Shown: positions 1-60,542 of the stretch, piece by piece | Position numbering within the stretch: position 1 is the first letter of the stretch | Layout of the letters: each line of letters starts with the position of its first letter | Assembly (NCBI GenBank): GCA_012519655.1 | Contig: JAAYPS010000042.1 | Coordinates: 1-60,542 of the forward strand | Length of the DNA: 60,542 nucleotides | Source: Clostridiaceae bacterium | GTDB lineage: Bacteria; Bacillota; Clostridia; DSM-8532 | Reading direction: 5' to 3' | Notes under the pieces: generated by a model | Told to the model about the DNA's origin: nothing | Database searches by the model: none | What the model saw: only the letters and a program-made list of their open reading frames with translations | Made by a program: the position numbers and the translations under genes

Positions 1-68
1 CGTCCCTCTGTGCTAAACAACACAAAAGAACCGTCCCTCTGTGTTGTTTGTGTTGTTTGTGTTGTTTC
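1..68. repeat. Dispersed repeat copies at left edge
   Basis: Positions 21-45 are identical over 25 bases to the right arm of the inverted repeat at 19080-19104 (core AACCGTCCCTCTGTGTT). Positions 1-12 hold part of another copy that runs off the left edge. A short GTTTGTGTT tandem follows at about 45-68. This looks like a non-coding dispersed repeat of REP/MITE type; its transposase is not in the window. Confidence 0.75.
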
Positions 69-408
69 TTATTTTCTGTTTTGCAGGCCATTATAGTGGG
101 TATTGTTTTAGTATTACTACTATCACCTATAAGTTGTTAGCTTGACCATAATAAAACATTGAAATAAGTTTATTAAGAGGCTATAATAAACTGACTCATA
201 TTTAAAAGACACTAATAATCAAATCCATGAAAAGCAAGCAACATACTGTGTACATAATAACTATGCTTCATGATAAAGTAATGAGGTTATAAACCATACT
301 CAAATACAGATCGAAGCGCAGTTATTATTTAATTATATTGAAAATATAGCGTTTAAATTGGGACAACCATTTATGTTATATGGACATACTGAAAGGATTC
401 GATGCTGA
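69..408. other. Intergenic region upstream of lon
   Basis: No gene is visible. It is very AT-rich. A small inverted repeat (AGTTTATT at 167-174, AATAAACT at 185-192) is present. I do not see a convincing sigma-A promoter or a CtsR or HrcA operator for the heat-shock-type gene downstream. Confidence 0.5.
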
Positions 409-2847
409 ATGGCACAGAAAAAGAACAAGAAAAATACGAAAACAATACCTCTGCTACCTCTTAGAGGAATTGTTGTTTTTCCAAATATGATTCTTCATTT
501 TGACGTAGGACGTCCAAGGTCTATTAAAGCTCTTGAAGAGGCCATGATGGAAGAACAGAAAATATTTCTCGCAGCTCAAAAGGATCCCGCTTTGGAAGAA
601 CCGGGACAAGAGGATGTATATACAATAGGTACAACAGCTAAGATAAAACAGTTGCTTAGGCTTCCAGGTGACACTATACGTGTGTTGGTAGAAGGGCTGG
701 AGCGGTCGGAAATTTTGGAATATACTTCTGAAGACCCATATTATGAAGTGAAAATCAAGGAACATTCAAGCAAAAAACTTCTTGCTAAAGATCCTGAGAC
801 AGAAGCTTTGGTACGACTGGTTATCAGTCATTTTGAAGATTATGCAAAATTGACAAACCGCATATCTCGTGATACAACATTTTCGTTATCAACAGTGGAG
901 GATTATTCAAGATTATCCGATGTTATTGCAGCGAACATGGTACTAAAACTTGAACAGAAGCAGAGCATTTTAAGTGAAATATCACCAAAGAAGCGCCTGG
1001 AGAAGCTCCTTGACATTTTAGTAAAGGAAATAGAAATACTTGAAGTTGAGGAGAATATTAATAATAAGGTTCGTAAGCAGATTGATAAAAGCCAGAGGGA
1101 GTATTATTTACGAGAACAACTAAAGGCAATTCAGGACGAACTTGGTGGAGATGGTCAGCAGCACGATGATGAAACATACGAATACCGTGAAAAAATACTA
1201 AGTTTAAATTTGCCTGAGGAAGCTGAAAACAAAGCGTTAAAAGAAGTGGACAGGCTCTCTCGAATGCATCCTTCTTCTGCTGAGAGCGGAGTTATTAGGA
1301 CCTATCTTGATTGGGTAATATCTCTGCCGTGGAACGAAAAGACTCAGGAGAATTTTGACATTGAAAATGCGGAGCGTATTTTGGAAGAAGATCATTATGG
1401 GCTTACGAAAGTAAAAGAACGGATGATTGAATATCTTGCAATTAGCAAGCTGAGAAATGGTATTCATGGTCAGATTATTTGCCTTGCAGGACCGCCCGGA
1501 GTTGGTAAGACCTCCATTGTGCGTTCTATTGCAAAGGCATTGAATAGAAATTATGTCCGCATGTCCCTGGGTGGTGTAAGAGATGAAGCTGAAATTAGGG
1601 GTCATAGAAGAACTTATGTAGGTGCTATGCCTGGTAGAATAATAACTGCCATAAAACAAGCAGGTTCAAAAAATCCTCTTATTCTGCTTGATGAGATTGA
1701 TAAAATGTCAAATGATTTTAGGGGAGATCCTGCAGCAGCAATGCTTGAAGTATTGGATACTGAGCAGAATAAGGAGTTCCGCGACCATTATCTTGATATG
1801 CCATTTGACCTATCGGATGTAATGTTTATTACAACAGCCAACAACAAAGGCGCAATTCCACGTCCTTTGCTTGACCGTATGGAGGTAATTGACATATCCG
1901 GATATGTTGAAGAGGAAAAGGTTCAAATCGCTATAAGACATTTGATACCAAAACAAGTTAAAACTCATGGACTGAAATCAAGAGAAATACGTTTTGATGA
2001 AGAAGCTGTTAGAGATGTTATAAATTATTATACACGTGAAGCCGGAGTTAGAAACCTTGAAAGAGAGATAGCAACCATATGCCGTAAGGTTGCAAAGTTA
2101 ATTGTTTCGGCTGAGAGAAAATCAGCAAGCATAACAAGGAACACTTTGGGCAATTACCTTGGAACTAAGAAATACTTGTTCGATAAAGCAAACGAAAAGG
2201 ATGAAACTGGTATAGCTCGTGGTCTGGCTTGGACGCCTGTTGGTGGGGATACGCTGTCAATTGAAGTCAATTTGATGCCAGGTGATGGCGCTTTAGAGCT
2301 GACAGGCCAATTAGGTGATATAATGAAAGAATCCGCTAAGATAGCCAGAAGCTATGTTCGTTCTATTGCTGAAATGATTGGAATAGAGAAGGATTTTTAT
2401 AGAAAATATGATATGCATATTCACGTACCTGAGGGCGCGATTCCAAAGGATGGACCTTCTGCTGGTATTACCCTTGCAACAGCAATGATCTCTGCACTGA
2501 CACAGATACCAGTCAAAAGGAATGTCGCAATGACAGGGGAGATTACATTGAGAGGAAAAGTGCTGCCAATAGGTGGTTTGAAGGAAAAGGTAATTGCTGC
2601 TCATAGGGCAGGAATTGATACGGTTTTATTTCCAATGGAGAACCAGAGAGATACCGAAGAGATACCCGAGAATGTTTTGGAAAGATTGACAATGATACCC
2701 GTTGCATCAATGTGTCAGGTAATGAAACATGCATTGACAAGGTTTCCAGAATCTAAAGATGAAGTAAAACCTGAGGAAGACAATGAAGTCTCGCAACTAT
2801 CGGCACAACAAGCTCAGAATGAAGCAGCAGTTTCCATAGAACAGTAG
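409..2847 (+). CDS. lon: ATP-dependent protease Lon (LonA)
   Basis: Cytosolic AAA+ serine protease that unfolds and degrades damaged and regulatory proteins. The 812-residue length fits bacterial LonA. In order: N-terminal substrate-binding domain (about 12-205), AAA+ module with Walker A GPPGVGKT at 361-368 and Walker B ILLLDEIDK, then the S16 peptidase domain. The catalytic dyad is Ser684 in PKDGPSAG and Lys727 in GGLKEK, 43 residues apart as in E. coli Lon. The C-terminal 35 residues are acidic and Gln-rich, a variable tail. The start has AAAGGA about 11 bases upstream. It appears monocistronic: a terminator follows at 2859-2894. Confidence 0.97.
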
Positions 2848-2858
2848 AATGGTTAGTG

Positions 2859-2894
2859 AAGGTGGCAAGAAGCAAATACTCTTGTCACCTTTTT
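2859..2894 (+). terminator. Rho-independent terminator of lon
   Basis: A 12-bp stem (AAGGTGGCAAGA paired with TCTTGTCACCTT, one G-U pair) is followed by a run of T. It lies just after the lon stop codon. Confidence 0.85.
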
Positions 2895-2900
2895 AAATAA

Positions 2901-2929
2901 TTGTATGGTATATCATACTGTGCTATAAT
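2901..2929 (+). promoter_or_regulatory. Sigma-A promoter for the amidohydrolase gene
   Basis: TTGTAT (2901-2906) and TATAAT (2924-2929) with a 17-bp spacer lie directly after the lon terminator and about 68 bases before the next start codon. Confidence 0.7.
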
Positions 2930-2996
2930 TAGAATGATTTTTTTGACAAAGAGAATAACCTGAAAGCAACTAAACAACAAACAAATGGGGGACTAT

Positions 2997-4178
2997 ATGC
3001 TTATAATTAATGGAACAGTTTGCACAATGGCTAAAAAGGATGATGCACCCATTATTACGTATCAAAATGGCTATGTTTTAGTTAAGGAAGGGAAGGTTTC
3101 GGCCATAGGTCCGATGACACAATGCCCTGATGATGAGCAAATTATCGATGCAAAGGGAAGATATGTATTTCCCGGTCTCATAGATTCACACACGCATATT
3201 GGTATTCTGGAAGACTCGGTTGGGTTTGAGGGTGATGACGCCAATGAAACAACAGATCCGTCAACTCCGCACCTGCGTGGAATAGATGGTATATACCATG
3301 CAGATAGATCTTTTGAAGAAGCCAGGCAATGGGGTGTTACATCTGTATTAGCTGGTCCTGGAAGCGGAAACGTTATATGTGGACAGTTTGCAGCGCTAAA
3401 AACCCATGGTCGCTCTGTTGATGAAATGATTATTAAAGAGCCATGTGCACTTAAAGTTGCATTAGGTGAAAACCCCAAAACGGTTTACCATGAAAAGAAC
3501 CATGCTCCTAGCACGAGAATGGCTACTGCGGCTATACTTCGTGAGCAATTATTTAAAGCTAAAGAATATATGGAGCAATGGGAAGAGTACATAAATGATA
3601 AAGAAAACAATGATAAACCGGAGTTTGACATGCGTTTAGAGGCAATAGTTCCTGCTTTGAAACGTGATTTAATTGTAAAAATTCATGCTCATAGGGCGGA
3701 TGATATACTAACAGCCATCCGTATTGCAAAAGAATTTAATTTAAAAATAACCATTGATCATTGTACCGAAGGATACTTGATTGCTGATATATTGAAAGAA
3801 AATAATATGAAAGTAATTTTAGGTCCTATGCTGACAGATCGATCAAAAATTGAGCTTAAAAATCAAGCTCTTGCTGCACCAGGGATTCTAGCAAATGCCG
3901 GAGTTCCGGTTGCTATCATGACTGATCATCCTTGTGTTCCTGTTCAGCACTTGCTTCTATGTGCAGCAATTGCAGTAAGAGAGGGAATGTCTGAAAAAGC
4001 TGCCCTTGAAGCCATAACTATTAATGCTGCTATTGCAGGTGGAATAGAGAATCGGGTAGGAAGTCTTGAAATAGGCAAAGATGCCGATATTGTAATTTTT
4101 AGCGGGCATCCTTTTGACTATAAAACAAAAGTTGATTTGACAATAATAAATGGCAAGATTGTTTATGAAAGAGATTAA
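2997..4178 (+). CDS. Amidohydrolase, imidazolonepropionase-like
   Basis: Metal-dependent hydrolase of the amidohydrolase superfamily (COG1228-like). The composite beta-sandwich plus TIM-barrel pattern is visible: an N-terminal strand domain, GLIDSHTHIG with the metal-binding HxH at about 65-67, later metal-ligand candidates in KIHAHRADD, TIDHCTEG and MTDHP, and a C-terminal sandwich (GKDADIVIFSGHPFD). The substrate cannot be told from sequence; cyclic amides or dipeptides are possible. I prefer the ATG at 2997 over an in-frame ATG at 2985, because GGGGG at 2987-2991 gives a proper ribosome site only for the later one. It is not next to histidine-degradation genes, so it is not named hutI. Confidence 0.85.
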   Translation: MLIINGTVCTMAKKDDAPIITYQNGYVLVKEGKVSAIGPMTQCPDDEQIIDAKGRYVFPGLIDSHTHIGILEDSVGFEGDDANETTDPSTPHLRGIDGIYHADRSFEEARQWGVTSVLAGPGSGNVICGQFAALKTHGRSVDEMIIKEPCALKVALGENPKTVYHEKNHAPSTRMATAAILREQLFKAKEYMEQWEEYINDKENNDKPEFDMRLEAIVPALKRDLIVKIHAHRADDILTAIRIAKEFNLKITIDHCTEGYLIADILKENNMKVILGPMLTDRSKIELKNQALAAPGILANAGVPVAIMTDHPCVPVQHLLLCAAIAVREGMSEKAALEAITINAAIAGGIENRVGSLEIGKDADIVIFSGHPFDYKTKVDLTIINGKIVYERD

Positions 4179-4294
4179 GGCTTTAGGCTAATCATTTGAA
4201 ATTAACCTTTGCATAAAGCTTAAAAGTCTTTTGTGAAGTACTTTTGCGACAGGGTACCTTTCGGACATATTAAACAGAATGCGAGGGTATAACT

Positions 4295-4936
4295 ATGAGT
4301 ATTATTGATAGAATTATTAAGCTTTATAAAAAGGTTGTTGACAACTCATTTTTTGAATTGAACAAAAGTGCAAGACCTGGGGGAATTGTGTTTTTGGGAG
4401 ATTCTATTACTGATTTTTACAGGATAAATGAGTTTTTCCACGATAGTTACATAATAAACCGTGGTATAGGTGGTGACACAACAGATGGAGTCCTTAAACG
4501 TATGCCTGAAAGCGTTTATGATTTATCACCTTCCAAGGTTTTTATTCTAATTGGTACTAATGATATTGGAGAAAATAAAGATGAGGAACATGTTATCTAC
4601 AACATAGCACAGATAATTCAAAAAATACAAGATAATTGCCCCGACGCTCGTATTTATCTTCAATCAATTTATCCAGTATCAAAAGCAAAGGACAAAAAAA
4701 TTAGAAAAGTAATTGTAAAGAAAAGAAATAATGAAATAATTAGCCGCATTAATGTAGAACTAGAAAAACTGGCACAGGAAAAAGGTATTGTATATATCGA
4801 TGTATATAGTCATTTAGTTGATGATGAAGGAAATCTCAAGCTTGATTATACAGTGGAAGGTCTACATTTAACTGTCAATGGTTATAAAGTGGTTTCAGAT
4901 ATCTTAAGACCCTATGTATTAGAAGAAGTTCAATAG
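4295..4936 (+). CDS. SGNH/GDSL-family hydrolase
   Basis: Esterase/lipase fold related to platelet-activating-factor acetylhydrolases. The SGNH blocks are visible: FLGDSITD with nucleophile Ser37, GIGGDTT with Gly60, LIGTND with Asn89, and the catalytic histidine His191 in EGLHLTVNGY. The usual Asp of the DxxH motif is Glu188 here, a conservative change. There is no signal peptide, so it should act in the cytoplasm, perhaps in deacetylation of sugars or removal of acyl groups. It stands alone, 116 bp after the amidohydrolase gene. Substrate unknown. Confidence 0.85.
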   Translation: MSIIDRIIKLYKKVVDNSFFELNKSARPGGIVFLGDSITDFYRINEFFHDSYIINRGIGGDTTDGVLKRMPESVYDLSPSKVFILIGTNDIGENKDEEHVIYNIAQIIQKIQDNCPDARIYLQSIYPVSKAKDKKIRKVIVKKRNNEIISRINVELEKLAQEKGIVYIDVYSHLVDDEGNLKLDYTVEGLHLTVNGYKVVSDILRPYVLEEVQ

Positions 4937-5151
4937 AAAATTCTTTTTACCATTAACATCACCTCTATTTAGGTTACTCTATGGGCAGATATACAAGCTT
5001 TTTATCAATGTTCTTCAGAAGACGCTATTTATCTAACTTCTTTTTATTCAAAAGAATATGTACTTCTTGAACAATGATGTATTAAACTCAAACATACAGG
5101 TAAAATAATAAGATAGTAAAGCATTGATTGGAAAATTAACATTTATACGTA

Positions 5152-5180
5152 TTGACATGGATAAGCAAAATAGTTATAAT
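5152..5180 (+). promoter_or_regulatory. Consensus sigma-A promoter of the perR-like gene
   Basis: A perfect TTGACA (5152-5157) and TATAAT (5175-5180) are separated by 17 bp. The start codon is about 80 bases downstream. Confidence 0.9.
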
Positions 5181-5192
5181 GTAATCATTACA
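5180..5192. promoter_or_regulatory. Palindromic operator (Per/Fur-box candidate)
   Basis: TGTAATCATTACA is a perfect palindrome around a central base. It begins at the last base of the -10 hexamer, so a bound repressor would block transcription. It resembles the AT-rich Fur/PerR boxes with ATTAT and ATTACA arms. Autoregulation by the gene downstream is the simplest reading. Confidence 0.65.
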
Positions 5193-5261
5193 AATTTGAC
5201 ATGATTACATTTATTCAATAGCAGAGCCTATATTACTATTTAAGAAGGTATGGTTTAATTT

Positions 5262-5672
5262 ATGTATAGTATTGATAAACTAAAAGAGTATTTGGAGAAT
5301 AAAGATGTAAAACCCTCTTACCCGAGGCTCAAAGTTCTTGAGTACCTTCTGCGATATCAGAATCATCCTACTGCAGATCAGATATACAATGCGCTAGTAA
5401 ATGAAATACCTACATTATCAAAAACCACGGTATATAATACACTACACCGATTTGTTGAATCAAAGGTAGCTACACCAGTTTGTGTAGATGGTGGTGAAAC
5501 ACATTATGATGCAACTGTAAATGAACACGGGCATTTTAAATGTCAAATTTGCAAAAAGATATTCGATTTTGATATAGATTTAGAAAAAGCCTGCGAAAAG
5601 GGACTTACTGGTTTTGAAATTCTTAACAGGAGCATAAATTATAAAGGTTTTTGCCCAAATTGTGTTGAATAA
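5262..5672 (+). CDS. Fur-family transcriptional regulator, PerR-like
   Basis: Metal-dependent repressor, 136 residues, the usual length. The N-terminal winged helix includes the recognition-helix segment TLSKTTVYNTLHRF. The dimerisation/metal domain has the HGHFKCQIC segment and a C-terminal CPNC, giving the two CxxC pairs of a structural zinc site. The PerR assignment rests on these features, on the palindrome over its own promoter, and on rubrerythrin as the next intact gene; peroxide sensing is inferred. It is distinct from the second Fur-family gene at 43963, which sits in the zinc operon. Confidence 0.85.
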   Translation: MYSIDKLKEYLENKDVKPSYPRLKVLEYLLRYQNHPTADQIYNALVNEIPTLSKTTVYNTLHRFVESKVATPVCVDGGETHYDATVNEHGHFKCQICKKIFDFDIDLEKACEKGLTGFEILNRSINYKGFCPNCVE

Positions 5673-5677
5673 AGGCG

Positions 5678-5824
5678 ATGTCTCATAAAAGCTCGAACTG
5701 TAATATAGGGTAATAAGCTTTCAAAATAATAGCAATATTTGAACAGCTCAACCGAAGAGATGTAACATGGAAACAGGCCGAATACTTAAAAATACTTTGT
5801 TGTAAATCTTACTACATAAGATGA
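5678..5824 (+). pseudogene. Decayed transposase N-terminus remnant (tentative)
   Basis: One reading frame starting at ATG 5678 gives MSHKSSN, then two stop codons, then KIIAIFEQLNRRDVTWKQAE and a further stop at 5822-5824. The pattern MSxKxxxR...RxxTxxxAAExL resembles the N-terminal helix-turn-helix of IS1202/ISNCY-type transposases. The frame is broken and the rest of the element is absent. Recognition is by eye only, so this is a weak call. Confidence 0.3.
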
Positions 5825-5832
5825 TAAACTTC

Positions 5833-5916
5833 TTAGCTATGTATAGCTAACATTAGCTAGGTTTATAAACATATTTTAAGACGCATATAAGCTTTTTAAG
5901 CTATGTACAGCTAATA
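5833..5916. repeat. Two copies of an AGCTATGTAYAGCT palindrome
   Basis: TTAGCTATGTATAGCTAA (5833-5850) is a perfect palindrome. A near copy, AAGCTATGTACAGCTAATA, lies at 5898-5916, 64 bp further on. They sit between the transposase remnant and the rubrerythrin gene and could be operators or an insertion-element end. A further inverted repeat, TTGTCGT (5936-5942) and ACGACAA (5955-5961), follows. Confidence 0.55.
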
Positions 5917-5993
5917 TAAATATGCCAGTTGTAAATTGTCGTATAAAACATTTAACGACAAATGATTATTAATATATTTGAGGAGGTATTTTC

Positions 5994-6587
5994 ATGAAAT
6001 CATTAAAAGGAACTAAAACCGCAGTAAACTTACTCAAGGCATTTGCTGGTGAGTCTCAGGCAAGAAACAGGTATACGTTTTATGCATCCGTGGCTGACAA
6101 AGAAGGTTATAAGCAAATTCGCAACATTTTCTATGAAACTGCTGATCATGAGAAAGAGCACGGCAAAAGGTTCTATAAGTATTTACTTGAAGGCCTTGCA
6201 GATGAACTACCCACAACGATAGAGATTACAGCAGATTTTCCGATAGCTCAGGGAAATACGTTAGAGAACTTAAAGGCAGCAGCAGCAGGTGAGAATGAAG
6301 AGTGGAGCGATTTATATCCAAGTTTTGCAGATGTAGCAGATGAAGAAGGCTTCCCAGAAATTGCAGCAACATTTAGAAGTGTATGTGTATCAGAGAAAAT
6401 GCATGAGGAAAGATATAAGAAACTTGCTGAAAATATTGAAAATGGATTGGTATTTAAAAAAGACGGCAAAGTTACATGGAAATGCGGTAACTGCGGATAT
6501 ATACACGAAGGCGACGAAGCACCTGAAGTATGTCCAGCATGTGTACATGCACAAGCTCATTTTGAGTTATTTGTAGAAGCATACTAA
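5994..6587 (+). CDS. rbr: Rubrerythrin
   Basis: Non-heme di-iron peroxidase that reduces hydrogen peroxide to water in anaerobes. The N-terminal ferritin-like four-helix domain carries Glu and ExxH-type ligands ([30 protein letters not shown]). The C-terminal rubredoxin-like iron site is Cys164, Cys167, Cys180 and Cys183 (CGNCGY and CPAC). The length of 197 is typical. A strong GAGGAGG ribosome site precedes the ATG, and a good terminator follows. Its closeness to the PerR-like gene suggests peroxide control. Confidence 0.96.
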
Positions 6588-6623
6588 GTTATATTTGAAC
6601 AGCACTATAAAACAAATGATTGA

Positions 6624-6657
6624 AAAAGACATCGTATAAACAATACGATGTCTTTTT
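6624..6657 (+). terminator. Rho-independent terminator of rubrerythrin
   Basis: A long stem of about 14 bp (AAGACATCGTAT paired with ATACGATGTCTT, loop AAACA) is followed by a T run. Confidence 0.92.
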
Positions 6658-6663
6658 AAACTC

Positions 6664-6691
6664 TTGATATTCCCATTGAGTAAGGTATAAT
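6664..6691 (+). promoter_or_regulatory. Sigma-A promoter of the sugar-sensing cluster
   Basis: TTGATA (6664-6669) and TATAAT (6686-6691), 16-bp spacer, directly after the rubrerythrin terminator and 47 bases before the first start codon of the cluster. Confidence 0.7.
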
Positions 6692-6738
6692 AAAAACATA
6701 AAGATAAATAATGGAAAATGTATTTCGGGAGCGAACGC

Positions 6739-8040
6739 ATGAAAAAGGATAAATGGGTAGCATTAGTAATCACGACTATCTTATCGTTATCCTTAGTTTC
6801 CTGTGATGAGAGCAAAGATACGAATACTTCATTTGTGAAAACAAAAGAGCAGGAAAAGGTTACGTTGCGGTTTATCAGCAGCTGGGGCGGTGTTGATTCT
6901 AAGGCTGAAACATTACAGGAGTTGTTTGTAAGTTTTACTGATGAGAATCCAGACATTGAGATAGTTAATGAATCTCTTTTTGGTGAGGATTTTCTTCCCA
7001 AGATAAAAACAGATTTTGCTTCAGGCAATAATCCGGACGTTTTTGGGATTTGGCCGGGCTCGGATATAAGAGCTCTTATTCAGGCAGGAAAAGTAGCGGA
7101 TTTGACCGAACTCATGCAAGATAACCCCGAATGGAAAAACGCTTTTAAAAGTAGTATGTTCAAATACACTACATATGATGATCGGCTATATGGATTACCT
7201 TTTGAAATTATCTTTGAAGCACTATACATAAATAAGGATCTTTTTGAAAAATATAATGTTCCAATACCTCAAACCTATGATGATCTAAAATTAGTGGTAG
7301 AGATTTTTAGAAAAAATGATATAGTTCCTATTGCTTACAACTCACTTGCCGAAGGCACATATCTATTTCAAAACATAATTGCTTCTCTTGCGGGAAAAGA
7401 AATTGCAGAGGATCCCACTCATCCGGATTTCAATCTTCATTTTAAAAAGGCAATGGAGTACATGCGTGAACTTTATCAGATCGGAGCCTTTGCTGAAGAT
7501 GCTTTTATTATTACAAATCATGAGAGAAATACCATGTTTCTTGACAAAAAAGCTGCCATGATCGTACAAGGCTCATGGTTTATCGGTAACATTGAAGAAA
7601 ATGATGAAACCGTTGATATTATACATTTTCCGACGTTTAGCGATAGCAAAGCCCCACCGAATACTATGGTGTATGGTCTTGGAAATGGCTGCTTTTATAT
7701 AAGTTCTGAAACATTTAATAACGATAAAAGAAAAGAGGCATCTATTCGTCTGCTAAAGATGCTTACATCAAAAGAATCTGCTGCAGCATTTGCACAGGAA
7801 ACAGGGATGATGAGTTGTGTTGATATTAGAGACTATCAATTAGATTATAATAGGCTTACCAGAAAAGGACAAATTCTAATTAATAATAGTAGACAATTTG
7901 TCGGACCTCCAGATAGCTTTATTGACAGGACAGTTTGGGAAGAAGTAATTGTTGCTGAAATGCCATATGTTTTGGCAGGTGAGCTTGGGGTTGAAGAACT
8001 TTATAATAAAGCTGTAAAATCGGGTTTGTTATCCCATTAA
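6739..8040 (+). CDS. Sugar-binding lipoprotein associated with a two-component system
   Basis: Extracellular solute-binding protein of ABC family 1. A lipoprotein signal peptide is clear: MKKDKW, hydrophobic core, lipobox LVSC with Cys22. The ATG at 6739 is chosen because GGGAG lies 7 bases upstream; an earlier in-frame ATG at 6718 has none and would spoil the signal peptide. It is the first gene of the cluster and is followed by the kinase and regulator rather than by permeases, while a second binding protein follows the permeases. This order suggests that this one is the sensor subunit of a three-component system, as described for cellodextrin signalling in cellulolytic clostridia. The ligand is unknown. 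Confidence 0.88.
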   Translation: MKKDKWVALVITTILSLSLVSCDESKDTNTSFVKTKEQEKVTLRFISSWGGVDSKAETLQELFVSFTDENPDIEIVNESLFGEDFLPKIKTDFASGNNPDVFGIWPGSDIRALIQAGKVADLTELMQDNPEWKNAFKSSMFKYTTYDDRLYGLPFEIIFEALYINKDLFEKYNVPIPQTYDDLKLVVEIFRKNDIVPIAYNSLAEGTYLFQNIIASLAGKEIAEDPTHPDFNLHFKKAMEYMRELYQIGAFAEDAFIITNHERNTMFLDKKAAMIVQGSWFIGNIEENDETVDIIHFPTFSDSKAPPNTMVYGLGNGCFYISSETFNNDKRKEASIRLLKMLTSKESAAAFAQETGMMSCVDIRDYQLDYNRLTRKGQILINNSRQFVGPPDSFIDRTVWEEVIVAEMPYVLAGELGVEELYNKAVKSGLLSH

Positions 8041-8105
8041 TGCAACTTAAAAAAACAACAAGATGTGCAAAACTGTATTGACGGATGGTAAAACGGGTGA
8101 ATTAA

Positions 8106-9905
8106 TTGAAGAAAAGAACAGTTAGCTTCTATAAAAATCTATCTATTAAGAAAAAGTTGTTGTTAGCTTTTTATATTCAAATAATTATACCCATGATTTT
8201 CATGGGTTTTTTAAGCTATAAAAATTCAGCCGAAACAGTTAAACGAATATCCACCAATTATACTAAAGATATATTACATATGATTGAACTTCGTTTCGAA
8301 GATTATTTAACAAATCTAAGTGTTATTTCCCAAGACCTCCTGTATGACAAAACAATATATAGTGCCCTGGTACAAAACAATATAAATGATCCATTAATGG
8401 ATTACGAAAGAGAAAATGAAATAAGTAATTCTATGAAGAAGATAGTATTATCAAGACCTGAGATCCAATCAATAGCAATAATAAGAAATGACGGTCATAT
8501 ATACTACTCCGATGACAATTCATCAAGTGACAGCATAAAAAATATATTGCCCTATGAGCAAGCCCTGGAAAAAGCCAGGGAGTATCAGGGTAAGGTAGTA
8601 TGGTATACTGATAGTAGTAATGGTTTTGTCAAGCATATATACCTTTTGCGAACTATATATAATCAAGATACATTTAAGGAAATTGGGCTTCAGGCCATAC
8701 TTGTCAACAAGGATTTTTTGAGAACTGTCTACGATGGACTTACAAAAAGCGTGCAAAACATTGTTATTTTATCTGACGATTATGAAGTAATTGCAGCAAG
8801 AAACTACGACAACTTGGATTATTTAAACTCAACTACTTTCTATAAACTTTATCACGAAAATGACTCTAGAATAGATAAAGAAATAAATGCATTGGTATCT
8901 TATACAACTATTATTGACACGGGTTGGAAAATTGTAACCTATGTTCCATTAAATGAACTTTACAGTGATGCATATGAGCTCAGGAGAAGCTTAATTCTTT
9001 TATGCATACTTACAGTTGTTATTTTATCTATATTCAATTTATCTATTGCAATGGGTTTTATTAATCCTATTAACCATTTGGTTAAAGGAATGAAAATGGT
9101 CCAGAAGGATAATCGTATTGTATTTATTGATGATGAGCGGGAAGATGAGTTAGGATTTCTCATTAAAACCTTCAATGAAATGTCGAAAGAAATTAACCAT
9201 TTAGTAAACTGGGTTTATAGAGAGAAGCTTACAAGAAAAGAGGCTGAGCTGAAGGCTCTCCAATCCCAAATAAACCCGCATTTTTTATTCAATACTCTTG
9301 AGTCAATCAACTGGATGGCAAGGTTAAACAATGTGCCAGAGATCAGCGATACTGTAACGGATTTGTCAGACTTGATGGAAGCTAGTATTGGTAGGGATGA
9401 TAGGCTTGTTACCGTTGAGGAAGAGTTCAAATATGCATTCAAATATATATCAATACTAAAAAGAAGATTTGGAGAAAAAATAGTATTCAAAGAAGAAATA
9501 ATTGGTGATGCAGATAAAGTTGAGATACCGCGTCTTTTAATTCAACCTCTGGTTGAGAACTCAGTTTACCATGGTATTGAGAAACTGCGAGGGAAAGGTG
9601 AGATTATACTGAGTGCAAGGGTAGAAGAAGATATTCTTATCATTACTGTTATGGATACAGGTCCGGGCATTGAAGCCCCTGAGCTCGAGGCGCTCAATAG
9701 GAGGCTTTCCCTTGATAATGATACATATTTCAAAGAACTTAGCGATTCAAGAAGAAGTATAGGAATCGAAAATGTAAACCGCAGAATTAGATTATTTTAT
9801 GGTGATAATTATGGGTTAAAAATAGAAAGTAAGTTGGGTGAATATACGAAGATCATAGTCAGAATTCCAGCTAAGAGCAAATCCACGGAGGGATATTATG
9901 TTTAA
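8106..9905 (+). CDS. Sensor histidine kinase, YesM family
   Basis: Membrane kinase of the YesM/LytS-like type (His_kinase PF06580). TM1 is about 18-37, an extracellular sensor domain of about 250 residues follows, then TM2 at about 295-318, HAMP, a phosphoacceptor region with His392 in QINPHFLFNTLESINWM, and a HATPase domain with N-box LVENSVYHG and G1 box MDTGPGIE. The start codon is TTG, preceded by GGGTGA. The stop overlaps the start of the response regulator by 8 bases, so the two are translationally coupled. It probably responds to the lipoprotein encoded upstream. Confidence 0.94.
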   Translation: MKKRTVSFYKNLSIKKKLLLAFYIQIIIPMIFMGFLSYKNSAETVKRISTNYTKDILHMIELRFEDYLTNLSVISQDLLYDKTIYSALVQNNINDPLMDYERENEISNSMKKIVLSRPEIQSIAIIRNDGHIYYSDDNSSSDSIKNILPYEQALEKAREYQGKVVWYTDSSNGFVKHIYLLRTIYNQDTFKEIGLQAILVNKDFLRTVYDGLTKSVQNIVILSDDYEVIAARNYDNLDYLNSTTFYKLYHENDSRIDKEINALVSYTTIIDTGWKIVTYVPLNELYSDAYELRRSLILLCILTVVILSIFNLSIAMGFINPINHLVKGMKMVQKDNRIVFIDDEREDELGFLIKTFNEMSKEINHLVNWVYREKLTRKEAELKALQSQINPHFLFNTLESINWMARLNNVPEISDTVTDLSDLMEASIGRDDRLVTVEEEFKYAFKYISILKRRFGEKIVFKEEIIGDADKVEIPRLLIQPLVENSVYHGIEKLRGKGEIILSARVEEDILIITVMDTGPGIEAPELEALNRRLSLDNDTYFKELSDSRRSIGIENVNRRIRLFYGDNYGLKIESKLGEYTKIIVRIPAKSKSTEGYYV

Positions 9906-11520
9906 AGTGATGATTATTGATGATGAAACCATCATAAGAACAGGCATTAAAAATATTATTAACTGGAAACAATTTGACTGCAAAATATGTGCCGAAGCTT
10001 CAGATGGTGAAGAAGGTGCAGCTTTAATAAAACAACATTCGCCTGATATAATTATTACTGACATACGTATGCCCGGAATTGATGGTCTAAAAATGATAAA
10101 CGAGATTAAGGATTTAGTCCCCAATTGTAGAATAATAGTTTTAACAGGTTACAGGGATTTTGATTATGTTCAGGAAGCAATAAAACTTGGTGTATTTGAT
10201 TTTGTTTTAAAGCCTACAAAAATCGAAGAACTTACAGCTGTTATAGATAGAGCAGTTAACGAATTAAAATCCCTAAAAAGTAAAGAAGAAGAGTTCAGTA
10301 AATTAAAGAAATTATTTGAGCAGAATATCCCTGTACTAAAAGAAAAGTTTTTATATGATTTAATATATGAGATATATCCAAGTAGTGAAGATGTATTATC
10401 CCGAGCAGATCTATTAGGAATAGATCTATCTCCTTTCTTACTCCTTGTAGTAGAAATTGATGTAGATGAGAATGCAAAAATCAGTCAGTATGACAGAAAC
10501 CTATATCAGTTTGGTATAATCAATACTTTTATGGATGTGTTTTCAGATAGTTTCAAAGTAACGAATATTCCGCTAAATGATGTAGCTGTTGCATTCATAC
10601 TTGAGATTAAAGGCAGTGTCGATTATCTAACGTTGATTAACAACAAATGTGATTATCTTCAAGAACTTCTTACAAATTGCTTTGGTATAACAGTAACTAT
10701 TGCGGTCAGTTCAGAGGGCAGGGAGATAATGCAACTATCCGAAAAGTATCGTGAATGCATGGAAGCACTAGAACGTAAATTCTATATCGGTAATAATACC
10801 GTTATCTACCATGAAGATATTAAGGGATTTTTTAAGTACGTGGATTATTCACCGCTTGAAAAAAATCAAAAACTCTTACTTGAGGGTATAAAAACCGGTA
10901 ACGAAGGGATTGTATCGCAAAAGCTCGAGGACATATTTGAATATATTAATAACAATGATCATATTGACATGAACTATTTAAGAAATTACTACTGGAACAT
11001 AATAACGTATATAAATAATATAAGGCTTTCTGTAGCACAGGCGTCTAATGATCGAAGTGTAGAGGGTATTAACATTATTAGCGTGCACAATATTATTAGT
11101 GAATCACAAAGCGTTCAAGAACTCAACGAGCTTGTAAGAGAGGTTTGCCGAAGTATAACGGCTAAGATCAACAATTATAATAATAAAAGTATCAAGCTGG
11201 TATTACGCAAAGCCATAAATTACATACAAAAACATTATAAAGAACAAATAACTCTTAATATAGTTGCAGAGCATGTCTATGTCAGCACCAGCTATTTGAG
11301 CAGGATGTTTAAAAAAGAGCTGGGTATAAACTTTATAGACTACCTGAATGGATTACGAATAGAAAAGGCAAAAGAATTGTTAATGGACCCCAAATACAAA
11401 ACCTATGAAGTGGCTGAAAAAGTTGGAATCAATGATGCACATTACTTCTCGCGGCTCTTTAAAAAATACGTAGGAATCTCCCCCACAGAATTTAAAGATT
11501 CAGTTCTTATTGAAAAATAA
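9898..11520 (+). CDS. Response regulator, YesN/AraC family
   Basis: Cytosolic DNA-binding regulator of 540 residues. The N-terminal receiver has the acidic pair IDDE and phosphoacceptor Asp55 in ITDIRMPG, with Lys in VLKPTK. A long middle region with coiled-coil character follows. The C-terminal AraC-type double helix-turn-helix spans about 435-535 (INYIQKHY, STSYLSRMFKKELG, NDAHYFSRLFKKYVGISP). It probably switches on the permease operon that starts 286 bp downstream. Partner of the overlapping YesM-type kinase. Confidence 0.95.
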   Translation: MFKVMIIDDETIIRTGIKNIINWKQFDCKICAEASDGEEGAALIKQHSPDIIITDIRMPGIDGLKMINEIKDLVPNCRIIVLTGYRDFDYVQEAIKLGVFDFVLKPTKIEELTAVIDRAVNELKSLKSKEEEFSKLKKLFEQNIPVLKEKFLYDLIYEIYPSSEDVLSRADLLGIDLSPFLLLVVEIDVDENAKISQYDRNLYQFGIINTFMDVFSDSFKVTNIPLNDVAVAFILEIKGSVDYLTLINNKCDYLQELLTNCFGITVTIAVSSEGREIMQLSEKYRECMEALERKFYIGNNTVIYHEDIKGFFKYVDYSPLEKNQKLLLEGIKTGNEGIVSQKLEDIFEYINNNDHIDMNYLRNYYWNIITYINNIRLSVAQASNDRSVEGINIISVHNIISESQSVQELNELVREVCRSITAKINNYNNKSIKLVLRKAINYIQKHYKEQITLNIVAEHVYVSTSYLSRMFKKELGINFIDYLNGLRIEKAKELLMDPKYKTYEVAEKVGINDAHYFSRLFKKYVGISPTEFKDSVLIEK

Positions 11521-11806
11521 CATGGTGTGTTTTTTATCAATTGATGGTTATATATAAGTCTGCAAAATATGAAGTGGGATATTTTGGTGGACTTTTTTGT
11601 TGTATAATTTTGTAATAAAGTTGTCAATATTCTGCAAGATAGCTCAAATTGGTCCATTTATGTAATAGTTCGCTTCTGGTAAAATGAATATACAATCTTT
11701 TCGTGTCTAAATACAAATAAACATTTACATCATATTCAACATTATACTCCATACAAAAGATAAACTGAAAACTTAAAAATTACTTCAAAGAAAGGCAGAC
11801 GGTGCA

Positions 11807-12778
11807 ATGTCAAAAGAAAGTAATATAACAGTTATTAAACCAAATGTAAATAAAGGTTTTTTGTATGAGATAAAGAAAAACTGGGCACTTTTTGTTATGT
11901 TAGTCCCAGGAGTCTTAATTCTCATTATTAATAATTACATACCAATGTTCGGAATAGTAATATCTTTTAAGAGGTATCGTTTCCATGGTAATTTCATTAG
12001 CAGCATAATCAAAAGCGAATGGATTGGATTCAAAAACTTTGAGTTCTTCTTCAAAACTCCTTATGCATTCACCATTACAAGGAATACTATATTATATAAT
12101 TTAATGTTTATCATATTAGGCTTGATAATCCCAGTAGCATTTGCCATATTACTTAATGAAATAACTAATAAACGCTCGGCTAAAGTTTACCAAAGTCTTA
12201 TGTTTTTACCGTATTTCCTTTCTTGGATAGTAGTTAGTTACCTTGCATATTCTCTTTTCAGTATTGAAAGTGGATTCATAAATAGAGGGCTTCTTTCAGC
12301 CTTTGGCATAGAGCCTGTCAGATGGTACTTTGAGCCTAAATACTGGCCATTTATACTTACGTTTTTCCAATTGTGGAAATATACAGGATATAACACTGTA
12401 GTATATTTAGCTGCAATATCGGGTCTTGATACCGAGTACTATGAGGCGGCTGAAATTGACGGTGCTTCAAAACTGCAACAAATAAGATTTATTACAATAC
12501 CACTATTAAGGTCGGTAATGGTTATTATGACGCTAGTTGCAGTGGGCAAAATATTTAATGCAGACTTTGGTTTGTTCTACAATGTTCCACGTAACAGTGG
12601 TCAGCTCTATTCTGTCACAGATGTTATTGATACTTATGTATATCGAGCATTAAGAAATACTAACAATATTTCTATGGCAGCTGCAGCAGGTACATATCAG
12701 GCTATTGTGGGATGCATAACTGTCTTTACATCTAACTTTATTGTTAAAAAGATAGATAGAGATAAGGCACTGTTTTAG
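11807..12778 (+). CDS. ABC sugar transporter permease, LplB type
   Basis: Integral membrane permease of the carbohydrate-uptake CUT1 group, 323 residues, with about six membrane helices. The cytoplasmic EAA loop is visible near 213 (EAAEIDGASKLQQIRF and PLL), which contacts the ATPase. It forms a heterodimer with the next gene, 13 bp downstream. No ATP-binding subunit is encoded in the cluster, so a shared MsiK/UgpC-type ATPase elsewhere is implied. LplB-type systems often carry plant-wall oligosaccharides such as rhamnogalacturonan or xylan fragments. Confidence 0.93.
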   Translation: MSKESNITVIKPNVNKGFLYEIKKNWALFVMLVPGVLILIINNYIPMFGIVISFKRYRFHGNFISSIIKSEWIGFKNFEFFFKTPYAFTITRNTILYNLMFIILGLIIPVAFAILLNEITNKRSAKVYQSLMFLPYFLSWIVVSYLAYSLFSIESGFINRGLLSAFGIEPVRWYFEPKYWPFILTFFQLWKYTGYNTVVYLAAISGLDTEYYEAAEIDGASKLQQIRFITIPLLRSVMVIMTLVAVGKIFNADFGLFYNVPRNSGQLYSVTDVIDTYVYRALRNTNNISMAAAAGTYQAIVGCITVFTSNFIVKKIDRDKALF

Positions 12779-12791
12779 GAGGCTTAAGAGC

Positions 12792-13751
12792 ATGGATAAA
12801 TCCTTTGGAATTGTTAATGACAATATGAAAAAAAATCGAAAATATAAGTCACATAATAATATCGGGAACCGAATATCTGGTACAAGCAATTTCTTTATAA
12901 ATTTGTTATTCGTTTTTAACTGTATCTTATGTATTGCGCCAATCCTATTAATAATAGTAATTTCTCTAACCGATGAAAAGGAATTACTGGTTTATGGATA
13001 CAGTTTTTTCCCGGATAAGTTTTCAGTGAAAGCGTATGATTATGTATTTACAGCAGGTGATACAATTTGGAGAGCATATGGAGTTTCAATCTTAGTAACA
13101 TTAGTGGGAACATTATTAAGTGTACTTGTTATTTGCTTTTATGCGTATCCATTATCACGACAGAGTTTCAAGTATAAAAATTTCTTTTCATTCTTCGCAT
13201 ACTTTACGATGATATTTGGCGGTGGACTTGTTCCGTGGTATATGGTTTACACACAGCTTATACCTATTAAAAACACTATTTGGATTATGATAGTCCCCTA
13301 CTTGATGAATGCCTGGTACATGATGATAATGAGGACATTTTTCAAAACCACCATCCCTGAGTCAATTATTGAATCAGCGAAGATTGATGGAGCGGGTGAG
13401 TTCAGAACTTTTTTTGTAATTGTACTACCGCTTTGTAAAGCCGGAGTTGCGACTATTGCACTTTTCTGTACATTGGGATATTGGAATGATTGGTGGCTTC
13501 CACTTGTGTTTATAACCGATAATAAGCTGTATAACATTCAATATTTGATGTACCAAACATTGAACAGCATTCAATATCTAGCTAGTGGGAGTGCTCAGTT
13601 TTCAGAATCATCTAAAGTCTTGGCGGATTTGCCAACTGAGGGTGCACGAATGGCAATTGCAGTTATATCCATTGGTCCTATAATATTTGCTTATCCGTTT
13701 TTCCAAAAATATTTTATTAAAGGTCTTACAATAGGTGCTGTTAAGGGATAG
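12792..13751 (+). CDS. ABC sugar transporter permease, YtcP type
   Basis: Second CUT1 permease (AraQ/YtcP group), 319 residues with about six membrane helices after a basic N-terminus of about 35 residues. The EAA loop is near 192 (IIESAKIDGAGEFRTF, then VLPL). It follows the LplB-type gene closely, with a ribosome site GGAGGC overlapping that gene's stop. It is co-transcribed with the binding-protein gene 50 bp downstream. Confidence 0.93.
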   Translation: MDKSFGIVNDNMKKNRKYKSHNNIGNRISGTSNFFINLLFVFNCILCIAPILLIIVISLTDEKELLVYGYSFFPDKFSVKAYDYVFTAGDTIWRAYGVSILVTLVGTLLSVLVICFYAYPLSRQSFKYKNFFSFFAYFTMIFGGGLVPWYMVYTQLIPIKNTIWIMIVPYLMNAWYMMIMRTFFKTTIPESIIESAKIDGAGEFRTFFVIVLPLCKAGVATIALFCTLGYWNDWWLPLVFITDNKLYNIQYLMYQTLNSIQYLASGSAQFSESSKVLADLPTEGARMAIAVISIGPIIFAYPFFQKYFIKGLTIGAVKG

Positions 13752-13801
13752 AACCGGTTATCGGTTTTATATATAGTCAAATATTTTAAGGAGGGAATTT
13801 T

Positions 13802-15304
13802 ATGTCCAGAACAAAAAAAATTTACAGCGTTGCATTGCTTATTATCTTAGTATTAAGCCTTACATTGAGTGCCTGTGTACCTGTGGTACCAGGTGGTGGA
13901 ACAACAACTACACAACCAGATACTAGTGGACAGACAGGACCTGCTGTTAAACTTACTTGGTACTTAGTTGGAAACAGACAAGAACCCGACACCCCAAAGG
14001 TGCTTGCAGAAGCAAACAAATACCTCAAGGATAAATTAAATGTTGAACTTGAGTTAAATGTATTTGGATGGGGCGACGATTACGATCAAAAAACCAATAC
14101 TGCTTTAGCAGCTGGTGAGCCCATTGATATTGTATTTACTGCTAGTTGGGCAGCAAACTACAATGTGAACGCTACATCAGGATATTTTAAAGAACTAAAT
14201 GCATATATTGAAAAATATCCAGCAATAAAGGATATTTTGGGCGAAGACTTCCTTAATGGTTCTGCAATCAACGGAAAAAACTATGCAGTACCAACTAACA
14301 AGGAGAAGGTACATAACTGGGGTTACTTGTTAAAGAAAGACCTTGTTGACAAGTACGACATGGATGTAAGTAAAATTACATCAATAGAATCATTAGAGCC
14401 ATTCCTAAAGATAATTAAGGATAATGAGCCAGAAATAACACCAGTTTGTATAGCTACTATGGATGCTCCCTTCCAGCTTCTTGACTGGGACCGCATAAGC
14501 GATGATGATGTTCCTGGTGCTTTGTATCCAGATAACAGAGACTCAACCATCATTAACCATTTCCTTGCTCCAGAAAGCATTGAACACTATGAACTTATGA
14601 GAGATTGGGCAAATAAAGGTTATATCCACCAAGATGCTGCGACAATGCAGAATCAATCTGAGCTTATGAAATCAGGAACATTCTTTGCTGCTTCTCAATC
14701 CTTAAAACCTGGAAAAGATGCTGAAGTTGAAGCAACAACAGGTATTGAGTGGGTTCAGGTTGATGTAACAAGACCTGTTATGTCAAATCGTGAGACCACA
14801 GGTGCTCTACTTGCAATTCCTGCAGCTTCAAGAAATCCTGAGAAGGCTTTCCAATTAATTGAACTATTATATACAGACAAGTATTTCAAAAACCTTATAG
14901 ACTATGGTATTGAAGATGTACACTATAAGAAGGTTTCTGACAATGTTATCTCACTTATCGATCCTGATAATTCACCTTACAATCCAGGTCATGGTTGGAA
15001 GTTTGGAGATCAGTTCAAAGATTACCTAATGGACAACGAAGACCCAGCTAAGTGGGAAAAATTCTTAGAGTTCAACGATGCTGGATTAGTAATGAACAGC
15101 CTTGGATTTATGTTTGATAAGACCAATGTTGAAACTGAGATTTCTTCTTGTAAGAACGTTGTTCAAGCATACTACAAGCAGCTATTCACAGGTGCGGTAG
15201 AAGTTGCACCAACAATAGAGGCGTTTAAGAAAGAGCTTGTAGGCGCAGGCGTTGACGAGCTAATTGCAGAAATGCAAAGACAGTACGACGAATGGCGTAA
15301 ATAA
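13802..15304 (+). CDS. ABC sugar-binding lipoprotein (LplA/YtcQ type)
   Basis: Extracellular solute-binding protein, 500 residues, probably the ligand-delivering subunit for the two permeases just upstream. The lipoprotein signal ends in LTLSAC (Cys25) and is followed by a flexible Gly/Thr/Pro linker. The size and acidic, aromatic-rich body fit the large LplA-type binding proteins. GGAGGG lies just before the ATG. A stem-loop after the gene suggests the end of the transporter operon. Ligand not identifiable; a pectin-derived oligosaccharide is possible given the pectinesterase downstream. Confidence 0.92.
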   Translation: MSRTKKIYSVALLIILVLSLTLSACVPVVPGGGTTTTQPDTSGQTGPAVKLTWYLVGNRQEPDTPKVLAEANKYLKDKLNVELELNVFGWGDDYDQKTNTALAAGEPIDIVFTASWAANYNVNATSGYFKELNAYIEKYPAIKDILGEDFLNGSAINGKNYAVPTNKEKVHNWGYLLKKDLVDKYDMDVSKITSIESLEPFLKIIKDNEPEITPVCIATMDAPFQLLDWDRISDDDVPGALYPDNRDSTIINHFLAPESIEHYELMRDWANKGYIHQDAATMQNQSELMKSGTFFAASQSLKPGKDAEVEATTGIEWVQVDVTRPVMSNRETTGALLAIPAASRNPEKAFQLIELLYTDKYFKNLIDYGIEDVHYKKVSDNVISLIDPDNSPYNPGHGWKFGDQFKDYLMDNEDPAKWEKFLEFNDAGLVMNSLGFMFDKTNVETEISSCKNVVQAYYKQLFTGAVEVAPTIEAFKKELVGAGVDELIAEMQRQYDEWRK

Positions 15305-15354
15305 GTTAAATCCCATAAATAAATCCCAATATATTTAATTATTATCATTAGTCT

Positions 15355-15391
15355 CAGAGAGTGTAAGTGCTTTTAGTGCTTACACTCTCTG
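15355..15391 (+). terminator. Terminator-like hairpin after the transporter operon
   Basis: A 13-bp perfect stem (CAGAGAGTGTAAG paired with CTTACACTCTCTG) with an 11-base loop. The T run after it is short (CTTT), so termination efficiency is uncertain. Confidence 0.65.
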
Positions 15392-15414
15392 CTTTATGAA
15401 AGCACCTCTATCTA

Positions 15415-15508
15415 CTTATATCTTAATAGTTTTTCATGCATCCCAAAAAAGCAATTAATAATTACAGTACAATCATACACGCTTATATCTTAATAGTTTT
15501 TCATGCAT
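15415..15508. repeat. 27-bp direct repeat, period 67 bp
   Basis: Positions 15415-15441 and 15482-15508 are identical over 27 bases (begins CTTATATCTTAATAG, ends TTTTTCATGCAT). They lie between the transporter terminator and the holin-like gene. There are only two copies, so this is not a CRISPR array. A tandem operator or a duplication footprint is possible. Confidence 0.8.
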
Positions 15509-15615
15509 TCATTAAAACTTTCATATCTCTAATTATTATGTCTTCATAGAAAAATGTCACATTTTCAGTATTTGCATATACTGAATTAGAGTATTTTGGA
15601 TATGGAGGAGCAGGA

Positions 15616-16071
15616 ATGAACAGTCTAATGCAGACTTTTGAAACTAAAACGTTTATAGGGGCATTGATAGTTGTGCTCGCGTATATTTCTGAATCAATGC
15701 ATGAACTATTCGTCATTTTGGCAATATTTATGGTTTTAGACTATATAACAGGAATTCTTTGTGGAATGATTAAAAATGAGGGATTTAGTTATAAAAAAGG
15801 AATTACGGGTGCGATAAAAAAGCTGATGTATTTAGTGCTGATAATTATTACTGTTATGCTCGAGTTTTTAATTGAATACTTACTAAAAAACTCGAGTATT
15901 AATATGGAAGTTGGGAACTCCATTACAATTGCAATGTATATCTACCTTATAGGCACTGAGGGTTTGAGCATAATACAAAACTTGATAATCCTTGGTATCC
16001 CCGTTCCGCCGTTTATGACTAGATTATTTGGATTAATTAAAGATGAAGGAGGTAATCTAACCAAAAAATAA
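15616..16071 (+). CDS. Phage-holin-like membrane protein (TcdE/holin 4 family)
   Basis: A 151-residue protein with three or four membrane helices and a short charged C-terminus (KDEGGNLTKK). The pattern ILAIFMVLDYITGILCGMIK fits the holin 4 / toxin-secretion holin family, which includes TcdE of Clostridioides difficile. Such proteins form membrane pores for lysis or for release of large proteins without a signal peptide. No endolysin or other phage gene is adjacent, and the neighbours concern sugar uptake and pectin. The ribosome site GGAGGAG is strong. Family call fairly sure; role unknown. Confidence 0.8.
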   Translation: MNSLMQTFETKTFIGALIVVLAYISESMHELFVILAIFMVLDYITGILCGMIKNEGFSYKKGITGAIKKLMYLVLIIITVMLEFLIEYLLKNSSINMEVGNSITIAMYIYLIGTEGLSIIQNLIILGIPVPPFMTRLFGLIKDEGGNLTKK

Positions 16072-16384
16072 GGTATAACTAAGGGGTTGCTGATTGTATT
16101 GACTATGGTTTGTACCAAATTTTGAAGTGAAAAAACGTCAGTAAAGAAAGATGCATATTAACTATAACTATACTATTATCTACAAAACCATCTCTTAGTG
16201 TAATGGAGTGTAAAGCAAGTTGCATATTAACTAACAATGGCTTGCACAAGTATTTTTGTTATTATAAAATTACAAATAGCAATTACGCGAGGAGCATTGA
16301 TTATACTTTATATATCTTGTGAAAAGGGGTAATAATAATATTGACACTACATTAATAAATCGTGTTTTAAAGAAAGGTGTTAAA
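16072..16384. repeat. Intergenic region with 24-bp direct repeat, period 69 bp
   Basis: GTAAAGAAAGATGCATATTA-type copies lie at 16141-16164 and 16210-16233, matching at 22 of 24 bases. No gene is evident. An open frame runs from a GTG at 16319 into the pectinesterase gene, but it lacks a ribosome site. No convincing promoter is visible. Confidence 0.65.
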
Positions 16385-17350
16385 ATGATGATTGTTGCAG
16401 CAGATGGTAGCGGAGACTATTTAACAGTCGAACAAGCCCTGAAAAGTGTTAGTAACACAGATAATCGTGTTGCTATTTACATAAAAAACGGAGTCTATAG
16501 AGAAAAAATCCATATTGATAGGCCTAATGTCACCTTGGTGGGTGAGGATGTAGAATCAACCATTCTTACATACGATGATTATGCAAGAAAGCTATTTGAT
16601 GATGGAACTGAATATGGAACATTTAATTCCTATACAGTATTAATTACAGGTGATGGGTTCGAAGCTAACAATATAACATTTGAAAATTCAGCAGGATCAG
16701 GGAAAATCAAAGGACAAGCCCTCGCTGCATATGTGGATGCCGATCACACAGTATTTAGAAACTGCCATTTTAAAGGACACCAGGATACAATATTTACTGC
16801 TCCACTTCCGCCTGCGCCCATTCTACAAGATGGTTTTAAAGGACCGGGTGCTAATAAAGAAAGAAAGATGAGTAGCCAGTATTATGAAAACTGCTTAATA
16901 GAAGGAGATGTGGATTTTATCTTTGGTTCTGCAACAGCAGTTTTTAAGGATTGCACTATAGTATCCTTGGATAGAGGAGAAAAAGAGAATGGTATAAATG
17001 GATATATTACCGCTGCCTCTACTCCTGAGAGTATAAAGTATGGTTATGTTTTTATAAACTGCAAGTTACTGAGTGAATGTGCACCTGAAACTGTGTACCT
17101 TGGCAGGCCTTGGAGGAATTTTGCAAAAACCGTTTTTATAAATTGCTACATGGATGAACATATTAAAAGTGAAGGATGGCACAATTGGGACAAGATAGAT
17201 AGTGAGAAAACCACTTTTTATGCTGAATATAATAGTTATGGACCAGGAGGGAAAATGGATACTCGTGTTCCTTGGGCAAAGATTCTAACAGATGAACAAG
17301 CTAAGGAATATACGGTTGAGAATATTTTACCCTGGACAAAAACAATATAG
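16385..17350 (+). CDS. Pectinesterase (cytoplasmic form)
   Basis: Carbohydrate esterase family 8: removes methyl esters from polygalacturonate. The right-handed beta-helix pattern and all active-site motifs are present: Gln111 in GQALAAYVDAD, Gln133-Asp134 in GHQDTIF, Asp178 in GDVDFIFG, and Arg241 in LGRPWRNF. The ATG at 16385 is chosen because AAAGGTG lies 5 bases upstream; the protein is 321 residues. There is no signal peptide, so it probably acts inside the cell on imported methylated oligogalacturonides. This fits the sugar importer upstream. No pectate lyase is present in the window. Confidence 0.94.
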   Translation: MMIVAADGSGDYLTVEQALKSVSNTDNRVAIYIKNGVYREKIHIDRPNVTLVGEDVESTILTYDDYARKLFDDGTEYGTFNSYTVLITGDGFEANNITFENSAGSGKIKGQALAAYVDADHTVFRNCHFKGHQDTIFTAPLPPAPILQDGFKGPGANKERKMSSQYYENCLIEGDVDFIFGSATAVFKDCTIVSLDRGEKENGINGYITAASTPESIKYGYVFINCKLLSECAPETVYLGRPWRNFAKTVFINCYMDEHIKSEGWHNWDKIDSEKTTFYAEYNSYGPGGKMDTRVPWAKILTDEQAKEYTVENILPWTKTI

Positions 17351-17364
17351 AAATGTGTTATAAT
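17333..17364 (+). promoter_or_regulatory. Possible promoter of tsaE-tsaB-rimI
   Basis: An extended -10 element TGTTATAAT (TATAAT at 17359-17364) lies 55 bases before tsaE. The nearest -35-like element, TGGACA (17333-17338), gives a long 20-bp spacer. The -10 is good, the -35 doubtful. Confidence 0.4.
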
Positions 17365-17419
17365 GTGAAAACTGCTTTTTGTTTTTTAGCACTGAATAAA
17401 GGTATAGGGTTAGGTTAAT

Positions 17420-17854
17420 ATGTGGGAAATAATTACTAACAATGAATTAGAGACAATAGAGCTGGGTGAAAAGATAGCAGGGCGACTTAACAAAGGAGAC
17501 ATTCTTGCTCTGTCAGGTGATTTAGGTACGGGAAAAACTGCTTTTGTAAAGGGAATAGCAAAAGGATTTGGTATTAATGATTATATTACAAGTCCTACTT
17601 TTACACTAGTTCATAGCTATAAAGGAACGGAATTTGAGCTTCACCATTTTGATGTTTATCGTATTAATGATGAAGAAGAGCTATTTGAAATAGGTTTTGA
17701 AGAGTATTTATATGAAGATGATATTTGTGTGATTGAGTGGGCAGACCTAATAAAAAATTTAATACCAAACCACTCAATATGGATTTATTTTGAACGTTTA
17801 GAAGGTGGTTCTGATCAACGAAGGATTACCATAAAGGGGCTGGAGGAAAAATGA
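17420..17854 (+). CDS. tsaE: tRNA threonylcarbamoyladenosine biosynthesis ATPase TsaE
   Basis: Small P-loop ATPase needed, with TsaB and TsaD, to make the t6A37 modification of ANN-decoding tRNAs. It has 144 residues. Walker A GDLGTGKT is at 33-40, and the conserved SPTFTLVHSY and IEWADLI segments are present. It overlaps tsaB by 4 bases (ATGA), so it is coupled to its partner. tsaD is not in the window. Confidence 0.95.
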   Translation: MWEIITNNELETIELGEKIAGRLNKGDILALSGDLGTGKTAFVKGIAKGFGINDYITSPTFTLVHSYKGTEFELHHFDVYRINDEEELFEIGFEEYLYEDDICVIEWADLIKNLIPNHSIWIYFERLEGGSDQRRITIKGLEEK

Positions 17855-18564
17855 AAATACTTGCGTTGGATACCTCTGCAGGAACAGCAACTGCTGCGAT
17901 TTCGACAAATGGTTTTTTGACAGGCGAAATATCCATCCGAAATGGGAGGACTCATTCACAAAAAGTTATTCCAATGATTGAATCGTTACTGGAGATGGTT
18001 GATTGTAAACCTGAGGATATAGATTTATTTTCAGTGGCAAACGGGCCAGGCTCTTTTACCGGCTTGCGAATTGGAGTTGTCACAATTAAGGCCATGGCAT
18101 ACGCTTTAAAAAAACCTGTATGTGAAGTATCAACCCTTATGGCGCTAGCGTGTACAGTTGATGAACAGGATGGCTTGGTATGTCCCATCATGGATGCGAG
18201 AAACCGCCAAGTATACTCAGGTGTATATAGAATCCAGCAGGATTCGGTAACGTCTCTATTAAATGATGGGGGTCTGGCGATAGAAGAATTAATAGATACG
18301 CTTAAGACTTATAACATGCCGGTACATTTTGTGGGTGATGCAGTGCCAATATATAAAGATTATATAATTGGACAGGGGATTGATGCACGTTTTGCATCGG
18401 ATGACATTTTTACACATCGAGCAGCTACAGTAGCATATCTTGCCTGGCGCATGCAGCAAGATGGGAAAATAACAGATGCTTTTCATGCAGCTCCAAATTA
18501 TCATAGAAAATCACAGGCTGAAAGAATGAAGGACCTGGCGGAGACTACACCTAATGGAAAATAA
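17851..18564 (+). CDS. tsaB: tRNA threonylcarbamoyladenosine biosynthesis protein TsaB
   Basis: Non-catalytic ASKHA-fold partner of TsaD in t6A synthesis. N-terminal phosphate-loop-like MKILALDTSAG and the conserved ANGPGSFTGLRIG are visible. The protein has 237 residues. It overlaps tsaE by 4 bases and rimI by 11 bases, so the three are one operon. Confidence 0.95.
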   Translation: MKILALDTSAGTATAAISTNGFLTGEISIRNGRTHSQKVIPMIESLLEMVDCKPEDIDLFSVANGPGSFTGLRIGVVTIKAMAYALKKPVCEVSTLMALACTVDEQDGLVCPIMDARNRQVYSGVYRIQQDSVTSLLNDGGLAIEELIDTLKTYNMPVHFVGDAVPIYKDYIIGQGIDARFASDDIFTHRAATVAYLAWRMQQDGKITDAFHAAPNYHRKSQAERMKDLAETTPNGK

Positions 18565-19000
18565 GATTATAATCAGAAGTATGGATAGCCAGGACATATT
18601 TAGTGTGTTGGAAGTGGAGAAACGCTCTTTTACTATTCCCTGGTCCGAGGAGATGTTCAGGATTGAGCTTCAAAACCCGAATTGTTTATACTTTGTAGCT
18701 GAAATATCAAACGTTATAGTTGGTTATGTGGGCTTGTGGATTATAGTAGATGAAGGACACATATCCAGTATTGCAGTTGATCCTTCATATAGAAGGTTGA
18801 AAATTGGAAGAGCTTTGATGCAGAACATATTTGATATAGCACAAAAAAAGCAACTGAAAGGTTTGACGCTGGAAGTAAGAGCAAGTAACATAGGAGCAAT
18901 CGAACTTTATAAGAGTTTTGGATTTAAAACTGAAGGTCGAAGAAAAGCATATTATAGTGATAATCAAGAAGATGCGCTTATTATGTGGCACCACTTATAA
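18554..19000 (+). CDS. rimI: Ribosomal protein S18-alanine N-acetyltransferase RimI
   Basis: GNAT-fold acetyltransferase of 148 residues; the acetyl-CoA motif is at about 79-88 (YRRLKIGRAL, of the RxxGxG/A type), followed by LEVRASNIGAIELYKSFGF. The tsaE-tsaB-rimI order is standard in Firmicutes. Expected substrate is the N-terminus of S18, but enzymes of this group can have broader targets. Confidence 0.92.
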   Translation: MENKIIIRSMDSQDIFSVLEVEKRSFTIPWSEEMFRIELQNPNCLYFVAEISNVIVGYVGLWIIVDEGHISSIAVDPSYRRLKIGRALMQNIFDIAQKKQLKGLTLEVRASNIGAIELYKSFGFKTEGRRKAYYSDNQEDALIMWHHL

Positions 19001-19024
19001 ACACAGAGTACAGAGAACACAGAG

Positions 19025-19104
19025 AACACAGAGGGACGGTTCTTTTGTGTTGTTTTTAAATTAAGCATTACGATAAGAGCACAAAAGAACCGTCCCTCTG
19101 TGTT
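19025..19104. repeat. Perfect 25-bp inverted repeat (dispersed repeat element)
   Basis: The arms at 19025-19049 and 19080-19104 are perfect reverse complements over 25 bases around a 30-base loop. The arm contains CACAGAGGGACGGTTCTTTT. Short ACACAGAG tandems flank it on the left, and AACTCTGTGTT on the right. The arm sequence recurs at 21-45. Such GGGACGGTTCT hairpins occur in many Firmicutes genomes to my knowledge. Here it separates rimI from the ribosomal promoter and could end rimI transcripts. Confidence 0.85.
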
Positions 19105-19136
19105 AAACTCTGTGTTAAAAAAAATAAAAAAAGTAC

Positions 19137-19165
19137 TTGTAATGGGAAAAGAATTATAGTATAAT
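19137..19165 (+). promoter_or_regulatory. Promoter of the S10 ribosomal operon
   Basis: TTGTAA (19137-19142) and TATAAT (19160-19165) with a 17-bp spacer. It is the only good promoter in front of rpsJ and would give a leader of about 350 bases. Confidence 0.75.
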
Positions 19166-19324
19166 GTTGCCTGTTGTGACATGGCATACGATGAAGTTGG
19201 AGATGGCTGGTTATAAACTGGGGAACTTCAATGGAGAATGTCCGATTCAATGAAACCGGGCGACAAGTCACTGTACATCTTGCATTGTGCATATTTTTAT
19301 GCGTGAAGTATGTTTGCTACAGAG

Positions 19325-19379
19325 CCTAGGTTTGGCAAGTTAAGATCAGAGCGATCTACTTGTTTTGTCCTGGGTTTTT
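19325..19379 (+). promoter_or_regulatory. Terminator-like hairpin in the S10 leader (attenuator candidate)
   Basis: CCTAGG (19325-19330) pairs with CCTGGG (19369-19374). Inside, CAAGT pairs with ACTTG and GATC with GATC, around a short loop. GGGTTTTTA follows, so the structure has the form of an intrinsic terminator about 140 bases before rpsJ. An upstream leader segment of about 150 bases could hold an antiterminator. This is inferred from pairing by eye. Confidence 0.55.
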
Positions 19380-19520
19380 AATATCAGCACTCGCGACACA
19401 CCCGGCAGAGTGTACAGAGAAAAACCACTTGTTGCGTCATTACAAAAAGTGTTGTTGCACAAACAATAAAATGTTTTTAACAGAAAATTATGTTGAAGGC
19501 ATGGATTAGGAGGCATATGT

Positions 19521-19832
19521 ATGGCGAACAAACAAAAAATTCGAATTCGATTAAAAGCCTTTGATCATCAGGTTTTGGATCAATCGGCAGAAAAAATTGT
19601 TGAAACTGCAAAAAGGACTGGCGCAAAAGTTTCAGGTCCTGTGCCGTTACCAACAAGAAAAGAAGTTATTACTATTTTACGTGCTCCACACAAGTATAAG
19701 GATGCGCGTGAGCAATTTGAAATGAGAACTCATAAAAGGTTAATTGACATTCTTGTTCCGACACCAAAGACCGTTGATGCTTTAATGAGAATGGATCTTC
19801 CAGCTGGTGTGGACATTGAAATTAAGCTGTAA
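19521..19832 (+). CDS. rpsJ: 30S ribosomal protein S10
   Basis: First gene of the S10-spc-alpha cluster. The 103 residues are typical; conserved [18 protein letters not shown] and [19 protein letters not shown] are present. S10 sits in the head of the 30S subunit and is the NusE factor of transcription antitermination. A ribosome site AGGAGG precedes the ATG. Confidence 0.98.
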
Positions 19833-19890
19833 AGTGTAATAATTGTTAAGTTCGTTTTAAACGAACCAATGACAGGAGGGAATTATAGAG

Positions 19891-20523
19891 ATGCAAAAAT
19901 GTATGATTGGTAAGAAAATTGGTATGACTCAAGTATTTACCGATGAGGGTATTGTGATTCCAGTTACAGTCATTCAAGCAGGACCATTATCTGTTATTCA
20001 GAAGAAGACTATAGAAGTGGATGGTTACAATTCACTTAAAGTAGCATTTGGGGATATTAACGAAAGAAGAGTTAATAAACCTACAAAGGGTCAGTTTGAA
20101 AAGGCTGGGGTTTCTCCTAAAAGATGTATGAGAGAATTCAGATTGGATAATATTGACTCTTATGAAGTTGGTCAAGAGATAAAAGTTCAGGATATGTTTA
20201 GTGAAGGTGACAGAGTAGATGTATCTGGTGTTTCAAAGGGTAAAGGTTTCCAAGGCACGATTAAACGTTACGGAATGGGAAGAGGACCTATGTCACACGG
20301 TTCTGGATACCACAGGGGTGTAGGATCTTTGGGTCCTGTTGCATCACCATCGCGCGTTTTTAAAGGCAAGAGACTTCCGGGACACATGGGAGCTGAAAGA
20401 GTAACAGTACAAAACCTTGATGTTGTACGTGTCGACGCCGAAAGAAACTTATTGTTGGTTAAGGGTGCAGTTCCTGGTCCAAAAGGTGGACTCTTAACAA
20501 TTAAAGATTCGGTAAAGGCGTAA
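19891..20523 (+). CDS. rplC: 50S ribosomal protein L3
   Basis: Early-assembly 23S rRNA-binding protein near the peptidyl-transferase centre. It has 210 residues, with the typical start [14 protein letters not shown] and the loop [15 protein letters not shown]. Ribosome site GGAGGG. Second gene of the cluster. Confidence 0.98.
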
Positions 20524-20553
20524 AGCAATTACTTTATGGAAGGAGGACCTGAA

Positions 20554-21177
20554 ATGCCAAAAGTGGATGTTTATAATATGAAAGGCGAAGTCGTAGGGGA
20601 AGTAAACCTCAACGATGATATATTCGGCGTAAAGGTGAATGAAGTAGCTATGCATACTGTAGTAGTTAATCAATTAGCCAATGCACGCCAAGGAACGCAG
20701 TCGACCAAGACTATTAGTGAGGTCAGAGGCGGTGGCAAAAAGCCATGGAGACAAAAAGGAACAGGAAGAGCTCGTCATGGAAGTATCCGTTCGGTACAAT
20801 GGGTGGGCGGCGCAGTAGCATTTGCTCCAAAACCACGTAATTACAGATATTCAGTTCCGAAAAAGGTAAGAAGACTGGCACTAAAGAGTGCATTAACTAG
20901 CAAAGTGTTAGCGAACGACATTGTCGTTTTAGATGAACTATCACTTAGCGAAATTAAGACCAAAGAGATTGTAAAGGTTTTAGACAACCTTAATATCGAA
21001 GGCTCAGCATTAGTGGTGCTTCCTGCAGTTGATGAAAAAGTAGTAAAATCAGCCAGGAACATTCCTGGGGTTAAAACCGCTATAGTGAATACCATTAATA
21101 CTTACGATATTTTAAAGTATAACAAATTCATTATCACGAAAGATGCTGTTTCTAAAGTTGAGGAGGTGTATGCATAA
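20554..21177 (+). CDS. rplD: 50S ribosomal protein L4
   Basis: 23S rRNA-binding protein whose loop lines the exit tunnel. Start ATG 20554 (MPKVDVYN) is chosen: AAGGAGG lies just upstream, and the in-frame ATG at 20536 would overlap that site. 207 residues, with [19 protein letters not shown] visible. In some bacteria L4 represses its own operon through the leader; whether it does so here is unknown. Confidence 0.97.
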
Positions 21178-21527
21178 TGAGAATTGCTGAAGATATTATT
21201 ATCCGCCCATATATAACCGAAAAAAGCAACGATGATATGGCTGATGGAAAATACACCTTTATTGTAGATTATAGAGCTAAAAAGACCGAAATAAAGAGAG
21301 CTGTAGAAAAGCTTTTTAATGTTAAAGTCATAGCCGTAAATACTATTAATTATGAAGGTAAACAAAAAAGAATGGGCGTACACCAAGGTAGGACAGCTAA
21401 ATGGAAAAAGGCCATTGTAAAAATCGACACCGATCCACAACCAGTAGCATATTTGGACAAAGATGGTAAACAAGTATCTACAAGCAAGAAGTATAAAACA
21501 GAAATCCAGGATTTCGGTGGAATGTAG
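21177..21527 (+). CDS. rplW: 50S ribosomal protein L23
   Basis: Exit-site ribosomal protein that binds trigger factor and SRP. 116 residues. [11 protein letters not shown] and the [26 protein letters not shown] segment are typical. The ATG overlaps the last base of the rplD stop (TAATG), so translation is coupled. Confidence 0.97.
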
Positions 21528-21643
21528 GATTGGTTAAACATTAAAGAAAAGTATTATAAGATTATGAATGATTCCATCCGGTTGAATAGGTTATACAGTC
21601 GACCTGCTAACGGATGATGAATTATAGTAAAGGAGTGAATGTA

Positions 21644-22474
21644 ATGCCACTAAAAAAATATAGACCAACTTCTCCTGCAAGAAGAAACATGACTGCGTTT
21701 ACTTTTGAAGAAATAACTAAGACAGTGCCAGAGAAGTCGCTTCTAGCCCCTAAAAAGAGAACGGGCGGCAGATCCCATGGTAAGATCGCTGTAAGACACC
21801 GTGGTGGCGGGGCAAAAAGGCAGTATAGAATAATTGATTTTAAGAGGGATAAGGATAATATACCTGCAAAGGTTGCATCAATCGAATATGATCCTAACCG
21901 TTCCGCACATATTGCATTGCTTCATTATGTAGATGGTGAAAAACGCTATATACTTGCCCCACATGGTCTAAAAGTTGGGGATGAAGTTATGTCAGGTGCC
22001 AAAGCAGATATTCGGATAGGAAATGCTCTTCCGCTTTCAAACATGCCTTTAGGTTCGGTTATTCACAATGTGGAGCTTAAACCGGGTAAAGGTGGGCAAT
22101 TAGTACGTTCTGCAGGAAACATGGCTCAACTTATGGCCAGAGAAGGAAAGTATGCTCAAATAAGGCTTCCTTCAGGTGAAGTACGTATGGTTAATGTAAA
22201 TTGCAAAGCGACACTTGGGCAGGTTGGAAATATCGAGAATGAGAATATTACAATAGGAAAAGCAGGAAGAACACGGTGGCAGGGCAGAAGACCTCACGTT
22301 CGTGGTCTTGCTATGAATCCAAGTGATCACCCTCATGGTGGTGGAGAAGGAAGATCCCCTATTGGTATGCCAAGTCCTGTTACTCCTTGGGGTAAACCTA
22401 CATTGGGTTATAAAACAAGGAAGAAGAAAAAACATAGTGACAAGTATATTGTTAAGAAACGTAATGTTAAATAA
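21644..22474 (+). CDS. rplB: 50S ribosomal protein L2
   Basis: Core 23S rRNA-binding protein needed for subunit joining and peptidyl transfer. ATG 21644 is chosen since AAAGGAGTG lies just before it; this gives 276 residues, the standard size. RNKDAR-type motifs [15 protein letters not shown] and [18 protein letters not shown] are present. A 116-bp gap with small dyads separates it from rplW. Confidence 0.97.
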
Positions 22475-22497
22475 GGTGTCGGGAGGAGGTTTATTCT

Positions 22498-22779
22498 ATG
22501 GGTAGATCAGTAAAAAAGGGACCTTATGTAAGTGAAAGTCTATTAAAGAAGATTGAGGAAATGAACGCGAAGGGCGAGAAAAAAGTCATAAAGACTTGGT
22601 CAAGAGCATCTACCATATTCCCTCAGATGGTTGGACATACTATTGCTGTACATGACGGAAGAAAACATGTGCCGATATATTTATCTGAAGATATGGTTGG
22701 ACACAAACTAGGTGAGTTTGCACCTACCCGTACCTATAGAGGTCACGGCAAGGACGAAAGAAGTAGTAGAGTTAGATAA
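22498..22779 (+). CDS. rpsS: 30S ribosomal protein S19
   Basis: S13-partner protein in the head of the 30S subunit, 93 residues. The start [10 protein letters not shown] and the segment [20 protein letters not shown] are typical. GGAGGAGG is just upstream. Confidence 0.98.
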
Positions 22780-22881
22780 TAGCTAATTAGTTTAATTTAA
22801 CGAAATATAGCACTATTGTTCTAATTGTATTATAAGTAATCCAAATCAATTAGGATATTAAGACCAAAAGGAGGGATCGAC

Positions 22882-23358
22882 ATGGGCAGAAAGGTTATGT
22901 CCAAGGACGAGCTTCTGGAAAGACAAGACGAACTCAAAACTCAATACAGTAAAGTGCATAGAAAATCCGCAAAGCTTCCTGTTCTTACAAAAAAGGAAAA
23001 GAAAGTTCTTGGGATTGGAAAAGACGAGGGTAGAGCCGTTCTGAAAGGTGCCAGAGTATCATCCAGAAAAGCCAAGTTGGTTATAGATTTAATAAGAAAT
23101 AAAAATATTGATGAGGCTTATGCGATTTTGAAATACACACCAAGAAAAGCAGCAGAACTCTTGGAACAATTATTGAAATCTGCAGAAGCTAATGCTGTAA
23201 ATAACAATGGATTAGATCGTAGTAATTTATATGTAGCTGAAGTATACGCAACACAAGGACCAACGCTAAAAAGGATTCGACCTAGGGCACATGGGCGTGC
23301 TTTTAGAATAAATAAACGCACGAGCCATTTGACTTTGGTACTAAAAGAAAGGGCGTAA
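22882..23358 (+). CDS. rplV: 50S ribosomal protein L22 with N-terminal extension
   Basis: Exit-tunnel protein. The usual L22 core of about 110 residues starts near residue 50 ([23 protein letters not shown]) and ends [14 protein letters not shown]. Before it lies a basic extension of about 49 residues rich in Lys and Glu ([20 protein letters not shown]). The start is firm: AAGGAGGG precedes the ATG and no comparable ribosome site lies near the core. A 102-bp gap separates it from rpsS, unusual within this cluster. Confidence 0.95.
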
Positions 23359-23374
23359 ATAAGGAGGTTGTCTA

Positions 23375-24037
23375 ATGGGCCAGAAAGTGAATCCGCACGG
23401 ACTTAGAATCGGAATCATTAAGGACTGGGATACCAAATGGTACGCGGGTAAAAAAGATTTTGGTGATCTTTTGGTTGAAGACTTCAAAATCAGAAAATAT
23501 GTAAAAGAAAAATTATATATTGCTGGTATTGCGAGAATAGAAATCGAACGAGCAGCCAATAAAGTAAAACTAAATATCCATACCGCAAAACCAGGAATTG
23601 TTATAGGCAGAGGCGGCGCAGGAATAGAGCAGCTTCGCAAAGAACTTGAAAAACTAACAGGAAAAAGCGTATTAATAAATATTACTGAAATTAAGTCTTC
23701 TGAAACAAATGCTCAATTGGTAGCTGAGAATATTGCTAGCCAACTGGAAAGAAGAATTTCATACCGTAGAGCTATGAAGCAAGCTATGTCCAGAGCTATG
23801 AAATTCGGTGCCAAAGGCATCAAGACGGCTGTATCAGGACGTGTAGGCGGAGCTGAAATAGCTAGAAGCGAGCATTATCATGAAGGTACAATACCTCTTC
23901 AAACACTAAGAGCTGATATCGACTATGGTTTCGCAGAAGCTAATACGACATATGGCAAGCTTGGTGTTAAAGTTTGGATATATAAAGGCGAGGTACTTCC
24001 TGTCAAAAAAGACAATAAGGAAGGGGGAAACAAATAA
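23375..24037 (+). CDS. rpsC: 30S ribosomal protein S3
   Basis: mRNA-entry-site protein with KH domain ([16 protein letters not shown]) and C-terminal domain ([17 protein letters not shown]). 220 residues. The stop overlaps the rplP start by one base. Confidence 0.98.
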
Positions 24038-24471
24038 TGTTAATGCCCAAAAGAGTTAAATATAGACGTGTTCAAAGAGGCAGAATGAAGGGTAAGGCAA
24101 CACGCGGCAACATGATATCATATGGTGAGTATGGTATTCAGGCAATGGAACCAGGCTGGATTACCAGTAATCAAATAGAAGCAGCACGTATTGCTATGAC
24201 ACGTTATGTAAGAAGAGGCGGAAAAGTTTGGGTTAAAATATTCCCAGACAAGCCAATATCCCAGAAACCGGCAGAGACTCGTATGGGTAGCGGTAAAGGT
24301 GCACCGGAATATTGGGTAGCGGTTGTAAAACCAGGACGTGTCCTATTCGAAATGGCTGGAGTTGGAGAAGAAGTAGCCAGGGAGGCGTTGCGTTTAGCTG
24401 CACACAAATTGCCAATCAAGTGCAAAATCATAGCACGGGAAGAGGTAGGTGGAGCAAATGAAAACAAGTGA
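24037..24471 (+). CDS. rplP: 50S ribosomal protein L16
   Basis: tRNA-contacting protein at the base of the central protuberance. 144 residues with [22 protein letters not shown] near the start being the family signature in shortened view (first residues [11 protein letters not shown]). ATG 24037 is 9 bases from AAGGGGG; the ATG at 24043 is also possible and would give the standard N-terminus. Confidence 0.96.
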
Positions 24472-24658
24472 ATTAAGAGAAATGAATGTAACGGAATTGA
24501 CGCAGGAGTTGCAGGAATTAAAGAGTGAACTTTTCAAACTCCGTTTCCAGCATGCGACCAATCAGTTAGATAATCCAATAAAATTGAAAAATGTTAAAAA
24601 AGACATTGCTCGTGTAAAAACAGTTATACGAGAAATGGAACTTGGAATTAAGCGTTAA
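24458..24658 (+). CDS. rpmC: 50S ribosomal protein L29
   Basis: Exit-site helical-hairpin protein, 66 residues. I use ATG 24458 ([11 protein letters not shown]), the usual N-terminus, with GGTGGAG upstream; a GTG at 24449 is in frame but overlaps that site. It overlaps the end of rplP by 14 bases. Confidence 0.95.
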
Positions 24659-24680
24659 ACTGGAAGGAGGTTTGTTCCAC

Positions 24681-24938
24681 GTGGCTGAAAGAAAAGCAAG
24701 AAAAATTCGCGTTGGTAAAGTAGTTAGCGATAAAATGGATAAAACCATAGTTGTTGCAGTAGTGGATAATGTAAAGCATCCTCTTTACAAGAAAATTATT
24801 AAAAGAACCTTTAAATTGAAGGCTCATGATGAGGAAAACACTTGCAAAGTTGGAGATACTGTTCGTGTTATGGAAACAAGACCGTTGTCTAAAGATAAAA
24901 GATGGCGTTTAGTGGAAATAGTCGAAAAGGCGAAATAG
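24681..24938 (+). CDS. rpsQ: 30S ribosomal protein S17
   Basis: Primary 16S rRNA-binding OB-fold protein. The start is taken as GTG 24681 ([12 protein letters not shown]), 10 bases after GGAAGGAGG, giving 85 residues as in relatives. An in-frame ATG at 24642 lies upstream of the ribosome site, inside rpm[19 protein letters not shown] is typical. Confidence 0.95.
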
Positions 24939-25039
24939 AAATATTTAATTTATATGGCACAGATATAATAATAAAGCGCCTGCATGGGCTTGATAGGTGC
25001 AAGCAGGAGGCTTAATATCGATTGAGGGAGGTGCCTGAA

Positions 25040-25408
25040 TTGATTCAGATGCAGACAATATTGAAGTCGGCCGATAACACAGGAGCAAAGGAATTAATGT
25101 GCATAAAAGTACTCGGCGGCTCTAAAAGGAAATATGCCAATATTGGTGATTTAATTGTTTGTTCAGTAAAACATGCAACGCCAGGTGGTGTTGTAAAGAA
25201 GGGCGATGTAGTTAGAGCGGTTGTAGTTCGCTCAGTAAAAGGTTTAAGACGTAATGACGGTTCCTACATCAGATTTGATGAAAATGCTGCTGTAATTCTA
25301 AAAGATGATGGTAGCCCAAGAGGAACAAGAATTTTCGGACCTGTTGCAAGAGAGTTGAGAGAAAAGGACTATATGAGGATTGTATCTCTTGCACCAGAGG
25401 TAATATAG
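25040..25408 (+). CDS. rplN: 50S ribosomal protein L14
   Basis: Subunit-interface protein. TTG 25040 ([18 protein letters not shown]) follows GAGGGAGG by a normal distance and gives exactly 122 residues, the family length. An in-frame TTG at 25022 would lie before the ribosome site. Confidence 0.96.
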
Positions 25409-25424
25409 CGTAGACATGACCAAT

Positions 25425-25476
25425 GCCTGGTTTTTGTAGTAAATGGTACATTTGAAGTACTATACAAAAAACCTGC
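25425..25476 (+). other. Long hairpin between rplN and rplX
   Basis: GCCTGGTTTTTGTAGTA pairs with TACTATACAAAAAACCTGC (small bulges), with an inner GTAC/GTAC pairing. No T run follows, so it is probably an RNA-processing or stability structure or a partial attenuator rather than a terminator. Confidence 0.5.
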
Positions 25477-25494
25477 AAGAGGGGAGGCACTTTA

Positions 25495-25839
25495 ATGAAT
25501 AAGAAAGTTCACGTAAAACAAGGTGACAATGTTTATATCCTTAATGGAAAGGATAGAGGAAAAAAAGGCAAAGTTTTAAAAGTGCTACCATCCGAACATA
25601 AGGTTCTGGTAGAAGGTATAAACATGATAACTAAGCATGTGAAGCCAAGAAATCAGTTCCAACAGGGTGGTATTGTAAAAAAGGAAGCACCAATTTATGC
25701 CGATAAAGTTATGCTAATTTGCAACAAATGTGGTGCCCCGACCAAGGTTGGAAAGAGATTCCTAGACAATGGCTCGAAAGCTCGTGTTTGCAAGAAATGC
25801 GGAGAAGTTATCGATATATTGAAAGATCCTAGGAAGTAA
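25495..25839 (+). CDS. rplX: 50S ribosomal protein L24
   Basis: Assembly-initiating protein at the tunnel exit, with N-terminal KOW motif (GDNVYILNGKDRGKKGKVLKV). 114 residues. It keeps a CxxC pair (ICNKCG) and a second one (VCKKCG), so it may bind zinc, as in the C+ form. Confidence 0.97.
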   Translation: MNKKVHVKQGDNVYILNGKDRGKKGKVLKVLPSEHKVLVEGINMITKHVKPRNQFQQGGIVKKEAPIYADKVMLICNKCGAPTKVGKRFLDNGSKARVCKKCGEVIDILKDPRK

Positions 25840-25862
25840 TTTGAGGGGAGGTTAAACCGACA

Positions 25863-26402
25863 ATGCCAAGATTATTGGATAAATACAAAGATGATGTTGC
25901 TCCGGCTCTTGAAGATAGATTTAAATATTCAAGTCCAATGCAAGTACCAAAGCTTGTTAAAGTAGTTATTAATATGGGTGTTGGTGATGTAAAGGAAAAC
26001 GCTAAGGCACTGGAAGCAGCAGTAAATGATCTTACACTTATAGCTGGACAAAAACCTGTGGTAACGGTAGCTAAAAAATCCGTTGCGAACTTTAAACTAC
26101 GTGCAGGCATGAATATAGGTTGTAAGGTTACTCTTCGAGGAAATAGAATGTATGAATTCGTGGATAAGCTATTTAATGTTGCACTTCCGAGAGTTCGTGA
26201 CTTCCGTGGTATAAATCCCAACTCCTTTGATGGACGTGGGAATTTCTCGATGGGCTTAAAAGAACAGCTGATATTCCCTGAAGTTGATATTGACAAAGTG
26301 GAAAAAATACGTGGTATGGATATCACTTTTGTCACAACTGCCAAAACCGATGAAGAAGCAAGAGAGTTATTGGCACTTCTGGGAATGCCATACAGCCACT
26401 AA
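25863..26402 (+). CDS. rplE: 50S ribosomal protein L5
   Basis: 5S rRNA-binding protein of the central protuberance, 179 residues. [15 protein letters not shown] and [20 protein letters not shown] are typical. Ribosome site GGGGAGG. Confidence 0.98.
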
Positions 26403-26416
26403 GGGAGGTATATAGT

Positions 26417-26602
26417 TTGGCAAAGAAATCATTGATTCACAAGCAACAATTAAAACCCAAGTTTTCAACCCGTTCGTATAACCGTTGTAAACTATGTGGG
26501 AGACCTCATGCATATATGAGGAAATTTGGTATATGCCGTTTGTGTTTTAGGGAACTGGCTTATAAGGGTCAGATACCCGGTGTAAAAAAGGCCAGTTGGT
26601 AA
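26417..26602 (+). CDS. rpsZ: 30S ribosomal protein S14, type Z
   Basis: Zinc-binding short form of S14, 61 residues. The ligands are Cys24, Cys27, Cys40 and Cys43. The start is TTG, 10 bases after GGGAGG, giving the standard MAKKS N-terminus. Confidence 0.97.
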
Positions 26603-26624
26603 GTCCCGAAAGGAGGTCGTAACG

Positions 26625-27023
26625 ATGAATGCAACCGACGTAATTGCGGATATGCTTACAAGAATTAGAAATGCAGCGAGCGCTAAACATGAAACTGTTG
26701 ATGTTCCTGCTTCGAACCTGAAGAAAAGAATAGCTGAAATTCTAGTTGAAGAAGGATATGTTATTAGCTTTAACGAAATAGATGACAAGAAACAGGGTGT
26801 TATTCGCATTACGCTGAAATACACCGATAATAAGCGGAATGTTATTTCAGGGATAAAAAGAATTTCAAAACCAGGTCTTAGAGTTTATGCAAGTAAGAAT
26901 GAACTGCCAAAGGTTCTTGGAGGCCTAGGTATAGCTATTATTTCTACTTCTAAAGGCATAATGACCGATAGAGCTGCCAGAAAAGAAGGCGTAGGAGGAG
27001 AAGTGCTTGCTTTTGTGTGGTAG
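26625..27023 (+). CDS. rpsH: 30S ribosomal protein S8
   Basis: Primary 16S rRNA-binding protein, and the regulator of the spc operon in E. coli. 132 residues; [14 protein letters not shown] and the C-terminal [20 protein letters not shown] are typical. A 105-bp gap with a small GATGGA/TCCATC dyad follows. Confidence 0.98.
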
Positions 27024-27128
27024 AATAATTAATGTAATTTAAAATTTAACAAAATAAACTATGAAAGAAAGTTCTGAAAAGGATGGATGAAACGTCCATC
27101 TTCAATATAAGGACGGAGGTGTAATAAA

Positions 27129-27674
27129 ATGTCCAGAATAGGAAGACTGCCGGTGGAGATACCTGCCGGAGTAGATATAAAAATTGATGGGCAAGAAATG
27201 ACTGTAAAAGGTCCAAAAGGAACACTCACTCAGGTTTTTCACCCTGATATGTCTATTGAAAAACAGGGAGATACAATTATTGTAACAAGGCCCTCTGAGA
27301 TTAAGAAGCATAAAGCTCTACATGGCCTGACTCGCTCTCTTGTTAACAATATGGTAATTGGCGTAACAACAGGGTACCAAAAGACTCTTGAAATCAACGG
27401 TGTAGGGTACAGAGCTCAGAAACAGGGGAATAAGCTAATTCTGACTTTAGGATTATCACATCCAGTAGAGATTGAAGAACCCGAAAATATTACTATTGAA
27501 GTCCCATCTCCAAACCAAGTAATTGTCAAAGGAATAGACAAACAGGTAGTTGGAGAAGTGGCTGCAAAGATCCGTGAAAAGAGACCACCTGAACCATATA
27601 AGGGTAAGGGAATTAAGTACGCTGATGAAGTAATTATCAGAAAAGAAGGTAAGACAGGAGCTAAGAAGGAATAG
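27129..27674 (+). CDS. rplF: 50S ribosomal protein L6
   Basis: Two-domain 23S rRNA-binding protein near the factor-binding site, 181 residues. [15 protein letters not shown] and the C-terminal [16 protein letters not shown] are typical. Confidence 0.98.
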
Positions 27675-27690
27675 AAAGGAGTGAGTGGGT

Positions 27691-28059
27691 ATGATAAAAT
27701 TTCAGGATAAAAATAAAATCCGATTAAGAAAACATACTAGAGTTCGCAGAAAAATCAGCGGCACTGCTGAAAGACCCAGGCTATGTGTTTTCAGAAGCGC
27801 AAAACACATATATGCTCAGGTAATTGACGATGTCTCCGGTCAAACTCTTGTTGCAGCATCCACACTTGATGAAGCAATAAAAGGGAAGGTAGACTATTCC
27901 GGAAACAGAAATGCGGCTCGTGAAGTAGGAAAATTGATTGGCGAGAAAGCCATTGACAAGGGAATAAAAAATGTTGTATTTGACAGAGGTGGCTACCTCT
28001 ATCATGGAAGAGTGCAAGAACTGGCGGACGGTGCAAGAGAAGCCGGTCTGGAATTCTAA
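27691..28059 (+). CDS. rplR: 50S ribosomal protein L18
   Basis: 5S rRNA-binding protein. ATG 27691 ([15 protein letters not shown]) gives the standard 122 residues; a GTG at 27685 is in frame but sits too close to [33 protein letters not shown] is the family's C-terminal region. Confidence 0.96.
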
Positions 28060-28085
28060 GAATTGGAACAAAGGAGGGGAGTCAC

Positions 28086-28586
28086 TTGCTGAAAATTGAT
28101 GCCAGCACATTAGACCTGAAAGAAAAAGTTGTGAATATTGGACGTGTAGCGAAGGTTGTTAAAGGTGGTCGTAATTTCCGTTTTAGTGCTTTAGTCGTTA
28201 TCGGTGATGAAAACGGTTATGTGGGCGTTGGAAGTGGAAAAGCTGCCGAGGTACCTGATGCAATTCGTAAGGGGATAGAAGACGCGAAGAAGAATATTAT
28301 GCGTGTTCCTTTGGTGGGAACGACAATTCCTCATGAAGCCTTAGGCGTATATGGAGCAGGTAGAGTATTACTCATGCCAGCTGAAGAAGGAACTGGTGTT
28401 ATTGCTGGAGGACCTGTTCGTGCTGTTCTTGAACTTGCAGGCATTCGTGATATTCGTACGAAATCCATAGGATCAAACAATCCCACAAACATGGTTCGTG
28501 CCACTATCGAAGGGCTTTCACAACTGCGTACTGCAGAAGAATATGCCAGGTTAAGAGGAAAATCAACCGAAGAAATTTTGGGATAG
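28086..28586 (+). CDS. rpsE: 30S ribosomal protein S5
   Basis: Decoding-fidelity and helicase protein of the 30S subunit, 166 residues. TTG start, after AAAGGAGGGG. The N-terminal [20 protein letters not shown] and the [15 protein letters not shown] segment are typical. Confidence 0.97.
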
Positions 28587-28597
28587 GAGGCTTATCC

Positions 28598-28777
28598 ATG
28601 GGCAATTTAAAGATTACGCTCATAAAGAGTACTATAAGATCAAAAAAAGGACAGAAGGCTACAGTTGAAGCGTTAGGTCTTCGCAAAGTCGGAAGTTCTG
28701 TAACACAAAAAGACAATCCTGCGATTCGTGGGATGATTAAGAAGGTAGAACACCTAGTTGAAGTGGAAGAAATATAG
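28598..28777 (+). CDS. rpmD: 50S ribosomal protein L30
   Basis: A 59-residue gene between rpsE and rplO. The translation begins [20 protein letters not shown] and contains [20 protein letters not shown] and ends VEVEEI, the L30 pattern. AGGAGG lies 10 bases before the ATG. Confidence 0.97.
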
Positions 28778-28792
28778 GGAGGTGAAAAACCT

Positions 28793-29230
28793 ATGAATTT
28801 GTCTGAGTTAAAACCCGGTGCACCTAAAAAACTTTCAAAGAGAAAGGGAAGGGGTCCAGGTTCAGGAAATGGAAAAACCGCAGGAAGAGGTCATAAAGGA
28901 CAAAATGCACGCTCAGGCGGCGGTGTAAGACTTGGCTTTGAAGGCGGACAGATGCCTCTTTATAGAAGAGTTCCAAAAAGGGGTTTCAATAATATATTTG
29001 CTAAAGTATACACTGAGGTTAAGCTTTCAGATCTCGAAAGATTTGAAAACGGTACAGTGGTTAATGCTGAGCTTTTATTAGATAACAAGATTATTAAAAA
29101 GGCAAATGATGGCATTGTAGTGCTGGGGTCAGGAGAAATTACCAAAAAGCTAACTGTACAAGCCTCCAGGTTTACAAAATCAGCCCAGCAGAAAATTGAG
29201 GCTGCGGGGGGAAAGGCAGAGGTGGTGTAA
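28793..29230 (+). CDS. rplO: 50S ribosomal protein L15
   Basis: Assembly protein of the 50S subunit, 145 residues, with the Gly/Arg-rich N-terminus ([20 protein letters not shown]) that threads into rRNA. Its stop is one base before the secY start codon. Confidence 0.98.
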
Positions 29231-29231
29231 A

Positions 29232-30527
29232 ATGGCTAATAACATGGTAGCATCTTTAAGAAATTCATGGAAGATTCCTGATCTTCGTAAGAAGATGCTA
29301 ATGACGCTATTGATGCTGTTAATATTCCGGCTTGGTACACATATTCCGGTTCCCGGATTAAGTGCGGCGGCGTTAGCAGAGCTAGCTCACGGAGGTAATT
29401 CTCTGTTTGGATATTTAAATATTATATCTGGTGGTGCTTTTAGTAATGCGAGTATATTTGCAATGTCAATATCTCCATATATTACAGCATCAATTATCAT
29501 TCAGTTATTAACCATCGCCATACCAAAGCTTGAGCAGCTCTCAAAAGAAGGTGAAGAAGGGCAAAAGAAAATAGCACAATGGACAAGATACGGTGCGGTT
29601 ATACTTGGATTCGTACAGGCTACCGCAATGTATTTTAGTATCCGTGGCGCAGTTATTAACAGAGGTGTGTTGTCATATCTCACCATAGTAATAACTTTTA
29701 CCGCAGGCACTGCATTTTTAATGTGGCTTGGTGAGCAAATTACTGAATATGGTATTGGAAATGGAATCTCTCTAATCATCTTCACTGGAATTGTTAGTAG
29801 AGGTCCTATGACTGTTAACATACTAATTCAGTATCTCAGAGCAGGAATGCTTGGAGAAGGGATTATAGGGTATATCGTACTTGCCCTTATTGTTTTAATT
29901 ATGCTTGCAATGATTGCTTTGGTTGTATATGTACAAGAAGCCGAAAGAAGAATTCCTGTTCAATACGCAAAGAGAGTAGTTGGACGGAAAATGTATGGAG
30001 GCCAAAGTACACATATACCCATCAAGGTTAATTCTGCAGGTGTTATGCCAATTATCTTCGCAATGTCAATAGCGACATTCCCACCTACAATCATTAACAT
30101 GATTTGGGGAGGAAGAGAAACTGGTAAGTTTTTAACTTATTTAAAAGATATGAATGAAAAGCCTTGGTTTACTATTGTATATGCTCTGCTAGTTATGTTT
30201 TTTACTTTCTTCTATACCATGATTGCATTCAACCCAGTTGAACTTGCAAACAATATTAAGAAGAATGGCGGTTTTGTCCCAGGTATAAGACCAGGAAAAC
30301 CTACAGCAGAATTTATCACCAAAGTAGTTAACCGAGTGACTTGGTTCGGTGCATTTTTCCTCGCATTGGTTACTGTACTTCCAAGCTTGTTACAGATGTT
30401 TACCAAAATCTCGAATATATGGTTAGGTGGAACGTCACTGTTGATAATGGTTAATGTGGCTTTGGAAACGGTAAAACAAATAGAATCACAATTGACAATG
30501 CGACATTATAAAGGATTTTTAGACTAG
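29232..30527 (+). CDS. secY: Protein translocase subunit SecY
   Basis: Ten-helix channel protein of the Sec translocon in the cytoplasmic membrane. The ATG at 29232 (MANNMVASLRNSWKIPDLRK) follows GAGGTGG and gives 431 residues, the normal size. FRLGTHIPVPG, the plug region and the C5 loop segment RPGKPTAEF are visible. An open frame extends upstream into rplO but has no suitable ribosome site. Confidence 0.97.
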   Translation: MANNMVASLRNSWKIPDLRKKMLMTLLMLLIFRLGTHIPVPGLSAAALAELAHGGNSLFGYLNIISGGAFSNASIFAMSISPYITASIIIQLLTIAIPKLEQLSKEGEEGQKKIAQWTRYGAVILGFVQATAMYFSIRGAVINRGVLSYLTIVITFTAGTAFLMWLGEQITEYGIGNGISLIIFTGIVSRGPMTVNILIQYLRAGMLGEGIIGYIVLALIVLIMLAMIALVVYVQEAERRIPVQYAKRVVGRKMYGGQSTHIPIKVNSAGVMPIIFAMSIATFPPTIINMIWGGRETGKFLTYLKDMNEKPWFTIVYALLVMFFTFFYTMIAFNPVELANNIKKNGGFVPGIRPGKPTAEFITKVVNRVTWFGAFFLALVTVLPSLLQMFTKISNIWLGGTSLLIMVNVALETVKQIESQLTMRHYKGFLD

Positions 30528-30535
30528 ATTTTCTT

Positions 30536-30567
30536 GTGAGAAGTGAGAAGTTTTTCTCACCTCTCAC
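30536..30567 (+). other. Hairpin between secY and adk
   Basis: GTGAGAAGTGAGAA pairs with TTCTCACCTCTCAC (14 positions, one mismatch) around a very short loop. There is no T run, so it is not a normal terminator; it may be a processing or stability site. Confidence 0.5.
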
Positions 30568-30598
30568 CATACAAAAGGGTTAGAAGGTGTAGTTTTTA

Positions 30599-31258
30599 AT
30601 GAGGCTAATAATAATAGGCGCTCCTGGTGCGGGTAAGGGTACACAGGCAGTTAATCTTTCTGAAAGACTTAATGTGCCCCATATTTCAACCGGTGACATT
30701 TTTAGGGAAATCATAGAAGCAGGAACGCATCTAGGAATAGAGGCGAAAAGTTACATTGAAAAGGGGTTATTGGTGCCAGATGAGCTGACAATCAGCATAG
30801 TAAAGGATAGAATAGCAAAAGATGATTGCAAAGAAGGCTTCTTATTGGATGGATTTCCACGCACAATACCTCAAGCAGAACAATTTGATGAATTTTTAGA
30901 TAATAATGATATTAAATTGGATGCAGTTATTAATCTTGAAGTACTTGACGATGTAATAGTTAAAAGAATGGAAGGTCGGAGAGTGTGTAAAGTTTGTGGT
31001 AGGAGTTATCACATTTACTCAAATCCACCGAAAGCTAATGGGGTATGTGATTTTTGTGGTAAGCAGTTAGTTATTAGAGACGATGATAAAAAAGAGACAG
31101 TATTAGAACGACTTAAGACTTACTACGAAAAAACAACACCATTGATAGATTATTACGAGAAAAAGAAGTTACTGCTCCACTTTGATGGTACGAAGGCAAT
31201 TTCAGAAACCACCGAAGAAATAATGGAGAGATTATTAAAGAAGCAGGTAGTTTCATGA
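30599..31258 (+). CDS. adk: Adenylate kinase
   Basis: Interconverts AMP, ATP and ADP. P-loop GAPGAGKGT near 7-15, and FLLDGFPRT for AMP binding. The LID carries a four-Cys zinc site (Cys130, Cys133, Cys150, Cys153), typical of Gram-positive forms. 219 residues. It overlaps map by 4 bases. Confidence 0.97.
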   Translation: MRLIIIGAPGAGKGTQAVNLSERLNVPHISTGDIFREIIEAGTHLGIEAKSYIEKGLLVPDELTISIVKDRIAKDDCKEGFLLDGFPRTIPQAEQFDEFLDNNDIKLDAVINLEVLDDVIVKRMEGRRVCKVCGRSYHIYSNPPKANGVCDFCGKQLVIRDDDKKETVLERLKTYYEKTTPLIDYYEKKKLLLHFDGTKAISETTEEIMERLLKKQVVS

Positions 31259-32022
31259 TAACAATAAAATCCGAACGTGAGCTTGATTTAATGCGTAAAG
31301 CAGGCTATATAGTAATGATGGCTCTAAATAAAATAGAAGAACTAGTAGCACCGGGTGTTACAACAATGGATCTTGACAAAGCGGCGGAGGAAGTCATTCG
31401 AAAAGCCAATGCAATTCCTTCTTTTAAAGGTGTACCATGTGCATATGGTGGAATAGATTTTCCGGGCAGTATATGCGCGTCTGTGAATCATGAAGTTATT
31501 CATGGCATACCAAATGATAAACCTTTGAAAGAAGGAGATATCATTAGTATAGATGTGGGTGCACTATATGAAGGATACCATGGAGATGCTGCAAGAACCT
31601 TTGAGGTGGGTAAAGTATCGCAGGAGGCTCATAGACTTGTGACAGTTACCCGTGAAAGCTTCTTCAAAGGGATTGAGATGGCAAGAGAGGGCATGCGAAT
31701 TCGTGATATATCAAGGGCAATTCAAGACCATGTCGAAAAAAATGGATATTCTATAGTTAGGGATTTTGTAGGTCATGGAATTGGGTCACAAATGCATGAG
31801 GAACCTCAAATACCTAATTATGTTACAAGCCAAAGAGGCCCGAGGCTGCAAAGAGGTATGACGCTGGCAATTGAACCAATGGTAAATGAGGGTCACTGGA
31901 TGGTGGATGTATTAAGTAGTGACAAATGGACTGTTGTTACAAGGGACAAGAAATTGTCTGCACATTATGAAAACACAATTGTTGTTACCGGAAATGAACC
32001 GGAAATACTAACTGAGAAATAG
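31255..32022 (+). CDS. map: Methionine aminopeptidase, type I
   Basis: Removes the N-terminal Met from new proteins. 255 residues of the pita-bread fold. Metal-ligand segments are visible: DVGALYEGYHGDAARTF, the VGHGIGSQMHEEPQIPNY histidine region, and TLAIEPMVNEG. The adk-map overlap (ATGA) implies coupling. Confidence 0.97.
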   Translation: MITIKSERELDLMRKAGYIVMMALNKIEELVAPGVTTMDLDKAAEEVIRKANAIPSFKGVPCAYGGIDFPGSICASVNHEVIHGIPNDKPLKEGDIISIDVGALYEGYHGDAARTFEVGKVSQEAHRLVTVTRESFFKGIEMAREGMRIRDISRAIQDHVEKNGYSIVRDFVGHGIGSQMHEEPQIPNYVTSQRGPRLQRGMTLAIEPMVNEGHWMVDVLSSDKWTVVTRDKKLSAHYENTIVVTGNEPEILTEK

Positions 32023-32097
32023 AAATTTTATTAATAACTTGAAAAATAGCTTAACATACTTTAAAATAGAGTAGTTACGCCTCAAAGGATGATTTTG

Positions 32098-32373
32098 ATG
32101 GAATGGTCGAATCCTGTAATTGGTAGATTTGTTTACTCGAGAGCAGGTAGAGATAAAGGAAGGCTATTTATTGTTGTTAGAATAATAGATGAGAATTTTG
32201 TAGCGGTTGCCGATGGAGATTTACGAACCATCGAAAGACCGAAAAAGAAAAGAATTAAACACTTAAAGTATACTGATGTAGTGTCAGATGATATTTTACA
32301 AAAACTAAAGAACGGTAAACAGCCGTTGGACAGTGATATTAGGAAAGCAATTAGTGAAGTGAGAGATATATAA
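32098..32373 (+). CDS. KOW-domain RNA-binding protein (L14e-like)
   Basis: A 91-residue basic protein found between map and infA in many Firmicutes. The KOW-like N-terminus includes GRFVYSRAGRDKGRLFIVV, followed by a Lys/Arg stretch PKKKRIKHLKY. The ATG at 32098 is 8 bases after AAAGGA; an in-frame ATG at 32089 overlaps that site. It probably binds rRNA or the ribosome; the exact role is unknown. Confidence 0.88.
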   Translation: MEWSNPVIGRFVYSRAGRDKGRLFIVVRIIDENFVAVADGDLRTIERPKKKRIKHLKYTDVVSDDILQKLKNGKQPLDSDIRKAISEVRDI

Positions 32374-32458
32374 TATTGTTCGCATACCGCTAGAGGCGGA
32401 TGATGTGTTTAAATGCAATTAAACAGAGGTAAGGGTATAATTATAAGGAGGGTTCAGT

Positions 32459-32680
32459 TTGTCAAAAGAAGATGTAATCGAAGTTGAAGGGAAAGTAGTC
32501 GAAGCGATGCCCAATGCGATGTTTCGGGTGGAACTTGAAAATGGACATAAAATACTTGCCCATATTTCCGGAAAACTTAGAATGCATTATATAAGGATAT
32601 TACCTGGAGATAAGGTCACAGTGGAAATGTCTCCCTACGATCTTACTCGAGGTCGTATAACATGGAGAGGGAAAAAGTAA
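32459..32680 (+). CDS. infA: Translation initiation factor IF-1
   Basis: OB-fold initiation factor that blocks the A site. TTG start, after AAGGAGGG; 73 residues. [20 protein letters not shown] and [10 protein letters not shown]-like segments are present. Confidence 0.97.
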
Positions 32681-32714
32681 AGAAACTTTAGCATTAAAGA
32701 CGGGAGGGTCGGAA

Positions 32715-32828
32715 ATGAAAGTAAAACCTTCAGTAAAGAAAATATGTGAAAAATGTAAAGTAATACGTAGAAAAGGCAGAGTAATGGTAATCTGCGAGAA
32801 CCCAAGGCATAAACAGCGTCAGGGCTAA
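32715..32828 (+). CDS. rpmJ: 50S ribosomal protein L36
   Basis: A 37-residue gene after inf[21 protein letters not shown] is followed by a Cys-Glu-Asn-Pro-Arg-His segment. The zinc ligands Cys11, Cys14, Cys27 and His32 are all present. GGGAGGG lies before the ATG. Confidence 0.97.
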
Positions 32829-33143
32829 TTACCTTGCTGTTATGTTTAGATGATATTAGACATGTATGGTTCCGGTACAGAACAACTTGGAATTTGATCA
32901 TTTCTGGGTTCAATCATGTATGGTCTGATAATTCCGGAGCCGAGGGAAAATTGAGGTTTGATGAGCGCGGCTGAAACAAAGATATATTTGTTGCTCTAGA
33001 ACCTTTGATATAGAGTATTGTAAAGAATGCTTATTAAGAATCTAGTGATATAATCACTGATGTTGTGCAAGATTAAATTGCAAAAATGAAGAAAATAATT
33101 AATCGGTACTAAAAAAATGTGATTAATTCGGAGGTGTAAGACA
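32829..33143. other. Unusually long gap between rpmJ and rpsM
   Basis: No gene is visible in these 315 bases, in a place where the genes are normally close. CATGTATGGT occurs twice (about 32859 and 32915), and GGTTCCGG can pair with CCGGAGCC (one G-U) further on. A structured leader for the alpha operon is possible. I see no clear promoter. Confidence 0.5.
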
Positions 33144-33512
33144 TTGGCTCGTATTGCAGGTGTTGATCTGCCCAGAGAAAAAAGAGTTGAAATAGGGTTG
33201 ACTTATATATTTGGTATAGGCAGATCCCGTTCAAAACAAATATTAGAAAAAACAGGTGTTAATCCAGACACTCGTATAAGAGATTTAACTGATGACGAAA
33301 TCAATAAATTAAGAGAAGCCATCGACAAAGAGTATATGGTTGAAGGAGATCTAAGAAGAAATGTTGCCCTTAATATCAAGAGATTGACGGATATAGGGTG
33401 TTATCGTGGAAGAAGACACAGGATTGGATTGCCTGTGCGTGGTCAAAGAACAAAAACCAACGCAAGAACAAGAAAAGGCCCGAAACGTACAGTGGCCAAC
33501 AAGAAGAAATAA
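33144..33512 (+). CDS. rpsM: 30S ribosomal protein S13
   Basis: Head protein contacting P-site tRNA and the 50S subunit, 122 residues. TTG start 11 bases after [26 protein letters not shown] and the basic tail [18 protein letters not shown] are typical. Confidence 0.97.
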
Positions 33513-33530
33513 TAGGAGGTTGGTAGTTAA

Positions 33531-33926
33531 ATGGCAGCTAAAGTTGTTCGTAGAACAAGAAAAAGAAGAGAAAAGAAGAATATTGAACGCGGAAGTGCGC
33601 ATATTCATTCATCCTTTAACAATACAATTGTAACAATTTCTGATGTGCAAGGTAACGCAGTTTCCTGGGCAAGTGCAGGTCAATTGGGCTTTAGAGGCTC
33701 AAAAAAGAGCACACCATTTGCAGCTCAGCAGGCAGCTGAAACAGCAGCAAAAGCAGCTATGGAACATGGAATGAAAACAGTTTCTGTTTATGTTAAGGGT
33801 CCAGGTTCAGGGCGTGAAGCGGCAATACGTGCGTTACAGGCTGCAGGACTTGAGGTTAACATGATTAAGGATGTTACTCCTATTCCTCATAATGGTTGCA
33901 GACCTCCTAAGAGAAGAAGGGTATAA
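33531..33926 (+). CDS. rpsK: 30S ribosomal protein S11
   Basis: Platform protein of the 30S subunit, 131 residues. [18 protein letters not shown] and the C-terminal [18 protein letters not shown] are typical. Confidence 0.98.
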
Positions 33927-33940
33927 ACTTATTTGTTTAG

Positions 33941-33975
33941 TTCTATTTCCTTAAGTTTTATCCAACGGAATAGAA
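33941..33975 (+). other. Hairpin in the rpsK-rpsD gap
   Basis: TTCTATTTCC pairs with GGAATAGAA (one bulge) within the 187-bp gap before rpsD. In Bacillus S4 represses its own mRNA through a leader structure; this gap may hold an equivalent, which is an inference. Confidence 0.4.
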
Positions 33976-34113
33976 ATGACATATATTGGCGATAATTTCA
34001 TAAGCGTATAACCCTTATATATTATTAGAATTATCAAGGAAAATATAATTGGATAAGTATTGAAAAATGGATTGAAAAATAATTTGCTTAAATAGTCGGA
34101 GGTGTAGAAACAA

Positions 34114-34740
34114 ATGGCTAGATATACGGGTGCATCTTGTAAACAATGCCGACGGGAAGGTCAGAAACTTTTCCTTAAAGGTGAAAGATGCTATTCTAAT
34201 AAATGCTCTGTTGATAAAAGACCTTATGCGCCAGGTATGCATAGGCAACAAAGAAAAAAATTATCGGAATATGGTGTCCAGCTTCGTGAAAAACAGAAGG
34301 CTAAACGTTTTTATGGGGTGCTGGAAAGCCAGTTTAGAAAATATTATGAGATGGCAATACGTAAAAAGGGAGTTACTGGTGAAATTTTGCTCCAATTACT
34401 AGAAAGCCGTCTTGATAACGTAACTCACAGAATGGGATTTGGAACATCCAGAGATGAATCACGTCAATTGGTTACCCATGGACATTTCTTGGTTAACGGA
34501 AAGCGTGTTAATATTCCTTCCTATCTGGTTAAAGCTGGAGACGTTATAGAGGTGTCTGAAAGAAGCAAAAAATCACCTCGTTTTAAAGAAATACTTGAGA
34601 TCACTGGAAGCAAGGTAGTACCGAAATGGCTTGAGGTTGATCAGGAGAATATGAAAGGTAGCGTAATCTCCTTACCTGATAGAGAAGACATAGACCTGCC
34701 AATTGAAGAACATCTTATTGTTGAGTTCTACTCGAAGTAA
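34114..34740 (+). CDS. rpsD: 30S ribosomal protein S4
   Basis: Primary 16S rRNA-binding and assembly protein, 208 residues. It is a zinc-type S4: Cys9, Cys12, Cys26 and Cys31 form the N-terminal site. The S4 RNA-binding domain ([31 protein letters not shown]) follows. Ribosome site CGGAGG. Confidence 0.97.
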
Positions 34741-34813
34741 CCGGCATAATCTCATACTATATGCAACTGAATTTATGTTTAAGTTCAAAAAAAGTGACAG
34801 GGAGGGTCTTTGA

Positions 34814-35764
34814 ATGATAGAAATCGAAAAGCCAAGAATTGAATGTGTTGAAATGGCCGAAGACTTCACCTATGGGAAGTTTGTAGTTGAGCCTCTTGAG
34901 AGGGGTTATGGTATTACTTTGGGTAATTCCCTGAGGCGTGTATTACTTTCTTCACTTCCAGGGGCTGCAGTTAATTCAATAAAAATTGACGGAGTACTAC
35001 ATGAGTTTTCAACCATACCCGGAGTTGTTGAGGATGTAACCGAGATTATTCTGAACATAAAAGAAATTGCTCTAAAGGTTCATTCCGAAGGACAAAAGGT
35101 TATTTATATTGACTATGAAGGTGATGGAGAAATAAAAGCAGGGGACATTAAGTCCGACGCAGATGTTGAAGTATTAAATCCAGATCTTCATATAGCAACG
35201 ATTAGTGGAAATAACCGTTTATACATGGAGTTGATGGTTGATAGCGGTCGTGGATATGTCTCCGCTGATAGGAATAAGCAAGCTAACCAACCCATAGGTA
35301 TCATTCCTATTGATTCAATTTATACACCGGTTAAAAAAGTAAACTACGTTGTAGAGGATACTCGTGTAGGACAGGTAACTGACTTTGACAAATTAACCAT
35401 AGAAGTATGGACAAACGGAAGCATTCAACCAGACGAAGCAATTAGTCTTGGAGCAAAGGTCTTAAGTGAACACTTAAGCTTGTTTGTTGATTTAACCGAT
35501 CGTGCAAAAGATGCCGAAATTATGGTTGAAAAAGAAGAGACTAAAAAAGAGAAAGTACTTGAGATGACAATAGAAGAGTTGGATCTCTCGGTACGTTCAT
35601 ACAATTGTCTAAAGAGAGCATCAATCAATACGGTTGAAGAGCTTATTAACAAGACTGAAGAAGACATGATGAAAGTAAGAAACCTTGGGCGCAAGTCACT
35701 TGAAGAGGTTAACCAAAAACTTGCTGCTTTGGGATTGTCTTTAGCTTCTTCTGAAGATGCATAA
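34814..35764 (+). CDS. rpoA: RNA polymerase subunit alpha
   Basis: 316 residues. The N-terminal dimerisation domain ([26 protein letters not shown]) and the C-terminal domain ([23 protein letters not shown]) for UP-element and activator contacts are both complete. AGGGAGG precedes the start. Confidence 0.98.
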
Positions 35765-35791
35765 CAAGATTCGATAAGGAGGGAAACCAAA

Positions 35792-36328
35792 ATGCCTTGG
35801 CAAAGAAAACTGGGAAGACCAACCGATCAGAGAAAGGCTATGCTGAGAGGTCTGGTAACTTCACTGATTCAACATGAAAGAATAGAGACGACCGAAACAA
35901 GGGCAAAAGAAATAGTGCCCATTGCAGATAAGTTAATATCACTTGCTGTAAAGGAATGCGATAATTTTACCACAAAGCAGGTAAAAGTAAGTGCTCCTGT
36001 GTTAGACAGTAAGGGTAGAAAAATGACCGTTTCAAAGAAATCAAAAAATGACAGAAGTTATGACGTTGTTGAAAGGGAAGAGAAGACGGAAATGAAGCCC
36101 GTCGATGCTCCTTCAAGACTTCATGCAAGAAGAATTATGATTTCATGGCTTTACAAAGTAAAGGATGAAAATGGTAAGAATATAAATCTTGCAAATAAGT
36201 TAATGGACGAAATTGGTCCCCGATACAAAGGAATGAACAAGACAAGCGGATTTACAAGAATGTATAAGATTGGTCCCCGAAGGGGCGACGCAGCAAATAT
36301 GGTCATATTGGAACTGATTAAAGAATAA
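35792..36328 (+). CDS. rplQ: 50S ribosomal protein L17 with internal insertion
   Basis: Tunnel-exit-side ribosomal protein. At 178 residues it is about 55-60 longer than the usual 113-120. The N-terminal core ([20 protein letters not shown]) and the C-terminal core ([19 protein letters not shown]) are intact. Between them, at about 54-108, lies a highly charged insertion ([20 protein letters not shown]) before LHARR. The open frame is continuous. Confidence 0.95.
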
Positions 36329-36333
36329 GTTAA

Positions 36334-36370
36334 AGGGGAGAGCGGAGAGATTCGTTCTCCTTCGTTTTAG
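36334..36370 (+). terminator. Weak terminator-like stem after rplQ
   Basis: GGAGA and TCTCC arms around ATTCG, followed by TTCGTTTT. The stem is short; call is uncertain. Confidence 0.3.
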
Positions 36371-36479
36371 AACAGCTAGTCTATTTTGCCTTAAGTCCTC
36401 TACACAAAGTGTCAAAGTGTAGCTTTAGTCCTTTGAGTGGTGGTTATCTACATTATTTGTACTTATGGAGTTATAACTA

Positions 36480-38222
36480 ATGAACGCAATTGTAGTAAAA
36501 GACGTAAAATATGAATATATAAACAGAGAGAGCCAGAAACCTTCTAGGGCATTGAACGATATATCATTTTTTGTTGAAGAAGGTGAGTTTGTTGCCATTG
36601 TTGGCAGAAATGGATCAGGAAAATCAACACTAGCCAGACATTTAAACGGTTTGTTACTTCCCACTGAAGGTACTGTATGCATTTTTGACAAATACACTAA
36701 TGCAGATGATTTGATTTGGGAAATACGAAGTCAGCTTGGTATGGTTTTTCAAAATCCAGACAACCAGATTGTGGCGACAACTGTTGAAGAGGATGTGGCT
36801 TTTGGACCTGAAAATCTTGGTATCGAACCTAAAGATATACGTAGGAGAATTGATGAATCACTTAAAAAAGTAAATATGGACAGATATCTCAATCATTCAC
36901 CGTATATGCTTTCGGGTGGACAAAAGCAAAGAGTTGCAATAGCAGGTGTGCTGGCCATGGAGCCTAAATGCCTTGTGCTAGATGAAGCTACCTCCATGCT
37001 TGATCCCATGGGTAGAAATGATGTAATGAAGATACTTAAGAAATTGAATATCAATGATAATATCACCATAGTGCTGATAACGCACCATATGGATGAAGCG
37101 GCTCAAGCTCAAAGAGTTGTATTAATTGACGAGGGTAAGCTTGTTTTAGAAGGTAGCCCCAGAACTGTTTTTGCGCAAACTGAAATATTAAGGAATGCTG
37201 GTATGGATATACCACAAGTTTCATCTCTTTATGTCAGAGCAGTTGAAGAGGGTATTATCCTAAAAAGCAAAATGCCTGTTGTGCTTGACGAAGCAGAAAA
37301 AGTGTTCTCTGGGTATAACTTTTTGGCTAAGGGGCACACAACCCCACCTGAACTTGATACGAGTACAGTAGAAAAAAAGAAAGTTATAGAAATTAACAAT
37401 TTGTCATACATATATATGCCCGATGCTCCCCTTGAAAAACAGGCACTTATTGATGTATCTCTAGATGTATATAGGGGTGAAATTCTTGGGATTATCGGAC
37501 ACACTGGTTCTGGCAAATCAACATTAATCCAGCACCTAAATGGTCTTTTAACGCCGACTTCGGGAAGTGTAAACATATTGGGAGTTGTTCCAAAAGGTAA
37601 GGCATTAAAAGAATTGAGAAAAAAAGTGGGACTTATATTCCAAAACCCAGAAGACCAATTGTTTGAAGAAACAGTGGAAAAGGATATTGCCTTTGGATTG
37701 AGGAAAATGGGTCTTTCGGATTCAGAGATTACAGAGCGGGTTACCGACGCAGCGTTAACTACTGGATTACCTCTTGATGTTCTCGATAAATCGCCCTTTG
37801 AATTATCAGGAGGGCAAAAACGAAGAGTTGCGATAGCAGGTGTTATTGCAATGGCACCGGAAATTTTAGTGTTGGATGAACCTACAGCAGGTCTTGATCC
37901 AGCAGGTAGTGCAGAAATATATCAGTTTTTATTAAAACTTAGAAAAGAAAGAAATACTACCATTATCATCGTTTCGCACACAATGGAGGATATAGCAAAT
38001 TTTTGTGATAAAGTAGCAGTAATGGACCATGGAAAATTGGTTTTGGTAGGAAAAACAAGAGAAGTGTTTAATAACAAAGACTTCCTATCTCAAATAGGTT
38101 TGGATGTACCGCAAATAACAGAGCTGTTTTATCGTTTAAATAAAAAAAATCCAAGTATAAGAAAAGATATACTAACGGTGGAAGAAGCAGTTAACGAATT
38201 AAGAAGAATAATGATAAATTGA
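36480..38222 (+). CDS. ecfA: Fused ECF transporter ATPase (EcfA1-EcfA2)
   Basis: Both ATP-binding subunits of an energy-coupling factor transporter for vitamins or metals, joined in one 580-residue chain. First half: Walker A GRNGSGKST at 42-50 and signature LSGGQKQRVAIAG at about 144. Second half: Walker A GHTGSGKST at 340-348 and signature LSGGQKRRVAIAG at about 442. A linker near 285-300 joins them. In most Firmicutes these are two adjacent genes between rplQ and ecfT; here the position is kept but the genes are fused. No S component lies nearby, so it serves substrate proteins encoded elsewhere. Confidence 0.95.
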   Translation: MNAIVVKDVKYEYINRESQKPSRALNDISFFVEEGEFVAIVGRNGSGKSTLARHLNGLLLPTEGTVCIFDKYTNADDLIWEIRSQLGMVFQNPDNQIVATTVEEDVAFGPENLGIEPKDIRRRIDESLKKVNMDRYLNHSPYMLSGGQKQRVAIAGVLAMEPKCLVLDEATSMLDPMGRNDVMKILKKLNINDNITIVLITHHMDEAAQAQRVVLIDEGKLVLEGSPRTVFAQTEILRNAGMDIPQVSSLYVRAVEEGIILKSKMPVVLDEAEKVFSGYNFLAKGHTTPPELDTSTVEKKKVIEINNLSYIYMPDAPLEKQALIDVSLDVYRGEILGIIGHTGSGKSTLIQHLNGLLTPTSGSVNILGVVPKGKALKELRKKVGLIFQNPEDQLFEETVEKDIAFGLRKMGLSDSEITERVTDAALTTGLPLDVLDKSPFELSGGQKRRVAIAGVIAMAPEILVLDEPTAGLDPAGSAEIYQFLLKLRKERNTTIIIVSHTMEDIANFCDKVAVMDHGKLVLVGKTREVFNNKDFLSQIGLDVPQITELFYRLNKKNPSIRKDILTVEEAVNELRRIMIN

Positions 38223-38261
38223 CAAGGCTAAGGGCTAAAATGTAAAATCAGGTTAAGGTAC

Positions 38262-38419
38262 GTTTAATGACTAATGTGCCTTATGAAACCGAAGAGACAG
38301 ACGCTGATAAAGTGGCCGATAGATATGTTTTACGACTAATGTGCTTATGAAACCAGATGATGAACACCACTTGTCATTTTAGGGCGTAAGTGCGTTTAAT
38401 GCTAATGGACTTATTAAAC
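38262..38419. repeat. Three degenerate dyad repeats before ecfT
   Basis: Copies at 38262-38289, 38327-38353 and 38394-38419, spaced 65 and 67 bp. The first two share ACTAATGTGC and TTATGAAAC; each copy has GTTT...AAAC ends, and the third has perfect arms GTTTAAT/ATTAAAC. No gene is present here. Confidence 0.6.
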
Positions 38420-38452
38420 ACTACTCATATGATTTCAGAGGAATAAATAGAT

Positions 38453-39256
38453 ATGCTAAAAAATATTACATTGGGTCAATATATCCCGGGAAATTCTATA
38501 ATTCACCGTGCTGATCCAAGAACTAAAATAATATGGACAGTATTTTTGATGATTACGCTATTTGCTGCCAGTAACATATACGGTTATGTTATGATGATTG
38601 CAGTGGTTGGGATAATTCTATTGGTAAGTGATGTCCCAATATCTTATACATTAAGAGGCTTGAAACCCCTTTTTGTGATTCTTATTATCACTGCTGCAAT
38701 AAACATTTTTACATACCCTGGAGATACTGAGCTTATTACCTTTGGTATTCTTAGGATTACACTTGAAGGTGTAATGCAAGCCATTTTTATTGCTATAAGG
38801 CTATCTTTAATGGTCATTATAGGCTCGATACTAACTCTTACAACAACACCCATTTCCCTTACAGATGGTTTGGAAACGCTTATGGCACCGCTTAAGAAAA
38901 TAAAAGTTCCTGTTCACGAAATGGCAATGATGATGTCAATTGCTTTGCGTTTTATACCGACATTATTAGAAGAGACAGATAGAATTATTAAAGCCCAGTC
39001 TTCAAGAGGAGCTGATTTTGATACGGGGAATTTTCTTGAGAAGGCAAAGAGTTTCATACCAGTATTAATTCCCCTTTTTGTCAGTGCATTTAAAAGAGCA
39101 GAAGAGCTTGCTACAGCTATGGAGTCCAGATGCTATCGCGGTGATATAAACCGTACACGGCTAAAGGAATTGACTTACACAAAGGATGACAGAAAAATTA
39201 GTATATTTCTAAGTATATTCCTTGTGGTTTTTATACTATCAAAGGTATATATGTAA
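38453..39256 (+). CDS. ecfT: ECF transporter transmembrane protein EcfT
   Basis: Membrane T component that couples the ATPases to the substrate-specific S subunit. 267 residues with about five to six helices. The cytoplasmic coupling segments SSRGADF and AMESRCYRG, of the A-R-G type, are visible near the C-terminus. It follows the fused ATPase after a 230-bp gap with repeats. truA, rplM and rpsI, often next, are absent. Confidence 0.94.
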   Translation: MLKNITLGQYIPGNSIIHRADPRTKIIWTVFLMITLFAASNIYGYVMMIAVVGIILLVSDVPISYTLRGLKPLFVILIITAAINIFTYPGDTELITFGILRITLEGVMQAIFIAIRLSLMVIIGSILTLTTTPISLTDGLETLMAPLKKIKVPVHEMAMMMSIALRFIPTLLEETDRIIKAQSSRGADFDTGNFLEKAKSFIPVLIPLFVSAFKRAEELATAMESRCYRGDINRTRLKELTYTKDDRKISIFLSIFLVVFILSKVYM

Positions 39257-39332
39257 CTATATAAAGCTTCTGAGATATAACCTTCACAATAATTAGCTTA
39301 AAAATAAAACCTAAAGGTCTGAATGAGTAGCT

Positions 39333-40223
39333 ATGAAGAAGATTGTTTTATATTTAAAACTTGGTATCGCATGGGTTATAAACTATATAAAGGATGGCAA
39401 GTCCTTAAAACATTCTCTGAACCTTGCTCTTTTATATGAGCAATTAGGTTTAATTTTTCGTGCTGCAAGGATATATCATAAAAATGTGAATATATTTCCC
39501 GACGATCCCAGATCATACTATGGTATTGCCATATTATATGATAATAATAAACGTTATCAGGATGCAATTATATGGTTTAAAAAAGCCTTAGCCGTAGATC
39601 CTAAATTTGTACCAGCGTGGTTTTTTATTGCCAATACATACAATGAGCTCAATGACAAACAAGTTGCACTTGAGTGTTATAAGAAGACTATAGAATTGAG
39701 TCCTAAAAATTTCTGGGCATATAACAATGCTGGCTCCATTTGTGAAGAGATGGACATGAATGTAGAGGCGCTACAATACTTCAGAAAAGCGTTAGAAATT
39801 ATCCCTAAACATCACAAAGTGCTGTTTAATATGGGAGTGGTGTTTTCAAAGATGGGATATGAAGAAAAAGCCCAGGATTATTATTGGGAATCTATCAGAG
39901 GATACAAAAAATACCCGTATAGTTTTTTGAACCTTTCAATTTTATATAAGGATGAAGAAAAACTAGATAGGGCAATTTTAGTTATAAGTGAAGGAATAAG
40001 ATGCAATCCGAGTGCATCATTTTTGTACTATAATAGAGCATGTTTCTTAGCAATGTTGGGTGATACTGAAGAAGCGTTTCGTGATATTGTTCGAGCTGCT
40101 CAACTAAATCCAGTTTTCCTAAGGTATGCAGAAAAGGATGAAGAACTAGAAAAGGTAAGAAAACATCCTGGATACCAGGTACTGAAAAAACATTTGGAAA
40201 GCAAAGAGAACCCCGATAAATGA
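39333..40223 (+). CDS. TPR-repeat protein
   Basis: A 296-residue cytoplasmic protein with about six tetratricopeptide repeats; consensus pieces such as YYGIAILYDNNKRYQDAIIWF, shortened here, and AWFFIANTYNELNDKQVALE are visible. No catalytic motif or signal peptide. TPR proteins act as protein-binding scaffolds; the partner is unknown. It stands 77 bp after ecfT. Confidence 0.8.
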   Translation: MKKIVLYLKLGIAWVINYIKDGKSLKHSLNLALLYEQLGLIFRAARIYHKNVNIFPDDPRSYYGIAILYDNNKRYQDAIIWFKKALAVDPKFVPAWFFIANTYNELNDKQVALECYKKTIELSPKNFWAYNNAGSICEEMDMNVEALQYFRKALEIIPKHHKVLFNMGVVFSKMGYEEKAQDYYWESIRGYKKYPYSFLNLSILYKDEEKLDRAILVISEGIRCNPSASFLYYNRACFLAMLGDTEEAFRDIVRAAQLNPVFLRYAEKDEELEKVRKHPGYQVLKKHLESKENPDK

Positions 40224-40283
40224 GTCCTGTTTTTATCAATTAGGAACAGAATGCCTGGCCACAATAGGTAAGGAGAAATCCCA

Positions 40284-40880
40284 ATGAATGATCACTATTA
40301 CAGTGAAAAACCCATATCAGAAATTAAAGAAAAAGAGTTTACAGAAACATTTAAGAACAAGACATTAAAATTTCTGTCTGTTAGTGGTGTATTTGCATTT
40401 GAAAATCATATTGATAAAGCTTCACGTCTATTGATTGAAAATTTTATACCCCAAGGGCGAACTCTTTTAGACATTGGTTGTGGTTACGGTGCCATAGGTC
40501 TTTTTCTAAAGGCTTTATATCCGCAGTTGCATGTAACATTGACCGATATAAATGAAAGAGCTGTTGATTATACACGCAAAAATGCCGATAATAACAACCT
40601 TATGGTAAGAATAGTCCAGGGTGATCTATATGAAAAGATTGGTGACAGCCGTTTTGACAATATTGTAACAAACCCGCCTATTGCCGCCGGCAAAAAGGTG
40701 GTAACACAGCTTATACATGAAGCTAAGGAGCATTTGGAGTATAATGGTGCATTTTGGCTTGTAGCATTTCATAATAAGGGTGGTTCAACCTATAAAAAAA
40801 TAATGGAAGAAACATTTGGCAATGTAGAAGATGTCAAAAAGCAAGGCGGTATTCGAGTATACCGTTCAATTCTACAATAG
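40284..40880 (+). CDS. Class I SAM-dependent methyltransferase (RsmC-like)
   Basis: 198 residues of the small-methyltransferase domain (MTS, PF05175). The SAM-binding motif LLDIGCGYGAIGL is near 58-70, and the substrate-binding VTNPPIAAG carries the NPP motif of rRNA or protein N-methyltransferases. It resembles YbxB of Bacillus, which is annotated as an rRNA guanine methyltransferase. Target unproven. AAGGAG lies before the ATG. Confidence 0.88.
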   Translation: MNDHYYSEKPISEIKEKEFTETFKNKTLKFLSVSGVFAFENHIDKASRLLIENFIPQGRTLLDIGCGYGAIGLFLKALYPQLHVTLTDINERAVDYTRKNADNNNLMVRIVQGDLYEKIGDSRFDNIVTNPPIAAGKKVVTQLIHEAKEHLEYNGAFWLVAFHNKGGSTYKKIMEETFGNVEDVKKQGGIRVYRSILQ

Positions 40881-40998
40881 TCATCAGGCAGCCTTTTGTG
40901 CCAATCAAGGCAACGATGATTAGCTGACTATAAACTCTCTTGTATATTGCAAAAAATTTAAGATCTTAAATTATGTGAATAAGTATTTATTTTCTGGG

Positions 40999-41043
40999 TA
41001 TAATAGCCTATAATATAAATGCAAATGCAAAGCATTTGCATTT
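40999..41043 (+). promoter_or_regulatory. znu operon promoter region with palindromic operator
   Basis: AAATGCAAATGC (41017-41028) and GCATTTGCATTT (41032-41043) are perfect 12-bp arms around three bases. Two TATAAT elements (40999-41004 and 41009-41014) lie just upstream; the -35 boxes are poor. The palindrome lies between the -10 and the ribosome site, so it should be a repressor site, most likely for the Fur-family protein encoded last in the operon. Confidence 0.75.
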
Positions 41044-41062
41044 GTTTGGAGGAGTGTATATT

Positions 41063-42166
41063 ATGTCCGGAGAGTATCCTATAAAATACAATTATTTTCT
41101 ATATAAAGGATCCAAATCATGCTACACCTGCGATTACAAACGCTTTGGTAAACACAATTTTAATAGATTTATTGTTGCTTTTATTTCATTATTAGCAATT
41201 ACCATTCTATTTAGTTCTTGTAGTACTAATAGAACTAATAACACAAATATCGAAAATGGGAAAGTTACCGTTTATACCAGCTTTTTCACAATGTATGATT
41301 TTACATCAAAAATAGGCGGGGACAAGATTAACATTATTAATATGGTTCCGTCGGGAATGGAGCCGCATCATTGGGAACCAAGTCCTAAAGATGTGGCAGG
41401 TCTATCCCATGCGGAGCTGTTTATTTATAATGGTGCAGGTATGGAAGGCTGGGCTGAAAAAGTACTGGACTCAATAAACAATGAAAATCTCATCGCAGTT
41501 GAAACCTCTAAAGATGTATCTGTTCAAAAATCCAACCATACCCATGCAAGTGAAGAGCATAATACCGAATCTGGCAAGGAGCATTCTAACGAAGAGCATA
41601 ATACCAAAAATGATGGAGGGCATTTCCATGATAATCATAATCATGATTATGATCCACATGTATGGCTTAATCCAATGAATGCTAAAATTCAGATGGAAGC
41701 CATTAAAGATGGATTAATCAAGGTTGACCCTTTAAACCAAGAATACTATCAACAAAACTATGAAATATATGCCCAAAAGTTAGATGAATTAGATAGAAAG
41801 TATAAAGAAGCAGTATTAACATTTTCCAAAAAGGAAATAGTTGTATCCCATGAGGCTTATGGGTATTTATGTACTGCATATGGTTTGACACAGGTTGCTT
41901 TAGAGGGGATTGCAAGTGAATCAGAGCCAACTCCTGCTAAAATGGCTGAAATAGTTGATTTTGTAAAAGAACATGATGTAAAAGTGATTTTTTTTGATGG
42001 ACTTGCCAGTTCAAAGGTGGCTGAGGCAGTTGCTCGTGAAACAGGTGCCAGTGTTGCAGTGTTAAGTCCCCTCGAAGGGATAAGCCAAGAAGACCTAAAA
42101 GAAGGTAAGGATTATTTCTCAATTATGGAAGATAATCTGAAAGCCTTGTCAGCAGCTTTAAGATAA
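41063..42166 (+). CDS. znuA: Zinc ABC transporter substrate-binding lipoprotein ZnuA
   Basis: Extracytoplasmic zinc-binding protein of the cluster A-I family, 367 residues from ATG 41063, which has GGAGGAG 8 bases upstream. A His-rich loop at about 159-194 (many His with Glu and Asn) is typical of zinc rather than manganese carriers. Ligand segments MEPHHWEPSP and YDPHVWLNP are present. Lipobox FSSC with Cys53. The signal peptide is odd: about 35 residues, with a CxxC (CYTC), precede the hydrophobic core, and there is no nearer start codon. Confidence 0.93.
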   Translation: MSGEYPIKYNYFLYKGSKSCYTCDYKRFGKHNFNRFIVAFISLLAITILFSSCSTNRTNNTNIENGKVTVYTSFFTMYDFTSKIGGDKINIINMVPSGMEPHHWEPSPKDVAGLSHAELFIYNGAGMEGWAEKVLDSINNENLIAVETSKDVSVQKSNHTHASEEHNTESGKEHSNEEHNTKNDGGHFHDNHNHDYDPHVWLNPMNAKIQMEAIKDGLIKVDPLNQEYYQQNYEIYAQKLDELDRKYKEAVLTFSKKEIVVSHEAYGYLCTAYGLTQVALEGIASESEPTPAKMAEIVDFVKEHDVKVIFFDGLASSKVAEAVARETGASVAVLSPLEGISQEDLKEGKDYFSIMEDNLKALSAALR

Positions 42167-42233
42167 GAGAGATACTCTACATGTTGTAGCAAAAGTTGGT
42201 GAAGTGTTTGGTCTCATGCATGATAATGCTGGA

Positions 42234-42266
42234 GATATGCTTTTACTGTTGTAGCATAAGCATATC
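42234..42266 (+). other. Hairpin between znuA and znuC
   Basis: GATATGCTT pairs with AAGCATATC around a 15-base loop in the 143-bp gap. No T run. It could protect the znuA message and reduce expression of the downstream genes. Confidence 0.45.
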
Positions 42267-42309
42267 ATCTCTTAGGTAGTTAGAACAAGGGCAATAGGAG
42301 GTTTTTTAA

Positions 42310-43095
42310 TTGTATGCAATAGAAGTTCAAAACCTGTCTTTTTCATACAAAGGCAATCCGGTATTGAAAGATGTCAGTTTTAAAGTTGATAAAGGTGATT
42401 TTGTAGGTGTTATTGGTCCTAATGGTTCTGGAAAAAGCACTTTAGTTAAGTTACTTTTAAATATCCTTACGCCTGAAAAAGGACAAATGAAAATTCTAGG
42501 CGAAGATGTTAATAAATTTAGCGAGTGGTCAAAAGTTGGGTATGTTTCTCAGAAGGCTAACAGCTTTAATGGTGATTTTCCCGCCACAGTCAAAGAGATC
42601 GTAGGAATCAATTTGCTGGCTCATACCGGGATTTTTAAAAGAAAGCCTGCCGATTATGATGAGCGTGTTTATGCTGCTTTAAAAAACGTTGGTATGCAAG
42701 ACTATCAAAACAAATTAATAGGTAAGCTCTCAGGGGGACAGCAGCAAAGAGTGTTTATTGCCCGAGTGTTAATTAGTGAACCTGAAATAATGTTTTTAGA
42801 TGAGCCAACTGTAGGTATAGATGCAAAGTCTGAAGAAGCACTACATTGCCTTTTGGCAAGGCTTAATGAACAGTTAGGCATTACAGTAGTTATGGTGACC
42901 CATGACATTACTGCTATAACAGCGCATGCTAATAAACTGGTATGCCTTGGAGAAGAAGGTTTGGTTGTACATGATGTGGGTGATGCTGTTACCGATGAGT
43001 TTTTAACGAAAATATATGGTCACAGTGTAAAAATTCATAATCATGATTGTTTAAACTGTGAGCATATGGAACGATTAAAAGTGTTAAGTAAATAG
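42310..43095 (+). CDS. znuC: Zinc ABC transporter ATP-binding protein ZnuC
   Basis: ATPase of the zinc importer, 261 residues. Walker A GPNGSGKST, signature LSGGQQQRVFIAR and Walker B IMFLDEP are visible. TTG start 9 bases after AGGAGG. The C-terminus has a short His/Cys-rich tail (HNHDCLNCEH) that might bind zinc. Confidence 0.95.
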   Translation: MYAIEVQNLSFSYKGNPVLKDVSFKVDKGDFVGVIGPNGSGKSTLVKLLLNILTPEKGQMKILGEDVNKFSEWSKVGYVSQKANSFNGDFPATVKEIVGINLLAHTGIFKRKPADYDERVYAALKNVGMQDYQNKLIGKLSGGQQQRVFIARVLISEPEIMFLDEPTVGIDAKSEEALHCLLARLNEQLGITVVMVTHDITAITAHANKLVCLGEEGLVVHDVGDAVTDEFLTKIYGHSVKIHNHDCLNCEHMERLKVLSK

Positions 43096-43104
43096 GGGTG
43101 CAAA

Positions 43105-43908
43105 ATGCTGGAAATATTTCAATATGATTTTATGATAAATGCCTTTATTGTGGGCATATTAATTGCCATTATAATTCCATGCATAGGTGTGGTTGTAGTA
43201 TTACGGCGGCTGTCGACTGTTGGAGACGCCCTATCCCATGTGTCACTTGCTGGGGTAGCAGCAGGGATGGTATTTGGGATAAATCCAATTTTAAGCGCTG
43301 TGATCTTTGCAGTCTTTGCCGCGCTTAGCATAGAAAAAATACGCAAGGCAATACCAAGATATGGAGAAATATCAACTGCTGTCATAACTTCAGTTGGGGT
43401 TGCTCTTGCAGCAATCCTTTCGGGTTTTGTAAAAAGCGCGAATTTTAACAGCTTTCTTTTTGGAAGTCTCGTAGCTATAAGTCCGTTTGAGCTTTACCTT
43501 GTTATTGCACTTTGCTTTGTTGTAATAACTATTTTCATAATTCTTTTTAAGGCTTTATTCTATATTACCTTTGATGAAGAATCTGCCAAACTTGCTGGCA
43601 TATCTGTAGGGTTAATAACGGGTATTTTCACTATTTTAACAGCTGTAACTATAGCCATATCTTCTCGGGTGGTAGGAACTCTTGTTGTTTCGTCAATGAT
43701 GGTGCTCCCAGTAGCTACTTCTATGCAAGTTGCAAAAAGTTATAAACAAACAGTATTGCATTCTATTTTATTTTCGATATTATTTGTTGTAGTGGGATTG
43801 TTCCTTTCATATTACCTAAATATGAAGCCTGGCGGAACAATTGTCATGGTAGGGGTGGTTATATTGATAATAACTTTACTTACTAAGAATTTAAAAAGAG
43901 CTGTATAA
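43105..43908 (+). CDS. znuB: Zinc ABC transporter permease ZnuB
   Basis: Metal-type ABC-3 permease with seven or eight membrane helices, 267 residues. The segment LRRLSTVGDALSHVSLAGVA near 30-50 is family-typical. It starts 9 bases after znuC. ATP from ZnuC drives zinc import through this channel. Confidence 0.94.
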   Translation: MLEIFQYDFMINAFIVGILIAIIIPCIGVVVVLRRLSTVGDALSHVSLAGVAAGMVFGINPILSAVIFAVFAALSIEKIRKAIPRYGEISTAVITSVGVALAAILSGFVKSANFNSFLFGSLVAISPFELYLVIALCFVVITIFIILFKALFYITFDEESAKLAGISVGLITGIFTILTAVTIAISSRVVGTLVVSSMMVLPVATSMQVAKSYKQTVLHSILFSILFVVVGLFLSYYLNMKPGGTIVMVGVVILIITLLTKNLKRAV

Positions 43909-43962
43909 ATGCAGCGGCAACTTAGAAATAAGTAACAAAGCTATTTGGTAGGAGGAATTCAG

Positions 43963-44406
43963 TTGGAAGGAAAGGATTTCTATCGTGAGGTAATAAGACA
44001 AAAAGGACTTAAAAACACAGAAGCTAGAATTGAGACTTTAAGACTCCTTAATGGTGCGCAAAGCCCAATGACTGTAGAAGAAATTTTCATAAGATTAAAG
44101 AATGTCATGCCATCAGTAAACATATCCACAGTATACAGAACTGTAGAAGCTCTTCATAAAAGTGAGTTAATAATTAAAACAGCTTTGTTGGATGATAATA
44201 AATCTCGCTATGAATATAAAAGGAAGGGTCATAAACACCATCTGATTTGTACAAACTGCAACCTGATGGTATCTTTGGGGCAATGTCCCATGGATGATGA
44301 CTATACACAGTCAATATGTAAAAAAGAAGGTTTTGAGCTAACAGGACACCGATTGGAGATATACGGCTTGTGTTCGGATTGCAAGAAACTCTCCCGTAAT
44401 GATTAG
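43963..44406 (+). CDS. Fur-family regulator, Zur-like
   Basis: Metal-sensing repressor of 147 residues. The TTG at 43963 is chosen since GGAGGAATT lies just before it; an upstream in-frame TTG at 43945 has none. The winged helix includes NISTVYRTVEALHKS; zinc-site pairs are CTNC and CSDC. Last gene of the zinc-uptake operon, so it is probably the zinc repressor acting on the palindrome at 41017-41043. Zur rather than Fur is inferred from context. Confidence 0.88.
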   Translation: MEGKDFYREVIRQKGLKNTEARIETLRLLNGAQSPMTVEEIFIRLKNVMPSVNISTVYRTVEALHKSELIIKTALLDDNKSRYEYKRKGHKHHLICTNCNLMVSLGQCPMDDDYTQSICKKEGFELTGHRLEIYGLCSDCKKLSRND

Positions 44407-44485
44407 GAAAAATGTGGATTAGTTTTCGTAAAATGTAGTATAATATTTTCCAAAACCTAGCAAATATTGAAAGGATACCTTATTG

Positions 44486-44974
44486 ATGTATAAAATATTA
44501 TCTTGGATTAGTGTAATTATATGGATGGCAGTTATTTTTAATTTCTCCGCACAGGTTGCGGTGCAATCCAATCAATTAAGTACGAATGTTACCGAAGTGG
44601 TGGTTAAGACCGTTGAAAAGGTTGCCCCAAAAGCTGAACTTAATGTAGATACTCTAAACCATGTAATAAGGAAAAATGCCCATTTCTTTTGCTATTTAGT
44701 ATTGGGTATTTTAACCATTAATGCATTTCAAAGAAGCCAATTTAAATTACCTAAAAGCATACTGTTTTCTTTTTTGCTTTGCGTTCTTTATGCCATATCC
44801 GATGAAATACATCAAATGTATGTTCCGGGACGAGGTGCTCAGATAAAGGACGTTCTAATTGATAGCTTAGGTGCAATCGTCGGTCTTTTAATCTATTGCT
44901 TCGTTATTTACATAATAAATAGACTTCGCATTGGTAAAAGCCAACGCAAAGATGGTGCCCAATGCGATGTATGA
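44486..44974 (+). CDS. VanZ-family membrane protein
   Basis: 162 residues with four membrane helices. Family signatures HVIRKNAHFFCYLVLGIL and ISDEIHQMYVPGRGAQIKDVLID (shown in part) are visible. VanZ-like proteins give mild teicoplanin resistance in enterococci, but most have unknown roles. ATG 44486 and TTG 44483 are both possible starts. Confidence 0.88.
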   Translation: MYKILSWISVIIWMAVIFNFSAQVAVQSNQLSTNVTEVVVKTVEKVAPKAELNVDTLNHVIRKNAHFFCYLVLGILTINAFQRSQFKLPKSILFSFLLCVLYAISDEIHQMYVPGRGAQIKDVLIDSLGAIVGLLIYCFVIYIINRLRIGKSQRKDGAQCDV

Positions 44975-44998
44975 ACATGTAAGTTCATATATCGCATT
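44961..44998. terminator. Long hairpin between convergent genes
   Basis: AATGCGATGTATGAAC (44961-44976) pairs with GTTCATATATCGCATT (44983-44998), 16 bp with one G-U, around a 6-base loop. It overlaps the last codons of the VanZ gene and lies just past the end of the minus-strand small gene, so it may serve both; T runs are weak. Confidence 0.6.
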
Positions 44999-45005
44999 CG
45001 ACGCA

Positions 45006-45269
45006 TTAAATTTTATACAGGAACCATTTGCATGTGCTCATTTCATATTTAATCTCATACAGGCATACAGTGTCATTAATAGTGCTTTGAACGGTAAAAA
45101 CCATCATTCGGTTTCCAGCAAGCTTTTCCTCCTTTCGAGATATAACCCTGTCTATACGAATAACTTTGTTTTCTTTCTGGCTATCGCTAATGCGAAATTT
45201 TATTGGAGAAATAACGCCATCTTTTGTTGTCCAGCAAATCATATCTACTGATTGCATAAGAATTTTCAC
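45006..45269 (-). CDS. Small conserved clostridial protein, LexA-box promoter
   Basis: An 87-residue basic protein, no signal peptide or membrane helix. The C-terminal part contains IDRVISRKEEKLAGNRMMVF and ends YEIKYEMSTCKWFLYKI, a pattern that I recall from uncharacterised proteins of many Clostridia; its function is unknown. GTG start with AAGGAT 8 bases upstream (plus-strand 45278-45283). Its promoter, about 40 bases upstream, has a LexA-type operator in the spacer, which suggests induction by DNA damage. The gene is convergent with the VanZ gene. Confidence 0.7.
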   Translation of the reverse strand: MKILMQSVDMICWTTKDGVISPIKFRISDSQKENKVIRIDRVISRKEEKLAGNRMMVFTVQSTINDTVCLYEIKYEMSTCKWFLYKI

Positions 45270-45309
45270 TTATAATCATCCTTACAATTACGTTAGTACT
45301 CTTAACCTT

Positions 45310-45339
45310 ATTATAATCGAACAAATGTTCTTTTGTAAA
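45310..45339 (-). promoter_or_regulatory. Promoter with LexA (SOS) box
   Basis: On the minus strand, TTTACA (45339-45334) and TATAAT (45315-45310) have an 18-bp spacer. Inside the spacer, CGAACAAATGTTCT (plus strand 45318-45331) matches the Gram-positive SOS box CGAACRNRYGTTYC at 13 of 14 positions and has perfect GAACA/TGTTC arms. Confidence 0.75.
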
Positions 45340-45446
45340 GATCAAAATTATGGTTTGGCTAACAATGCAGGATGTAAGACAAAGGCCATAAAATTAAGAA
45401 GATGAATTATTAGGTATGGGGAGTGTCAAATTCATAAGAGACTTTA

Positions 45447-46577
45447 TTAGTTCGTTTTGATAGGTTGAATTAAAGCCATGGTCATATCATCTTTTTGTTG
45501 TGCACCTATTTGGTCAAGACGGGTATGGACATATTTGCAAATTAAATCCAATGAGGTTTTAAGGTCTATTTTTTTATTGAGCAATATATCCATAATGTAG
45601 CTATCTGATATGAGTTCATTGGGTTCTTCAAGCCATTGATCAGTTATTCCATCTGTATATAGGAAAAGCTTGTCACCAATATTAAGGCAAACCGTTGAAT
45701 CAAAGTAATTAGGCTTATCAACCCAGTTACTGATGGGGGTGCCAGGGGAATAAAGCTTTTGAATTTTATTGTCATTGATAATAAGCGGGATACAATTGTG
45801 TCCTGCATTGGAATAGGTTAAAACCTGTGTATGTGTATTATATATTCCATAAAAAAGAGTGATATATAGATCTTTATCAAGCTCACCATTGTTAAACTGC
45901 TTAAATAGGCGATGAAGAGCACTGGCGGGAGAACGGGTTTTTTTATTTAGTGTGGATATTAAAAAAATAGTAAGCATGGACGCAGAAACACCATGTCCTG
46001 AAACATCGGCGATATAAACACCAATATAATTTTTATCAATCCGAAAAATATTTACCATGTCGCCACTTAAGTCTTCGCAAGGCTGATATGCATAAGCAAA
46101 ATCTAAATACGGATTTTTAGTATTATTTGGCAAAAGCTGATATTGGAGCTTCTTGGCCATTTCAAGATCATGCTGAAGCTTCTGATTTTGCTTAATAATT
46201 TCATTTTCCAATTCTTTTTCCTTAGTAACATCTCGCAACACTTCAACCACATAGTATATGTTTCCATCATCTGCGATAATAGGAGAGCTCATTACAGAGT
46301 ATATTCTATCATTAAACACTTCTTCTTTTTTTATGGATTCACCTTCAAAGATGGCTTGCCTGGTTGTACAGTTCTCACAAGGCGCATTACAACCTATAAT
46401 CTCGTAGCATTTTTTGTCAGAGAGGTCTTCTACTTTCAGAGCTTCTTCCATAGAACGGTTTATGAATATGACATTGCAATTACGATCGATAACCCGCACC
46501 CAGTCGCTCATACCATCAAGTATATCTAATATAAATTTAAAGCTCGAATTTACAGAAGAGTAATACGTTGAAAACAT
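45447..46577 (-). CDS. PAS-domain PP2C-type phosphatase (SpoIIE/RsbU-like)
   Basis: 376-residue serine phosphatase, probably acting on anti-sigma-factor antagonists. PAS domain at about 8-115 with a Cys-rich stretch (CYEIIGCNAPCENC), a short coiled coil (EKELENEIIKQNQKLQHDLE), then the PP2C domain with metal-binding GDMVNIF, ADVSGHGVSASM and LYTDGITDQW. ATG 46577 is preferred (AGGA six bases upstream) to ATG 46616. No switch protein or sigma gene is adjacent. Monocistronic on the minus strand. Confidence 0.9.
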   Translation of the reverse strand: MFSTYYSSVNSSFKFILDILDGMSDWVRVIDRNCNVIFINRSMEEALKVEDLSDKKCYEIIGCNAPCENCTTRQAIFEGESIKKEEVFNDRIYSVMSSPIIADDGNIYYVVEVLRDVTKEKELENEIIKQNQKLQHDLEMAKKLQYQLLPNNTKNPYLDFAYAYQPCEDLSGDMVNIFRIDKNYIGVYIADVSGHGVSASMLTIFLISTLNKKTRSPASALHRLFKQFNNGELDKDLYITLFYGIYNTHTQVLTYSNAGHNCIPLIINDNKIQKLYSPGTPISNWVDKPNYFDSTVCLNIGDKLFLYTDGITDQWLEEPNELISDSYIMDILLNKKIDLKTSLDLICKYVHTRLDQIGAQQKDDMTMALIQPIKTN

Positions 46578-46783
46578 ATATAATCCTGCCTCACATAAAA
46601 ATCTATTTATAAACATATATTAACATAAAATGATATTTGTCGCAATAAATGTTTGTTACTCAGAGTGTATTTTTAGTCTTTTAATTGTACTTTTTTCTCT
46701 TGAATGCATAAGTATGGTGGGTGTGGGAATAATCATTAAATAGCTAGTGGGATAGGTAATTATGTATTTGCAAAGGGGAAGGT

Positions 46784-47359
46784 ATGTTGAAGGATTGTAT
46801 TGATATTTATAGAAGCAATGCAGTTGTAGAAGTGTCAAAGGCTATACTTAAACATTTAGGAAATGTAAATACAAACAAAATGATCGTTATTTTATGCATC
46901 GGGACGGACCGAGCCACGGGGGATGCTCTTGGACCTTTAGTGGGTTACAGATTAAGTCACTACCATACGCTAGGTGCAATGGTGTTTGGGACACTTGAAC
47001 AGCCCGTTCACGCCGCAAACCTTCGTGATACTCTCCAGAGAATAAATAGAGAAATTCCAGATAACTTCATAATAGCCATAGATGCATGTCTTGGTTCATA
47101 TGGACATATAGGGGAAATTACAGTGGGAAATGGACCTTTAAAACCAGGCTCGGGACTAAAAAAGGATCTACCTGAGACTGGCGATATTCATATAACGGGA
47201 ATTGTTAATCAAGGTGGTTTTATGGATTTTCTGGTATTACAGAACACCAGATTGGGCTTAGTAATGAAAATGTCCGAAGTCATAGCAGATGGATTGCAAT
47301 ATGCTCTATGGAAATATTATCGTCATCATAAAGAGGTGCTGAATCAATATATACAATAA
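46784..47359 (+). CDS. yyaC: Spore protease YyaC-like
   Basis: 191 residues of the DUF1256 / hydrogenase-maturation-protease-like fold. CIGTDRATGDALGPLVGYRL and IAIDACLG give the metal-binding acidic residues of the GPR/HybD-like group. Found only in endospore formers, so it implies sporulation. Its substrate is unknown. Transcribed divergently from the phosphatase. Confidence 0.9.
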   Translation: MLKDCIDIYRSNAVVEVSKAILKHLGNVNTNKMIVILCIGTDRATGDALGPLVGYRLSHYHTLGAMVFGTLEQPVHAANLRDTLQRINREIPDNFIIAIDACLGSYGHIGEITVGNGPLKPGSGLKKDLPETGDIHITGIVNQGGFMDFLVLQNTRLGLVMKMSEVIADGLQYALWKYYRHHKEVLNQYIQ

Positions 47360-47523
47360 TTATTTAGTGTTCTACGCCCATCACCTAAGAAGTGAGGTAA
47401 AGCAATTCATAAAAAGTATATCGAAAAAGATTTATTTAATAAAACTATGTAAATATTTTCGAAAATATGTTATATAAAGAGTATACGTGGTATATTCTAA
47501 TCTAAAGAGGGGAGTGTTTGATT

Positions 47524-47682
47524 ATGGAAAGATGGGTTTGTACTATTTGTGGCTATGTCTATGATCCTGAAATAGGAGATCCTGACAATGACATAGAAGC
47601 AGGAACAAAATTTGAGGATCTGCCAGAAGAATGGGTTTGCCCAGATTGTGGAGTGGGTAAGGATTTATTTGAACAAGAGTAA
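47524..47682 (+). CDS. Rubredoxin
   Basis: A 52-residue electron carrier with one Fe(SCys)4 centre. The translation starts [20 protein letters not shown] and has a second pair in [11 protein letters not shown], so the four Cys ligands are present. GAGGGGAG lies before the ATG, and a terminator follows. It may feed electrons to rubrerythrin or other peroxide and oxygen reductases. Confidence 0.96.
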
Positions 47683-47688
47683 TCAAAG

Positions 47689-47716
47689 AAAGGGGCTGTT
47701 TTATATAGTCCCTTTT
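47689..47716 (+). terminator. Terminator of rubredoxin
   Basis: AAAGGGGCT pairs with AGTCCCTTT (one G-U) and TTTT follows, seven bases after the stop codon. Confidence 0.8.
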
Positions 47717-47736
47717 AACATAACCCATTGATGATG

Positions 47737-47799
47737 GACATTTTTTATTCGGTATGTAGGCATATCATTAACTTGTTTTTTTAAAGTGGATATGCTACC
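47737..47799 (+). other. Inverted repeat upstream of the SAM riboswitch
   Basis: GTAGGCATATC pairs with GATATGCTAC (one bulge) around a T-rich loop in the gap before metK. Function not clear; the metK promoter must lie in or after this area. Confidence 0.35.
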
Positions 47800-47840
47800 A
47801 TCGTTATGCAAGCAATTGCATTCTATAAATATTGTTATTC

Positions 47841-47936
47841 CTTATCAAGAGAGGTGGAGGGACTGGGCCCTATGAAACCCGGCAACCGACATTTTGTACG
47901 GTGCCAATTCCTGCAGGATTTATCCTGAAAGATGAG
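47841..47936 (+). ncRNA. SAM-I (S-box) riboswitch aptamer
   Basis: Conserved core elements in order: CTTATCAAGAGAGGTGGAGG, GACTGGGCCC, TGAAACCCGGCAACC and GGTGCCAATTCCTGCAG, closed by GATGAG pairing with CTTATC as P1. Binds S-adenosylmethionine and lets the terminator downstream form. Controls metK. Confidence 0.96.
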
Positions 47937-47946
47937 GAGAGTATGG

Positions 47947-47972
47947 AATCTCTTCTGTGAAGAGATTTTTTT
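47947..47972 (+). terminator. Riboswitch expression-platform terminator
   Basis: AATCTCTT pairs with AAGAGATT around CTGTG, followed by T5 or more. It begins ten bases after the aptamer, and ends about 90 bases before metK. Confidence 0.93.
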
Positions 47973-48060
47973 CTTAATTTCCAAAGATGCAAAAAAGTAT
48001 CGGCTTTCGGGTGGAATAATCTTGTATCAAAGAATGAATATTATACAAGGAGGCTATTTT

Positions 48061-49251
48061 ATGTCAAAAATACTATTTACATCGGAATCTGTAACTGAAG
48101 GCCATCCCGATAAAATATGTGATAATATTTCAGATGCAATACTCGATGAAATACTTACTAAAGATCCCATGGCCAGAGTTGCATGTGAAACGTCAGTAAC
48201 AACTGGAATGGTGCTGGTTATGGGCGAGATAACCACGAATTGCTATGTAGATATTCCAAAGGTTGTACGTGATACTATTCGAGATATCGGTTATGACAGA
48301 GCTAAGTATGGCTTTGATTGTGATACTTGTGCTGTCTTAACTTCAATAGACGAACAATCCCCAGATATTGCATTAGGTGTTAACAGTGCACTTGAACTTA
48401 AAGAAAACGCAGTGGAAGTTGACAGTGCGCAATTAACAGGGGCTGGAGATCAGGGGATGATGTTTGGATATGCCTGCGATGAAACACCGGAGCTTATGCC
48501 AATGCCCATTTCTTTGGCGCATAAACTTGTGAAAAGGCTTACTGATGTGCGAAAACAGGGTGTTTTGGATTATCTAAGACCCGATGGTAAATCCCAGGTG
48601 ACTATTGAGTATGAGGATGGAAAACCAATACGTGTGGATGCAGTTGTAATATCTGCTCAGCATGGTCCAGAGGTAGAATACGAAACATTAAAAAATGACG
48701 TTATGCAGCATGTTATTAAGCCAATAATTCCCGAGAGTTTATTGGATGAAAATACAAAATATTACATTAATCCTACTGGAAGGTTCGTTATTGGAGGACC
48801 CCAAGGCGATTCAGGACTTACAGGCAGGAAAATAATTGTGGACACTTATGGTGGAATGGGTAGGCACGGAGGAGGAGCATTTTCAGGAAAAGATCCTACA
48901 AAGGTTGATAGATCAGCTTCATATGCTGCAAGATATGTAGCGAAAAATATTGTAGCAGCTGGGTTAGCAGCCCGTTGTGAGGTTCAGATAGCATATGCCA
49001 TTGGAGTTGCTCAACCAGTATCGGTTATGGTGGACACATTCGGCACGGGTAAGGTTAGTGATGAAATAATATTAAAGCTGATTAGAGATAACTTTGATCT
49101 TAGACCCGATGCTATCATTCGGGATTTAGATTTAAGGCGTCCCATATATAGAAAAACAGCTGCATATGGACATTTCGGCCGGGAAGATAGCGACTTTACC
49201 TGGGAAAATACCGACAAAGCAAGTGTCTTAAGAGAACAGGCTGGTATATGA
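48061..49251 (+). CDS. metK: S-adenosylmethionine synthetase
   Basis: Makes SAM from methionine and ATP. 396 residues, standard. Signatures: [10 protein letters not shown] near the N-terminus, [15 protein letters not shown] (adenine and metal site), and [17 protein letters not shown] (P-loop). ATG 48061 follows AAGGAGG; the frame runs open upstream to 47932, but that part lies within the riboswitch and terminator. Feedback control by SAM through the upstream riboswitch. Confidence 0.98.
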
Positions 49252-49341
49252 ATATAAAAGTGGGTTTGAATAGGCTAAACATAAATTGATACTGTGAACA
49301 GGGTTAGTTATAACAAAAAACCACTTCTTGCATAAAATATA

Positions 49342-49731
49342 GTGAACAAATTTCTGGTTGTGAGAAATATGGCAGTATACGTTATAATATCCCTGTTAGC
49401 AATTTATGGATTATTTCATTTAATAAGCGATATTACACTCAAAATTAAAATTAAATCCTGTAGCGGAAAACTATGTTTATTACCCAGTCCAGGAGATGAG
49501 GGTCTGGAGGGTAAAATCCGATGTATTTTTATGGAGGATGTTTCTGAGAAATTAGGAATGGATGGATACCTTTATATCAAGCTTGAAAAAGACGATCCAA
49601 ATAGAAAACTTGTGGAAAAGCTTTCTTTTGAATACCCACGCCTAGTATTGATGGAAAATGTGAATTGGGGTAGAATGGAATGTGATGAAAAGCTAAGAAT
49701 ATACGAAAAAGAAGAGGTTTCTAACGGATAG
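49342..49731 (+). CDS. Small membrane-anchored protein of unknown function
   Basis: Up to 129 residues; not recognised. One hydrophobic helix at about 10-32, then a charged domain of about 90 residues (ISDITLKIKIKSCSGKLCL, VSEKLGMDGYLYIKLEKDD). The start is uncertain (GTG 49342, GTG 49360 or ATG 49369), none with a strong ribosome site. It lies between metK and recD2 and ends 23 bases before the latter. Confidence 0.6.
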   Translation: MNKFLVVRNMAVYVIISLLAIYGLFHLISDITLKIKIKSCSGKLCLLPSPGDEGLEGKIRCIFMEDVSEKLGMDGYLYIKLEKDDPNRKLVEKLSFEYPRLVLMENVNWGRMECDEKLRIYEKEEVSNG

Positions 49732-49753
49732 TAAGCCTTTTACGGAGAGTCTT

Positions 49754-51973
49754 TTGGAACAAATTGAAGGAATAGTAGAGGATATAATATATTGTAATAA
49801 CCAAAACTGGTACACCGTTTGTGAGATTCGTTCTGGACGCCGGCTGATTACCATTGTGGGATACATGCCGGGTCTTGCTGTTGCTGAAAATATTATTGTA
49901 AGAGGAACTTGGATTCACCATCAGGACTATGGAAAGCAGCTCAAAGTGGAATCCTTCGAAAGATCATTACCTACAACATTGGATTCATTATTGAAGTACC
50001 TTTCATCCGGTGCTATAAAAGGGATTGGTGCAATCACTGCAAAAAAAATCATAGAGAAATTTGGCGACGATACCTTAAGGGTTTTACAATTTGAACCAAT
50101 GCTCCTGTCTGAAATAAAGGGTATTAGTACTGACAAGGCTTTACGTATTGGACAATCCTTTATGGAGCAAGAGCAAATACGTCAAACCATTATGTTTCTT
50201 CAAGAATACGGGGTATCCACTACATATGCAGTTAAAGTATGGAAGAAATTCGGAAGCGATTCCATCGACGAAATAAAACGCAACCCATATAGACTTACCG
50301 ATGAGGATATTAATATCGGATTTAAAATCGCCGACCGGGTAGCAATATCATTAGGAATTGATAGTCAGTCTCAATTTCGCATTATGAGTGGGATTGAATA
50401 TGTGTTGTCAAAAGCGATTCAAAATGGTCATGTGTATTTGCCGTCTGATATGCTGGTTTCAGAAACATCAAAACTATTAAATACTGCATCCGAAGTGGTT
50501 GAAAATGCCATGTCCAAAATGATTTTTGAAGAAAGTATTTATATAGAAAAGGCTTTTAATGAATCACGGGTATATTTATCTGCTTTTTATAAAGCAGAGC
50601 AAAATGTCTGCAAAAAACTAAATATTCTAAGTAATACTGAGCCCAAAAAGGCAGTTATTAATATTGAAGAAGTTTTGAGTAAGGTTGAAGGAGACCAAAA
50701 TATTGAATATACCCAAGAGCAATTGCAATCAATACGTCTTTGTGCAACACAGAGCATATTAGTTATCACAGGTGGTCCAGGCACTGGTAAAACGACATTG
50801 ATTAAAGGTATTATATCAATGTTTGAAAAAAGCGATATGAAAATAGTACTGGCTGCACCAACTGGCAGAGCTGCAAAAAGGATGACCGAGGCAACAGAAA
50901 AGGAGGCAAAAACCATACATCGCCTTCTTGAAACCACCTTTTCAATTGATGATGAGCATAGGGAATTCAAAAAAAATGAGTTAGATCCAATTGATGCTGA
51001 TGTTATTATTATTGATGAAGTTTCAATGGTGGATATTTTGCTTATGAACTCATTACTTAAAGCAGTTGAGCCTGGTACAAGGCTGATACTTGTTGGAGAT
51101 GTGGACCAGCTCCCATCGGTAGGGCCTGGAAGTGTTCTTTACGATATTATCGAAAGCCAAAGTATTGAAACTATTAGGTTAAACAAAATATTCAGGCAAG
51201 CAGAAGAAAGCTTCATTGTTGTAAACGCACATAAAATAAATAAAGGGCAGTTACCAGAGCTTAATAGCCCTAATGAAGATTTTTTCTTCGTATCAAGAAA
51301 AAACCCACAGAGCACATCAGCTGCCATACTTGAGCTCTGCACATCACGAATTCCAGAAAAGTATGGCTTGGATTCTATTAAGGATATTCAAGTTTTGTCA
51401 CCGTCTAAAAGAGGTGATTCGGGTGTTTATAGTCTAAATGCTGCACTTCAGCAAAGACTAAATCCACCGAGAAAGGGCGTGAAGGAAAAGCCTTATAGGA
51501 ATATGATTTTTAGAGAAAATGACAGGGTTATGCAGATAAAAAACAATTATAACCTACCCTGGGTAATATCCGAAGACGAGAAAGAGATCACATATGGAGA
51601 AGGTGTCTTTAATGGAGACATGGGAATTATCAAAAAGATTGATCTAAAAAATAGCTCATTGACGGTTTTATTTGATGATGGCAAGCTTGTTGAATATGAT
51701 TTTGACATATTGGACGAATTAGAACATTCCTACGCAATTACAGTTCATAAAAGCCAAGGTAGCGAATTTCCTGCAGTGGTTATAGCATTAGCAAATATTC
51801 CTCCTATGTTACGTTGTAGAAACATTTTATATACAGCAGTTACCAGAGCCAGGGATCTTGTGATGCTTGTGGGCGATAAAGAAATTATGGTTCAGATGGT
51901 AAACAATGTTACAGGGATAGAACGGTATACAAGTTTAAAGGACAGGCTTATGGAGCAGCTCAAACAACTATAG
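49754..51973 (+). CDS. recD2: ATP-dependent DNA helicase RecD2
   Basis: SF1B 5'-3' DNA helicase of the RecD2 type, 739 residues, acting in recombination and repair without RecBC. An N-terminal OB-like part and helix-hairpin-helix-like region (GIGAITAKKIIEKFG) precede the helicase core: Walker A GGPGTGKTT at 340-348, Walker B IIIDEVSMVD, GDVDQLPSVGPG, and C-terminal motifs YAITVHKSQGSEF and YTAVTRARD. TTG start close to GGAGAG. Confidence 0.96.
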   Translation: MEQIEGIVEDIIYCNNQNWYTVCEIRSGRRLITIVGYMPGLAVAENIIVRGTWIHHQDYGKQLKVESFERSLPTTLDSLLKYLSSGAIKGIGAITAKKIIEKFGDDTLRVLQFEPMLLSEIKGISTDKALRIGQSFMEQEQIRQTIMFLQEYGVSTTYAVKVWKKFGSDSIDEIKRNPYRLTDEDINIGFKIADRVAISLGIDSQSQFRIMSGIEYVLSKAIQNGHVYLPSDMLVSETSKLLNTASEVVENAMSKMIFEESIYIEKAFNESRVYLSAFYKAEQNVCKKLNILSNTEPKKAVINIEEVLSKVEGDQNIEYTQEQLQSIRLCATQSILVITGGPGTGKTTLIKGIISMFEKSDMKIVLAAPTGRAAKRMTEATEKEAKTIHRLLETTFSIDDEHREFKKNELDPIDADVIIIDEVSMVDILLMNSLLKAVEPGTRLILVGDVDQLPSVGPGSVLYDIIESQSIETIRLNKIFRQAEESFIVVNAHKINKGQLPELNSPNEDFFFVSRKNPQSTSAAILELCTSRIPEKYGLDSIKDIQVLSPSKRGDSGVYSLNAALQQRLNPPRKGVKEKPYRNMIFRENDRVMQIKNNYNLPWVISEDEKEITYGEGVFNGDMGIIKKIDLKNSSLTVLFDDGKLVEYDFDILDELEHSYAITVHKSQGSEFPAVVIALANIPPMLRCRNILYTAVTRARDLVMLVGDKEIMVQMVNNVTGIERYTSLKDRLMEQLKQL

Positions 51974-52084
51974 TGTTTACACCATATATACTTGAGAGAT
52001 AGATTTGCACAGAGATCTCTCATCAGATACCTCTAAACAGTAACTAAACTAATGGAGTTTGGAGATTAAAGTCTGGAGTAGGTT

Positions 52085-52903
52085 ATGGATAATGAAATTA
52101 CAAAGGTTGAGTATTTTCTAAGACTTCTTTTTCCAGTGCGTTGTATATGTTGCGACACAGTTCTTCCAATTAGCACAATGGGAGAAGTTTGTCCATATTG
52201 TAAGGAGAGTTTAAAGATACTGCAGGAGAATGTGTATGAGATTGGATTTAACTGCAGTGTTTCTAAAATATTTGCGGCCTTTAGCTATGAAGGCGGCATT
52301 AGAGAGGCGATACACAGGCTTAAGTTCAACGACAATCCACATGTTGCATCGGTACTTGTTGATTTATCTTTTCCAATACTTAAGAAATATTTATATTCGT
52401 ACAAGCCTTATGTAAGCCAAAGCCCTATTCAAGATTCGTTGATTATTGATGGACGTAAGATGATTGTTAAAGAACAAAAAGAGATTTGTAACGAACAGAG
52501 CCCTATATTTTTTAGCGAGCAAAGACTTATAATAAAGCCCAATTATGATATAATAATACCCACACCGTTACATCGGACAAGGAAGAGAGAAAGAGGCTAT
52601 AATCAATCTGAACTTCTGGCATCACGACTTGCTTTTTACTTAAAAATACCCATGCTAAAAAATGTCCTTGTTAAGAAGGTTAACACAGCTCCTCAAAGCA
52701 CATTAGGAAGAGGAGAACGCCTAAAAAACCTCATTGGGGCTTTTCAAGTCAATAATTCAAATTTAATTGAAGGAAACAGGATTCTTCTTGTTGATGATAT
52801 AACCACAACAGGCAGTACATTAGAAAAGTGCGCTGAAGTATTATTAAATGCTGGTGCTGCACATATTGATGCCTATGTTATTGCCATGCGCCCAAGGCTT
52901 TAA
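52085..52903 (+). CDS. comF: ComF-family phosphoribosyltransferase-like protein
   Basis: 272 residues. N-terminal four-Cys zinc site (CICC and CPYC) and C-terminal PRTase fold with the PRPP-binding LLVDDITTTGSTL. RKRERGYNQSELLA is a family mark. ComF takes part in DNA uptake in Bacillus and in replication restart in Gram-negatives. An insert of about 60 residues is present in the middle (about 105-155). Next to the flagellar genes, as often in Firmicutes. Confidence 0.94.
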   Translation: MDNEITKVEYFLRLLFPVRCICCDTVLPISTMGEVCPYCKESLKILQENVYEIGFNCSVSKIFAAFSYEGGIREAIHRLKFNDNPHVASVLVDLSFPILKKYLYSYKPYVSQSPIQDSLIIDGRKMIVKEQKEICNEQSPIFFSEQRLIIKPNYDIIIPTPLHRTRKRERGYNQSELLASRLAFYLKIPMLKNVLVKKVNTAPQSTLGRGERLKNLIGAFQVNNSNLIEGNRILLVDDITTTGSTLEKCAEVLLNAGAAHIDAYVIAMRPRL

Positions 52904-53008
52904 AACTAAAGAAGATAGAAAATTTAAGACAAAAATTAACGAGCCGAGTTTTATATTCTTAGTGGAATTTTTACATTAAATTGCCGATATATAAAAGGGA
53001 GTGATGTT

Positions 53009-53443
53009 ATGGCGGATATAAGAAATTGCTTACAATGTAACAAAATATTTCAATACATGGGCGGAATAGCTCTCTGTCCTATTTGCAAAAAAGCAGATGA
53101 GGAAGATTTTGAGAAGGTCAGAGTTTATTTACGAGATAACCCGGGCGCAAACATGCAGGAAGTATCTGAGAATACTGGTGTTAAGATTTCAAAGATTAAT
53201 CGCTGGCTCAGAGAAGAAAGGTTGGAAGTTAGCAAAAACAGTGCTGTTTCTATAAACTGTGAAAAATGCGGCGCTAAAATACGAAGTGGAAGGTTCTGTG
53301 CTGAATGCTCCAAAGAGTTAGGCAGGGAAATAATGAAAGCAAGTAATGAGCTAAAAGAAAACTTGAGGCGTGGTGGAAATAGAGGTTCAGTCGAAAAGGA
53401 TGATTTTGGGCTATACTATAAATATAGAAAACCTGCGAAGTAA
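53009..53443 (+). CDS. yvyF: Flagellar operon protein YvyF-like (TIGR03826)
   Basis: 144 residues. An N-terminal zinc-ribbon-like part (CLQCNKIF and CPIC), a helix-turn-helix-like segment (MQEVSENTGVKISKINRWLR) and a second CxxC set (CEKCG, CAEC). Commonly encoded between comF and flgM in Firmicutes; it has been linked to flagellar gene control, but the exact role is unsettled. Confidence 0.88.
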   Translation: MADIRNCLQCNKIFQYMGGIALCPICKKADEEDFEKVRVYLRDNPGANMQEVSENTGVKISKINRWLREERLEVSKNSAVSINCEKCGAKIRSGRFCAECSKELGREIMKASNELKENLRRGGNRGSVEKDDFGLYYKYRKPAK

Positions 53444-53755
53444 AGCCTGTTTTTAAATAGTTAAATAATAGTCATTAAAGGCTGAGGTTATGGTAGATAT
53501 AGTGGGCTGACTCATTTTGATTAATGGAGTAATTCAAAAATATATTGTAGTTATAGGAAATTTTCACATAACCATTAAATAATCTTATTTTTTTGACGAT
53601 ACTATCAGTGACAAGTTAGACTGATAAGAAAAGATTAGTATCAATTGTTAGATTAGCTAGAGTAGATTCAGTGTCAATAGCTGAATTAAATAGATAATAT
53701 TCAGCAGTTTTGCTGATATTCATAAAGCATACAACGCAAGAAAGAGGGATACAAA
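53444..53755. other. Intergenic region upstream of flgM
   Basis: 312 bases with no gene. It contains the sigma-D-type promoter at 53576-53602. AT-rich; no further element is clear. Confidence 0.6.
53576..53602 (+). promoter_or_regulatory. Sigma-D (sigma-28)-type promoter of flgM
   Basis: TAAA (53576-53579), 15-bp spacer, then GACGATAC (53595-53602), matching the TAAA-N15-GCCGATAA pattern. The leader to flgM would be about 145 bases. Confidence 0.7.
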
Positions 53756-54046
53756 ATGAAGATTTGGGGTGCCAATAATCCCAAGGTGTTCGGTATTTAC
53801 AATCAACCCAAATCGGTTGATAAAATTAAAAAAAGTGATGTTGTAGCGTCGAGAAGGGATGAATTTAAGATTTCTGGACAGGCAAAAGATTTCCAAGTTG
53901 CTATGAATGCTTTAAAGAAAACACCGGACATTCGGCAGGGAAAGGTTCAGGAAGTTTCCCAGAAAGTAGAGAAGGGACAATATTCAGTTAATAGTGAAGA
54001 CATAGCTGAAAAAATGGTTCAACATCTATTTGGGAAGAGAATTTAA
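53756..54046 (+). CDS. flgM: Anti-sigma-28 factor FlgM
   Basis: 96-residue inhibitor of the flagellar sigma factor, exported when the hook is done. The C-terminal helix pair (KVEKGQYSVNSEDIAEKMVQ) that binds sigma is clear. Its own promoter appears sigma-D dependent, giving feedback. A stem-loop follows it. Confidence 0.93.
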   Translation: MKIWGANNPKVFGIYNQPKSVDKIKKSDVVASRRDEFKISGQAKDFQVAMNALKKTPDIRQGKVQEVSQKVEKGQYSVNSEDIAEKMVQHLFGKRI

Positions 54047-54066
54047 TTTTTACAAAAGATAACCGG

Positions 54067-54101
54067 ACGGGATAACAATAAATTTGGTGTTATCCCGTTT
54101 T
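54067..54101 (+). terminator. Partial terminator between flgM and flgN
   Basis: ACGGGATAAC pairs with GTTATCCCGT, and TTT follows. The T run is short, so partial read-through into flgN is likely. Confidence 0.65.
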
Positions 54102-54158
54102 GTACGTTTCCGATATATACAATATAGGATAACGCCAATATATCGTGGAGGGCGAAAA

Positions 54159-54662
54159 ATGACTGATGTAATTTGGGTTGATAATCTAATAAAGATTTTT
54201 GAATATGAAATAAAAATATATGCAAAAGTTTTAGAAGAAGCAGAAAACAAAAAGAATGTAATAATTAAAGGCGATGTGGAAGGTTTACAAACAAACGTTG
54301 TAAAAGAGCAGAAGTATATAAATGAGCTAAATAAGCTTGCAGAAGCATCCGAGCAAATCATTGGCCACATTGCAAAAACAACTGGTAAAAAGCGTGAAGA
54401 GATAAATATTTCATACTTAATTAGCATATTACCTGAGGAAAAGGCTAAAAGGCTTTCATCAAAAAGGGACGAGCTTAAACAGATCATTGAAGATTTAAGA
54501 GCGAAAAATGATTTGAATCAAAAGCTAATTGACAACTCTGTAGATTATATCAATTTTTCCCTTAATCTTTTGACACAGCCCACTCCTCAGCCTACACAAT
54601 ACGGAAGCACAGGAAATACCACACAAACAAGTGGTAGAAATGTTTTGGATATTAAATATTAA
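54159..54662 (+). CDS. flgN: Flagellar export chaperone FlgN
   Basis: 167-residue helical chaperone for FlgK and FlgL. Mostly coiled coil (EYEIKIYAKVLEEAENKK, EQKYINELNKLAEASEQI). ATG 54159 follows GGAGGGCG; the longer frame from 54084 runs through the flgM stem-loop region and is not used. Directly before its clients. Confidence 0.92.
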   Translation: MTDVIWVDNLIKIFEYEIKIYAKVLEEAENKKNVIIKGDVEGLQTNVVKEQKYINELNKLAEASEQIIGHIAKTTGKKREEINISYLISILPEEKAKRLSSKRDELKQIIEDLRAKNDLNQKLIDNSVDYINFSLNLLTQPTPQPTQYGSTGNTTQTSGRNVLDIKY

Positions 54663-54676
54663 AGAGGTGAAATCTT

Positions 54677-56683
54677 GTGGCAATTAATTTCATAGGGCTA
54701 GATACTGCTGTATCTGGAATGTATAGTAACCAAAAAGCCCTTGAAGTAACAGGTCATAATATATCGAATATAAGTACTCCTGGGTATGCAAGACAACAGG
54801 CTGTTCTTAGTACTGCAAACACCCAATATGTTGCAAACAATTGGGTTGAAATGGGAGCTAATATACAAGAAATTCGCCAAATCCGCAATATCTTTCTCGA
54901 TAACATATATCGCAATGAAGCAAATGCGCTTGGGTATTGGGAGGCTCGCTATAACAGCGTAAAGGATCTTGAAGCTATATTGGGAGAACCAATGCTTGAT
55001 GGACTTCAAAGCTCATTAAATGAGTTTTGGAATTCGTGGAATGAGCTGTCTAAAGCACCCGATAGCCTTACTATAAGAGCGCTGGTAAAGCAAAGAGGTG
55101 AGTCTTTAGTTTATCATTTAAATCATATGGGTTCACAGATTAACAAGCTTCAAGATGATATTAACACCGAGATTATTAAAAGAATAGATGAAGTAAACAG
55201 CATAACAACAAAGATAGCAAAATTAAACGATTTAGTAATTAAAGCGCAGACAGCTGGCAATAAGGCCAACGACTATTATGATCAGCGCAACTATCTGGTG
55301 GATCAGCTTTCTACTTTGGTTAAGACCGAAATACGTGAGCACCCTAACGGTCATATGGATGTCTTAGTTGGTGGATATTTCCTTGTAAGCAAGACCAAGC
55401 AAACAAATATTGTAGCTGCACAAAACAGTGCATTGTCTCATTTTGTAAGACCCGAAGTAGAAGGGTTGGGTGTTGAGATAAATGTGGGACTAGGCGAGAT
55501 TCAAGGGCTATTGGAGTCAAGAGGAAAGGTTAGCGGTGCAAAAGGAAGTTATGACAACGGCACTCCAAATACAACAGCCGACATAACATTTGCTGTGGAT
55601 GTATCTACAACAAATGAAGCAGACTTAGCCAATTTAAGAAGCAACATGGAAAGCTATATAAATGAAATAAAGAACAAAGGATTAGATTATAACTTGCGTC
55701 TTATAGCCTATGACGGTACGGGAATTATAAGTAATGAAGGCTATGGTAAAAATCAAGAAGGCTTTATAGATGCACTGAACGCTCTGGAAACCACCACTAA
55801 TACAGGCTCGGATTTTGGAGAGGTTGTAGAGGAACTACAAGAAACATTACCTTTTTCAAACAATGCAAACAGGTATTTATATGTTTATACACAGGAAGGT
55901 TTAGGTGGAGATGCCGAGCAAATAAGTAATTTTGCTGATGCTCTTAAAGATAGCAAAATAAATGCTTCTGTTATTACAGATACGTCAGGAGAGTCTGGTT
56001 GGGATGCAATAACTCATGCAACTGGCGGCTCACTGCACGATATTACTAATATAGAAGAAGCTATGTCTAAATTGGGAATAAACACAGTAGAGGATGTGAA
56101 CAAGCAAATTGCCACTGTGGATGATAGCCTTGACATTATTTCATCGGTCAGGAAAATGCTCAATGCTGTGGTAAATATTTTGGCAAGGGAAGTAAATAGT
56201 TTGCATTCATCGGGAAAAACCTTGAATGGTAAAGAAGGTGGACTGTTTTTCGAACCCATAGAAAGTAATATACCTATGGAAATGGGCAATATAAAAATTT
56301 CCGACTCCATAAAGGATTTGAACAATATTGTTGCATCAGTCACAGATAACAATGGTGATAATGTCATAGCACATAAAATTTCAAGTCTTAGAAACAAAGA
56401 TATTATGGAAAGTTTCACTCAGGTTTTAAGTGTTGATTCATATTACCAGCATATAATATTGAGGATTGGGAACATAGGAAATGAAGCACTAAAGACTACC
56501 CAAAACCAAAGGTCACTTGTTCTTGCCGCCGATAATGACAGACAAAGTACAATGGGTGTCTCACTTGATGAAGAAATGAGTAATATGATTAAGTTTAAAT
56601 ATGCTTACAATGCAGCAACTAAAACAATAGGCGTTATAAATGAAATGCTGGACACTTTGATAAATAGAACGGGTTTTAGGTAG
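54677..56683 (+). CDS. flgK: Flagellar hook-associated protein FlgK with inserted vWA-like domain
   Basis: Hook-filament junction protein 1. FlgK ends are intact: N-terminal FIGLDTAVSGMYSNQKALEV and NISTPGYARQ, C-terminal SLDEEMSNMIKFKYAYNAAT and LIN. At 668 residues it is over 120 longer than its paralogue downstream. At about 302-470 lies a von Willebrand factor A-like domain: ITFAVDVSTT (degenerate DxSxS metal site, Asp308), a TGSDFGEVVEELQ helix, RYLYVYTQEG (the VLLTDG strand) and GGSLHDITNIEEA. FlgK resumes near 490 (MLNAVVNILAREVNSLHSSG). GTG start after AAAGAGGTG. Confidence 0.93.
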   Translation: MAINFIGLDTAVSGMYSNQKALEVTGHNISNISTPGYARQQAVLSTANTQYVANNWVEMGANIQEIRQIRNIFLDNIYRNEANALGYWEARYNSVKDLEAILGEPMLDGLQSSLNEFWNSWNELSKAPDSLTIRALVKQRGESLVYHLNHMGSQINKLQDDINTEIIKRIDEVNSITTKIAKLNDLVIKAQTAGNKANDYYDQRNYLVDQLSTLVKTEIREHPNGHMDVLVGGYFLVSKTKQTNIVAAQNSALSHFVRPEVEGLGVEINVGLGEIQGLLESRGKVSGAKGSYDNGTPNTTADITFAVDVSTTNEADLANLRSNMESYINEIKNKGLDYNLRLIAYDGTGIISNEGYGKNQEGFIDALNALETTTNTGSDFGEVVEELQETLPFSNNANRYLYVYTQEGLGGDAEQISNFADALKDSKINASVITDTSGESGWDAITHATGGSLHDITNIEEAMSKLGINTVEDVNKQIATVDDSLDIISSVRKMLNAVVNILAREVNSLHSSGKTLNGKEGGLFFEPIESNIPMEMGNIKISDSIKDLNNIVASVTDNNGDNVIAHKISSLRNKDIMESFTQVLSVDSYYQHIILRIGNIGNEALKTTQNQRSLVLAADNDRQSTMGVSLDEEMSNMIKFKYAYNAATKTIGVINEMLDTLINRTGFR

Positions 56684-56701
56684 GGTTATTCAAAGCAACA
56701 G

Positions 56702-56716
56702 CCTTGCCGGGCTTTT
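56702..56716 (+). terminator. Weak terminator-like stem after the first flgK
   Basis: AGCC pairs with GGCT around TTGCCG, followed by TTTTT. The stem is very short. Confidence 0.35.
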
Positions 56717-56731
56717 TGTGATGTTTAAGAT

Positions 56732-56818
56732 TTAAGTACCGCTGTACAATATGTTGTGGTTATGTGAGAGGGATTATCATCACATATTGCACATCTAATA
56801 TTTATTAAGGTTACATCA
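56732..56818 (+). repeat. Flagellar intergenic element, copy A
   Basis: Shares with copy B (59440-59518) the ordered blocks AAGT, ACAA, TGTGGTTATG, TTATCA, CACATA, CAC and GGTT(T)ACATC. A hairpin core TATGTGA (56761-56767) / TCACATA (56780-56786) is present. It lies 30 bases before flgK2. Confidence 0.65.
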
Positions 56819-56847
56819 ACAAAAGCCTTAAGAAAGGAGTTTTTTAG

Positions 56848-58476
56848 ATGAGCAGGTCATCATTTTTTGGCTTGGATATCGCCACAAGAGGGCTTTATAC
56901 CGCACAACGTGGTCTTACAAATGTAAATCATAATGTTGATAATATAAATACTCCAGGTTACTCAAGACAGGTGTTAGAACAAACTGCTGCTAGACCTATG
57001 CTCATGGTGGACGGCTCCGGAATGCTGGGAACGGGTTCACAAGTTACAGGTATTAAAAGAATTCGGGATGAATATTTGGATGTTAAATACCGTAGCGAAG
57101 CACAGTATCTTGGAGAATGGGATATAAAGAATACACTTTTAGAAGAAATGCAAACTTTGTATAATGAGCCTTCCGATAGTGGGTTTAATACTGTAATGAA
57201 TGAATTCTATAATGGTTTGCAACAATTATCCACAGATCCATCAAGTCATGCAGCCCGTGCTGCCATTAAAGAGAAGGCAGTAATGCTTACCAAGTATTTT
57301 AACAGCGTAGCATCGCATTTTGAATATCTTCAAAACGATGTAAATGATATTATTTATGCAAAGGTGCAGGAAGTAAACTCCTTAGCAGATCAAATTGCAC
57401 AATTAAACAAGCAGATTTATAACTTTGAAGTAACAGGAAATGTTGCTAATGATCTAAGAGATCAAAGAGCAAATGTTGTTGATAAATTATCACGAATTGT
57501 AAATATTGAAGCTTATGAGGTAAGCTATGGAAAACTACCAACTGGTCTTGAAGATATGCGCTTTGTGGTTACAATAAGCGGGAAAGCCATTGTTGATCAT
57601 TATGGTGTTTCACACCTTGAAGCTGTACAGCGCAAAGAGAAATTTAATAGTGAGGATATAGAAAATCTCTATGAAATTGGCTGGGCGGATGGTAACAAGC
57701 TAACAATAAAATCCGGAGAGCTGAAAGGTTATCTTGATGTAAGGGATGGTAATGATGGATTAAATGGGAGCCCTGATTTCAGAGGTATACCGCATTACCA
57801 AAAGAAAATGAATGAGTTTGTTAGGGTGTTTGCCCGCACTTTCAATGAAGGCATTATAGATATTGATGGTGATGGTATTCTCGACAAAGCTCCAGGGCAT
57901 GTTGACGGATATACGTTAAATTCAAAAGATGGAGATACGCCAGCCGGGATACGATTTTTTACAATGTTTGGTGAGGATGGAAAGCCAATGGACAGCGAAA
58001 CATTTGCTCTTGCCGCAGGAGAAGTGCCAGCAGATCCGGATATTGAGTATTATAATGCGATGTATTCTAAAATTACAGCGAAGAATATATCTATTAGCAG
58101 CGAAGTATTTGACAATCCTACTAATAACGTTGCCATAATGGGAGCCGCTGAAGAAATGGGAAATGTAGAAGTGCTAAAAGCTATTATGGACTTAAGACAT
58201 AATACATATATGTTCAACGAAGGTGCTCCCGAAGACTTTATTAAAACAATAATATCAACCATGGGTGTTGACGGTCAGCAGGCTACTCACTATTTAAACA
58301 ACCAAGTTACCATGACTAACCAGATAGAAAACAGACGCCAGTCAATATCGGGTGTTTCAATAAACGAGGAGATGGCAAACCTTGTACGGTATCAGCATGC
58401 ATATAATGCTGCAGCAAAAATGATTCAAACCCATGCCGAATTGTTAGAGGTTCTTGTAAACCGCTTGGGAATATAG
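56848..58476 (+). CDS. flgK: Flagellar hook-associated protein FlgK, second copy
   Basis: 542 residues of ordinary FlgK form: FFGLDIATRGLYTAQRGLTN, DNINTPGYSRQ, and C-terminal VSINEEMANLVRYQHAYNAA. No vWA-like insertion. Two tandem FlgK genes suggest that each subunit takes part of the junction ring or that they alternate. The two differ enough not to be a recent duplication. AAGGAG precedes the ATG. Confidence 0.94.
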   Translation: MSRSSFFGLDIATRGLYTAQRGLTNVNHNVDNINTPGYSRQVLEQTAARPMLMVDGSGMLGTGSQVTGIKRIRDEYLDVKYRSEAQYLGEWDIKNTLLEEMQTLYNEPSDSGFNTVMNEFYNGLQQLSTDPSSHAARAAIKEKAVMLTKYFNSVASHFEYLQNDVNDIIYAKVQEVNSLADQIAQLNKQIYNFEVTGNVANDLRDQRANVVDKLSRIVNIEAYEVSYGKLPTGLEDMRFVVTISGKAIVDHYGVSHLEAVQRKEKFNSEDIENLYEIGWADGNKLTIKSGELKGYLDVRDGNDGLNGSPDFRGIPHYQKKMNEFVRVFARTFNEGIIDIDGDGILDKAPGHVDGYTLNSKDGDTPAGIRFFTMFGEDGKPMDSETFALAAGEVPADPDIEYYNAMYSKITAKNISISSEVFDNPTNNVAIMGAAEEMGNVEVLKAIMDLRHNTYMFNEGAPEDFIKTIISTMGVDGQQATHYLNNQVTMTNQIENRRQSISGVSINEEMANLVRYQHAYNAAAKMIQTHAELLEVLVNRLGI

Positions 58477-58506
58477 ATATTAAATCTCTTAGAATGGAGT
58501 GAGATT

Positions 58507-59415
58507 ATGCGTATTACGAACAACATGCTTATTAATAATATGCTGTCTAACTTAGGTACAAACCTAAATAGAGTCAGTAAAAATCAAAGCCAACTTGCGA
58601 CTGGAAAGAAAATTAATTTACCCTCAGATGATCCAATTGTTGCATCAAGAGCACTGAAGCTGCGCACAGACGTAGCGGAAATTAAACAGTTCAAAAGAAA
58701 TGTTGAAGATGCTACATCATGGATGGAGATAACAGAGACAACTCTCGAGCAAATAGGAGAGGTAATACACAGGGCTAAAGAGTTGGCGGTTCATGCAAGC
58801 AATGGAACAAACACACCCGAGGATATGGAGAAGACTAAACTTGAAGTTGAGCAATTGAAAATACAAATGACTCACCTTGCAAATACTACCTATTCGGGCA
58901 GGTATATTTTTTCCGGCTTTAAAACCGACAAGCCGCTGATGGATGAAGATGGAATATTTCAGATGGACATTGAAAATGGCGAACAAATTTTCTATGAAGT
59001 TGGTATAGGTGATGATATAAATATAAATGTTACTGGAAGTGACGTATTTAATAGTGAGAATAAAGGCATATCCGGTGAAAAAAGTAGTTTAATACAAGTA
59101 TTTGATGATTTTATTGCAGCGCTTGAGTCAGGTGATGAGTCAAATGTGGAACAACTACTTGGTAGAATAGAGAATGAAAGCGATAATGTACTTAGAGTGC
59201 GTGCAGGTGTGGGTGCAAGAATGAATAGGTTGGAGCTTACTGCAAATAGGCTTGATGATGACAATATCAATTTTACAAAACTCATGAGTAAAAATGAGGA
59301 TGTGGACATAGCCGAGGCAATTATGAACTTGATGAATGAATTAAATGTATATAATTCTTCTCTTGCAGTGGGGGCAAAAGTCATTCAACCCAGTTTGGTT
59401 GACTTTTTAACCTAA
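58507..59415 (+). CDS. flgL: Flagellar hook-associated protein FlgL
   Basis: Junction protein 3 between FlgK and the flagellin filament, 302 residues. MRITNNMLINNMLSNLGTNL and LATGKKINLPSDDPIVASRA are the flagellin-like N-terminus; the C-terminal helix has IAEAIMNLMNELNVYNSSLA. Thirty bases after flgK2, same operon. Confidence 0.95.
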   Translation: MRITNNMLINNMLSNLGTNLNRVSKNQSQLATGKKINLPSDDPIVASRALKLRTDVAEIKQFKRNVEDATSWMEITETTLEQIGEVIHRAKELAVHASNGTNTPEDMEKTKLEVEQLKIQMTHLANTTYSGRYIFSGFKTDKPLMDEDGIFQMDIENGEQIFYEVGIGDDININVTGSDVFNSENKGISGEKSSLIQVFDDFIAALESGDESNVEQLLGRIENESDNVLRVRAGVGARMNRLELTANRLDDDNINFTKLMSKNEDVDIAEAIMNLMNELNVYNSSLAVGAKVIQPSLVDFLT

Positions 59416-59439
59416 ATGGCATTTAGCGGTATAACATTT

Positions 59440-59518
59440 TCAAGTTTTGCGGCACAAGATATGTGGTTATGCTTATAGGCTTATCACCACATAAGTCACT
59501 ACTAGGTTTACATCGCAA
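59440..59518 (+). repeat. Flagellar intergenic element, copy B
   Basis: Second copy of the element at 56732-56818. Its hairpin is TATGTGGT (59460-59467) / ACCACATA (59486-59493). It differs from copy A in both arms at several places while the pairing is largely kept. It lies 64 bases before fliW. Confidence 0.65.
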
Positions 59519-59582
59519 CGACTTAATATATTAGCGTGAATGCCAATCAACTAACTTATTTGAATATAATGGAGGAATAAAT

Positions 59583-60014
59583 ATGCAACTTCAAACAAGG
59601 CACTTTGGTGTTATAGATGTGAATGAAAAGGAGGCTTTACACTTTCCACTAGGAATACCGGGTTTTGAAAATGTAAAGCAGTATATTTTGCTTGGGAAAC
59701 AAGAGAACGAAAGTCCATTTTTTTGGCTGCAAAGCCTTGACAACCCAGAACTTGCATTTGTGGTTGTAGATCCATTCTATATAAAAGATGATTATTATGT
59801 AGATGTTGATGACGAAGAGATAGAGGAAATACATATAGAGGATAAAGAGAACATATTAATATTGGCTATTGTAACAATACCTGAAGATATTACCAAAATG
59901 ACGGTGAACCTTAAGGCACCCGTACTTATAAATCTAAAAAATAATATGGGAAAACAAGTTGTAATGAAAGATGACACATTTCCTGTGAAATATTATATAA
60001 CGTCAAATGAATAG
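59583..60014 (+). CDS. fliW: Flagellar assembly factor FliW
   Basis: 143 residues. Binds CsrA and flagellin in turn; free flagellin frees CsrA to repress flagellin synthesis. FPLGIPGFENVKQYILL and LDNPELAFVVVDP are family marks. Only 22 bases before csrA. Confidence 0.96.
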   Translation: MQLQTRHFGVIDVNEKEALHFPLGIPGFENVKQYILLGKQENESPFFWLQSLDNPELAFVVVDPFYIKDDYYVDVDDEEIEEIHIEDKENILILAIVTIPEDITKMTVNLKAPVLINLKNNMGKQVVMKDDTFPVKYYITSNE

Positions 60015-60036
60015 GTAGCAAAAAGGAGTGAAATAA

Positions 60037-60285
60037 ATGCTGGTGCTGTCAAGGAAAAAGGGTCAGTCCATTATGATAGGCTCAGACATAGAAATCTCGA
60101 TTGTTGACATACAAGGTGACCAAATCCGCCTGGGTATTGAAGCGCCTCGAAATATTACTATCCACAGGAAAGAAGTATTCGAAGAGATTATAAAGGAAAA
60201 CAAACAAGCCGCCTCTGTAGAGGTTAATCCTGAACTTATAAAATCAATAAAAATAAAAGGCATTGAAAATAAAAAGAGTGAATAA
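60037..60285 (+). CDS. csrA: Carbon storage / flagellin translation regulator CsrA
   Basis: 82-residue RNA-binding dimer. [15 protein letters not shown] and [20 protein letters not shown] are typical; the RNA-contacting Leu and Arg residues of these strands are present. It is expected to bind the flagellin leader directly downstream, with FliW as antagonist. Confidence 0.97.
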
Positions 60286-60306
60286 AAAAATAATTTAAAA
60301 AAAGTA

Positions 60307-60333
60307 TTAACTTTTTATAAAAAGTTTCGATAT
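60307..60333 (+). promoter_or_regulatory. Possible sigma-D promoter of flagellin
   Basis: TTCGATAT (60326-60333) resembles the -10 GCCGATAT, and TTAA (60307-60310) lies 15 bases before it. The -10 is reasonable; the -35 is imperfect. Confidence 0.5.
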
Positions 60334-60339
60334 AAATAG

Positions 60340-60386
60340 TGAGATAATAAAAGATTCTTTGGTCGACCGGTTTCATTATTATCTCA
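60340..60386 (+). other. 5' stem-loop of the flagellin leader
   Basis: TGAGATAATAA (60340-60350) pairs perfectly with TTATTATCTCA (60376-60386). It starts close to the expected transcription start and would cap the 5' end of the message. Confidence 0.6.
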
Positions 60387-60420
60387 TCATTAAAAATTAA
60401 AAAATGTTAATAATTGCTCG

Positions 60421-60451
60421 GCAAGGATGCTGGGCACAAAAACAAGGAGGT
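60421..60451 (+). promoter_or_regulatory. Two CsrA-binding sites in the flagellin leader
   Basis: GCAAGGATGC (60421-60430) has AGGA in the loop of a GCA/TGC stem. ACAAGGAGGT (60442-60451) matches ACARGGANGT and includes the Shine-Dalgarno sequence. The GGA cores are 21 bases apart, like the two CsrA sites of the Bacillus hag leader. Confidence 0.75.
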
Positions 60452-60459
60452 TTTTTATT

Positions 60460-60542
60460 ATGAGAATTAATCACAACATTGCAGCTTTAAACACTTATCG
60501 TCAATTAAGCTTGAACACCACATCTGGAAGCAAGTCTTTGGA
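60460..60542 (+). CDS. hag: Flagellin, 5' part (runs off the window)
   Basis: Only the first 27 codons are present: MRINHNIAALNTYRQLSLNT and the Ser/Lys-rich continuation, the conserved D0 helix of flagellins. The ribosome site AAGGAGG lies within a CsrA site. fliW-csrA directly upstream supports the call. The rest lies beyond 60542. Confidence 0.93.
   Translation, partial: MRINHNIAALNTYRQLSLNTTSGSKSL

Follow-up and report, generated by a model that had tools for sequence, protein, structure and literature searches.

Gene order and promoter of the S10 cluster

The S10 ribosomal-protein cluster lies on the forward strand of the window, by which we mean the whole stretch of 60,542 nucleotides that was analysed. 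It begins with rpsJ (S10, 19521-19832), followed in this order by rplC (19891), rplD (20536, start uncertain), rplW (21177), and rplB (21614). Alignment of relatives and folding place the ribosome-binding site (RBS) of rpsJ, AGGAGG, at 19508-19513. On the same strand, a promoter scan and the comparison with relatives identified a sigma-70-type promoter of the cluster at 19137-19165 (TTGTAA-17-TATAAT). Promoter-like matches were seen 11 times against 4.7 expected, so a promoter match alone is weak evidence, and a -10 box of the TATAAT kind is present in all 25 aligned relatives. Judged by the position of the -10 box, transcription would start near 19172, giving a leader of approximately 349 nt up to the rpsJ start at 19521. 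This agrees with the original prediction, made from the window's sequence, of a promoter at this position and an S10 leader of about 350 bases.

Directly 5' of the cluster, the genes tsaE, tsaB, and rimI occupy 17420-19000, with rimI ending at 19000. The gap between rimI and the S10 promoter contains an inverted repeat (19025-19104) with 30-base arms that are 93% complementary and separated by 20 bases. It is a dispersed repeat: its core, CAGAGGGACGGTTCTTTTGTG, has 120 copies in the genome at no more than two mismatches (65 forward and 55 reverse, compared to none for the reversed control), which are often paired and often close to contig ends, and the repeat probably breaks the assembly. A further copy is found at the start of the contig on the minus strand (21-41, G000:C116:21-41). 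Hits of plant microRNA families to 19025-19104 (Rfam MIR2606 and MIR5048) were rejected as chance hairpin matches far below the cut-off.

The S10-Clostridia element

The 5' half of the leader, on the same strand as the operon, matches the Rfam covariance model RF03136, "S10-Clostridia ribosomal protein leader", at 19183-19266 over all 81 model positions, comprising the hairpins P1 and P2. With 34.9 bits (E 8.9e-4), the match falls 0.2 bits short of the curators' cut-off of 35.1 bits; it is the single match in its own genome (E 2.2e-5), and three other genomes of the genus (G001, G002, and G003) score over the cut-off. Among the relatives, 70 of 99 have a match with an E-value of at most 0.01 (36 over the cut-off), and across the class the model matches 252 of 391 genomes (173 over the cut-off). 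The P2 hairpin is conserved and its strands co-vary, as only 4 of 10,000 permutations paired equally well. Judging from this match, the leader probably belongs to the S10-Clostridia kind already described. The Firmicutes S10 leader was reportedly first described by Yao and colleagues in 2007, and Li and colleagues reportedly worked on the S10 cluster of B. subtilis in 1997. The original prediction knew of no clostridial S10 leader of this shape, which was mistaken: besides the RF03136 match to the 5' half, Eckert & Weinberg 2020 (PMC7247131) report the Firmicutes S10 r-leader from Clostridia in numerous examples, which they do not discuss further.

Leaders for comparison came from a set of 119 sequences, the window included, 116 of which have rpsJ downstream. 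Regular expressions failed to place the 5' element in 14 and the 3' element in 11 of these, and the 25 were left out, so that 91 anchored leaders were kept; reading by eye shows variant forms of both elements in many of those left out, L009, L073, and L095 among them. One genome, G028, contains two rpsJ loci whose S10 leaders differ (one of them is L008, on G028:C35), the S10 proteins being 68% and 93% identical to that of the window; its second locus is either a second copy or assembly contamination.

The terminator-like hairpin

Downstream of the Rfam element, folding, co-variation, and the comparison with relatives identify a terminator-like hairpin, the putative attenuator, at 19321-19378 on the forward strand (AGAGCCTAGG...CCTGGGTTTT, then TAATATC), with a T-run at 19375-19379. 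Its predicted stability is -25 kcal/mol (z -3.97), and none of 200 dinucleotide shuffles folds equally well. The window contains 1148 runs of at least four T on both strands, 224 of them preceded by a hairpin, and among these 224 the hairpin at 19321-19378 ranks first in stability. A simple terminator scan restricted to loops of 3-8 bases did not list it, owing to that loop limit. The terminator-like hairpin of the original prediction is thus borne out, except that a single long stem with internal loops was found instead of the multi-stem structure it had described.

In the alignment of 25 leaders (the window plus genus, family, order, and class relatives), the stem base and the T-run are conserved, and the loop and upper stem vary freely. 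The family sample was anchored on rpsJ and is therefore unbiased by the RNA model; it comprises 30 loci in 30 of 32 genomes, and all 30 have the hairpin with a T-run directly after it. The regular expression recognized 27 of them, having missed L150 and L154 and returned a false stretch for L136, and these three were read by eye. The locus L152 is incomplete at the 5' element because it is cut by the contig end. In the wider set, which was not dereplicated, a hairpin with T-run precedes the 3' element in 62 of the 91 anchored leaders, compared to 15.3 expected from 20 shuffles per leader, and is absent in 29. Among 27 dereplicated leaders the arms co-vary, with a native score of -13.06 against -8.36 (sd 0.51) for permuted arms, none of 10,000 permutations reaching the native value. 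Since the hairpin is conserved in relatives and its arms pair far better natively than when permuted, it is a selected structure; the stems, whose lack of conservation in related genomes had been named beforehand as grounds for dropping the prediction, are conserved. The T-run is short (five T followed by AA in the window, and only three T in some relatives, e.g. L003 and L024), making the strength of the hairpin as a terminator uncertain.

A long-range helix encloses the hairpin

All 25 aligned leaders share a 3' element downstream of the hairpin, ACAC.CGG...GTGTACAG...CTTGTTG, represented in the window by GACACACCCGG at 19395-19405, shortly upstream of the P4 3' strand. The last part of this element pairs with bases directly following P2, forming P4 (CTGTACA at 19271-19277 with TGTACAG at 19411-19417) and P3 (GCGACAAG at 19260-19267 with CTTGTTGC at 19428-19435), all strands lying on the forward strand. 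In 30 dereplicated leaders (including L004, which like L117 was anchored at a wrong 5' position), the native P3/P4 pairing averages -17.5 kcal/mol, compared to -13.65 kcal/mol (sd 0.53) for permuted strands and -15.78 kcal/mol for the best of 10,000 permutations. No permutation in 10,000 equalled the native pairing for P3 alone or for P4 alone; the two control pairings, neither of them significant, were equalled by 682 and 5201 of 10,000. Several pair types occur at nearly every position of P3/P4. It was also considered whether the P2 3' strand pairs with CCCGG of the 3' element in a pseudoknot; with 9250 of 10,000 permutations equally good and the native pairing no better, this was rejected.

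P3 and P4 are therefore predicted to join the Rfam element to the conserved 3' element, with the terminator hairpin between the halves. This half is absent from the Rfam model, as the model stops where P3 begins. The P3 5' strand overlaps the P2 3' strand, and P3 competes with P2 because it uses bases that the model gives to outer P2. What the comparison adds to the 81-position model is thus an extended P3/P4 architecture, as predicted from co-variation, and a putative lineage-specific terminator.

Leaders without the terminator

The 29 anchored leaders that do not have the terminator hairpin retain both the 5' and the 3' element, and P3/P4 is kept in most. A hairpin of at least six pairs between P4 and the RBS is present in 20 of these 29, which include many close relatives, compared to 6.6 expected, and in 29 of the 62 leaders with the terminator, compared to 15.4 expected. 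In many of the terminator-less leaders (L013, L023, L027, and similar), the 5' strand of the RBS-adjacent hairpin overlaps the P3 3' strand, an example of such a hairpin being UCGUACUU...AAGUGCGA, four bases before GGAG. This distribution suggests that one sensing fold may be connected to different outputs by lineage. We tentatively propose, at slightly less than even confidence, a two-part RNA in which the long helix would compete with P2 and, in some lineages, with the RBS hairpin, the terminator and the translation start being exchangeable outputs. If true, some lineages would have a terminator inserted into the long helix's loop, and others would exert control at translation start.

A candidate antiterminator and the proposed mechanism

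A candidate antiterminator strand, AAACCGGGC, is located at 19253-19261 on the forward strand and is complementary to the 5' arm of the hairpin, GCCTAGGTTT (19324-19333), through nine pairs with one bulge. When this pairing was imposed on the window leader, it was the minimum-free-energy (MFE) structure or lay within 1.5 kcal/mol of it in transcripts ending at 19335-19372, and the terminator was favored over the antiterminator by 3.4-5.1 kcal/mol at ends 19375-19379. This fold switch between 19372 and 19375 matches the expected behavior of an antiterminator that must give way. Co-variation of the two strands was not detected in the 27 dereplicated leaders (native -9.64, permuted -9.71, p 0.60), the antiterminator strand finds its best partner in the terminator arm in only 7 of these 27, and the pairing is part of the MFE structure in 28 of 62 truncated leaders. 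On energetic grounds, the antiterminator formed by 19253-19261 and 19324-19333 is plausible.

The S10 cluster is probably under autogenous control through this ribosomal-protein leader, which would be of the S10-Clostridia kind and contain a transcription attenuator; the mechanism is most likely attenuation through a ribosomal protein. With little free ribosomal protein available, AAACCGGGC would leave P2 and pair with the 5' arm of the hairpin, allowing the polymerase to pass; when the protein is bound and holds P1/P2, the arm would be free, the terminator would form near 19379, and the whole cluster would be turned down. Because the transcript reaches the T-run before P3/P4 can form, the choice of termination would rest on the 5' part. 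P3/P4 would form only after read-through, too late to determine whether that transcript is terminated; their role is probably to complete the fold that binds the protein, or else lies in translation or stability. Of the attenuation of the ribosomal cluster suggested by the original prediction, the structured leader with a conserved attenuator-like hairpin stands, and its novelty in Clostridia does not (RF03136).

The putative ligand is probably a protein encoded by the cluster itself. The prediction had named L4 as a candidate, and nothing in the sequence analysis points to it. A crude test for rRNA mimicry gave no excess, with three and one 9-base words shared with the 23S and 16S rRNA, respectively, of the same-genus genome G001, compared to 3.7 and 1.6 expected.

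Weighing of other readings

The same features may be read differently. On one such reading, P3/P4 enclose the hairpin as a structural arm of the fold that binds the protein, it does not work as a terminator, and control would act on translation or mRNA stability. Conservation of the basal stem GCCC.GG...CC.GGG and of the following TTTTATATG beyond the needs of a terminator would fit such an arm, as would the relatives with only three T (e.g. L003 and L024) and the leaders without the hairpin, which keep the rest of the fold and have the RBS-near hairpin in 20 of 29 cases against 6.6 expected. We nevertheless consider this unlikely, given that no other hairpin before a T-run in the window is as stable as 19321-19378, that the T-run follows it directly in all 30 family loci, and that variation is free in its loop and upper stem but spares the stem base and T-run. 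It is highly improbable that an AT-rich intergenic stretch folds into these structures by chance: the whole-leader fold is only modestly stable compared to shuffles (z -1.91), but the co-variation tests refute this explanation, and the conservation and the Rfam match also argue against it.

By analogy with E. coli, where L4 is the regulator of the S10 operon (the mechanism is summarised in PMC10931766), L4 might instead bind the leader and, together with NusA, stabilize a polymerase paused at the attenuator hairpin, with no need for an antiterminator. The absence of antiterminator co-variation is in line with this, and the operon and its layout are the same, with a structured element upstream of the attenuator hairpin. 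Against it stands the reportedly narrow distribution of the E. coli L4 site, which according to the same source is not conserved even throughout the gamma-proteobacteria (PMC10931766), and a proteomics study of C. difficile states that its data lend no support to the E. coli L4 model in that species (PMC3933415). We see only a small chance that this analogy holds, and the preferred reading remains a leader whose terminator is chosen over an alternative fold through a ribosomal protein. The S10-spc-alpha cluster accounts for a large share of the ribosome. With defined strands and a defined stop site, the RNA in its extended fold gives the search for the ribosomal protein that senses it something concrete to work on.

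Comparison with known ribosomal-protein leaders

Like the L4-regulated S10 leader of E. coli, the leader described here is long and structured and has an attenuator hairpin ahead of the first S10-operon gene. Unlike that leader, it belongs to a Firmicutes RNA family, and the E. coli L4 site is reported to be confined to part of the gamma-proteobacteria (PMC10931766). In the L20 and L10 leaders of B. subtilis, the ribosomal protein favors the terminator over an alternative fold (PMC10931766). These transcription-attenuation leaders resemble the present one in their Gram-positive host and in the choice between terminator and alternative fold that we propose for it; they belong to other operons and have other RNA folds. 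The S10-Clostridia element itself is also a close counterpart. The 81-position model of RF03136 ends at GACAA and includes neither P3/P4 nor the 3' element nor the terminator hairpin, whereas the P1 and P2 hairpins, the core GGAG-AUGUCC-GAUUC...GGGCGACAA, the position upstream of rpsJ, and the occurrence in Clostridia are common to both.

Follow-up and report, generated by a model that had tools for sequence, protein, structure and literature searches.

A von Willebrand factor A-type domain inserted in the hook-filament junction protein FlgK of Clostridia

Introduction

The junction between the flagellar hook and filament of Salmonella contains 11 copies each of FlgK (HAP1) and FlgL. FlgK is generally seen as a conserved adaptor, the outer part of which varies among beta-rich domains in the known structures. 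The FlgK proteins of Salmonella, Burkholderia pseudomallei and Campylobacter jejuni (2d4y, 9go6, 4ut1, 5xbj) share a D0 + D1 architecture; their D2 (and D3) domains are beta-barrels or otherwise beta, and are joined further along D1. Bacterial adhesins and pilus tips often contain von Willebrand factor A (vWA) domains. Flagellinolysin, a flagellin with an inserted metallopeptidase (PMC5595980), shows that a flagellar axial protein can accept a whole foreign globular domain in one of its outer regions.

Here we describe FlgKa, a FlgK protein bearing one vWA domain, encoded by a 60,542-nucleotide stretch of DNA (hereafter, the window) from a Clostridiaceae bacterium (GenBank assembly GCA_012519655.1, contig JAAYPS010000042.1, positions 1 to 60,542, forward strand). 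FlgKa shares the D0 + D1 architecture of the FlgK proteins listed above, but has no such D2, and its vWA domain separates D1b from the D1 helix that follows. This domain has the complete fold and topology of vWA and integrin I domains (integrin alpha-M, VWF A1, collagen VI, TFIIH p44, the LapA vWFA domain, Mfa5); unlike these, it has an incomplete metal site (MIDAS) and sits in a flagellar axial protein. FlgKa resembles flagellinolysin in the kind and position of its insertion, but whereas flagellinolysin is a flagellin and an enzyme with an active site, FlgKa is a FlgK with a degraded metal site, for which activity is not expected.

In the open-access literature that we searched, which mostly leaves subscription papers outside its scope, we found no description of a vWA domain in FlgK or of a tandem FlgK pair; the co-mentions that we examined concern unrelated proteins. 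For well-scoring relatives, the architecture may already be catalogued in domain databases.

Results

FlgKa is encoded at 54677..56683 (668 aa, GTG start), in the gene order flgM-flgN-flgKa-flgKb-flgL-fliW-csrA, all on the forward strand, which is the usual late flagellar cluster. The neighbouring genes encode the anti-sigma-28 factor FlgM (53756..54046; PF04316, 1.4e-18), the FlgK/FlgL export chaperone FlgN (54156..54662; PF05130, 7.9e-28), a tandem FlgK paralogue, FlgKb (56848..58476; 542 aa), the second junction protein FlgL (58507..59415; PF00669, 2.3e-29, and PF00700, 1.3e-6), FliW (59583..60014; PF02623, 2.5e-45) and CsrA (60037..60285; PF02599, 4e-25). FlgKa is a genuine FlgK bearing one vWA domain: it scores 301.3 bits against TIGR02492 (curated cut-off, 170.75), matches PF22638 (FlgK_D1, 2.1e-46), PF00460 (Flg_bb_rod) and PF06429 (Flg_bbr_C), and flgN and flgL adjoin the FlgK genes. 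It contains no cysteine. FlgKb, which an earlier note made from the sequence had described as a paralogue without the insert, indeed lacks it, and is itself a FlgK (315.9 bits against TIGR02492).

At 53009-53443, 5' of flgM, the window also encodes a small zinc-ribbon/HTH-like protein found in the same place across Clostridia, which we take to be possibly a YvyF-type flagellar regulator. Elsewhere in this genome, on another contig (C66:15504-17018), a 954-aa frame carries two vWA domains above the Pfam cut-off. In another genome of the same genus (G003), FlgK-type matches are weak only; flagella may have been lost there, or the locus may be incomplete.

The vWA domain of FlgKa occupies residues 298-478 (55568..56110, forward strand). 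The range given in the earlier note, 55580-56090 (residues 302-471), departs from this by only a few residues on either side; the peptides quoted are all present in FlgKa, and the insertion of a vWA domain in a FlgK is borne out by AlphaFold2, Foldseek, VIA and matches to PF00092 (VWA) in relatives. The window insert alone, in single-sequence searches of Pfam, NCBIfam and PDB sequences, yields no vWA match, indicating that the domain is below single-sequence detection; weak matches to ROK glucokinase, ANAPC15 and DUF1796 were dismissed as chance. PF00092 is matched by 6 of 10 homologous inserts in one set of relatives (best, 1.3e-8) and by 10 of 15 in another (best, 1.2e-9), while a profile built from the inserts, searched against PDB sequences, matches integrin alpha-M I domains (E 6e-5).

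The AlphaFold2 model of the insert, computed from 10 sequences (pLDDT 81.8, pTM 0.81), is Rossmann-like, with alternating alpha and beta elements in the canonical vWA order (b1-a1-b2-b3-a2-a3-b4-a5-b5-a6-b6-a7), and not the ordinary FlgK D2/D3 domain that the earlier note had named as the structure prediction that would refute its claim. A Foldseek search of the PDB with this model gives 340 matches at E <= 0.001 (best E 2e-9), the matches listed being vWA domains (TFIIH p44, integrins, VWF A1, LapA, BatB), and VIA-align against vWA structures gives Z scores of 17-19. The domain is retained at residues 298-478 in the full-length FlgKa model (pLDDT 84.4).

In that model, the D0/D1 fold of FlgK is intact. 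With the vWA domain looped out, it aligns with 2d4y at Z 34.9 (335 residues, rmsd 1.7) and with 9go6 at Z 32.2 (449 residues, rmsd 2.6); across 2d4y, 4ut1, 9go6 and 5xbj the core superposes at Z 30-35 (335-449 residues for 2d4y, 9go6 and 5xbj). The vWA domain is grafted where D1b ends (GEIQGLLESRG), ahead of the D1 helix with which FlgK resumes (SLDIISSVRKMLNAVVNILAREVN; residues 479-511, 56111..56209, forward strand), a helix delimited by the model and by conservation, and is preceded by an entry linker (RGKVSGAKGSYDNGTP; residues 282-297, 55520..55567, forward strand). In Salmonella FlgK, D1b and the next D1 helix are joined directly (TFRSQDLDQTRNTL), and the beta-barrel D2 comes further on. 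The FlgKa model has no usual D2, an eight-stranded beta-barrel that would follow the D1 helix; residues 512-585 of the model form short elements only.

Other FlgK proteins carry different insertions at this site, which marks it as a general graft point. An insert of 14 residues lies in this segment of Campylobacter FlgK (PMC5691160), FlgKb of two f24 genomes (L219 and L220; 717 and 720 aa) has an insertion of ∼125 residues, and the FlgK of Heliorestis (L045 5977-8277, 767 aa) has ∼245 extra residues, which are not matched by the vWA profile. The ∼125-residue insertion appears beta-rich by eye.

The vWA insert is present in 30 of 61 relatives. In a draw of 391 clostridial genomes, in which the window's own family is over-represented, it occurs in FlgK frames of 34 genomes among the 144-153 with FlgK, some of these frames being shorter or cut by contig ends, and in 8 family codes. 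The mapping proposed in the earlier note places the insertion in many Clostridia, of at least eight families, and it is not confined to this bacterium; among the flagellated Clostridia in the sample, roughly one in four shares the arrangement. In the loci fetched, the domain is always in FlgKa and never in FlgKb. Beyond Clostridia, a phylum-wide profile search gave five matches outside the window genome, in frames of 502-1832 aa that are atypical of FlgK, four of them being far longer than FlgK.

In a tree of 96 FlgK proteins, built with the insert cut out, FlgKa and FlgKb form separate, old clades in which the same families recur. The vWA bearers fall in a well-supported FlgKa clade together with three members that have no vWA domain (L193, L196, L197), one of which, L196, has the same genus code as the vWA-bearing L187. 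A single clade of vWA bearers, corresponding to one gain and no losses, was rejected (AU p 0.003 without the Thermohalobacter locus L042, 6e-6 with it). As the domain and its site are the same throughout, the simplest history that fits these data is one gain, followed by vertical descent with three or more losses.

The gain may, however, be older than the main clade, with further losses, as suggested by two sets of sequences. Thermohalobacter FlgK (L042 5968-7860), which lies outside this clade, has a shortened vWA-like insert without much of the first half, and five vWA-less FlgKa proteins of another family (L192, L194, L195, L212, L213) keep the entry linker (GDVAGYKGSVENGS), either as a scar of loss or because the linker predates the domain.

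The tandem FlgKa/FlgKb pair is widespread in Clostridia (54677-58476 in the window; L179, L180, L186-L189, L192-L213), implying that the junction in these species would be made of two FlgK types.

Discussion

On balance, our analysis suggests that the vWA domain of FlgKa is probably a rigidly mounted outer structural domain of the junction rather than an adhesin, a reading favoured by the combination of a rigid linker, a lost metal site, vertical inheritance and repeated losses. With FlgN as its chaperone, FlgKa would leave the cell through the flagellar type III system, unfolding for passage through the channel and then refolding, and would polymerise into the hook-filament junction ring. The vWA domain would ring the exterior of the junction as its outer domain, replacing the Salmonella-type beta-barrel D2, and would provide a rigidly held, metal-independent protein-protein surface, not a free-swinging adhesin. 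It might pack on neighbouring FlgKa or FlgKb subunits or on the outer domain of the hook, and such packing could tune the stiffness or stability of the junction.

Conservation within FlgKa bears on this proposal. Among 28 vWA-bearing FlgKa proteins, mean pairwise identity is 0.55 in D0, 0.60 in the D1 helices, 0.45 in D1b, 0.49 in the exit helix and 0.55 in the C-terminal helices; the entry linker (0.70) is the best-conserved part of the protein and the vWA domain (0.35) the fastest evolving, as expected of an exposed domain that is mounted in a fixed way. The near-invariant residues of the domain (D302, D308, G335, F380, W442, G451) look mainly structural. Its fast evolution is also consistent with a binding surface that is exposed and under pressure to diversify. 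A domain gained once, passed on vertically and lost repeatedly would suit the role of a dispensable mechanical add-on, and the other inserts taken by this graft point are in line with a structural reading too. Hook protein length (frames of 445-507 aa) shows no difference according to whether a genome has the vWA domain; at that coarse level the hook thus reveals no corresponding change, and we found no structure of an assembled clostridial junction showing vWA contacts.

It appears fairly unlikely that the domain is an adhesive or ligand-binding module on the junction, directed at a substrate, other cells or secreted proteins. The model does match the vWF domain of the Mfa5 pilus tip (Z 18.5) and the vWFA domain of the LapA adhesin, the domain is fast-evolving and presumably exposed, and functional inserts occur in flagellins (proteolytic flagellins, PMC5595980). 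The metal site, whose five positions in the window are D308, S310, T312, T374 and Q406, argues against such a role. The earlier note had rightly called this site degenerate, but had located the defect in Asp-x-Ser-x-Thr; in fact this first motif (D308-V-S-T-T, DxSxT; 55598..55612) has its Asp in 39 and its first Ser in 33 of 40 relatives, and the main lesion is in the third motif (55892..55894), where Q406 replaces an Asp that is present in 8 of 40. The second-motif position, T374 (55796..55798), is variable among relatives, in a loop of uncertain alignment. Subject to that alignment, a full MIDAS (DxSxS, T, D; S/T allowed) is found in 1 of 40 relatives, being incomplete in the other 39, and is lacking in the window FlgKa; classical metal-dependent ligand binding is therefore unlikely, across the family as well as in the window copy.

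Other observations also speak against adhesion: the junction would hold only ∼11 copies near the cell surface, many fewer than the filament could, the linker is rigidly conserved, and the domain has spread over many families by descent and not by habitat-linked transfer. The more specific suggestion of the earlier note, that the domain binds plant fibre, is unsupported, since nothing points to a ligand; given its fast evolution, the near-invariant linker, several losses and a spread over at least eight families, an outer structural domain fits at least as well as binding.

Nevertheless, the face that once bound the metal has some well-conserved loop motifs (FTxESINGDG), which could represent a candidate binding site of another kind. 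It is conceivable, if rather doubtful, that in clostridial flagella with two FlgK types a ring of ∼11 vWA domains at the junction binds a specific partner (an extracellular substrate, the S-layer, neighbouring flagella or the second FlgK ring) via a re-purposed, metal-free face; the junction would then be a functional display or docking collar, not a passive adaptor.

We consider it improbable that the domain is a signal for assembly order, distinguishing FlgKa from FlgKb so that the two build a mixed ring or separate layers, such as FlgKa against the hook and FlgKb against FlgL. Although flgKb directly adjoins flgKa in every vWA-bearing cluster retrieved with enough downstream sequence, and FlgKa and FlgKb have stayed separate clades across families, the pair also exists without the vWA domain (e.g. 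L192, L195, L196, L197, L212, L213), which is thus unnecessary for keeping the two proteins apart. A neutral, functionless insertion in a permissive loop, compatible with at least three losses and with the domain's being the fastest-evolving part of FlgKa, is very unlikely, as the fold, the core residues listed above and the linker have been kept over at least eight families. An artefact, whether by misassembly or through a chimeric contig in which a vWA gene was joined to flgK, is refuted: the window genome is a 198-contig draft, but no support for an artefact was found, and the same architecture at the same site recurs in dozens of independent genomes, several of them single-contig.

The retention by descent of a vWA domain over many clostridial families, always in one of two tandem FlgK paralogues, means that the junction, beyond the beta-rich domains of known structures, accepts whole interaction-type domains too, and raises the question of why two FlgK proteins are needed and what a vWA ring contacts at the base of the filament. 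For the second junction protein, FlgL frames of 559 aa in Maledivibacter (L044, from 7649) and 449 aa in Thermohalobacter (L042, from 10171), versus ∼300 aa in the window, are apparently enlarged by a central insertion.
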